34,284 bases of DNA from Oscillospiraceae bacterium (lineage in GTDB: Bacteria; Bacillota; Clostridia; Oscillospirales; Oscillospiraceae). Positions 1-34,284 of this stretch are shown piece by piece. The stretch spans positions 1-34,284 of the forward strand of contig SVKL01000018.1 in assembly GCA_015068495.1 (NCBI GenBank), read 5' to 3'. The stretch's first letter is position 1. Every line of letters starts with the position of its first letter. The position numbers were made by a program, and so were the translations under genes. The notes beneath the pieces are model-generated. The model did no database searches. It saw only the letters and a list, made by a program, of their open reading frames with translations, and had not been told where the DNA came from.

Positions 1-630
1 TTTACCGGCAGCGTAAGCGGCAAGGGCTACTACATAGCCCTAGTGCTGTGTGCCGTTGCCATCGGAATCTCCGGATTCCTCTATTACAGAAATGCTGACA
101 AGGCTGATCCTTCTGCCAATGGGGATGTTTTAACTGACCCGCAGAACCATCAGGCGGTGGTTGCTACCAATCCGGACGGTTCCCTTGTCCCGGACCCTAC
201 CAACCCCGAAAAGCTTCCTATGAAGACCGCTTCTCCTCTGGAGGGACAAACTGTAGCGGTATATGCTATGGATAGCCTGACCTACAACGAAACCACACGG
301 GACTGGCGTGTCCACAACGGGATTGACATTGCTGCGGAGGCAGGCACGGAGGTATGCGCCGCTGCAGACGGTGAGGTTTATACCGTCTACGAGGACGAAG
401 CTATGGGTATGACCGTGGTGCTTCGTCACGAGGGTGGCTATACCACAAAGTATGCAAGCTTAGACAAGACCGTATCCGTGAAACCGGGGGACACGGTGAC
501 CATCGGGCAGACCATTGGCAAGGTAGGTAATACCGCACTGATGGAAAGCGCCATCGGTGACCACATCCATTTCAGCGTTACCTGCAACGGTGAATCGGTC
601 AACCCCAACGATTTTCTCACGCAGGAGTAA
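1..630 (+). CDS. SpoIIQ-like M23 (LytM) peptidase, 5' end missing
   Basis: The frame is open from base 1, so the gene starts left of the window and only 209 codons are visible; the GTG at 43 lies inside the membrane segment and is not a credible start. One transmembrane helix (visible residues about 9-29) is followed by a polar linker and a C-terminal LytM domain. Both zinc-binding motifs are present: HxxxD (H105, D109) and HxH (H188, H190). Family knowledge: SpoIIQ is made in the forespore and spans the intermembrane space with SpoIIIAH. The Bacillus protein lacks catalytic residues, whereas clostridial versions keep them, as here. SpoIIQ is inferred from the architecture (short N-terminus, single helix, one LytM domain); a generic membrane-anchored endopeptidase is the alternative. 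A strong terminator follows. Confidence 0.75.
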   Translation, partial: FTGSVSGKGYYIALVLCAVAIGISGFLYYRNADKADPSANGDVLTDPQNHQAVVATNPDGSLVPDPTNPEKLPMKTASPLEGQTVAVYAMDSLTYNETTRDWRVHNGIDIAAEAGTEVCAAADGEVYTVYEDEAMGMTVVLRHEGGYTTKYASLDKTVSVKPGDTVTIGQTIGKVGNTALMESAIGDHIHFSVTCNGESVNPNDFLTQE

Positions 631-654
631 TATCTCTGTTTCCTCTTTGTATCA

Positions 655-685
655 GGCCGTCACAGCTGTGGCGGCCACCTTTTTT
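655..685 (+). terminator. Intrinsic terminator after the M23 gene
   Basis: A 9-bp stem (655-663 with 668-676, one G-T pair, AGCT loop) is followed by a seven-T run at 679-685. It lies 25 bases after the stop codon. Confidence 0.85.
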
Positions 686-686
686 G

Positions 687-715
687 TTGCCAAGGGGCAA
701 AAAATGGGGTATGAT
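687..715 (+). promoter_or_regulatory. Sigma-A-type promoter for the PfkB kinase
   Basis: TTGCCA (687-692), a 17-bp spacer and TATGAT (710-715) lie just after the preceding terminator and 22 bases before the start codon. No operator is evident. Confidence 0.55.
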
Positions 716-737
716 ATAAAAAAGGACAGGTGATGAT

Positions 738-1667
738 ATGATTTATACAGTGACCCTGAATCCGGCAATTGACAAGACGGCGGAAATAGCCGATTTTGCG
801 GCAGGAACAGTAAACCGCATTGCTTCTGTGCGGGAGGATGCCGGTGGAAAAGGCATCAATGTGTCCAAATGTCTGAAGGCGTTAGGCGGGGAATCCGTGT
901 GCGCAGTGATTTTGGCAGGAGATGCAGGCTCCCATTTGGCGGAGCTGCTGGAGAAAGAGGGACTGAATACCCTATACGTAACAGCCCGGGGGCAGACCCG
1001 TACCAATCTGAAAATCATAGACCCTCAGCGGGGGGAGAATACGGACATCAACGAACCGGGGCCGGAAATTGAGGAAGCGGTTTTGCAGCAGCTTTTGGAC
1101 AAGCTGCGGGAAAGGATAGAACCTAACGACATTGTGGTGCTGTCCGGCAGCCTGCCCAAGGGCGCTCCTATAGATACCTACCGGGTATGGACGCAGCAGT
1201 TTTCCCGTTTGGGCGCAAAGGTGTTTTTGGATGCAGACGGTGCTTGTATGGCCAGCGGTATCCAAGGAAAACCCTATTTGGTAAAGCCCAACGAAGCAGA
1301 GCTCTCCCGTGTGCTGGGCAGACCCTTGCAGACCAAAGAGGCGCTTTTATCCGGCGGAAAAGAACTGCTGGCTATGGGGATTTCCAATGTTGTCATCTCT
1401 ATGGGTGCAGACGGCGCGCTGTTTCTGTGGGAGGATGCTGCCTATCAGGCAAAGGCGCTGAAAGTTCCGGTGCTTAGCACGGTGGGGGCAGGGGATTCCG
1501 TGGTGGCCGCAATGGCTTACGGCTTGGAAAAGAAGCTGTCCCGGGAGGCGCAAATCTCTTTGGCAATGGCAATGGGCGGCGCCAGTGTGATGTGCTCCGG
1601 CTCTCAGGCACCGGAAATGCAGACGGTTTATGAACTGAAATCCAAGGTTGTGGCGGAAAAACTGTGA
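738..1667 (+). CDS. fruK: PfkB-family sugar-phosphate kinase, probably 1-phosphofructokinase
   Basis: This is a 309-residue ribokinase/PfkB-family protein, the usual length for 1-phosphofructokinase and tagatose-6-phosphate kinase. The N-terminus has the MIYTVTLNPAIDKT start typical of FruK/LacC, followed by the GGKGxNVS substrate-binding motif (about residues 37-44). The C-terminal GAGDS motif places the catalytic base at D253. The expected reaction is ATP-dependent phosphorylation of fructose 1-phosphate to fructose 1,6-bisphosphate in the cytoplasm. No PTS fructose transporter or DeoR-type regulator is adjacent, so the substrate is less certain than usual; tagatose-6-phosphate kinase is the main alternative. 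An AAAGGACAGG-like ribosome site precedes ATG 738. No terminator is visible before the next gene, so read-through into ccdA is possible. Confidence 0.8.
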   Translation: MIYTVTLNPAIDKTAEIADFAAGTVNRIASVREDAGGKGINVSKCLKALGGESVCAVILAGDAGSHLAELLEKEGLNTLYVTARGQTRTNLKIIDPQRGENTDINEPGPEIEEAVLQQLLDKLRERIEPNDIVVLSGSLPKGAPIDTYRVWTQQFSRLGAKVFLDADGACMASGIQGKPYLVKPNEAELSRVLGRPLQTKEALLSGGKELLAMGISNVVISMGADGALFLWEDAAYQAKALKVPVLSTVGAGDSVVAAMAYGLEKKLSREAQISLAMAMGGASVMCSGSQAPEMQTVYELKSKVVAEKL

Positions 1668-1734
1668 TATTGTCACAGAAGCAGAGCCTCGCTTTGGGTA
1701 TGCTTAAGAAAAAACAGCAGGAGGAAAACAGCCT

Positions 1735-2397
1735 ATGGAATATCTTATCGCTTTTTTGGAGGGGATGATTACCTTTCTGTCCCCGTGCTTGCTGCCAATG
1801 CTGCCGATTTACCTGTCTTACTTTGCAGGAGGCGGAGTTCGGTCAGTAAAGCGGACTTTGTTAGGCGCAAGTGGCTTTGTTGCCGGGTTTACGGTGGTGT
1901 TTGTCGCTATGGGCGCATTGGCAGGAACGTTGGGAAGCTTCCTGCGGGAATACCAGACTGCAGTGAATATTATTTCCGGTTTGGTGGTTATCTTCTTTGG
2001 CCTGCATTTTTTAGGTGTGTTCAAATTTTCCTTGTTTGGCGGCCCCCGCAAGACGGTGAATACAGATAATATGGGATTTTTCTCTGCAGCATTGTTCGGC
2101 GTTGTCTTCTCTTTGGGGTGGACGCCTTGTGTAGGCGCATTTTTGGGCTCTGCCCTGATGCTGGCATCTCAGGCAGGACACGTTCTTGTGGGTATGGGCA
2201 TGCTGCTGGCATATTCTCTGGGTTTGGGCGTGCCGTTTTTGCTCAGCGCTGTGCTGATAGACCAGCTCAAGGGAGCATTTAACTGGGTGAAACGCCACTA
2301 TACGATTATCAATGCCATTAGCGGCAGCCTGCTGATTATAGTGGGCATAGCGATGGCTACAGGTATGCTGGGACGACTACTCAGCGTGTTAAGTTAG
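1735..2397 (+). CDS. ccdA: CcdA-type thiol-disulfide membrane transporter
   Basis: This 220-residue polytopic membrane protein has about six hydrophobic helices. Two conserved cysteine motifs are visible: SPCLLPMLPIY near the N-terminus and GWTPCVG in the middle. They are the paired redox cysteines of the CcdA/DsbD-beta family. Such proteins carry reducing equivalents from cytoplasmic thioredoxin across the membrane to an extracytoplasmic thioredoxin-like partner. The very next gene, 10 bases downstream, encodes such a partner, which strongly supports the assignment. The start follows an AGGAGGAAAAC ribosome site. The pair serves extracytoplasmic disulfide reduction. The window shows no cytochrome c maturation genes, so a cytochrome role is not implied. 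Confidence 0.9.
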   Translation: MEYLIAFLEGMITFLSPCLLPMLPIYLSYFAGGGVRSVKRTLLGASGFVAGFTVVFVAMGALAGTLGSFLREYQTAVNIISGLVVIFFGLHFLGVFKFSLFGGPRKTVNTDNMGFFSAALFGVVFSLGWTPCVGAFLGSALMLASQAGHVLVGMGMLLAYSLGLGVPFLLSAVLIDQLKGAFNWVKRHYTIINAISGSLLIIVGIAMATGMLGRLLSVLS

Positions 2398-2407
2398 GAG
2401 GTAGCAG

Positions 2408-3151
2408 ATGAAACAACAAAAGACTTTGCTGATTGTTCTGCTGGTGTTTGCACTGCTGTTAGTTGGCGCATATTTCCTGTACGACAATTTGAAAGATAGG
2501 GTAGATACAGATAGTCTGTTTGCCAATGCAACCCAAGGCAGTCAGCCGGGGCAAACCCAAGACAGTCAGCCGGAGCAAACCCAAGACAGCCAGCCGGGGC
2601 AAACCCAAGACCGTCAACCGGAACAAACCCAAGACAGTCAACCGGAACAAACTCAAGATACTCAACCGGGACAAACCCAAGATACTCAACCGGAACAAAA
2701 CCAAACCCAAGAGGAGACACAGAGCAATCAGGCTCCCGATTTTACGGTGTATGACGGGCAGGGGAATCCTGTGAAACTGTCTGATTTTCGCGGGAAGCCC
2801 GTGGTGCTGAATTTCTGGGCAAGCTGGTGTCCTCCCTGTAAAGCGGAGATGCCCCATTTTGAAGCAGTTAGCAAGGAAATGGCTGGACAGGTACAGTTTT
2901 TGATGGTGAATGCCACCGGCGGACGGGAAACCTTAGCCTCGGCTATGGATTTTGTTGCAAAATCCGATTATACCTTCCCTGTGTTTTATGATACAGACGG
3001 AATGGCATCCTATATCTATCAGGTTTATTCCTTGCCCAGCACCTATTTTATCGATGCCAAGGGCAACCTTGTAACCTATGCCATTGGTATGATCAGCCAA
3101 GAAAAGCTGGAACAAAATATACAAAAGATAATGGAAAAAGGGAGTGCATAA
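2408..3151 (+). CDS. Membrane-anchored TlpA/ResA-like thioredoxin with a repeat linker
   Basis: This 247-residue protein has an N-terminal signal anchor (about residues 6-26). A low-complexity linker made of seven eight-residue Q/T/D/P repeats covers residues 42-97. The C-terminal AhpC/TSA-thioredoxin domain (about 110-245) has the WCPPCK active site (C141, C144) and a cis-proline region (SLPSTYF). Family knowledge: ResA/TlpA proteins reduce disulfides outside the membrane and receive electrons from CcdA, encoded immediately upstream. The linker probably spaces the catalytic domain away from the membrane through the wall, which is an inference. AGGAGGTAGC precedes the start. The stop codon lies in the loop of a bidirectional terminator. 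The physiological target is not revealed by the neighbours. Confidence 0.88.
   Translation: MKQQKTLLIVLLVFALLLVGAYFLYDNLKDRVDTDSLFANATQGSQPGQTQDSQPEQTQDSQPGQTQDRQPEQTQDSQPEQTQDTQPGQTQDTQPEQNQTQEETQSNQAPDFTVYDGQGNPVKLSDFRGKPVVLNFWASWCPPCKAEMPHFEAVSKEMAGQVQFLMVNATGGRETLASAMDFVAKSDYTFPVFYDTDGMASYIYQVYSLPSTYFIDAKGNLVTYAIGMISQEKLEQNIQKIMEKGSA
2531..2698 (+). repeat. In-frame 24-bp tandem repeat, seven units
   Basis: Seven consecutive 24-bp units begin at 2531, 2555, 2579, 2603, 2627, 2651 and 2675. Each encodes TQ(G/D)(S/R/T)QP(G/E)Q. Units differ by a few substitutions and keep the frame exactly. It forms the linker of the ResA-like protein. Confidence 0.95.
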
Positions 3152-3163
3152 GCACTCCCTTTT
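3138..3163. terminator. Bidirectional terminator between convergent genes
   Basis: An 8-bp perfect stem (3140-3147 with 3152-3159) has an A-run on its left and TTTTATTA on its right, so it can stop transcription from both the thioredoxin gene and the yerC/ABC operon. Confidence 0.85.
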
Positions 3164-3164
3164 A

Positions 3165-3431
3165 TTACTTTTTTAACAGCCTGTTATAGCCCTCTCCGTA
3201 TTGGACGCAACGGGAGACACGGCTTAAGGTGGCAGAGGATATATCCGTTTCCGCAATCACCTGATTATAGGTCTTGCCGCTGAGTAAAAGCTTTGCAGCA
3301 TACAGCCGCTCAGCCATTTTTTCCACTTCCTTATTGGTGCATAAGTCGTCGAAAAGCAGCTTGCACTCTTCAGCAGATGTCAAATCGGCGATGATGCTGT
3401 AAAGCGCGTTAATCTTTTCAGTTTTGTCCAT
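3165..3431 (-). CDS. YerC/YecD-type TrpR-like DNA-binding protein
   Basis: This 88-residue protein matches the YerC/YecD group of the Trp repressor superfamily in length and sequence. It is all-helical, with the AERLYAAKLLLSGKTYNQVIAETDISSATLSRVSR region (split here only by description) forming the helix-turn-helix, and the SSATLSRV stretch as the probable recognition helix. The function of this family is poorly characterised; tryptophan binding is not implied. It starts 12 bases after the ABC ATPase gene behind an AGGAGG site, so it is the last gene of the amino-acid transporter operon. A role in regulating that operon is an inference from context. The product ends at the bidirectional terminator. 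Confidence 0.85.
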   Translation of the reverse strand: MDKTEKINALYSIIADLTSAEECKLLFDDLCTNKEVEKMAERLYAAKLLLSGKTYNQVIAETDISSATLSRVSRCVQYGEGYNRLLKK

Positions 3432-3443
3432 AGTGAGCGCCTC

Positions 3444-4196
3444 CTAAAAGGTTTCTTGGAAGCCCTGCAAAAAGGCCCGGGTCTTTTCACTCTTGGGATG
3501 GTCGAACACCTCTTCCGGTGTGCCCATTTCCTCAATGACACCGTCTGCCATATAAATGATGATGTCTGCTACACTTTTTGCAAAGTCCATCTCGTGGGTG
3601 ACCACAATCATCGTCCTGTCTTCGCCTTTTAAGCCCTTAATAACCCGGAGTACTTCGCCGGTGAGCTCCGGATCAAGAGCGGAGGTAGGCTCGTCAAAGC
3701 ACAGTACCTCCGGATGCATTGCCCAAGCCCGGGCAATGGCTACCCGCTGCTGCTGACCGCCGGAGAGCTGATAAGGATAGGAATCCGCTTTGTTGGCAAG
3801 CCCAACCTGCTCCAGCAGGTGCATAGCGTTTTCCTTAATTTGTTCGTGGGTGCCCATATTCAGCAGGGTGGGGGCGAGGGTGATATTCTCCAGCACACTG
3901 TAGTGGGGGAACAGGTTGAAATTTTGAAAAACCAAGCCAAAGTGCAGGCGGTTTTCCCGAATCTGATCGTCGGTGTACTTCACGCCGGTGGAGAACAGCG
4001 CCTTGTCGCCTACGGAAATTGTACCCGCATCCGGTGTCTCCAGAAAATTCAAGCACCGCAGCAGCGTGGTTTTGCCGCTGCCGGAGGAGCCGATAATCGC
4101 CAAAACCTGTCCCTTTTCCAGAGAAAAGCTGACACCCTTCAAAACTTCGGTTTTGCCGAAGCTCTTTTTGATATTTTTCACTTCTAGTAGTGCCAT
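3444..4196 (-). CDS. Polar amino-acid ABC transporter ATP-binding protein
   Basis: This 250-residue ATPase is of the GlnQ/HisP/ArtP type. It has Walker [10 protein letters not shown] (about residues 36-44), a Q-loop, the [14 protein letters not shown] signature, Walker [14 protein letters not shown] and the H-loop histidine in VVTHEMDF. It energises import of an amino acid together with the permease and binding protein encoded upstream. The start ATG follows the permease stop by only 3 bases, with its GAGG ribosome site inside the end of the permease gene, which suggests translational coupling. The substrate cannot be told from the ATPase. Confidence 0.95.
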
Positions 4197-4199
4197 AGC

Positions 4200-4841
4200 T
4201 TAACCTCTGTAATAGTTTAGTTTCTTCTCTATGTAGCCGAACAGCAGAGTCAAACCACCGTTGAACAGCAGATAGAAGGCGCCGGTGTAGAACAGGGGCC
4301 ACAGCAGACCTTTTTTAATAAAGGATTCGCCGGCCCAAATAATCTCGTAAACGCTGATAATTCTTGCCAAGGAGGTGTCCTTTACCAGCGTGATAATTTC
4401 GTTACTCATTGGAGCGGTAATCCGCTTGATGACCTGAGGCAGGACAATCCGGAAGAAAATCTGTCCCTTTGTCATACCCAAAACCTGTCCTGCTTCGTAC
4501 TGACCCCGGGCAATGCTCTCAATGCCGCCACGGTAGATTTCTGAAAAATAGCAGGCGTAGTTAATGGAAAATGCCACGATGGTGGCAGTAAGACGGGGCA
4601 TTGCAGGCAGGTCAAACAGCAAGCCCGGCCCGTAGAAGATGATAATCAGCTGAAGCATCAGCGGTGTGCCCCGGATGACCCAAACAAAGCACCGGACCAG
4701 CGCCTTGAGGGGGGCAAATTTGCTCATAGAGCCAAAACAGACAATAAGACCCAATGGCAAAGAAAATGCCAGGGTCAGAGCAAACACTTTTAAGGTTTCG
4801 CAGAAGCCGGTGAGCAACTGCAGAGTTACGGGTAGGAACAT
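4200..4841 (-). CDS. Polar amino-acid ABC transporter permease
   Basis: This is a 213-residue permease of the HisM/GlnP family with about five hydrophobic segments. The EAA-type loop reads EAGQVLGMTKGQIFFRIVLPQ, the coupling site for the ATPase. A further in-frame ATG at 4850 would sit directly against the AAGGA ribosome site. The ATG at 4841 has an 8-base spacing, so 4841 is preferred. Only one permease gene is present, so the membrane part is probably a homodimer. A 54-base gap holding a perfect hairpin separates it from the binding-protein gene. Confidence 0.92.
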   Translation of the reverse strand: MFLPVTLQLLTGFCETLKVFALTLAFSLPLGLIVCFGSMSKFAPLKALVRCFVWVIRGTPLMLQLIIIFYGPGLLFDLPAMPRLTATIVAFSINYACYFSEIYRGGIESIARGQYEAGQVLGMTKGQIFFRIVLPQVIKRITAPMSNEIITLVKDTSLARIISVYEIIWAGESFIKKGLLWPLFYTGAFYLLFNGGLTLLFGYIEKKLNYYRG

Positions 4842-4867
4842 AGCGCACATCCTTATCTATACAGTCC

Positions 4868-4896
4868 TGTACGGGCGGTGAATCACCGCCCGTACA
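4868..4896 (-). other. Perfect intergenic hairpin between binding protein and permease
   Basis: A 13-bp perfect stem (4868-4880 with 4884-4896, 3-base loop) is GC-rich and has no T-run after it on the minus strand. It is therefore more likely an mRNA-stabilising or partial-termination element that keeps binding-protein mRNA in excess than a full terminator. That role is known for similar operons and is only inferred here. Confidence 0.7.
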
Positions 4897-4904
4897 TTAG
4901 CTTT

Positions 4905-5696
4905 TTATTTTGCGTCTGCAGCCAAGACCAGGTTATACTTGTCGGCCAAAGTCTTGAGTGTGCCGTCTGCAATCAGCTTGGCCATAAAGGCGTTGAACTT
5001 TTCAGCCAAATCGGAATCCTTACGGAAGGCAACGCCGTACAGCTCATCAGTCAGGCTGATGCCTGCGGCCAGCTCAGCGTAGTCGGTGCCTGCGCCGGTC
5101 ATAGCGGAGGCCATTGTGCTATCGATAATGCAAGCGTCGGAAGTACCGGACTTCACTTCCAGCAGGGCAGCAGCCTGATCCTGAACAGAAATGATGTTCT
5201 CGACTTCGGCGGACTCAGCAGCACCCTGACCGGCAGAGCCATTCTCAACAGCAACCTTCAGCGCCTTCAGGTCAGCAGCAGTCTTAATGGATTCAACCTT
5301 GTCAGCCTTGGCGACAACTACCTGCTTGTTCTGTACGTAGGGATTGGAGACCTTAGCATTCAGCAGAGCTTCATTGGTGATGGTCATACCGTTCCAAACA
5401 GCGTCGATGTTCTTGGTTTCCAGTTCCACGAACTTCTTGCCCCAGTCAGCAATGACGAAGAACTCAACCTCTACACCCAGTTCCTTTGCGAACAGTCTTG
5501 CGAACTCGGCGTCGAAGCCGGTCCATTCGCCGTTTTCATCCTTGTAGTCCATAGGAGCGTAATCGGTGATACCAACGACGATCTTCTTGTTGGCTTTTAC
5601 GTATGCGGAGTCGGTGTCAGCTGCGGGCTTGGAGCAGCCGGCGAAGCAGGCGGCGGTCATCAGGACTGCCAAAAAGAGAGCAATAATCTTTTTCAT
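4905..5696 (-). CDS. Amino-acid ABC transporter substrate-binding lipoprotein
   Basis: This 263-residue extracellular solute-binding protein of family 3 starts at ATG 5696 behind GAAAGGAACG. The longer upstream frame would run through the promoter. The N-terminus is a lipoprotein signal with lipobox AACFAGC, so it is anchored by an acylated cysteine. The mature part shows the family-3 two-lobe pattern (VGITDYAPMDYKDENGEWTGFDAEFA). At the position where HisJ-type proteins have an arginine that grips the ligand carboxylate (usual ...TxxR), this protein reads TITNEALLNAKVSNPY, with no arginine. The substrate may therefore be bound differently and should not be named. It is the first gene of the four-gene operon. 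Confidence 0.9.
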   Translation of the reverse strand: MKKIIALFLAVLMTAACFAGCSKPAADTDSAYVKANKKIVVGITDYAPMDYKDENGEWTGFDAEFARLFAKELGVEVEFFVIADWGKKFVELETKNIDAVWNGMTITNEALLNAKVSNPYVQNKQVVVAKADKVESIKTAADLKALKVAVENGSAGQGAAESAEVENIISVQDQAAALLEVKSGTSDACIIDSTMASAMTGAGTDYAELAAGISLTDELYGVAFRKDSDLAEKFNAFMAKLIADGTLKTLADKYNLVLAADAK

Positions 5697-5753
5697 AATA
5701 ATCGTTCCTTTCGGTTTTAGGAGGAAGTCCCTCCGTGTTTTGTTGATGACCGT

Positions 5754-5782
5754 ATTATACTTCACCAAACTAAAGTTGTAAA
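5754..5782 (-). promoter_or_regulatory. ABC operon promoter with an operator in its spacer
   Basis: On the minus strand TTTACA (5777-5782), a 17-bp spacer and a consensus TATAAT (5754-5759) form a strong sigma-A-type promoter. The spacer is almost entirely the 16-bp element CTTTAGTTTGGTGAAG (5760-5775), which recurs inverted at 5845-5860. A protein bound there would block RNA polymerase. Confidence 0.8.
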
Positions 5783-5838
5783 GTACTTTTTTACATTTTT
5801 TGCATCTTTGGCACATATACACAAATACGCCTATCGCT

Positions 5839-5861
5839 TTTACACTTTAGTTTGGTGAAGT
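5839..5861 (+). promoter_or_regulatory. Inverted distal copy of the ABC promoter element
   Basis: TTTACA plus the 16-bp element CTTTAGTTTGGTGAAG and a following T repeat the ABC promoter sequence on the opposite strand with one base deleted. Centres of the two 16-bp copies are 85 bp apart. There is no good -10 box after this copy, so it looks like an auxiliary operator or a decayed promoter copy. Confidence 0.7.
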
Positions 5862-5875
5862 TGTGGTAAATAAAT

Positions 5876-5908
5876 AAAAAAGCAGGCTGTTCCGAAGAAC
5901 AGCCTGCT
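5876..5908 (-). terminator. rny: Terminator of the RNase Y gene
   Basis: A 12-bp perfect stem (5881-5892 with 5897-5908) is closed on the minus strand by a C(TTCG)G tetraloop, followed by a T-run (complement of 5876-5880). It lies 11 bases after the rny stop codon. Confidence 0.93.
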
Positions 5909-5919
5909 AATATTTGGGA

Positions 5920-7470
5920 TTATTTTGCGTATTCCACAGCCTTGGTTTCCCGAATCACGTTAATCTTAATCTGGCCGGGGTATTCCAGCTCAGCTTCGAT
6001 TTGCTTGGCAATGTCACGGGCAAGGAGAATCATATTGTCCTCGGTGACTTCCTCGGGCTTGACCATAATGCGGACCTCACGGCCTGCTTGGATAGCAAAT
6101 GCCTTTTCAACGCCGGGGTAGCTGCCTGTCAGCTCTTCCAGCTTCTGCAGACGGCGGATATAGTTCTCCACATTCTCACGGCGGGCGCCGGGTCTTGCAG
6201 CGGATACGGCATCAGCTGCCTGCACCAGCACAGCAATGACGGTTTTCGGCTCTACGTCACCGTGGTGGGCTTCGATAGCGTTCACAACAACGGGGTTTTC
6301 CTTGTACTTCCGCGCCAAGTCTGCACCCAGCTGAACGTGGCTGCCTTCCACCTCGTGGTCGATGGACTTGCCAAGGTCGTGCAGCAAGCCTGCCCGCTTA
6401 GCAAGTGTCACGTCAATGCCCAGCTCGGAGGCCATCAAACCTGCAATATGGGCAACCTCAATGGAGTGGTTCAGAACGTTCTGACCGTAAGAGGTACGGT
6501 ACTTCTGGCGACCCAGAATCTTGATGAGCTCGGGATTCAAACCGTGGACACCGGTTTCGTAGCAGGCGCGCTCGCCTTCTTCACGGATGGTGCGGTCCAC
6601 ATCCTTCTTGGCCTTTTCTACGCAATCCTCAATGCGGGTGGGGTGGATACGGCCGTCAGCAATCAGCTTCTCAAGAGCCAGCCGTGCGATTTCCCGGCGG
6701 ACCGGGTCAAAGCTGCTGACAGTGATTGCTTCGGGGGTATCGTCGATAATCAAATCAACACCGGTGATGGTTTCCAAGGTGCGGATATTCCGACCCTCAC
6801 GGCCGATAATGCGGCCCTTCATCTCATCGGTGGGCAGGGGAACAACAGAAACTGTTGCCTCTGCAGCGTGGTCTGCTGCGCAGCGTTGGATGGCGATGGA
6901 CAGGATTTCTCTTGCCTTTTCGTCGGATTCGTCCTTTAACTGCTGCTCAATTTCCTTGATCTTCATAGCAGTATCGTGACGGATTTCTTCCTCAACTGTC
7001 TTCAAAAGGAATTGCTTTGCCTGCTCTTGGGACAGACCGGAAATCTGCTCCAAGGTGGCTAAATGCGCCTTTTTCACAGCCTCGGTCTCTTCCTTAACCT
7101 TGGCGACCTCCTCCAGACGGCGAGCCATTTCTTCTTCTTTCTTCTCGAAATTCTCAGCCTTTTTGTCCAGAGTTTCTTCTTTTTGCTGCAGACGACGTTC
7201 TTGCTTGGTCAGTTCAGAACGATGCTCTTTTACTTCTTTTTCGTACTCTGTGCGAGATTTATGGATTTCTTCCTTGGCTTCCAGCAGCATTTCCTTCTTA
7301 CGGCTTTCACCGCTGCGGATGGCTTCGTTGATAATACGAGTTGCCTCTGTCTCAGCAGAGCCGATTTCCCGCTCGCTGACACGCTTGCGATAGGCAATGC
7401 CGATGATAAAACCAATTACGCCGAAAATAATTGCGGCGGCGGCAATCAAAATGATTTGCAAAGGTTCCAT
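5920..7470 (-). CDS. rny: Ribonuclease Y
   Basis: This 516-residue protein has the complete RNase Y order. An N-terminal membrane helix (about 5-26) is followed by a long charged coiled coil (about 30-200), a KH domain with [15 protein letters not shown], and an HD hydrolase domain with the metal-binding pair H364-D365 in LLHDLGKS. Length matches Bacillus RNase Y (520). Family knowledge: it is a membrane-bound endoribonuclease that starts bulk mRNA decay and processes polycistronic messages. AAGGAGGTG precedes the start. It is a single-gene unit with its own promoter, a leader of about 205 bases and a strong terminator. Nothing in the protein looks atypical. Confidence 0.97.
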
Positions 7471-7676
7471 AATCTTCTGTACACCTCCTTTGTAGAATAG
7501 GCATCACCAAAGGAGTGGACGCAATGGACCCCATGATGTTCAGTTGGCAAAATAAACGTACCGAGTAGTCGGTAAAAATGTTTAAGCTCAAAAAACGCCA
7601 CGAGGCGCAATACGCAACTCCGGCAAATGCCAGGCTATTTTGAAACGCCGGAAAGCACGCCGGCGCACAATATACC
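7471..7676 (-). promoter_or_regulatory. Long structured 5' leader of rny
   Basis: If transcription starts about 7 bases after the -10 box, the rny leader is about 205 bases. It contains small hairpins read on the minus strand: CGCCGG/CCGGCG, CTGGC/GCCGG, and CGCC/GGCG followed directly by six Ts, which looks like a weak attenuator. I see no gene in 7471-7862 apart from the promoters and the tRNA leader. Confidence 0.45.
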
Positions 7677-7682
7677 AAATCT

Positions 7683-7711
7683 ATTTTACTGGCATTGGTT
7701 GGGATTGTCAA
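7683..7711 (-). promoter_or_regulatory. rny promoter
   Basis: On the minus strand TTGACA (7706-7711), a 17-bp spacer and TAAAAT (7683-7688). It is divergent from the tRNA promoter, whose -35 box begins about 50 bases away. Confidence 0.8.
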
Positions 7712-7763
7712 GGGAAAATACATAAAAATGCCGACACCCAAAGCAAAAGGGGGTGATTATCCG

Positions 7764-7792
7764 TTGACAAGAATAAACCGCCGTGCTAAAAT
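7764..7792 (+). promoter_or_regulatory. tRNA-Leu promoter
   Basis: TTGACA (7764-7769), a 17-bp spacer and TAAAAT (7787-7792) lie about 70 bases before the mature tRNA, leaving a leader of about 64 bases. Confidence 0.8.
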
Positions 7793-7862
7793 AGCTGCAA
7801 TGCGAGCGCCGCGATCAATTGCTGACGCGGATTCTTTGAGAAAATGAACCAACGGAATAAAT

Positions 7863-7947
7863 GCGGATGTGGTGGAATTGGCAGACACGCTAGATTTAGG
7901 CTCTAGTGCTGCGAGGCATGCAGGTTCAAGTCCTGTCATCCGCACCA
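7863..7947 (+). tRNA. tRNA-Leu (anticodon UAG)
   Basis: An 85-base type II tRNA. The acceptor stem is GCGGATG (7863-7869) with CATCCGC, and the CCA end is encoded. The anticodon stem CTAGA/TCTAG encloses loop TTTAGGC with anticodon TAG. There is a long variable arm and a T-loop GTTCAAGTC. It reads CUA and probably other CUN leucine codons. Confidence 0.97.
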
Positions 7948-7950
7948 TTT

Positions 7951-7995
7951 AACCGACCCTTATTGATACAATTGTGTCAGTTAGGGTCGGTTTTA
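7951..7995 (+). terminator. Terminator after tRNA-Leu
   Basis: A 10-bp perfect stem (7951-7960 with 7983-7992), an inner imperfect extension and a TTTT run at 7991-7994 follow the CCA end by 3 bases. Confidence 0.85.
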
Positions 7996-8003
7996 TGTTT
8001 GTG

Positions 8004-8032
8004 TTGCAACAGCTAAAAAATTACGATATAAT
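8004..8032 (+). promoter_or_regulatory. Promoter of the YdcF-like gene
   Basis: TTGCAA (8004-8009), a 17-bp spacer and consensus TATAAT (8027-8032) lie 22 bases before the GTG start. Confidence 0.75.
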
Positions 8033-8054
8033 AAAAGAAAGGTGGTGAACACAG

Positions 8055-8663
8055 GTGAAAAGGTTTGGCGTAAAAAAGATCGTTGTTCTCATTTCTCTCT
8101 TGACAGCATTTCTTATAGTGCTTTATACAATCATTGCATCTGTACAAATTGTTCAATACGGAAAAGTAGACAACAAAACCAAGTGTGATGTCGCAATTGT
8201 TTTGGGTGCAGCAACATCGGGCGAAGAGGTTTCACCTGTGTACCGTGAAAGAATCAATCACGGCATCTGGCTTTATGAGAACGGATATGTTGACTATTTG
8301 ATTTTGACCGGCGGTGTGGGCGAAGGAAATGAAAAATCGGATGCTTTTGTTGCAAAACAATACGCAGTTGAAAATGGTGTTCCTGAACAGGCGATACTGA
8401 TCGAGGAACGATCCACGATCACCGAGGAAAATCTGGAATACGCAAAATCGATTATGGATGCACATTCCATGAACACAGCAATCATTGTCAGCGATCCGCT
8501 GCATATGAAACGGGCCATGCGGATGGCAGCCGACTACGGTATCACTGCATATTCCTCACCCACACCAACAACCATGTATAGAAGCCTCAAAACGCAGATT
8601 CCTTTTTTGGCAAGAGAACTTTTCTTCTATGTTGGATATTCCATTGTCAGAGTATTCCGGTGA
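8055..8663 (+). CDS. YdcF/SanA-like (DUF218) membrane protein
   Basis: This 202-residue protein has one N-terminal transmembrane helix (about 8-30) and a DUF218/ElyC-SanA-YdcF domain. Family motifs are visible: DVAIVLGAA, the YLILTGGVGEGNEKSDA loop, an ITEENLEYAKSIM helix and AIIVSDPLHMKRA. Members are linked to envelope integrity and vancomycin sensitivity in enterobacteria; the biochemical activity is unknown. The GTG start at 8055 is chosen because AAAGGTGGTG lies 7 bases upstream. The gene is a single unit between the tRNA terminator and a strong bidirectional terminator. By eye its codon use is more A/T-rich than its neighbours, which with its position beside a tRNA hints at acquisition, but no integrase or attachment repeat is visible. 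Confidence 0.85.
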   Translation: MKRFGVKKIVVLISLLTAFLIVLYTIIASVQIVQYGKVDNKTKCDVAIVLGAATSGEEVSPVYRERINHGIWLYENGYVDYLILTGGVGEGNEKSDAFVAKQYAVENGVPEQAILIEERSTITEENLEYAKSIMDAHSMNTAIIVSDPLHMKRAMRMAADYGITAYSSPTPTTMYRSLKTQIPFLARELFFYVGYSIVRVFR

Positions 8664-8670
8664 TTTAACG

Positions 8671-8701
8671 AATGCAACGCTGGGCGAAACTGCGTTGCAT
8701 T
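8671..8701 (+). other. Hairpin after the YdcF-like gene
   Basis: A 10-bp perfect stem (8671-8680 with 8692-8701) has an 11-base loop and no T-run. It sits between the stop codon and the downstream terminator; its role is unknown. Confidence 0.6.
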
Positions 8702-8725
8702 GTATCAAATTGTGTAGTATATGCC

Positions 8726-8759
8726 AAAAATCCCGAATGCGAAAGCATTCGGGATTTTT
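8726..8759. terminator. Bidirectional terminator between YdcF-like and dehydrogenase genes
   Basis: A 15-bp perfect stem (8726-8740 with 8745-8759) with a GAAA loop starts with five As and ends in five Ts, so it serves both convergent genes. Confidence 0.93.
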
Positions 8760-8781
8760 ACGTATATTTCCAATGACTGTG

Positions 8782-9789
8782 TTACGCCATTGTTTCCAGC
8801 ATTTTGCGGGTGACGGCATATCGAAGGGGCTGGCCGTTTTTGTAGCGCAGGGCTTCTTCGGTTATGTAGGCGCCCATCCGGAGACATTCCTGTCCTAAGC
8901 TGCCTGCAATGTGGGGCGTCAAAAAGACGTTTTGCAAAGTGTAAAGCTTACTGCCTTCTGCCGGCGGCTCCGGCAGGGTGACGTCCAAAACAGCGGTGCG
9001 CAAAGGCGCTTCCGTCAGCGCACGAATCAAATCCTCCTCCACAATCTGAGCGCCTCGGCCGGTATTGATAAAGGTGGCGTTTTCCTTCATAAGGCCAAAC
9101 AGGTCGTAGTTCAGCATACCCACGGTTTCGGGAATGTTGGCAATGTGGTTGGAAACGGTTTGGCAGTTTTGGAATATAAAGGCAAGGCTTTCTTTTTGTA
9201 CGCCCAAAGCCGCTGCCTTTTCCTCTGACAGATAAGGGTCATATGCGTAAACATTAACCTGATAGCCTTTCAGCATCTCTGCCACCAGAGAGCCGATGGC
9301 GCCAACGCCCAACAGACCCACATTGGTGCGGTAGGTGCCGGGGAAGGAATAGACAAAGCGGGACGCCTCGGTATAGGCTTGGGGGTTACGGTTCAGCACG
9401 GTGCTGAGAAAAAAGCCCTTGTTTGCCAGGATAATTTGGGAAACTGCGTATTCCGCCACGGGAACGGCGTTTGCCATCCAAGCGCTTACCACCTGAACAC
9501 CCCGGTTAATAAAAGGCTCGGCAAAGGCACGTACACTGCCTGCCCCGTAAAACAGAACCTTTAATTTGGGGAAAAGGCTGCTGATTTCTTCCTCTGTGAA
9601 TGTGGGCATACCCCAAGTGGAAAAGATGTATTCCAAATCGGCAAAAGCTTCGGGGTTCCTTAGAATATCTTCCTTATTAAAAACAGTATCGCAGTTAAGA
9701 CTGTATTCTTTTTCCAGCAAGCGCATATCCTCCGGGGAATAGACGCCGCGAATTTGGCTTTTTCCTTCGGTTATAAATGCAGACTTCAT
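8782..9789 (-). CDS. D-2-hydroxyacid dehydrogenase family protein
   Basis: This 335-residue NAD(P)-dependent dehydrogenase has the Rossmann motif GVGAIG (G161-G166). The usual catalytic triad of the D-isomer family is present: R245 in NTGRGAQ, E274 in LPEPP and H293 in TPHIAGS. It should interconvert a 2-oxoacid and a D-2-hydroxyacid, but the substrate is not apparent. The start at 9789 is chosen because GAAGGAG lies at good distance. A further ATG at 9804 overlaps the upstream stop as ATGA but lacks a ribosome site. The gene follows a sugar-isomerase-like gene and an AEC permease on the same strand, which suggests a small catabolic operon for a sugar acid or hydroxyacid. Confidence 0.85.
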   Translation of the reverse strand: MKSAFITEGKSQIRGVYSPEDMRLLEKEYSLNCDTVFNKEDILRNPEAFADLEYIFSTWGMPTFTEEEISSLFPKLKVLFYGAGSVRAFAEPFINRGVQVVSAWMANAVPVAEYAVSQIILANKGFFLSTVLNRNPQAYTEASRFVYSFPGTYRTNVGLLGVGAIGSLVAEMLKGYQVNVYAYDPYLSEEKAAALGVQKESLAFIFQNCQTVSNHIANIPETVGMLNYDLFGLMKENATFINTGRGAQIVEEDLIRALTEAPLRTAVLDVTLPEPPAEGSKLYTLQNVFLTPHIAGSLGQECLRMGAYITEEALRYKNGQPLRYAVTRKMLETMA

Positions 9790-9800
9790 AACGGTCTCCT

Positions 9801-10538
9801 TCATCCGATGATTTCTCTTAAGGCATCGGCCTCAAACGTCAGGCTTTCGATGCGGTTATCCGGCATAAATTCCAGCAGAACCGGGATATCCTGAAAGGGT
9901 TTTAAGTATGCCTGCCACTCACACTTTCCCTCAATAAGGGGGAATTTGTCCGTATTGCGCCAATGAAAGGCGTGGATGACGGCTGTTTTGTGGGCAACCG
10001 CGCCGGCATACGCCAAATTCTCTGCAAAGCTTTTGAACTGGTTGGGCTGCCAGTAGGTTTTGAAGCAGTGGGAATCTACTTTGCTGAAAAGCTCCGTCCA
10101 GCCGGACAGGCAATCGGTAAAGGTGCCGCTGTGGCACTCTAAGCACAGCACCACATTTTCCTGTTCGGCAATGCTTGCCAGTGTGGCGCATTCGGCAAAA
10201 AAGGCCTGCTTTTCGCTGTCTGTATATTCGCCGCTGTTTTTGTTTCCTGCCCAAATCCGCAGAATGTTTGTGCCCAAAAGCTTGGCGGCGCGGATATAAG
10301 CATAAATCTCGTCCGTTGGTGTCTGCCCGATGCGGAAATAGGTGCCGTAGGAGCAGCAATGAATACCGTTTCGGTGACATTCATCCTTGATTTGAATTAG
10401 GCGCTGCGTATCGTTGCAAGGCGCGTGGACATCGCTGCCCCACTCGATACAGCCAAGGCCGGCTGCGTTTGCTGCTTTGATAATTTCAGACGGCGATTTT
10501 TCCCGGAACGAAACGGAAACCAGTCCCGGCTGAAACAT
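9801..10538 (-). CDS. Sugar phosphate isomerase/epimerase (AP endonuclease family 2 fold)
   Basis: This 245-residue TIM-barrel protein is of the xylose-isomerase-like superfamily. Typical landmarks are the N-terminal GLVSVSFREKSPSEIIKAA, the metal-ligand glutamates in GCIEWGSD and VVLCLECHSGT, and the late histidines in AVIHAFHW and the C-terminal LLEFMPD. Members isomerise or epimerise sugars, inositols or related hydroxyketones using a divalent metal; the substrate is unknown here. The start follows TTGAGGTGG. Its stop overlaps a possible start of the downstream dehydrogenase, which supports cotranscription. It lies 61 bases after the AEC permease gene. Confidence 0.82.
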   Translation of the reverse strand: MFQPGLVSVSFREKSPSEIIKAANAAGLGCIEWGSDVHAPCNDTQRLIQIKDECHRNGIHCCSYGTYFRIGQTPTDEIYAYIRAAKLLGTNILRIWAGNKNSGEYTDSEKQAFFAECATLASIAEQENVVLCLECHSGTFTDCLSGWTELFSKVDSHCFKTYWQPNQFKSFAENLAYAGAVAHKTAVIHAFHWRNTDKFPLIEGKCEWQAYLKPFQDIPVLLEFMPDNRIESLTFEADALREIIG

Positions 10539-10599
10539 ATAACCACCTCAAATCATTTGGTGTTCCTGATGAACAAACCGCGAAATGCTTTTTATGATA

Positions 10600-11520
10600 T
10601 CAATGCAAAGCACCGAAGGTTGACAACAGGACAAAGGTGCTGAAAATGCAAATCAGTATGGAAACAGAGTTGACACAGGCGGCCACTGCCGGGTCACCTC
10701 CCGCTTGGGGCGTATATGCGGTAGAGACCATACCCACCGGGGAGAAGGCAATAATGGCCAGCGCCTGCCGGATTTCCAAAGGCAGAGGGAGAAGGAAGTA
10801 AAAGGCGGAGGCGGCCAAAACCGCAACACCGAAGCGGACGGCTAAAATGCCGGCAGCCACCTGAAAAAGAGATTTTTCAATCCGCAAATCCAGCATAAGT
10901 CCCACCATAAACATAGCCAAAAAGGCGTTGGCATTTGCCATAGGTGTCACAAAGCTGACAATCTGCGCAGGGATGTCGATGGAAAACAGGGTGATTATCA
11001 GCATAACAATGTAGGCCAAAAAGGGAACGGAGGTCAGAAGGGTCTTTCCGATGCGCTTCAAATTCAGCCCCTTGGTGCCGGACAAAATATTCTGAGAGAT
11101 GGCAAAGGTGGTGCCGTTGCTCATCAAGGCGTTACCTAGGTCAAACAAGCAGGTGCTCACCAAGCTGGCAGGACCGAGAAAGCTTTGCACAAAGGGCATA
11201 GCAAACGCGCCGATATTATAGTGTGGGGTGCAATTGAGCCAAACAGCCCGCGTCTGCCGGGGCTGTCTGCGGCTGATAAAACAGCTCAGCACAAGCAAAA
11301 GGCAGTTCATACCAAACCCGAGAACAATAATGCTCAACAGAGAGAAATCCGGCTTATAGGAAGCAAAGCTTACCAGCACTGCGCAGGGCATTGTGATGTT
11401 GATGACGATTTTTGATAGAATTTTATAATCCTGCGGCCCGAAAAAGCGGATACATTTCAAAAAGTAGCCCAATGCAATTAAGAACAAAAAGGCAGCGGAT
11501 TTAAGTAATATGTGACCCAT
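10600..11520 (-). CDS. AEC-family (auxin efflux carrier-like) transporter
   Basis: This 306-residue protein has about ten hydrophobic segments in the five-plus-five arrangement of the AEC/bile-acid transporter clan. Characteristic stretches are KIVINITMPCAVLVSF and the NIGAFAMPFV and DLGNALM region in the middle. Bacterial members move organic acids such as malate and malonate. With the dehydrogenase and isomerase genes downstream on the same strand, transport of a small organic acid is a reasonable inference. GAGGATATC precedes the ATG. No promoter was identified; the gene may be transcribed from beyond the hairpin at 11552-11576. Confidence 0.85.
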   Translation of the reverse strand: MGHILLKSAAFLFLIALGYFLKCIRFFGPQDYKILSKIVINITMPCAVLVSFASYKPDFSLLSIIVLGFGMNCLLLVLSCFISRRQPRQTRAVWLNCTPHYNIGAFAMPFVQSFLGPASLVSTCLFDLGNALMSNGTTFAISQNILSGTKGLNLKRIGKTLLTSVPFLAYIVMLIITLFSIDIPAQIVSFVTPMANANAFLAMFMVGLMLDLRIEKSLFQVAAGILAVRFGVAVLAASAFYFLLPLPLEIRQALAIIAFSPVGMVSTAYTPQAGGDPAVAACVNSVSILICIFSTFVLLSTFGALH

Positions 11521-11551
11521 ATGATATCCTCAAATTTGTGATCTATGCAGA

Positions 11552-11576
11552 TGCGGGCGTGGTAAACACGCCCGCA
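11552..11576 (-). terminator. Possible terminator after the M18 aminopeptidase gene
   Basis: A 10-bp perfect GC-rich stem (11552-11561 with 11567-11576, 5-base loop) sits 11 bases past the stop. The minus-strand flank is not a real T-run, so termination may be partial. Confidence 0.5.
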
Positions 11577-11586
11577 TATTTCGTTA

Positions 11587-12966
11587 TTAAGCCAAGTAGA
11601 TTGCCTTGCAAGCCAGCATCGTCATATAGCAGTCCAGCTTGCTGACCACTTCAATCGGCGCGTGCATACTGATAACCGGTACGCCGGCATCCACGGTGAC
11701 GATGTTCCGGTTTGCCATATAGGCAGCAACGGTGCCGCCGCCGCCCTGGTCTACCTTGCCCAGCGTGGCTGTCTGCCACAGAACACCTGCATTGTCCAGC
11801 GTAGTGCGCACGTGACCCATTGCCTCGGCAGAGGCATCGGATGCGCCGCTCTTGCCACGGGAGCCGGTGTACTTGCAAATGGCAACGCCGTAATTCAGCT
11901 TGCAGTTGTTTCTCCGGTCGGAAACCTCGGGGAAATTGGGATCAAAGGCGTTGGAAACGTCGGCAGACAGGCAGAAGGAGTTGGCAAAGCACCGGCTCAG
12001 CTTTACGCCCTGCGTGTCGCACAGCATTTCCATAAAATACTCAAAGGCCTGACTCTGCATACCGCTGACGCCTACAGAACCGATTTCTTCCTTGTCTGCC
12101 AAAATGCACACAGCGGTGTGCTTAGGAGTGCCCATAGTGAGCAGCGGCTCGATTTCCGCATAGGCGCATACCCGGTCGTCGTGACCGTAGGCGCCCAAAA
12201 GGCTTCTGTCTAAGCCAACCTCACGGCAACGGCCGGCGGGAACTACGGTCAGCTCGGCAGAGAGGAAATCCTCTTCGATAATGCCGTACTTTTCATTGAG
12301 CAGCTTCATAACGTGAAGCTTCACGGCGTCGGACTCGGTATCGGCAAGGGGCTCTGTGCCCAAAATTACGTTGAGCTGTTCGCCCTCGATAACCTTGGCG
12401 GCGGTTTTTTGCATTTGGTCTGCAGACAGGTGAATCAGAAGGTCAGACACGTACAAAACGGGGTCGGTATCGTCTTCGCCGATGGTGACGGTCACAACGG
12501 TGCCGTCTTTACGGTATACTACACCGTGGATGGCCAGAGGGACAGTTGCCCACTGGTACTTTTTGATGCCGCCGTAATAGTGGGTCTTGAAGTAGGCAAT
12601 TTCGGCATCCTCATACAAGGGATTGGGCTTTACGTCCATTCGGGGGGAATCCACGTGGGCAGCGCAGATGTTTGCGCCGTTTTCCAGAGATTCGCTGCCG
12701 ATGACAGCCAAAAGGATACTCTTATTGCGGTTGTTAAAATACACTTTGTCGCCGGGCTTGACAGCCATACCGGGCTTCATCTCCTGAAAACCGTTGGCCT
12801 TGGCGGTCTCCACTGCCCAAGCGGTGGCTTCCCGCTCGGTCTTGCAGGCGTCCATAAAGGCAGCGTAGCGCTTGCAGTAGCTTTCCATTTCCGCTCTTTG
12901 CTCGGCGGTTAAGCTGGCGTAGCCGTTTTTGGGGGCATATAACAATTTTGACTTTAATTCTTCCAT
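11587..12966 (-). CDS. M18 family aminopeptidase
   Basis: This 459-residue cytoplasmic zinc aminopeptidase has all M18 motifs: the metal ligand histidine in AAHVDSPRMDVKPNP, the bridging aspartate in GHDDRVCAY, catalytic glutamates in DKEEIGSVG, a further aspartate in SADVSNAFDP, and the late histidine in SMHAPIEVVSK. Length matches bacterial M18 enzymes (about 430-470). It removes N-terminal amino acids from peptides. AAAGGAG precedes ATG 12966. It starts 13 bases after coaE and is probably the last gene of a sua5-coaE-aminopeptidase unit. Confidence 0.93.
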   Translation of the reverse strand: MEELKSKLLYAPKNGYASLTAEQRAEMESYCKRYAAFMDACKTEREATAWAVETAKANGFQEMKPGMAVKPGDKVYFNNRNKSILLAVIGSESLENGANICAAHVDSPRMDVKPNPLYEDAEIAYFKTHYYGGIKKYQWATVPLAIHGVVYRKDGTVVTVTIGEDDTDPVLYVSDLLIHLSADQMQKTAAKVIEGEQLNVILGTEPLADTESDAVKLHVMKLLNEKYGIIEEDFLSAELTVVPAGRCREVGLDRSLLGAYGHDDRVCAYAEIEPLLTMGTPKHTAVCILADKEEIGSVGVSGMQSQAFEYFMEMLCDTQGVKLSRCFANSFCLSADVSNAFDPNFPEVSDRRNNCKLNYGVAICKYTGSRGKSGASDASAEAMGHVRTTLDNAGVLWQTATLGKVDQGGGGTVAAYMANRNIVTVDAGVPVISMHAPIEVVSKLDCYMTMLACKAIYLA

Positions 12967-12979
12967 AGCGAATTCTCCT

Positions 12980-13567
12980 TTAAGCGTTTTCTTTTATTAT
13001 AAGCAGGTTTTGAAAAAACGCAAAGCATTTCTTTTGGAAATCCTCCTGTGAGCCGTTGTTTTCTAAAACATAGTCGCATTTTTCGGCGAAGGAGGCTTGG
13101 GGCGCTTGGGCATTGATGCGCATTTGCGCCTGCTGGGCGGTGATATTGTCCCGCAGCATCAGCCGCCGGATACGAACGTCTTCCGGCGCAGTTACGGCCA
13201 CGGTTACATCACATAGCTTGTGCAGACCGCCTTCAAATAATCCAATGGCGTCAATGGCTGCAAGCGCCGGCTTGGATTCTAAAAGCGCCAACACCTTGGC
13301 CTTGACCGCGCCGTGGGTAATGCCGTTCAAATCCAGCAGCGCGCGGGCATCGGAAAACACCACGGAGGCTAGCGCCTTTCTGTCCAAAACACCCGCTTTT
13401 ACAGTGCCGGGAAAACGGCTTTCGATGGCGCAGAGCATAGCCGTATCTGTCTGCAACAGATTGTGATAAACTTTGTCGCAGTCAATGACGATGCCGCCTA
13501 AGCGTTCAATCGCCTGCAGCGCGGTGGTTTTTCCGCAGCCGGTACCGCCGGTGATGCCGATAATCAT
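12980..13567 (-). CDS. coaE: Dephospho-CoA kinase
   Basis: This 195-residue P-loop kinase has Walker A GGTGCGKTT at residues 6-14, the DCDKVYHNLL segment typical of CoaE, and the LFEGGLHKLCDVTVAVTAPEDVRIRRLMLRD region (described, not quoted in full) containing the LID arginines. It phosphorylates the 3' hydroxyl of dephospho-CoA in the last step of CoA synthesis. Its start overlaps the upstream stop as ATGA, with GGAGGTGGAGG as ribosome site, so translation is likely coupled to the threonylcarbamoyl-AMP synthase gene. Confidence 0.93.
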   Translation of the reverse strand: MIIGITGGTGCGKTTALQAIERLGGIVIDCDKVYHNLLQTDTAMLCAIESRFPGTVKAGVLDRKALASVVFSDARALLDLNGITHGAVKAKVLALLESKPALAAIDAIGLFEGGLHKLCDVTVAVTAPEDVRIRRLMLRDNITAQQAQMRINAQAPQASFAEKCDYVLENNGSQEDFQKKCFAFFQNLLIIKENA

Positions 13568-14598
13568 ACCTCCACCTCCGCATCTACAATTTGAAATGCG
13601 GCAGCTTTTTTCAGCCGGTTTTGCACAGCGTAGGCAACGCCGCCGCCTTCCGGGCAGCGGGCATATATTTTGTGAATTTGGGGGTTATCCAATTTCCGCA
13701 AAGCGGCAAACAGACCGGCGGATAAGGTTTCCACGCAGTCCTCCCGACCGTAGGAGAGGGGATTGCAATCGGCGTATAAGGGCAACTCCTCTTCAAAGCA
13801 CAAAACCCGGTCTTTTGCGGTGGCGTGGCGGTGAATATAGGCGGCGGCCTTTTCCCGGCTGCCGGCCACAATCACCACCTCAGCTTGGGGGGCATAGTGC
13901 TTATACTTCATACCGGGGGCTTTGACCACCGCATCCTTATCGATTTGGGCGGTGACAGCTTTGTCCACCACCAAATCGCCCAAAACTGCCAGCAGCTGCT
14001 CCGGCGTGATACCACCGGGACGGAGCAGGCGGGGGCGTTCCTCCGTTAAATCCACAATGGTGGACTCCACACCCACTTGACAGGGGCCGCCGTCCACAAT
14101 CAAGGGGATTTTGCCGTTATGGTCATCGTAGACGTGCTGGGCGGTGGTGGTGGAGGGCTTGCCGGAAATGTTGGCTGACGGCGCGGCAACAGGCACGCCG
14201 GCAAGGCGGATGATTTCCCGGGTGACGGCATTGTCCGGACAACGCACGGCAACCGTGGGAAGTCCTGCGGTGGTGCATTTGGGAACACAGTCACGGGCAG
14301 GCAGTACCATTGTCAGCGGGCCGGGCCAAAAGGCTTCTGCCAGCAGGTAAGCAGATGCGGGAATGCTGTGGCAGAATTTCTCTATGTCCGCAGGCGCTGC
14401 CACGTGGAGAATCAAGGGGTTGTCCTGAGGCCGACCCTTTGCCGCAAAAATCTTAGCAACCGCCTCCGGATTCAACCCGTCAGCGCCTAAGCCGTACACC
14501 GTCTCTGTGGGAATTGCCACCAATTCCCCGTCTTTTATGATTTTTGCTGCAATTTTTGCGGTTTGTTGATGTGCAGCAGATAAAACGAGGGTTTTCAT
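13564..14598 (-). CDS. L-threonylcarbamoyladenylate synthase (Sua5 type)
   Basis: This 344-residue protein joins an N-terminal YrdC/TsaC domain (about 1-210, with IPTETVYGLGADG and KGRPQDNPLILH) to a C-terminal Sua5 domain (from about 230, starting near APGMKYKHYAP). This makes it the longer Sua5 form. It makes threonylcarbamoyl-AMP from threonine, bicarbonate and ATP for the t6A37 modification of ANN-decoding tRNAs. AGGAGG precedes the ATG. It is the first gene of a unit with coaE and the aminopeptidase. The upstream 114 bases carry short ATTTTGCATT repeats and the tpiA terminator; no clear promoter box was found. Confidence 0.95.
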   Translation of the reverse strand: MKTLVLSAAHQQTAKIAAKIIKDGELVAIPTETVYGLGADGLNPEAVAKIFAAKGRPQDNPLILHVAAPADIEKFCHSIPASAYLLAEAFWPGPLTMVLPARDCVPKCTTAGLPTVAVRCPDNAVTREIIRLAGVPVAAPSANISGKPSTTTAQHVYDDHNGKIPLIVDGGPCQVGVESTIVDLTEERPRLLRPGGITPEQLLAVLGDLVVDKAVTAQIDKDAVVKAPGMKYKHYAPQAEVVIVAGSREKAAAYIHRHATAKDRVLCFEEELPLYADCNPLSYGREDCVETLSAGLFAALRKLDNPQIHKIYARCPEGGGVAYAVQNRLKKAAAFQIVDAEVEV

Positions 14599-14637
14599 AG
14601 AAACCTCCTAAAATGCATAATGGAATCTATGTTGCTA

Positions 14638-14668
14638 ATTTTGCATTCAGCATTTTGCATTTTGCATT
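14638..14668. repeat. Three copies of ATTTTGCATT
   Basis: The 10-mer ATTTTGCATT occurs at 14638-14647, 14652-14661 and 14659-14668, the last two overlapping. It lies between the tpiA terminator and the sua5 start. Function unknown. Confidence 0.8.
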
Positions 14669-14676
14669 TGTGATTG

Positions 14677-14705
14677 AAAAATGGAGCAGCAGGCGCTGCT
14701 CCATT
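14677..14705 (-). terminator. Terminator of tpiA
   Basis: An 11-bp perfect stem (14680-14690 with 14695-14705) lies 8 bases past the tpiA stop and is followed on the minus strand by a T-run. Confidence 0.9.
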
Positions 14706-14712
14706 ATATCAA

Positions 14713-15492
14713 TCACACTGTGGGCTGGTTAGCAGCTTCGATAATCTGTACGAACTTTTCGGGAACCAGAGAAGCGCCACCGATCAGGCCGCCGTCGATG
14801 TCCGGCTGAGCCAACAGCTCAAAGGCATTCTTCTCGTTCATACTGCCGCCGTACAGAATGGAAATTGCACGGGCATTCTTGGAGGAGTACAGCTTACGTA
14901 CCACTGCACGAATGTTCTCGCAAACCTCCTGTGCCTGCGCGGGGGTAGCGGTGAGGCCGGTGCCGATGGCCCAAATGGGCTCGTAGGCGATGATGACCTT
15001 GCGAATCTTGTCCTCGGGTACGTTCTGCAGACCCAGCTTGATCTGCATAGCAATGTGCTCGTTGGTAACACCGCTCTGACGCTGCTCCAGCGTTTCGCCG
15101 CAGCACATAATGGGAATCAAGCCGGCATCCAGTGCGGCCAGAACCTTCTTGTTTACAGTCTCGTCGGTCTCGCCGAACATCTCGCGGCGCTCGGAGTGGC
15201 CGATAATTACGTACTTACAGCCGGCATCTACCAGCATATCGGTAGCCAGCTCGCCGGTGAAAGCGCCCTTGGCCTCGAAGTGGCAATTCTCAGCGCCGAT
15301 GCCTACGCGGGTCTCGCGCATAGCCCGGACAGCGGCGGGAATGCAGATAGCAGGCACGCACAGAGCTACATCGCACCAACGGCCCTTGGGCATAATTGCC
15401 TTCAGTTCGGTCATAAACTCCTTGGTCTGGGAGGGGGTCTTGTTCATTTTCCAGTTACCGGCAATCACGGTCTTACGATACTTTCTGTTCAT
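14713..15492 (-). CDS. tpiA: Triosephosphate isomerase
   Basis: This 259-residue TIM barrel shows the full set of catalytic residues: the lysine in AGNWKMNK (about residue 15), the histidine in VIIGHSERRE and the glutamate in IIAYEPIWAIGTG, plus the C-terminal YGGSMNEKNA and GGLIGGASL phosphate-binding loops. It interconverts dihydroxyacetone phosphate and glyceraldehyde 3-phosphate. AAGGAGATAAG precedes the start, with a short hairpin (15516-15530) 7 bases further upstream. It lies 177 bases downstream of pgk; that gap holds a palindromic repeat element. Confidence 0.97.
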   Translation of the reverse strand: MNRKYRKTVIAGNWKMNKTPSQTKEFMTELKAIMPKGRWCDVALCVPAICIPAAVRAMRETRVGIGAENCHFEAKGAFTGELATDMLVDAGCKYVIIGHSERREMFGETDETVNKKVLAALDAGLIPIMCCGETLEQRQSGVTNEHIAMQIKLGLQNVPEDKIRKVIIAYEPIWAIGTGLTATPAQAQEVCENIRAVVRKLYSSKNARAISILYGGSMNEKNAFELLAQPDIDGGLIGGASLVPEKFVQIIEAANQPTV

Positions 15493-15552
15493 TTTTCTTA
15501 TCTCCTTTATATGTGCATCGCGCAGCGATGTGTAATTTCAAAGTTATGGGGC

Positions 15553-15628
15553 GTAGGGACCGGCGTCCTCGACGGTCCGTAACCGCGGCAGGATACCTAC
15601 AGTGGACCGTCCGGAGGCCGGTCCCTAC
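15553..15628. repeat. Palindromic MITE/REP-like intergenic element
   Basis: A 76-base element begins GTAGGGACCGGC and ends with its complement GCCGGTCCCTAC. The arms are 15553-15578 and 15604-15628, nearly perfectly complementary with about two mismatches and one gap, around a 25-base centre. It encodes no protein. Its form resembles short palindromic repeats common between genes in gut Clostridia (recalled, not searched). Confidence 0.75.
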
Positions 15629-15669
15629 AATTATAATTTTTTTATGATGGGGTTAATGTATTTGATTTC

Positions 15670-16869
15670 TTATTTGTCTTCCAAGCAAGCGATACCAGGA
15701 AGTTCCAGACCCTCCAAGAACTCGAGGGAAGCGCCGCCGCCGGTGGAGATGTGGGTGATTTGAGAAGCAAAGCCCAACTGCTCGCAGGCAGCTGCGGAGT
15801 CACCGCCGCCAACGATGGTCACAGCATCGGAATCAGCCAGTGCCTGTGCAACGGCGATGGTGCCCTTTGCCAAAGTGGGGTTCTCAAACACGCCCATAGG
15901 TCCGTTCCAAACAACGGTCTTGGCGCTCTTAGCAGCAGCAGCAAACTCTGCGCAAGCCTTGGGGCCGATGTCCAGACCCATCTGGTCGGCAGGGATAGCG
16001 GTGCAATCCACGTAATCAACAGCAATTTCAGCGTCGATGGGGGAGGGGAAGGAAGCGGCAACAGCGGTGTCAACAGGCAGCAGCAGCTTTACGCCCTTAG
16101 CCTCTGCCTTTGCCATCATTTCCTTGCAGTACTGAAGCTTCTCGTTGTCAACCAGGCTCTTACCAACGGTGTAGCCCTGAGCTGCCAAGAAGGTGTAAGC
16201 CATACCGCCACCGATGATCAAGGTGTCTACCTTTTCCAGCAGGTTATTGATAACGTTCAGCTTATCGGAAACCTTAGCGCCGCCCAAAATAGCAACGAAG
16301 GGACGCTCGGGGTTGGCCAAAGCCTTGCCCATAATGGAAACTTCCTTCTGCACCAGATAGCCGGAAACAGCAGGCAGGTAGTCAGCAACACCTGCGGTGG
16401 AGGAGTGGGCACGGTGAGCAGTGCCGAAAGCGTCATTGACAAAAATGTCAGCCATAGATGCCAAATCCTTGCTCAGCTGTGCGTCATTCTTGGTCTCGCC
16501 TGCAATGTAACGGGTGTTTTCCAGCAGCATTACATCGCCGTCTTTCAGGGCAGCGGCCTTTGCCTTGGCATCTTCGCCGGCTACGTCGGCAGCCATAATG
16601 ACTTCCTTGCCCAGCAGCTCGCTTAGACGGGCAGCAACCACCTTCAGGCTCAGCTCAGGCTTCCACTCGCCCTTGGGCTTACCCATATGGGAGCACAGGA
16701 TTACCTTAGCGCCCTTGTTCACCAAATACTCGATGGTGGGCATAGCAGCCACGATACGCTTGTCGGAAGTGATTTTGCCTTCCTTGGTGGGGACGTTGAA
16801 GTCGCAGCGGCACAGCACGCGCTTGCCGGCTACTTCAATGTCTTCAATGGACTTTTTGTTGTAGTTCAT
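15670..16869 (-). CDS. pgk: Phosphoglycerate kinase
   Basis: This 399-residue enzyme has the standard length and motifs: [11 protein letters not shown] near the N-terminus, the HMGKPKGEW and HRAHSS substrate-binding segments, the [11 protein letters not shown] hinge region and the C-terminal nucleotide loop [10 protein letters not shown]. It transfers phosphate between 1,3-bisphosphoglycerate and ADP in glycolysis. ACGGAGGAA precedes the ATG. It is preceded by trmL (20 bases between frames) and followed by tpiA. The gap and gpm genes often found in clostridial glycolytic operons are not here. Confidence 0.98.
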
Positions 16870-16889
16870 AGTTATTCCTCCGTAATTGG

Positions 16890-17372
16890 TTATTTTTTCA
16901 TTTTGCCGAAGTCCTGCAGATGGGGAAAGTCCAGCTGCCGCAGGGCTTCAAAAACGGTGATGGCCACCGCATTGCTCAAATTCAAACTGCGGGCTTCTTC
17001 CCGCATAGGAATCCGGACGCAGCTATCGTAATGGGCTTCCAGAAAATCCTCCGGCAGGCCCTTGGTTTCCTTGCCGAAAAACAGATAGCAATCGTCACTG
17101 TATTCTGCTTCGGTGTAGCTTTTAGGCGCTTTGGTGGATAAACACCACATTTGGCGGACATCATTCTGAGAGAAGAAGTCTTCCAGATTCTCGTAATCCC
17201 GGACATTTACCAAATTCCAGTAATCAAGGCCCGCACGTTTCACAGCCTTTTCAGAAATGTCAAAGCCCAAGGGGCGAATCAAATGCAGATTGCAGCCGGT
17301 AGCGGCGCAGGTGCGGGCAATATTGCCGCAGTTTTGCGGAATTTCCGGCTCTACCAGCACAATATTCAGCAT
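16890..17372 (-). CDS. trmL: tRNA (cytidine/uridine-34 2'-O-)-methyltransferase
   Basis: This 160-residue SPOUT-class methyltransferase starts [20 protein letters not shown], matching TrmL. The C-terminal trefoil knot shows [29 protein letters not shown] and a final helix. It methylates the wobble ribose of tRNA-Leu isoacceptors using S-adenosylmethionine. The ATG at 17372 is preferred over the GTG at 17381, since GAGGTG lies 6 bases before it and the product then begins as known TrmL proteins do. It is first in the trmL-pgk-tpiA unit, under its own promoter. Confidence 0.93.
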
Positions 17373-17412
17373 TTTCTTCACCTCGGCTGTGTTATTTCTT
17401 GATTGCCCACCT

Positions 17413-17441
17413 ATTGTATGATAAAAGTCTCACAAAATCAA
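17413..17441 (-). promoter_or_regulatory. Promoter of the trmL-pgk-tpiA unit
   Basis: On the minus strand TTGATT (17436-17441), a 17-bp spacer and TACAAT (17413-17418), 40 bases upstream of the trmL start. Confidence 0.6.
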
Positions 17442-17542
17442 TGGAAAAATTGCAAAAAAATCAACTTTTTATAGTATTCACATAAAAAATGCCCCCTGCC
17501 GTTGGATTTTGTGGAAAATGCGGACAGGCAGCCAAGGTGGGA

Positions 17543-17571
17543 TTGACATTTGACCGGATTTGTGAGAAAAT
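17543..17571 (+). promoter_or_regulatory. aspS promoter
   Basis: TTGACA (17543-17548), a 17-bp spacer and GAAAAT (17566-17571) lie 33 bases before the start. The leader is too short for a T-box. Confidence 0.6.
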
Positions 17572-17604
17572 AAATCAAAAATTTACCAGTAAGGGGATTT
17601 TCTT

Positions 17605-19383
17605 ATGATGCAATCCAGAACCCATACCTGCGGAGAGCTGCGGCTTGCAGATGCAGGAAAACAGGTGACCATCGTCGGTTGGATGGAGAACGTCCGCGAG
17701 GTTGGCGCTAACTTTGCTTTTGTGGTGCTTCGCGACTTTTACGGCACTACACAGGTGGTTATTGAAACCGAGGAAATGATGAAGGCCATCAAGGGGCTGA
17801 ATAAGGAGACAACCATTTCCGTCACCGGCGCTGTCCGTGAGCGTGAGAGCAAGAATCCTAAGCAGGCCACCGGTGAAATCGAGGTTGTGCCTACCGAAAT
17901 TAAGGTATTGGGCAAGTGTGTGCATAACAGCCTGCCCTTTGAAATCAACAAGAGCCGGGATGCAGACGAGAATGTCAGATTAAAGTACCGTTACCTTGAC
18001 CTGCGCAACCCCGCGGTGAAGAGCAACATTATCCTGCGCTGTCAGGTGGTTGCCGAGCTGCGCCGGCTGATGACCGAAAAGGGCTTTTTGGAGATTACCA
18101 CACCGATTCTGACCGCATCCTCCCCCGAGGGCGCAAGAGATTTTTTGGTGCCTGCCCGTAACCACCCCGGCAAGTTCTACGCCCTGCCTCAGGCACCTCA
18201 GCAGTTTAAGCAGCTGCTGATGACCTCCGGCTTTGACCGCTATTTCCAGATTGCACCCTGCTTCCGGGATGAGGATGCCCGCGCTGACCGTACCCCCGGC
18301 GAATTTTATCAGCTGGATATGGAAATGGCTTTCGCAAGCCAAAACGATGTGCTGACCACCTTGGAAGAGGTGCTGGTGCCTGTGTTTGAGAAGTTCGGCA
18401 AGTATAAGCGGATTTCTCAGGCGCCTTTCCGTCACATTCCCTTTAACGAAGCAATGGAGCGCTACGGCTCCGATAAGCCCGACCTGCGTATTGATTTGGA
18501 AGTGCAGGATATTACCGCTGAAGTGCAGGGCTGTGAATTCGGCCCGTTCCAAAATGCAACCGTTAAGGCGGTTGCCGTGGATAACTTCGCAGAGGGCAGA
18601 AAGTGGATTGATAAGCTCTTAAATGACGTAGAAGTGCAGACCGGCAACAAGGCCTGCTGGATTAAGGTGGACGAAAACGGCCAGTTTACCGGCGGTGTTT
18701 CCAAATTCCTCACCGACTACACGGCAGCCCTCACGGAGAAGCTGAGCTTGAAGCCCGGCAGCTTTGTGTGTATGGCAGCGGGCAAAAAGACCGCCGCCCA
18801 AAAGACCGCCGGCGTTATCCGCAATATGATGGGTAAGCGTATCCCCGGTCACTTTGACGAAGAGCAGTATGCAATGTGCTGGATTGTGGACTTCCCCATG
18901 TATGAAATGGGCGAAGAAAGCGGCGAGCTGGAGTTCTGCCACAACCCCTTCTCTATGCCTCAGGGCGGTATGCAGGCGCTGCTGGATGCCGAGGGCGACA
19001 ACGAAAAGCTTTTGGCAATCAATGCAGACCAGTATGACTTGGTGGTCAACGGCTATGAGTCTGCTTCCGGCGCTGTCCGTAACCACGACCCCGAAATTAT
19101 GGTCAAGGCCTTCCAGATGGTGGGCTTGGGCGAAGAGGACGTGAAGGCAAAGTTCCCCGCAATGTACAACGCCTTTACCTACGGAGCACCTCCCCACGCA
19201 GGCGCAGCCCCCGGTGTTGATCGTTTGGTGATGCTGCTCACCGGCGAGGAATCCATCCGTGAGGTTATCACCTTCCCCTTAAACAAGACCGCGCAGGACT
19301 TGATGATGGATGCCCCCACAACAGTTTCCCAAAAGCAGCTGGATGATGTGCATATCCTCATTAACGAGAGCCACTTACAGTAA
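17605..19383 (+). CDS. aspS: Aspartyl-tRNA synthetase
   Basis: This 592-residue class II synthetase has the bacterial-type layout. An N-terminal OB anticodon-binding domain (about 1-105, GWMENVREVGANFAFVVLRD) precedes motif 2 (CFRDEDARADRTPGEFYQLD). A GAD insertion domain (about 295-415) follows, then motif 3 with GAPPHAGAAPGVDRLVMLL. It charges tRNA-Asp. AAGGGGATTTTCTT precedes ATG 17605; the next codon is also ATG, so the start could be three bases later. It is transcribed alone and ends at a strong bidirectional terminator. Whether it is discriminating or also charges tRNA-Asn cannot be decided from this window. Confidence 0.97.
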   Translation: MMQSRTHTCGELRLADAGKQVTIVGWMENVREVGANFAFVVLRDFYGTTQVVIETEEMMKAIKGLNKETTISVTGAVRERESKNPKQATGEIEVVPTEIKVLGKCVHNSLPFEINKSRDADENVRLKYRYLDLRNPAVKSNIILRCQVVAELRRLMTEKGFLEITTPILTASSPEGARDFLVPARNHPGKFYALPQAPQQFKQLLMTSGFDRYFQIAPCFRDEDARADRTPGEFYQLDMEMAFASQNDVLTTLEEVLVPVFEKFGKYKRISQAPFRHIPFNEAMERYGSDKPDLRIDLEVQDITAEVQGCEFGPFQNATVKAVAVDNFAEGRKWIDKLLNDVEVQTGNKACWIKVDENGQFTGGVSKFLTDYTAALTEKLSLKPGSFVCMAAGKKTAAQKTAGVIRNMMGKRIPGHFDEEQYAMCWIVDFPMYEMGEESGELEFCHNPFSMPQGGMQALLDAEGDNEKLLAINADQYDLVVNGYESASGAVRNHDPEIMVKAFQMVGLGEEDVKAKFPAMYNAFTYGAPPHAGAAPGVDRLVMLLTGEESIREVITFPLNKTAQDLMMDAPTTVSQKQLDDVHILINESHLQ

Positions 19384-19391
19384 ATAAAATG

Positions 19392-19424
19392 AAACAGGCA
19401 CTGCCGTCGGCAGTGCCTGTTTTT
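19392..19424. terminator. Bidirectional terminator between aspS and the modular protein gene
   Basis: A 14-bp perfect stem (19392-19405 with 19409-19422) begins with As and ends with Ts, 9 bases after the aspS stop and 9 bases before the end of the convergent gene. Confidence 0.93.
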
Positions 19425-19432
19425 ATATGTTT

Positions 19433-22400
19433 TTAGTTTTGTGTCCACTTGGCATACAAAGTGATGTCCGAGCCAATGGGGGCGCCGGCGGTTGCCTTTA
19501 CCTCATTGGAACGTTCAGCCTTGTAGTACCAGCCTTCAAAGGTGTAGCCGTCTGCAGACAGTACCGGCAGGGTTTCCGGCAGGCGGTAGGTGGCTTCGAT
19601 GGTTTCCGGCTGTGTACCGATGCCCTTGTTGTCAAAGGTGACGGTGCATTGCAGGCGGTCAACCAGCTTGTCGGCAAATGCGGGGTCGATGTAGCTTGCA
19701 TTGCCGGCAGCGCTGCCATCCACATAGGTGGGGTTCATAATGATGAACTGATACAGGTCTTCCGCGATCTGTGCGTGACCGGCATCGTTGGGGTGTACGT
19801 AGTCAGCCAGATACTGGGTCAGGTGATCGTTATCTGCGTTCTTGTAGTACAGATTGCCGTAGCGGTTCAGGTCGATCACGGGAATCTCGTAGTAAGCGCA
19901 GGTTTTGATCAGCGCCTCGCAGTAATCCCGCATGGTCCAGCCGGCGGCGTTGACCTTGTTCTGGTCGCCGTGACGGGAGGCAGAATTGTTGACAACACTC
20001 AAGTTGACCAGACCGGGGATGGGAGTGACGAAGAAGAATTTGGTATCCTTGCAGGCATCGTCGTTGCGGAGCGCAACCACCTGTTCGCACCAGCGCTTCA
20101 GTGCGCCGTAGACGGTTTCGGTGCTGTCCTCTAAGAAAGTGCCCATATCATTGACACCGGCTACAGCGCAGTTAAAGTCGTTGGTGCCCATCATAATGGT
20201 GACCACCGCCGCGCCGGAGCAGTTGTTCAGGGTTAACTTTCCGAAATTACATCCGGTTGTGGAGGAGGTGCCGGTACACAGGGTTGTGCCGTTTGCACCC
20301 AGATTTGTATAGGTTGCGCCCAGCTTGCCGGCAAGCAGCGTTACATATTTTGCGCTTGTGCCGCTGGCACCGATGCCGTTGGTGATACTGTCACCGATGC
20401 AAACGATTTTTTTGCCGCTGTAATAGTCGGAAGACAGAGGCTGTGCTACCAAAACAGGTCCCTCCGGTGTTGTGGGTGTAGAAGGTGTAATGTAGGGCAG
20501 GGTTTCATATCCTTCCATTCCTGCTACATGCAAGGCCAAAACAAGTTCATCCAAACTGTTAATCTTTCCGTCAACATTCACATCTGCAGCGGCTTCATTT
20601 ATAGGTTTAGTATTCATACCTGCTACATACAAGGCTAAATCCAATTCATCCAAACTGTTAATCTTTCCGTCATTATTCACATCACCACAAATCGTTTCCA
20701 CAACTGCTTCTTCTACAGTTACAAGGCCGCTTGCTGTATGGAAATAGACCTTATCAAGATTTACGTTGTAAATGTCGTGATTGCTATAATCATAGGAGAT
20801 TTCGATGGGGTAGTCTCCGGTCTCCGCGTCTTCCGCTACTTCAAATACCAGCGTCACAACGGCTCCGTTGTGAGTGATATCTTGGTCGATTGTATCGTTA
20901 GCCCAAGACAGGGTATATGGGGAAACCAACTCCGGCTTATGTGCCTGCGTTCCAAGGTTGCCCAGGTCGTTCACTTCAACCAGAGTCAATGCTTCTGTGT
21001 CGAAATTCACTTGCAGTGTTGCAGATGCGATACCGGGGTTGTTGGCAAAAGAAATGTTAACAGACACGCTGTTTCCTGCATAAGTCTTTGTTGTATCGGC
21101 AAAAATCTTTGGTGCATTTTCCTCATAGGAATAGCCGCAGGCGCAGGAGTAGGTCACGGTGTCAGGATTGTCATCAGGCGACTCCGGCTCTGCAAAGGTA
21201 AAACTGTGGGGTTCTGTGTCAAGCACATCATTGCAGCTGCATTCTTTCCAGTGATTTGTTGCGTCATACTTGGTTACATAGTTGTGGGTATGGACAACCT
21301 CAGCCGTAACCAGGCAGCCTTCATTCTGACAGGTGTCAGCCGTTGTTGCGTCATCGTCGAATGCGTGAGCCGCTGCGGCTTCTGCAACAGCATCGCAGTT
21401 GGCGCACTTGTCAGCGGTGGTGCAGTCGTTATCGAAGGTGTGTGACCGGGGTGCCACTGTTGCGCCACAGTTTGGACAGATGCCGCCTGTTGCGCAGTCA
21501 ACAACGTGGGTGCATGCGGGGGAAATCTTCAGGTATTGCAGATAGCTGTCAACAGCAGTCATATCTGTGCCGGGAGCAATGTAATCTGCATTTGCTGTGT
21601 CGGTGGTCAGGAAGCTCCTGGTGGTGTTCCGATTGTTGGCAACTTTGTATTCTACCAGATGTTCGCCTATGGTCTGGGGGAATCTGGGAAGTTCAGCGCT
21701 GGTCCAGCCGGTCTGACCGCCGTTGGCAGTCATATCGATTTCCAGCGTGGCGTTTTCCACAATCACACCGCCGGTTGCGCCGATGGGGTAGGAGTTGCCT
21801 TTGCCGATGATTTTTACGTAAGCGCCGTTCTGAATGGTTACGGTCTTGCTTGTCAGCGTGCTGGTATTACCGGTGCCTTGACCGGTTGCGCTTGTCATAT
21901 AGGCAATACCACGGCCGTTGGTTATGTTGTTTAATACCATACTGCCGCCGTCAATGACCAGCAAGCCGGGAAGATGAGCATCTGTGTCAGCGGAGCCTGC
22001 CAAACCGATACAGGGACGGTAGGTGCCGGAAACAGTCAGATTCACATTGGCATCCTTGAAAGTCAAATTGTATTTGGTGCCAATCGCAACGGCGGAATTG
22101 CCGGTTGCGGTGACATTACCCACGAGGCTGCCGGAACCGGTTACGGTGGTGCCCAGTGTTGCGGCGAAGTATATAGGATAAGAAGTGGAACTTGCTGCCG
22201 TACTGGTGAAGGTGTTGGTTGTGCCTTCCACAGAACTCAGAACAAATGCGCCGTTTGTTGTAACGTTCAGCGCGGCAACGCCACTTTCTGCGGTGGTCAG
22301 GGTTGCATTCTTCAGATACAGTGTGGGAGTCTGACCGGTGGTGTAATCCAAATGGATATTCCAGTTGTCAGTGGGCTCACACTGGGTAGCTGCACCGGTG

Positions 22401-23914
22401 GTTGCATCTGTAGTCGCGTACTTGTGGGTGCCTTCTGCAATGTTTTCCCATGCAAGACCGGTCATTTTCACAGTGATCGCATACTGACCCACTGTTACTT
22501 TTTTGCTGTCGCTTACTGCGCTGCAGTTATCACACTGCACATAGTAGGAAGCAAGCGAGGTAGTGGTTGCGGCGCTGGCCAGCTGATCAGATGCCTTGCC
22601 GGTGAAGCTGTGGGCAGCGGCGGCAGTTGCCACTGCTTCGCATCTTGCGCACTTGTCAGCAGTGGTGCAATCGTCATCAAATGCGTGAGCGTTGTCTGCA
22701 GTTGCTACAGTTGCGCAGTTTGCGCAGATGTCAGCGGTGGTGCAGTCGTTGTCGAAGACGTGGTTTGCCTGAGGCTCTACTGTTGCGCCGCAGTCTGTGC
22801 AGATGCCGCCTTTTGTACAGTCAGCTACATTGCATACGTGGGAAATCTTCAGGTAGTCGAGATTTCCGTCAACAGTACTCAAATCAGTTCCCGGTGCGAT
22901 ATAATCAGCATCCTGACTGTCTGCCTCGCTGTTGCCTGTGTACAGGAAACTCTTCGTGGTGTTTTTGTCAGTGCTCAGCTTGTACTCCACGAAATGGGTA
23001 CCGGTTAACGCAGGGAAGTCGGTAGGCTCACCATATCCGGACCAACCGGTCTTTTCATATTGAAAGGTGCTGTTGGTGATATAAACCTTACCTTCACCGC
23101 CCATACCAAAAAGATTGTGGGTCGCATATGCGGAGCAGGTCACTTCAGCACCGTCTGTAATATAGATGTTCTTATCATTTTCATTCAGTTTGCTACCAAT
23201 GTCAGTACTCGTTCTTAGGTAGCCGATTACCTGACCAATGTAGGAGGTCAGCTTCACCTTACCGCCCTTGAAGGTCACTTCACCGGGGCAGTGCGCTAGG
23301 GAAGAACCGCCGGACGCGCCAATGGTAATCGTACCCTGACGACCGCTTTCTGTAAGCAGTTCTGCGTCAGCGTGGTCAAAGGTCAGATCGTAAGCTGTTC
23401 TGATCGCAGCGCCAGCCCAATCGGAGGAATCACTGCCGCTTCTGTTTTCGGCGATCAGCTTGCCGGTACCGGTTACGGTTGTGCCTTTCGATGCGGCAAA
23501 GAACAGCGGGTTGGAGTTGGACTTCGTAACCGTACTGGTAATTGTATTTGTGCTTCCTTCTACGGAATGCAGAACGAATGCGCCTGTGGTAGTAACGCTG
23601 ATTGCAGAAACACCCTGCGTTGCTGTGGTCAGGGTTGCATTCTTCAGATACAGTGTGGGAGTCTGACCGGTGGTGTAATCCAAATGGATATTCCAGTTGT
23701 CAGTGGGCTCACACTGGGTAGCTGCACCGGTGGTTGCATCTGTAGTCGCGTACTTGTGGGTGCCTTCTGCAACGTCGGTCCATTCAAGACCGGTCATTGC
23801 CACGGTGACGGTGGGGGCGGCGGCCATAGCTGTGACAGGAGCCAGAGATGCGATCATAGCCAAAGCCATAACCAAACTCAGCAACCGCTTCCATTGTTTT
23901 TTGTTTTCTAACAT
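19433..23914 (-). CDS. Secreted modular protein: duplicated modules, cohesin-like, dockerin, SGNH esterase, InlB repeat
   Basis: This 1493-residue protein has a signal peptide (1 to about 31, cleavage after AMA). Two homologous modules (about 34-364 and 475-800) have beta-helix-like, carbohydrate-binding-type sequence. Each ends in a Cys-rich segment of repeated CxxC/Cx5C units with HxFDxDCTTAD motifs (about 355-452 and 800-935). Next come a cohesin-type domain (about 936-1070) and a dockerin with two calcium-binding repeats (D1078 onward and D1111 onward, each DVNxDGKINSLDEL). The SGNH hydrolase domain has S1176 in GDSIT, GTND at 1243-1246 and D1371/H1374 in DYVH. An InlB-type B-repeat (about 1423-1493) ends the protein; there is no LPXTG or SLH anchor. 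The enzyme is probably an extracellular esterase or deacetylase acting on glycans; the substrate is unknown. AAAGGAG precedes the start. Confidence 0.88.
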   Translation of the reverse strand: MLENKKQWKRLLSLVMALAMIASLAPVTAMAAAPTVTVAMTGLEWTDVAEGTHKYATTDATTGAATQCEPTDNWNIHLDYTTGQTPTLYLKNATLTTATQGVSAISVTTTGAFVLHSVEGSTNTITSTVTKSNSNPLFFAASKGTTVTGTGKLIAENRSGSDSSDWAGAAIRTAYDLTFDHADAELLTESGRQGTITIGASGGSSLAHCPGEVTFKGGKVKLTSYIGQVIGYLRTSTDIGSKLNENDKNIYITDGAEVTCSAYATHNLFGMGGEGKVYITNSTFQYEKTGWSGYGEPTDFPALTGTHFVEYKLSTDKNTTKSFLYTGNSEADSQDADYIAPGTDLSTVDGNLDYLKISHVCNVADCTKGGICTDCGATVEPQANHVFDNDCTTADICANCATVATADNAHAFDDDCTTADKCARCEAVATAAAAHSFTGKASDQLASAATTTSLASYYVQCDNCSAVSDSKKVTVGQYAITVKMTGLAWENIAEGTHKYATTDATTGAATQCEPTDNWNIHLDYTTGQTPTLYLKNATLTTAESGVAALNVTTNGAFVLSSVEGTTNTFTSTAASSTSYPIYFAATLGTTVTGSGSLVGNVTATGNSAVAIGTKYNLTFKDANVNLTVSGTYRPCIGLAGSADTDAHLPGLLVIDGGSMVLNNITNGRGIAYMTSATGQGTGNTSTLTSKTVTIQNGAYVKIIGKGNSYPIGATGGVIVENATLEIDMTANGGQTGWTSAELPRFPQTIGEHLVEYKVANNRNTTRSFLTTDTANADYIAPGTDMTAVDSYLQYLKISPACTHVVDCATGGICPNCGATVAPRSHTFDNDCTTADKCANCDAVAEAAAAHAFDDDATTADTCQNEGCLVTAEVVHTHNYVTKYDATNHWKECSCNDVLDTEPHSFTFAEPESPDDNPDTVTYSCACGYSYEENAPKIFADTTKTYAGNSVSVNISFANNPGIASATLQVNFDTEALTLVEVNDLGNLGTQAHKPELVSPYTLSWANDTIDQDITHNGAVVTLVFEVAEDAETGDYPIEISYDYSNHDIYNVNLDKVYFHTASGLVTVEEAVVETICGDVNNDGKINSLDELDLALYVAGMNTKPINEAAADVNVDGKINSLDELVLALHVAGMEGYETLPYITPSTPTTPEGPVLVAQPLSSDYYSGKKIVCIGDSITNGIGASGTSAKYVTLLAGKLGATYTNLGANGTTLCTGTSSTTGCNFGKLTLNNCSGAAVVTIMMGTNDFNCAVAGVNDMGTFLEDSTETVYGALKRWCEQVVALRNDDACKDTKFFFVTPIPGLVNLSVVNNSASRHGDQNKVNAAGWTMRDYCEALIKTCAYYEIPVIDLNRYGNLYYKNADNDHLTQYLADYVHPNDAGHAQIAEDLYQFIIMNPTYVDGSAAGNASYIDPAFADKLVDRLQCTVTFDNKGIGTQPETIEATYRLPETLPVLSADGYTFEGWYYKAERSNEVKATAGAPIGSDITLYAKWTQN
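22293..22440 (-). repeat. 148-bp perfect repeat, second-module copy
   Basis: Identical base for base to 23625-23772, same orientation, offset 1332 bp (444 codons). It encodes about residues 492-541, the start of the second N-terminal-type module. Confidence 0.95.
23625..23772 (-). repeat. 148-bp perfect repeat, first-module copy
   Basis: Partner of 22293-22440. It encodes about residues 48-97. Flanking parts of the two modules are clearly diverged, so this tract looks recently homogenised. Confidence 0.95.
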
Positions 23915-24002
23915 TTTTCAGATTCTCCTTTTGGTGTAGGAATGATGCTTTTTTTATAGGGTCCCGTGTCCGGAATTGCCACAGAAAACCGGAGCGAGAG
24001 AC

Positions 24003-25466
24003 CTATCCTTTGTATCTGGGCTGGCAGGTGAGATTGACACCCAACCGCTTAAAGGTTTTCTCGTCCACAGGAGACAGAATTACAGAGGAGTGCACCTCGC
24101 AGCCTCGCAGCTTGCCCAGCTGCTCCATCGCCATTTCCGCCCGGGGGTCGGTGGCGGCGCAAATAGACAGGGCAATCAGCACCTCGTCGGTGTGCAGACG
24201 GGGGTTTCGGTTTCCAAAATGGTCTACCTTCAAATGCTGAATGGGGTCAATTACCTCGGGGGCAATCAAATGGAGGGCATCGTCAATTCCGGCCAGTGTC
24301 TTCAAGGCGTTGAGCAGCAGCGCTGCCGATGCGCCCAAAAGGCTGGAGGTTTTGCCGGTAACAATGGTGCCGTCGGGCAATTCCATTGCCGCTGCGGGCT
24401 TGCCGGTCTGCTCTGCGATTTCCAGAGCCGGCTTAACTACCCGCCGGGCGTCCTCGGTTACGTTTGCCTTTTTCATCAGCAGTTCCAGCTTTAGAATCTG
24501 CCCGTTTTCCGCCTTGCCCTGCTTTTGGTCACACAGGGCGGTATAATACCGGCGGACAATCTCCTGCCGGGATGCTTCGCAGCACACTTCGTCATCCACA
24601 ATGCAGTTGCCCACCATATTCACGCCCATATCCGTGGGGGATTTATAAGGACAGGTGCCCAAAATCCGCTCAAACATCGCAACCAGCACCGGGAATGCTT
24701 CCACATCACGGTTGTAGTTGGTGGTGGTTTCCTTGTAGGCTTCCAAATGGAAGGGGTCGATCATATTCACATCGGAAAGGTCAGCAGTTGCCGCCTCGTA
24801 GGCTAAGTTCACAGGGTGATTCAGCGGCAGATTCCAAACCGGGAAGGTCTCAAATTTTGCATAGCCTGCTTTTACGCCCCGCTTGTGCTCGTGATAAAGC
24901 TGGCTCATACAGGTAGCAAGCTTGCCGCTGCCGGGGCCGGGGGCAGTCACCACAACCAGCTCTCTGGTGGTTTCGATGAAGTCATTTTTTCCGTAGCCAA
25001 CATCGCTGACGATGTGGGCGATGTTGGCAGGATATCCGGGGATGTCGTAGTGGTGATAGACCTTGATATCCATAGCCTCCAACCGGTCGCAGAAAGCTTT
25101 TGCCATACTCTGACCGGAAAAACGGGTAAGTACCACGCTGGAAACGTACAGTCCGAAGCCCCGGAACACATCAATCAAACGAATGACGTCCCGGTCATAG
25201 GTGATGCCCAAATCTCCGCGGATTTTGTTTTTCTCAATGTCATCGGCGTTGATGGCGATGACCATCTCCACCTGCTGCTTCAGCTCCAGCAGCATTTGCA
25301 GCTTACTGTCCGGCTGAAAACCGGGAAGTACTCTGGATGCGTGATTGTCGTCGTACAGCTTGCCGCCAAACTCCAAATACAGCTTGCCGCCAAACTGGGC
25401 GATTCGCTCCCGAATATGGGCAGATTGGGTGCGGATATATTTGTCGTTATCGTAACCCAGCTTCAT
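24003..25466 (-). CDS. DUF1846 family protein
   Basis: This protein of 487 residues matches the DUF1846/UPF0371 family, which has a conserved length near 500 and begins MKLGYDNDKYI here. A GPGSGK segment in VVVTAPGPGSGKLATCMSQ resembles a phosphate-binding loop and lies in a Rossmann-like N-terminal half. Family function is unknown; structures suggest a nucleotide- or phosphate-binding enzyme. The start at 25466 is chosen because GAGGCGAGGG precedes it and the family starts there; 13 extra in-frame codons upstream lack support. It has its own promoter and no clear terminator before the modular protein gene 88 bases downstream, so cotranscription is possible. Confidence 0.88.
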   Translation of the reverse strand: MKLGYDNDKYIRTQSAHIRERIAQFGGKLYLEFGGKLYDDNHASRVLPGFQPDSKLQMLLELKQQVEMVIAINADDIEKNKIRGDLGITYDRDVIRLIDVFRGFGLYVSSVVLTRFSGQSMAKAFCDRLEAMDIKVYHHYDIPGYPANIAHIVSDVGYGKNDFIETTRELVVVTAPGPGSGKLATCMSQLYHEHKRGVKAGYAKFETFPVWNLPLNHPVNLAYEAATADLSDVNMIDPFHLEAYKETTTNYNRDVEAFPVLVAMFERILGTCPYKSPTDMGVNMVGNCIVDDEVCCEASRQEIVRRYYTALCDQKQGKAENGQILKLELLMKKANVTEDARRVVKPALEIAEQTGKPAAAMELPDGTIVTGKTSSLLGASAALLLNALKTLAGIDDALHLIAPEVIDPIQHLKVDHFGNRNPRLHTDEVLIALSICAATDPRAEMAMEQLGKLRGCEVHSSVILSPVDEKTFKRLGVNLTCQPRYKG

Positions 25467-25516
25467 TATTCCCTCGCCTCTTTTCTGCAGATTTCGCAAA
25501 AACAAATACTTTGTTT

Positions 25517-25545
25517 ATTGTATCGGAAATTTTCGAAAATAGCAA
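25517..25545 (-). promoter_or_regulatory. Promoter of the DUF1846 gene
   Basis: On the minus strand TTGCTA (25540-25545), a 17-bp spacer and TACAAT (25517-25522), 50 bases upstream of the start. Confidence 0.65.
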
Positions 25546-25567
25546 GATGCTTTTCTATTTTTTCTAA

Positions 25568-25599
25568 AAAGGACGTGTTGCAAAAAGCAACACGTCCTT
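25568..25599 (-). terminator. Terminator of htpG
   Basis: A 13-bp perfect stem (25569-25581 with 25587-25599), loop of five bases, begins 4 bases past the htpG stop; the minus-strand flank is T-rich. Confidence 0.9.
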
Positions 25600-25603
25600 A
25601 GCC

Positions 25604-27493
25604 TTATTTCATTAGCTTGCAAACCAGTTGTGCATAGGCAACAGGGTCGGTTAACGGCAAATCTGCCATCAGCAGCGCCTGCCCGTGGAGCAGCTCGGCG
25701 TAGTCCTTTGCCTTTTGGGAATCGCCAATCATTGCTTGTTCCATTGCCTGAACGGCAGGGTGGTTGGGATTCAGCTCCAAAATACGCTGACTGGGGAAGG
25801 GCATATCGGGGTTTGCCCGCCGCATATACTTCTCCATTTCAAAGCTCATACCCGTACCGGGGGTCATCATAACGGGAGCATCCCCCAAGGAAGCGGACAG
25901 CTTGACCTCTTGCACTGCCTCTGCCAAGGTGTCCTTTACAAAGGTAAGCAGGCCCTGCATTTGCTGGGACTTTTCCTCCAGCTCCTTTTTGTCGTCCTCG
26001 CTTTGCAGACCCAAATCCTCGGTAGAGGCGTTGCAGAAGGCTTTTTCTTCGTATTTCATCAAGGTCTGCGCCACAAATTCATCCACCTCATCGGTGAACA
26101 TCAGCACATCGTAGCCCTTGTCGGCAAGCAGCTTCACCTGCGGCATTTTCGCCAGTCTCTCTACGCTCTCGCCACAAATGTAGTAGATTTTTTCCTGACC
26201 CTCTGCCATTGCATCCAAGTAGGCTTTTAGGGTAATCAGCTTGCCTTCCTTGTGGGAGTAGAACAAAAGCAGATCCTGTGTGGCCTCTTTGTGAGCGCCG
26301 TAGTTCATCACCGCGCCGTATTTCAGCTGGCGGCCGAACTGGGCGAAGAATTTTTCATAGCTGTCAAAGTCATTGTCCAGCATAGATTTCAGCTCTGCCT
26401 TGATTTTCTTTTCAATATTCTTGGCAATCACTGTGAGCTGCCGGTTGTGCTGCAGCATTTCGCGGCTGATATTCAGACTCAAATCCTGACTGTCCACAAC
26501 GCCCCGGACAAAGCCGAAGTATTCCGGCACCAAATCCTCACAGCTGTCCATAATCATTACGCCGGAGGAATACAGCTGCAAGCCCCGCTTGTAGTCCTTG
26601 GAGTAGAAATCAAAGGGCGCTTTCTCGGGGATATACAGCAGAGCCTTATAGGATACCGTACCCTCTGCGCTGGTGTGAACGGTGCGCAGGGGCTTGTTGT
26701 AGTCAAAGAACTTTTCCCGGTAGAATTGGGTGTATTCCTCCTCGGTCACGTCCTTTTTTGCTCTGTGCCACAGAGGTATCATAGAGTTGAGGGTATCTTC
26801 CTCCATATAGCTTTCGTATTCCGGCTTGTCCTCGGGAGAATCCTCTTTTTTGCGGGATTTGCTTATCTCCATACGAATGGAGTAGCGGATATAATCGGAG
26901 TACTTTTTCACCAGCTGACGGATTTCGTATTCCTCCAGAAAACGGGAATACTGCTCGTCGTCGGTATCTGCCTTCAGTGTCATAATGACGTCTGTGCCGG
27001 TGGTTTCTCTCTGGGCTTCTTCAATGGTGTAGCCGTCGGTGCCGTTGGAAGTCCACTTCCAGGCAGTGTCCTCGCCGTGCTTTTTGGAAATCACCGTCAC
27101 CTGCTTGGCGACCATAAACGCCGCATAGAAGCCGACGCCAAACTGACCGATAATGTCAATATCCTCGTTTTTCTCCATCTGCGCCTTGAAGCCCAAAGAG
27201 CCGGATTTGCAGATGGTGCCCAAGTTTTCTTCCATCTCCTCTTTGGACATACCGATGCCGTTGTCGGACACGGTAAGAACGCCGGCGTCCTTGTTCCGTG
27301 TGATGGTAATGGCAAGGTCGCTGCGGTGAATACCCACCTTGTCATCGGTCAATGCGGTGTATGCCAGCTTGTCAAGGGCGTCGCTGGCGTTGGAGAGGAT
27401 TTCACGGAGAAAAATCTCCTGATGGGTGTAAATGGAGTGAATCATCAAGTCCAGCAGTCGCTGGGATTCCGCCTTAAATTTTTTCTTAGCCAT
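25604..27493 (-). CDS. htpG: Hsp90 chaperone HtpG
   Basis: This 629-residue Hsp90 is the usual bacterial length. The N-terminal ATPase shows the GHKL motifs: the asparagine in EILSNASDALDKL, DNGIGM, and GQFGVGFYAAF. The middle domain has the NISREMLQ loop region that carries the catalytic arginine, and a C-terminal dimerisation domain follows. It is a cytoplasmic ATP-dependent chaperone for client folding. GAAAGGAAG precedes the start. A perfect CIRCE operator sits between promoter and start, so heat-shock control by HrcA is expected. It is a single-gene unit ending in a strong terminator. Confidence 0.97.
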   Translation of the reverse strand: MAKKKFKAESQRLLDLMIHSIYTHQEIFLREILSNASDALDKLAYTALTDDKVGIHRSDLAITITRNKDAGVLTVSDNGIGMSKEEMEENLGTICKSGSLGFKAQMEKNEDIDIIGQFGVGFYAAFMVAKQVTVISKKHGEDTAWKWTSNGTDGYTIEEAQRETTGTDVIMTLKADTDDEQYSRFLEEYEIRQLVKKYSDYIRYSIRMEISKSRKKEDSPEDKPEYESYMEEDTLNSMIPLWHRAKKDVTEEEYTQFYREKFFDYNKPLRTVHTSAEGTVSYKALLYIPEKAPFDFYSKDYKRGLQLYSSGVMIMDSCEDLVPEYFGFVRGVVDSQDLSLNISREMLQHNRQLTVIAKNIEKKIKAELKSMLDNDFDSYEKFFAQFGRQLKYGAVMNYGAHKEATQDLLLFYSHKEGKLITLKAYLDAMAEGQEKIYYICGESVERLAKMPQVKLLADKGYDVLMFTDEVDEFVAQTLMKYEEKAFCNASTEDLGLQSEDDKKELEEKSQQMQGLLTFVKDTLAEAVQEVKLSASLGDAPVMMTPGTGMSFEMEKYMRRANPDMPFPSQRILELNPNHPAVQAMEQAMIGDSQKAKDYAELLHGQALLMADLPLTDPVAYAQLVCKLMK

Positions 27494-27519
27494 TGGTTAT
27501 GCTTCCTTTCATCAGTGCG

Positions 27520-27546
27520 TTAGCACTCTTTTTATGTGAGTGCTAA
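27520..27546 (-). promoter_or_regulatory. CIRCE operator (HrcA site) upstream of htpG
   Basis: TTAGCACTC (27520-27528), nine bases, GAGTGCTAA (27538-27546): a perfect match to the CIRCE consensus. It begins about one base past the htpG -10 box and covers the expected transcription start, ending 27 bases before the start codon. Confidence 0.97.
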
Positions 27547-27547
27547 A

Positions 27548-27575
27548 ATTATATCACACCCCCAACAAAATGCAA
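27548..27575 (-). promoter_or_regulatory. htpG promoter
   Basis: On the minus strand TTGCAT (27570-27575), a 16-bp spacer and consensus TATAAT (27548-27553), directly abutting the CIRCE operator. Confidence 0.85.
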
Positions 27576-27627
27576 CCCCTTTTTGAAAAATTCTCGAAAT
27601 GTTCATAAAGACGTAGCGCTTTGCCCG

Positions 27628-27666
27628 AAAAAACTTGGCTCTCCCAATGGGAAAGCCAAGTTTTTT
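27628..27666. terminator. Terminator of the pdaA-like gene, bidirectional form
   Basis: A 13-bp stem (27628-27640 with 27654-27666) plus an imperfect inner stem has six As on one side and six Ts on the other. It lies 17 bases past the deacetylase stop. Confidence 0.9.
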
Positions 27667-27682
27667 CGCAAACAGCAATCTG

Positions 27683-28462
27683 TCAGGTGGGGGCAAACAG
27701 CTGATCAATGGAGGCAAAGCGGTAGCCGTCAGTCTCCCATTTGGTAAGCAATTCGTCCAGAATTTCTGCATTGGTGCTGGATGTGGAGTGGAGGAGCACC
27801 ACCGCCCCGTTGTGGATACGGGGGAGGAGCTTGCTGAAGGCCTGCTCCTTGGTGGGCTGGTCATCGTTTTTCCAGTCCACATAGGCAAGACTCCAGAAAA
27901 CGGTTTTGTAGCCCAATTCCTTTGCCATTTGCAGATTTTCCTGACTGTAAATCCCCTGAGGCGGCCGGTAGTATTTGGGCAGGTCCTTGCCGGTGGTCTG
28001 CTTGAACAGCGCTTCCAAATCCTGCAGCTCCTTTGCAAAAGCATCCTTGTCGGACAGCTTGCTCATATCCAAATGGTGCATCGTGTGGTTGCCGACAATG
28101 TGTCCCTCGTCCACCATACGCCGCACCAAATCGGCGTTCTTTTCTATGTAGTTGCCCACCAAGAAGAAGGCGGCTGGGACGTTGTGCTTTTTCAGTACGT
28201 CCAAAATCTTTTCGGTGCTGCCGTTTTCGTAGCCGGAGTCGAAGGTGAGGTAGATGACCTTTTCCGTTTCGTTCCCTAAGTAGGCGGCATCATACTGCTG
28301 CAGCTGCTTGTTTCCTGCCGGACCGGTGGGTGGCTGGCCCTCAGTCCGGAACGATAACCCCCAAGCGCCGGTTTCCAAGGTCAGCCCCCAAAATTGGGTC
28401 ACTGCTAAAACAACTGCGGCGCAAACCGCCGTCAGCGCAATCCACAAATCTTTTTTGCCCAT
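27683..28462 (-). CDS. PdaA-type polysaccharide deacetylase
   Basis: This 259-residue protein has an N-terminal signal anchor (about 5-25) and a NodB/CE4 domain. The motifs are TFDSGYENG (D75 as catalytic base), the metal-binding GNHTMHH, YRPPQGIYS and a final VVLLHST. The YENG sequence is typical of PdaA, the delta-lactam-biosynthetic de-N-acetylase that forms muramic delta-lactam in the spore cortex. That role is inferred from family resemblance; a vegetative peptidoglycan deacetylase is the alternative. The start at 28462 is chosen over 28468 because AAGGAGG is too close to the latter. It is divergent from the DUF554 gene. No convincing sigma-G promoter was resolved. Confidence 0.85.
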   Translation of the reverse strand: MGKKDLWIALTAVCAAVVLAVTQFWGLTLETGAWGLSFRTEGQPPTGPAGNKQLQQYDAAYLGNETEKVIYLTFDSGYENGSTEKILDVLKKHNVPAAFFLVGNYIEKNADLVRRMVDEGHIVGNHTMHHLDMSKLSDKDAFAKELQDLEALFKQTTGKDLPKYYRPPQGIYSQENLQMAKELGYKTVFWSLAYVDWKNDDQPTKEQAFSKLLPRIHNGAVVLLHSTSSTNAEILDELLTKWETDGYRFASIDQLFAPT

Positions 28463-28524
28463 AGACATATCCCTCCTTGGGAAAGTCTATGGGGAAATGT
28501 TTGCTGATATGTGGATAGTTTGTC

Positions 28525-28553
28525 TTTACAGCAGAAAAGAAAGGTGCTACAAT
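28525..28553 (+). promoter_or_regulatory. Promoter of the DUF554 gene
   Basis: TTTACA (28525-28530), a 17-bp spacer and TACAAT (28548-28553), 31 bases before the start codon. Confidence 0.7.
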
Positions 28554-28584
28554 AAAACAAGTTTTTTATAGGAGCGTGAAGCAA

Positions 28585-29304
28585 ATGGGAACGCTGATCA
28601 ATGCGGCATTGATTCTGCTGGGCGGAATAATCGGTTTGGTGTTCAAGAAAGCTGTCAGCAAGGAAATGGAATATTCCATACATAAAGCCACCGGTGTGGC
28701 GGTGTTGATTATCGGTATCTGCGGCGTGCTGTCAGCAATGCTGAAAACCAATGCCGACGGAAGCATTTCCAGCTCCGGGGAGCTGATTTTGGTGGTAAGC
28801 CTTGCACTGGGAACCTTTATCGGTGAGCTGCTGAAGCTGGAAACACGGCTGAATAAGGGCTGCAAATGGATTGAAAACAAGTTTAAGATGTCCAATTTTG
28901 CCACTGGCTTTATTACATCAACGATGATTTACTGCATCGGCGCTATGGCCATTGTGGGGGCAATCAACGACGGTTTGCTGGGAGACAGCAGCACCCTTGT
29001 TACCAAAGGCATTATTGACGGCATTACCTCTGTGGTGCTGGCGGCGTCCTTGGGCTACGGCGTTCTGTTCTCTGCGATACCTATATTAATATATCAAGGC
29101 GGTATGACGCTGCTGGCAGGACTGCTGGAAAATGTGCTGGTAGGGGAGCTGCTCAGTAACATCTGTATGGTCGGTTATGCGCTGGTGATGTGTATCGGCA
29201 TCAACTTCCTTTATAATGGTGATAAGCAGATTAAAACCGTGAATATGCTGCCGGCGCTCCTTGTTCCGGTGGGATATGCACTCATTAAAAATTTAATCGG
29301 ATAA
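28585..29304 (+). CDS. DUF554 family membrane protein
   Basis: This 239-residue protein of the DUF554/YqgA-YdfK family has about seven hydrophobic segments and the family start MGTLINAALILLGGIIGL. Conserved stretches include GTFIGELLKLE and FITSTMIYCIGAMAIVGAINDGLLGD. It is predicted to be an inner-membrane protein and its function is unknown; transport has been suggested for the family but not shown. ATG 28585 is preferred over the GTG at 28576 because AGGAGCG lies 8 bases before it. It has its own promoter, divergent from the deacetylase gene. An A/T-rich hairpin (29321-29341) may end the transcript. Confidence 0.85.
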   Translation: MGTLINAALILLGGIIGLVFKKAVSKEMEYSIHKATGVAVLIIGICGVLSAMLKTNADGSISSSGELILVVSLALGTFIGELLKLETRLNKGCKWIENKFKMSNFATGFITSTMIYCIGAMAIVGAINDGLLGDSSTLVTKGIIDGITSVVLAASLGYGVLFSAIPILIYQGGMTLLAGLLENVLVGELLSNICMVGYALVMCIGINFLYNGDKQIKTVNMLPALLVPVGYALIKNLIG

Positions 29305-29320
29305 ACTGACAAAAAATATT

Positions 29321-29341
29321 GAAAAAATTTGTGATTTTTTC
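29321..29341. other. A/T-rich dyad upstream of the S10 promoter
   Basis: GAAAAAAT (29321-29328) and ATTTTTTC (29334-29341) form an 8-bp dyad in a strongly A/T-rich tract just before the rpsJ promoter. It may act as an UP element, a weak terminator for the DUF554 gene, or both. Confidence 0.45.
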
Positions 29342-29352
29342 TAAAAAAGTTG

Positions 29353-29381
29353 TTGACAAGAAGCAGGTTTGGTGGTATCAT
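29353..29381 (+). promoter_or_regulatory. S10 ribosomal operon promoter
   Basis: TTGACA (29353-29358), a 17-bp spacer and TATCAT (29376-29381). The A/T-rich tract immediately upstream fits an UP element, as expected for a strongly expressed operon. Confidence 0.8.
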
Positions 29382-29387
29382 AATCGG

Positions 29388-29657
29388 GCACGCGTAGGGA
29401 AACTACGCCTTGTGCACTGCGATGATGCAGGAGATTGCGCTGAGTAAGCGGTAACTTCTGCGGAGTATGTCCGGTCATCGGGCGGCTGAACTGCTTCTGT
29501 TTAGCGCAGCGTATATCGTTGCGGCAGGAGAACGGTCGGCCTTGCGTCGGCCATTTTTCTTGGCTCAAAGTGATACGCACGGTTGCGTTAGCAGAAAGGT
29601 TCACCGTACCCAGACACCACGTAAACTGAGTACGAAATTCAAGGAGGAAACAAAACC
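29388..29657 (+). promoter_or_regulatory. Structured 5' leader of the S10 operon
   Basis: About 270 bases between promoter and rpsJ hold no credible gene but several hairpins: CGTAG/CTACG around GGAAA (with GCAC/GTGC outside, near 29388-29415), a long stem 29427-29461 (seven pairs plus an inner CGCT/AGCG stem), CGCAGCG/CGTTGCG (29505-29523), an attenuator-like hairpin at 29534-29552, and ACGCA/TGCGT near 29575-29588. Autogenous control by a ribosomal protein such as L4 is known for S10 operons elsewhere and is only an inference here. Confidence 0.7.
29534..29558 (+). terminator. Attenuator-like hairpin in the S10 leader
   Basis: GGTCGGC (29534-29540) pairs with GTCGGCC (29546-29552), two G-T pairs, 5-base loop, followed by A and TTTTT (29554-29558). 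It lies 100 bases before the rpsJ start and has the form of an intrinsic terminator. Confidence 0.6.
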
Positions 29658-29969
29658 ATGGCAAATCAGGAAATGATTCGCATCCGGCTGAAGGCTTATG
29701 ACCATCAGCTCATCGATTCCAGCGCAGCAAAGATTGTTGACACTGCAAAGCGCAACGGCGCTGCCGTGTCCGGCCCCATCCCCCTGCCCACCAAGAAGGA
29801 AGTTGTGACTATCCTTCGCGCTGTTCATAAGTATAAGGACAGCCGTGAGCAGTTCGAGCGTAGAACCCATAAGAGATTGATCGATATCCTCAACCCCAAC
29901 CAGAAGACTGTTGAGGCTCTGATGAGCTTGGACCTTCCCGCTGGCGTTGAGATAGAGATAAAGCTGTAA
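29658..29969 (+). CDS. rpsJ: 30S ribosomal protein S10
   Basis: This 103-residue protein is full length for S10, with [28 protein letters not shown] described as the N-terminal strand-helix and the [19 protein letters not shown] loop that reaches the 30S head near S3 and S14. S10 also serves as NusE in transcription antitermination. AAGGAGGAAAC precedes the ATG. It is the first gene of the S10 operon, following the structured leader, and is separated from rplC by 124 bases with a hairpin. Confidence 0.98.
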
Positions 29970-29994
29970 TTCCTATACATTATATATAGGAATT
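29968..29994 (+). other. Hairpin between rpsJ and rplC
   Basis: A 10-bp perfect stem (29968-29977 with 29985-29994) starts at the rpsJ stop codon. It is A/T-rich, with no T-run. A second two-part stem follows (GACGG near 30013-30018 with CCGTC near 30056-30061, enclosing GGGTC/GACCC). Processing or rplC translation control is possible. Confidence 0.6.
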
Positions 29995-30093
29995 CACCGC
30001 TGCCCGCACTGAAAAGCATCGGGCGACGGGTCATGTTGGCAGGAAGACCCAATGCTTCCGTCAACCAATAACCTAAAAAAGGAGAAAACCAAA

Positions 30094-30816
30094 ATGCAAA
30101 AAGCTATCATCGGCAAGAAAGTGGGTATGACCCAGATCTTCGATGAGACCGGCAAGGTAATCCCTGTTACCGTTGTGGAAGCAGGCCCCTGCACCGTAAC
30201 TCAGAAGAAGACCATCGAGACCGACGGCTACGAAGCCGTACAGCTGGGTTTTGAGTCCGTTAAGGAAGCAAAGCTCACCAAGCCTGAGGCTGGCCACCTG
30301 AAGAAGGCCGGCGTTGAGGCTGTCAAGCACCTGAAGGAGTTCCGTCTGGAAGACTGCTCTAGCCTGAATGTGGGCGACGTAGTTAAGGCTGACACCTTCG
30401 CAGCTGGCGACTGGATCGACGTGACCGGTATTTCCAAGGGCCACGGCTATCAGGGCGTCATCAAGCGCCACGGCGCACACCGTACCGATATGACCCACGG
30501 CGGCGGTCCTGTTCACCGTCACGCTGGTTCTATGGGTGCTTCCTCTCATCAGTCCCGTATCTTCCCCGGCAAGATTGGCGCCGGTCAGATGGGCAATGAG
30601 CAGGTTACCATTGAGAACCTGGAAGTTGTAAAGGTAGATGCAGAGCTGAATATGATCGTTATCCGCGGCGCCATTCCCGGCCCCAAGGGCGGTCTGGTCT
30701 ACATCCGCAACACTGTGAAGACCCACAAGGTAAAGCAGGCTGGTGCAGATATCAGCAAGAACCCGCAGAAGGCTTCCGGCAGAAACCCCCAGAAGGCTTC
30801 CGCAAGAAATGGCTAA
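30094..30816 (+). CDS. rplC: 50S ribosomal protein L3
   Basis: This 240-residue L3 starts at ATG 30094 behind AAAAAAGGAG; the longer upstream frame is not used by the family. Typical L3 sequence includes [12 protein letters not shown] at the start and the [24 protein letters not shown] loop (described) that approaches the peptidyl-transferase centre. Bacterial L3 is normally about 205-212 residues; the extra length is a C-terminal tail ending in two eight-residue repeats (223-230 and 231-238). It nucleates early 50S assembly on 23S rRNA. Confidence 0.98.
30760..30807 (+). repeat. 24-bp tandem duplication in the rplC tail
   Basis: Two adjacent 24-bp units (30760-30783, 30784-30807) encode NPQKASGR and NPQKASAR at the C-terminus of L3. 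They differ at a few bases. Confidence 0.9.
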
Positions 30817-30835
30817 GGAAAGGAGAACTTGAGAT

Positions 30836-31459
30836 ATGCTTAAGACTAATGTTTTGGATATGTCCGGCAAGGTTGTGGGCGAGATTGAGCTCTCCGAGGC
30901 TATTTTCGGCATTGCTCCCAACCAGTCCGTGGTTCACGACGTTGTTAAGAACCACTTGGCAAACCTCCGTCAGGGCACCCAGTCTGCTCTGACCCGCGCT
31001 GAAGTTTCCGGCGGTGGCCGTAAGCCTTGGCGTCAGAAGGGCACCGGCCGTGCCCGTCAGGGTTCCACCCGCGCTCCTCAGTGGACACACGGTGGTATCG
31101 CATTCGCTCCCAAGCCCCGGGATTACAGCTACACCCTGAACAAGAAGGCCAAGCGTCTGGCTCTGAAGTCTGCGCTGAGCGCTAAGGCTGCCGAGGCCGC
31201 AATCGTGGTCATCGACGAGATCAAGATGGACGCACCTAAGACCAAGGAATTTGCTGCTTTCCTGAACGCTGTTGGCGTACAGGGCAAGGCTCTGGTTGTT
31301 ACCGCTGCGGCAGACGCCAACGTGGTGAAGTCCGGCCGTAACATCGCCGGCTGCCAGGTAACCTTCGCAAACCTGCTGAACGTTTACGATGTTGTGAACG
31401 CCGGTCAGCTGGTAGTTGATAAGGCAGCCCTCCAGAAGATTGAGGAGGTATTCGCATAA
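30836..31459 (+). CDS. rplD: 50S ribosomal protein L4
   Basis: This 207-residue L4 has the globular domain plus the extended loop [20 protein letters not shown] that lines the exit tunnel near L22. In many bacteria L4 represses its own operon through the S10 leader, so it is the natural candidate ligand for the structured leader here. AAGGAAAGGAG precedes the start. Its stop overlaps the rplW start by one base (TAATG). Confidence 0.98.
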
Positions 31460-31752
31460 TGAACGCTTACGATATCATTATTAAGCCGGTTATCACCGAG
31501 CAGTCTATGGAAGATGTTGCTGACAAGAAGTACGTTTTCCAGGTGGCTATCAATGCCAACAAGACCGAGATCAAGGCCGCTGTCGAGGAAATCTTCGGCG
31601 TTAAGGTGGCAAAGGTCAACACCATCCGCACTCTGGGTAAGGTAAAGCGCACCGGTGCTTATCCCGCCGGCCGCCGTGCTGAAACGAAGAAGGCTATCGT
31701 TACCCTGACCGCTGATTCCAAGACCATCGAGTTCTTCGAAGGTATGGTCTAA
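31459..31752 (+). CDS. rplW: 50S ribosomal protein L23
   Basis: This 97-residue L23 is the normal length, with [14 protein letters not shown] at the N-terminus and the [14 protein letters not shown] loop. It sits at the tunnel exit and docks signal recognition particle and trigger factor. Its start shares one base with the rplD stop, with GAGGAGG-like sequence in the end of rplD, consistent with coupled translation. Confidence 0.98.
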
Positions 31753-31781
31753 ACCAATCTCAATAAAGGAGCGAAACGCAA

Positions 31782-32618
31782 ATGGCTATTAAAACATTTA
31801 AGCCTTACACCCCGTCCAGAAGAAACATGACTGTTTCTGCTTTCGAGGGTGTTGACAAGAAGGCAAAACCTGAGCGTAGCTTGGTTGAGACCCTGAAGAA
31901 GAACGCCGGTCGCAACAGCTATGGTCACATCACCGTCCGTCATCGCGGCGGCGGCAACAAGCGTAAGTACCGTATCATCGACTTCAAGCGTCAGAAGCTG
32001 GATATGGAAGCTACTGTTGAGCGTCTGGAATACGACCCCAACCGCAGCGCCTTCATTGCTCTGATTAAGTACGAAGACGGCACACTGAGCTATATTCTGG
32101 CACCTAACGGTCTGAAGGCCGGCGACAAGGTGGTTTCCTCCGCCTCCGCCGACATCAAGCCCGGTAACTGCCTGCCCATCGCCAACATTCCTGTTGGTAC
32201 CGTTATCCACAATGTAGAGCTGCAGCCCGGCCACGGCGCACAGCTGGTCCGCTCCGCCGGTACCGCTGCTCAGCTGATGGCTAAGGAAGGCGAGCTGGCA
32301 CAGGTCAGACTGCCCTCCGGCGAAGTTCGCTACATCCGCACCAACTGCACCGCATGTATCGGTCAGGTTGGCAACGTGGATCACGAGAACGTTCACATCG
32401 GTAAGGCCGGCCGTACCCGTCATATGGGTATCCGTCCCACCGTCCGCGGTTCTGTTATGAACCCCAACGACCACCCCCACGGTGGTGGTGAGGGCCGCGC
32501 ACCTGTTGGCCGCAGCGGACCTGTTACTCCCTGGGGCAAGCCTGCTCTGGGTTACAAGACCCGTAAGACTAAGGCACGCACTGACAAGTTCATTGTCAAG
32601 CGCAGAAACAGCAAGTAA
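31782..32618 (+). CDS. rplB: 50S ribosomal protein L2
   Basis: This 278-residue L2 has the N-terminal [11 protein letters not shown], the [15 protein letters not shown]-binding segment and the C-terminal [18 protein letters not shown] loop, containing the conserved histidine implicated in peptidyl-transferase support. Length is standard. AAAGGAGCG precedes the start and rpsS follows 12 bases after the stop. Confidence 0.99.
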
Positions 32619-32630
32619 GGAGGAAATGAT

Positions 32631-32909
32631 ATGTCTAGAAGTATCAAAAAGGGCCCTTTCGTTGCTCCTGAGCTGTACAAGCGCGTTGAGGAGCTGAACA
32701 AGGCCGGCGATAAGAAAGTTCTGAAGACCTGGTCCAGAGCTTCCACCATTTTCCCCTCCTTTGTCGGTCACACCATCGCTGTCCACGACGGCCGGAAGCA
32801 CGTTCCCGTCTATATCACTGAGGATATGGTCGGCCACAAGCTGGGTGAGTTCGTTCCCACCCGTTATTTCCGCGGTCACTCCGGCAGCAAGACCGCCAAT
32901 TCCAAGTAA
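32631..32909 (+). CDS. rpsS: 30S ribosomal protein S19
   Basis: This 92-residue S19 is of standard length, with [10 protein letters not shown] at the start and the [18 protein letters not shown] tail that contacts the A-site finger and tRNA in the 30S head. AAGGAGGAAATGAT precedes ATG 32631. It is 12 bases from rplB and 12 from rplV. Confidence 0.99.
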
Positions 32910-32921
32910 GGAGGTACTGAA

Positions 32922-33257
32922 ATGGAAGCATTTGCACATGTAAAGTACGTCCGTATGTCTCCCCGTAAGGTGAAGCTGGTTTGCGACATGATCCGGGGTA
33001 AGGACGTGAAGACCGCCGCTGCATACCTGAGCCAGACTTCCAAGGCCGCTTGCGAGCCTATGGCAAAGCTGCTGAAGAGTGCTGTGGCTAACGCTGAGCA
33101 CAATCATCAGATGAATGCGGACAACCTGTACGTTTCCACCGTGAAGGCCGATCCCGGCCCCATTCTGAAGCGTGGCCGTATCGCATCCCGTCGTGGTTTC
33201 GTCCGTATCAATAAGAGAACCACTCACATCACTCTCGGTGTGAGCGAGAAGGCTTAA
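32922..33257 (+). CDS. rplV: 50S ribosomal protein L22
   Basis: This 111-residue L22 shows the KYVRMSPRKVKLVCDMIRG core and the beta-hairpin KRGRIASRRGFVRINKRTTHI that lines the exit tunnel, a region where macrolide-resistance changes arise in other bacteria. No such change is evident by inspection. AAGGAGG precedes the start. Confidence 0.98.
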   Translation: MEAFAHVKYVRMSPRKVKLVCDMIRGKDVKTAAAYLSQTSKAACEPMAKLLKSAVANAEHNHQMNADNLYVSTVKADPGPILKRGRIASRRGFVRINKRTTHITLGVSEKA

Positions 33258-33269
33258 CAGGAGGTAGCT

Positions 33270-34052
33270 ATGGGTCAGAAAGTTAATCCCCATGGACTGC
33301 GTGTTGGCGTAATCAAAGACTGGGACTCCCGCTGGTATGCCCGTGAGGACAAGGTGGGCGACCTGATTGTCGAGGATTACAACATCCGTAAGTATCTGAA
33401 GGAAAAGCTGTACGCCGCTGGCGTAGCTAAAATTGAAATCGAGCGCAGCAACGGTAAGGTTAAGATCAACATCAACTGCTCTCGTCCCGGCGTTGTTATC
33501 GGCAAGGCCGGTGCTGAAATTGAGAACCTGCGTAAGGACGTGGAAGCCCGTCTGGGCAAGGCTGTGAATCTTAACATCGTTGAGATTCGCTCTCCCGACC
33601 TGAACGCACAGCTGGTAGCAGAGAACATCGCTGCTCAGCTGGAGAAGCGTATTTCCTTCCGCCGTGCAATGAAGAAGGCAATGCAGCAGGCAACCCGTCT
33701 GGGTGCTAAGGGCATCAAGGTGACCTGCGGCGGCCGTCTGGGCGGCGCTGAAATCGCTCGTAGCGAAAGCTACCACGAAGGCACTATCCCCCTGCAGACC
33801 ATCCGTGCTGACATTGAGTACGGCTTCGCTGAGGCTGCCACCACTTACGGCCGCATCGGTGTAAAGGTTTGGATCTACAAGGGTGAGGTTCTGGATACCA
33901 CCCTGCGCACCTCTGCTCCCGAGCCCGCTCCCCGTGAGCGCCGCGAGCGTCGTAACGACCGCCGTCAGGGCGGCGAGCGCAATGGCGAGCGTCGTAATGA
34001 CCGCCGTCAGGGTGACCGTCCCAACTACCGCAGAGAAGGAGGTAACCGCTAA
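33270..34052 (+). CDS. rpsC: 30S ribosomal protein S3 with arginine-rich tail
   Basis: This 260-residue S3 begins [23 protein letters not shown] (described) and has the KH domain ([16 protein letters not shown]) and the C-terminal domain ending near [10 protein letters not shown]. Firmicute S3 is usually about 218-222 residues. The extra residues (about 217-260) form an Arg/Asp/Gln/Gly-rich tail with repeats of RRNDRRQG. S3 forms part of the mRNA entry channel and helicase. CAGGAGGTAG precedes the start. Its stop overlaps the rplP start as TAATG. Confidence 0.98.
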
Positions 34053-34284
34053 TGCTGATGCCTAAAAGAGCAAAGCACCGTAAGGTTCAGCGTGGTCGTA
34101 TGACCGGTGCTGCTACCCGCGGTAATAAGGTTGCCTACGGTGAGTTCGGCATTCAGGCTTTGGAGCCCGGCTGGATTACCGGTAATCAGATTGAGGCAGC
34201 CCGTATCGCCATGACCCGTTACACCAAGCGTGGTGGTAAGGTCTGGATCAAGATTTTCCCCGACAAGCCTTATTCCAAGAAGGG
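34052..34284 (+). CDS. rplP: 50S ribosomal protein L16, 3' end missing
   Basis: ATG 34052 overlaps the rpsC stop and follows GAAGGAGGTAACCGCT. The 77 visible codons ([19 protein letters not shown]..., ending in [15 protein letters not shown]) are the N-terminal part of L16, which is about 140 residues in full. The arginine in the conserved GRMTG region and the PDKP loop near the A-site are present. The gene runs off the right edge; rpmC and rpsQ would be expected next. Confidence 0.97.

Follow-up and report, generated by a model that had tools for sequence, protein, structure and literature searches.

Cohesins and dockerins can be found together in a single polypeptide in several bacteria. 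In the amylosome of Ruminococcus bromii, Amy4 (Sca1) harbors a GH13 enzyme, CBM26 modules, a cohesin and a dockerin in one chain, and its self-aggregation has been proposed (PMC5814915). In Paenibacillus guangzhouensis, 28 proteins have one dockerin-cohesin pair, many of them in association with an enzyme; SLH-anchoring cohesin proteins are also present and nearly all dockerins are found in cohesin proteins (PMC11557425). The bi-modular Coh-Doc proteins and ScaC from Ruminococcus flavefaciens display one cohesin and one dockerin, with 5-11 copies per strain (PMC4081043), GH31 proteins from Clostridium perfringens and Akkermansia muciniphila have a single cohesin and a single dockerin in addition to their catalytic domain (PMC12997984), and a GH9 scaffoldin with a dockerin is found in A. 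cellulolyticus (PMC3413522). Given these precedents, as described in the available parts of the reports, the kind of protein considered here is already known.

This protein, P0001, is encoded in the window, i.e., the whole stretch of 34,284 nucleotides that was analysed. Its open reading frame (19433..23914, minus strand) has an ATG start and encodes 1,493 amino acids without internal stop, in the order signal peptide, two repeats of about 330 amino acids, cohesin, two-repeat dockerin, SGNH hydrolase and InlB-type repeat (Table 1). The original prediction of a cohesin, a dockerin and an SGNH hydrolase in one polypeptide was borne out, all three scoring above their Pfam cut-offs. The presence of cohesin and dockerin on one chain, which it had singled out, is indeed an unusual layout, but the same-chain cases in the available parts of the published reports, also with enzymes, mean that it is not unprecedented.

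Table 1. Modules of P0001 and adjacent terminator-like element, in window coordinates.
Feature	Position	Strand	Basis
Signal peptide, residues 1 to about 32	23819..23914	-	By eye from translation
Beta-helix module 1, residues 34-365	22820..23815	-	Predicted
Cys-rich spacer repeats, residues about 366-477	22484..22819	-	From translation
Beta-helix module 2, residues 478-805	21500..22483	-	By 49% identity to module 1
Second Cys-rich spacer, residues about 806-930	21125..21499	-	From translation
Type I cohesin, residues 931-1071	20702..21124	-	PF00963, AlphaFold2, Foldseek
Type I dockerin, residues 1077-1140	20495..20686	-	PF00404, 1daq match, model helices, near-identical calcium loops
SGNH/GDSL hydrolase, residues 1166-1390	19745..20419	-	PF13472, PF00657, S1176/D1371/H1374
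InlB B-repeat type domain (Flg_new), residues 1424-1489	19448..19645	-	PF09479
Terminator-like stem, gap between the P0001 gene and the convergent class II tRNA synthetase gene	19391..19423	.	Stem scan

The neighbours of the gene (window 15670-31459) have housekeeping functions: phosphoglycerate kinase, SpoU methylase, class II tRNA synthetase, DUF1846, HSP90 and ribosomal L3 and L4. The terminator-like element consists of a 15-pair and a 14-pair stem with T-rich tails, one per strand; 3 such sites were found in the region, fewer than the shuffle mean of 6.2. Since the P0001 protein cluster is present on 15 contigs, the longest of 329 kb, a one-off assembly chimera is unlikely. A separate record, P0002 (1,044 amino acids), has the same order of cohesin, dockerin, SGNH and Flg_new domains behind one repeat. 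At the C-terminus of P0001, the Flg_new domain (PF09479, 44.9 bits against a cut-off of 27 in the Pfam search of the whole protein) is followed by no sortase-type tail in the translation. Judging from its signal peptide, the protein would be secreted, and its only visible attachment device is the cohesin-dockerin pair.

Regarding this pair, PF00963 matches residues 938-1055 with 40.1 bits (cut-off 24.1) and PF00404 residues 1077-1126 with 45.5 bits (cut-off 22.9). A template-free AlphaFold2 model of residues 925-1146 displays a type I cohesin followed by dockerin helices, with a mean pLDDT of 90.8 and a pTM of 0.69, and in a Foldseek search with this model all of the 50 matches listed are cohesin or cohesin-complex entries (best E 1.3e-12; TM 0.79 on the target's length). 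The cohesin was thus upheld both by profile and by fold, which excludes any other beta-sandwich at 936-1070. The ligand pattern of dockerin calcium loops is D-x-N-x-D...N..D, with flanking helices. In P0001, the two loops (1078-1100 and 1111-1133) are identical at 20 of 23 positions, the helices are modelled at 1087-1097, 1107-1110 and 1120-1130, and among PDB sequences the dockerin matches that of CelS (1daq, E 7.3e-7). The predicted two-repeat dockerin at 1077-1133 is hence supported by its Pfam score, its two loops and its three predicted helices.

The two N-terminal modules (about 34-365 and 478-805), correctly recognized as a duplication in the original prediction, are 49% identical over 335 columns. 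Module 1 is a predicted beta-helix whose closest structure is Cthe_2159 (4peu), with 15% identity in the structural alignment. Foldseek yielded no match for the beta-helix at E <= 0.001, the likeness to Cthe_2159 having come from a second look with VIA, and PF14262, the family of Cthe_2159, has no match up to E 10 in the three modules searched (HMMER, filters on). Cthe_2159 is a pectin/cellulose binder with a beta-helix fold like that predicted for module 1. It can be hypothesized that the beta-helices of P0001 hold an acidic or cellulosic polysaccharide. The best matches of module 2 (67-76% identity) are proteins of contigs 10, 17 and 40 (C10, C17 and C40) and P0002, and Cys-rich spacer repeats similar to those of P0001 can be found in the C17 and C40 proteins of the same genome. 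P0041 starts as P0042 and ends as P0040, both of which match two adjacent beta-helix proteins of contig 10; it is either a strain-level recombinant between repeats or the product of an assembly collapse.

The SGNH/GDSL family is recognized by its Ser, Asp and His blocks. In P0001, PF13472 (Lipase_GDSL_2) matches residues 1172-1381 with 64.2 bits (cut-off 32.9), PF00657 also matches with 41.1 bits, and the candidate catalytic residues lie where they had been predicted, S1176 in GDSIT and D1371 and H1374 in DYVHP. The only enzyme-specific match is to the NCBIfam acetylxylan esterase AxeA1, at 19.6 bits against a cut-off of 700. The SGNH module may remove acyl groups from a polysaccharide held by the beta-helices.

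Like Amy4, P0001 combines enzyme, cohesin and dockerin on one chain. Instead of GH13 and CBM26 it has an SGNH domain and beta-helices, with no GH13 or starch-binding Pfam match. In R. bromii, moreover, scaffoldins exist as separate proteins and cohesin-dockerin binding has been measured. P. guangzhouensis is a soil bacterium with glycoside hydrolases and many copies of the pair, in contrast to two pairs and an esterase-type enzyme in a 1.77-Mb gut genome. The R. flavefaciens Coh-Doc proteins are adaptors in a large cellulosome and, in the available part of the report, no catalytic module is described on them, unlike the SGNH-bearing P0001. The enzymes of C. perfringens and A. muciniphila belong to another family, and the complexes of the former are described as pairwise (PMC12997984, in its available part). 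Among the open-licence papers listed, no title or abstract start deals with the cassette in Oscillospiraceae. As far as these searches show, the variant with an esterase and Cthe_2159-like modules, the evidence for an exchange of anchors and the Oscillospiraceae cassette with cohesin-gene neighbours are new.

Both parts of P0001 can also be found elsewhere in its genome. The SGNH and Flg_new part (1138-1493) is repeated, at 83% identity, in a protein of 496 residues, the start of which reads by eye as the lipobox LVACMLATVMVGC, a lipoprotein-type signal. The beta-helix with Cys-rich spacers recurs in proteins of 588 and 1,129 amino acids which end, by eye, in NPQTG, a hydrophobic stretch and KKR; three sortases score above the cut-off in this genome. 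Each half of P0001 thus also exists on a conventional-looking anchor, lipoprotein-type for the SGNH and sortase-type for the beta-helix, and the cassette probably replaces the lipid anchor or the sortase-type tail of the same modules elsewhere in the genome.

The genome (1.77 Mb, 92.9% complete) encodes six dockerins and six cohesins above Pfam cut-offs. At this profile sensitivity the window has no second cohesin or dockerin gene, as had been stated, and the further dockerin proteins to be searched for do exist, the other five matches of each kind lying on other contigs. The search for a scaffoldin came out negative: each of the six cohesins is the sole one found in its protein (one of these proteins has an N run), and in this assembly, 92.9% complete, a cellulosome in the strict sense is excluded, no multi-cohesin protein having been found.

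Among the candidate partners, the C10 set comprises a 1,026-residue protein with a cohesin-dockerin pair of its own (C10_1026), a 2,214-residue multi-beta-helix protein with a dockerin only (C10_2214) and a cohesin-only protein (L013:12273-15258). The latter adjoins the second cassette gene and is interrupted by a run of N within its array of Cys-rich repeats; in this broken assembly no anchor is seen on it, its first part has nothing convincing in Pfam besides the cohesin, and its three C-terminal modules, similar to the end of P0042, have no convincing PDB sequence match. Between P0001 and C10_1026, identity reaches 62% for the cohesins and 76% for the dockerins. These two cohesins have 36-39% identity to that of the cohesin-only protein, and the dockerins of the C10 and window set are 50-76% identical. 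Compared with the sets on contigs 20 and 26 (C20 and C26), P0001 and C10_1026 have only 16-30% identity in the cohesins and 28-36% in the dockerins; between all sets of the genome the ranges are 16-30% and 20-44%. P0001 and the C10 set are therefore likely, on these identities, to be same-class partners and would provide, in our reading, what a chain of base, link and cap needs.

The first C20 site encodes a pair of cohesin proteins with 39% identity; one has a PPKTG-type tail (14.0 bits with the Pfam anchor model, below the cut-off of 20) and the other a terminal hydrophobic segment. Beside them are a transglutaminase-like (PF01841) and an LRR-like protein, both with dockerin-like repeats (HVTMPNRFPL) at the end; these repeats were missed by the Pfam search and reach 14-16 bits with a custom profile. 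The four genes are adjacent (L015:3879-13955), alternating LRR-like, PPKTG-tailed cohesin, transglutaminase-like and hydrophobic-ended cohesin. On C26, a protein of 2,446 residues that starts with a dockerin adjoins a cohesin protein whose N-terminal part contains a hydrophobic segment. The second C20 site encodes two giant dockerin proteins, each of which (L016:6977-19898) adjoins a protein with a C-terminal hydrophobic segment and, by eye, an N-terminal cohesin-like domain. These domains have no Pfam cohesin match and an hhalign probability of 48%, and possibly represent a divergent cohesin class.

The modules, their order and the candidate partners in the genome are observed directly, and from these we infer self-assembly and every binding step that it would involve. 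The most likely reading, though no better than an even call, is that P0001 is an enzyme-bearing link of same-class cohesin-dockerin surface chains and does not belong to a cellulosome. The dockerin of P0001 would bind a cohesin of the same class on a neighbouring protein and the cohesin of P0001 would receive the next dockerin; in this way a surface chain could grow without a multi-cohesin scaffoldin. C10_1026 would be another link, the dockerin-only C10_2214 an end cap and the C10 cohesin-only protein a possible base. Tethering, which for these modules seems to depend on a lipid anchor or a sortase-type tail in other proteins of the genome, would here fall to the cassette.

The association of a cohesin directly followed by a dockerin, a cassette of about 210 amino acids, can be found in 25 of 39 homologues, a figure that gives no rate of occurrence since the cassette is part of the query (P0001 residues 925-1400) and scoring was limited to the 7,992 candidates with the most words in common. 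This excludes a cassette unique to P0001. It is C-terminal in 16 of the 25, internal in 6 and N-terminal in 3, and its partner domains are diverse and include lectin, peptidoglycan-binding, CHAP, VWA and SLH domains; according to the listed Pfam domains, only P0001 and P0002 among the 39 associate it with an SGNH domain. The cohesin and dockerin profile matches are 0-1 residues apart in 22 of the 25, 5 in the own-genome pairs and 16 in P0033. The cassette is scattered, since 31 of 150 genomes of the family have a match at 1e-6 and 9 a match spanning both modules; a separate-gene cohesin lies within 5 kb of 6 of the 13 listed both-module matches in these nine genomes (manual count). The architecture of P0001 is not conserved in the genus, since 60 other same-genus genomes gave partial matches only, the best (157.6 bits) to the SGNH part, and no full-length relative. 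Cohesin-dockerin-cohesin triplets occur in one chain in P0005, P0010, P0012, P0017 and L042; the two cohesins of P0005 are 71% identical, which would allow branching of a chain. Between P0001 and P0002, identity is 47% in the dockerin, 67% in the cohesin and 85% in the SGNH domain, and a dockerin diverging more than the cohesin could reflect a change of partner.

With regards to relatives, a separate cohesin gene is clearly present at 8 of 11 fetched cassette loci, which is not an unbiased rate because the loci were chosen for an earlier cassette match there, mostly with other matches nearby. An anchor is seen at three of these eight loci: the separate cohesin protein has SLH in L135 (123.9 bits) and a PPKTG-type tail in L142, and in L140 it ends in a hydrophobic segment with lysines after it. 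At a ninth locus, L136, an SLH protein (40.8 bits) has a cohesin below the cut-off (21.1 against 24.1 bits). A sortase-pattern match in a G152 frame running off its contig was left out.

Whether the two halves of a cassette belong to one class bears on the main alternative, in which P0001 is a type-switching adaptor: its dockerin would recognize one cohesin class, that of the anchor, and its cohesin another dockerin class, giving a single bridge and no self-chaining. Type switching is the role proposed for monovalent adaptors in the available part of PMC11557425, and the cohesin of the C10 cohesin-only protein, 36% identical to that of P0001, does not group with it, so that the P0001 dockerin may suit this protein and not its own cohesin. 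On the other hand, in a tree of 76 cohesins, of which many forks are poorly separated and the bootstrap is still unsettled, the cassette cohesin groups with that of the neighbouring gene in starred branches for G026, G033b, G072 and G152, which points to one class, and the dockerins of P0001, C10_1026 and C10_2214 group together. The adaptor is accordingly regarded as possible, though rather unlikely.

Of 23 cassette cohesins, 13 have their closest non-cassette cohesin within their own locus or protein (9 of 14 for separate genes alone, by manual reading) and the other 10 have it elsewhere, compared with a mean of 1.02 and a highest value of 5 in 2,000 shuffles. For both the tree and this test, the input was limited to cohesins of at least 60 bits and dockerins of at least 28 bits. 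The RGIG4139 rows, which duplicate G016a, were discarded, P0006 and P0007 both stayed in although they are near-copies, and C10_1026 stands in for P0008, of which it is the near-identical copy in the own genome. P0001 did not qualify for the test, there being no second cohesin on its contig. The pattern favours one binding class per locus, from which chaining would follow, while duplication of neighbours alone could also explain it. The argument fails at the home C10 locus, where the cohesin of the cohesin-only protein ranks 6th of 34 for C10_1026 and is only 36% identical to that of P0001.

It is improbable that P0001 is a plain surface enzyme docking through its dockerin on an anchored cohesin, with its own cohesin a structural spacer comparable to the X module before a dockerin. 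Such X-module-dockerin dyads (XDoc) are a known pattern (PMC3413522, in its available part), and P0011, P0020, P0023 and P0024 are related SGNH proteins with a dockerin and no cohesin match. Against this, the domain retains the full cohesin profile score and fold, its invariant residues are kept across 21 aligned rows, and a same-class dockerin-only protein, C10_2214, exists to fill it. Least credible, and very improbable, is a closed form in which cohesin and dockerin of one chain bind each other, making a calcium-dependent lock or a self-cap that opens before assembly. The two modules are joined covalently, and the linker of both own-genome pairs is longer than most by about four residues, but the last cohesin strand (to 1068) and the first calcium loop (1077) are only about 8 residues apart, and the pTM of the model, at a pLDDT of 91, gives a weak indication against a fixed two-domain complex.

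Returning to P0001 as a link of same-class chains, a wider and doubtful extension is that, in gut Oscillospiraceae and relatives, the cassette of about 210 residues is a general coupling by which wall-anchored cohesins seed open-ended chains of mixed effectors, open-ended because the cohesin and dockerin of each protein would be of one class. Esterase, CHAP, VWA, lectin and peptidoglycan-binding domains would be the effectors, with cohesin-only bases, cassette links and dockerin-only caps, and a scaffoldin-free surface fibre, of which P0001 would be one link, would replace the cellulosome scaffoldin. If P0001-type proteins only bridge, they would be one more case of an adaptor. If links are self-compatible, chains of enzymes and adhesins of no fixed length could be built with no scaffoldin gene, and surveys asking for a multi-cohesin protein would then miss them; the genome survey in PMC11557425, as described in its available part, required at least one such protein. 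The cassette would in that case offer, in about 210 residues, a minimal polymerising tag of natural origin, and the control of chain length by the ratio of caps, links and anchors would become testable.
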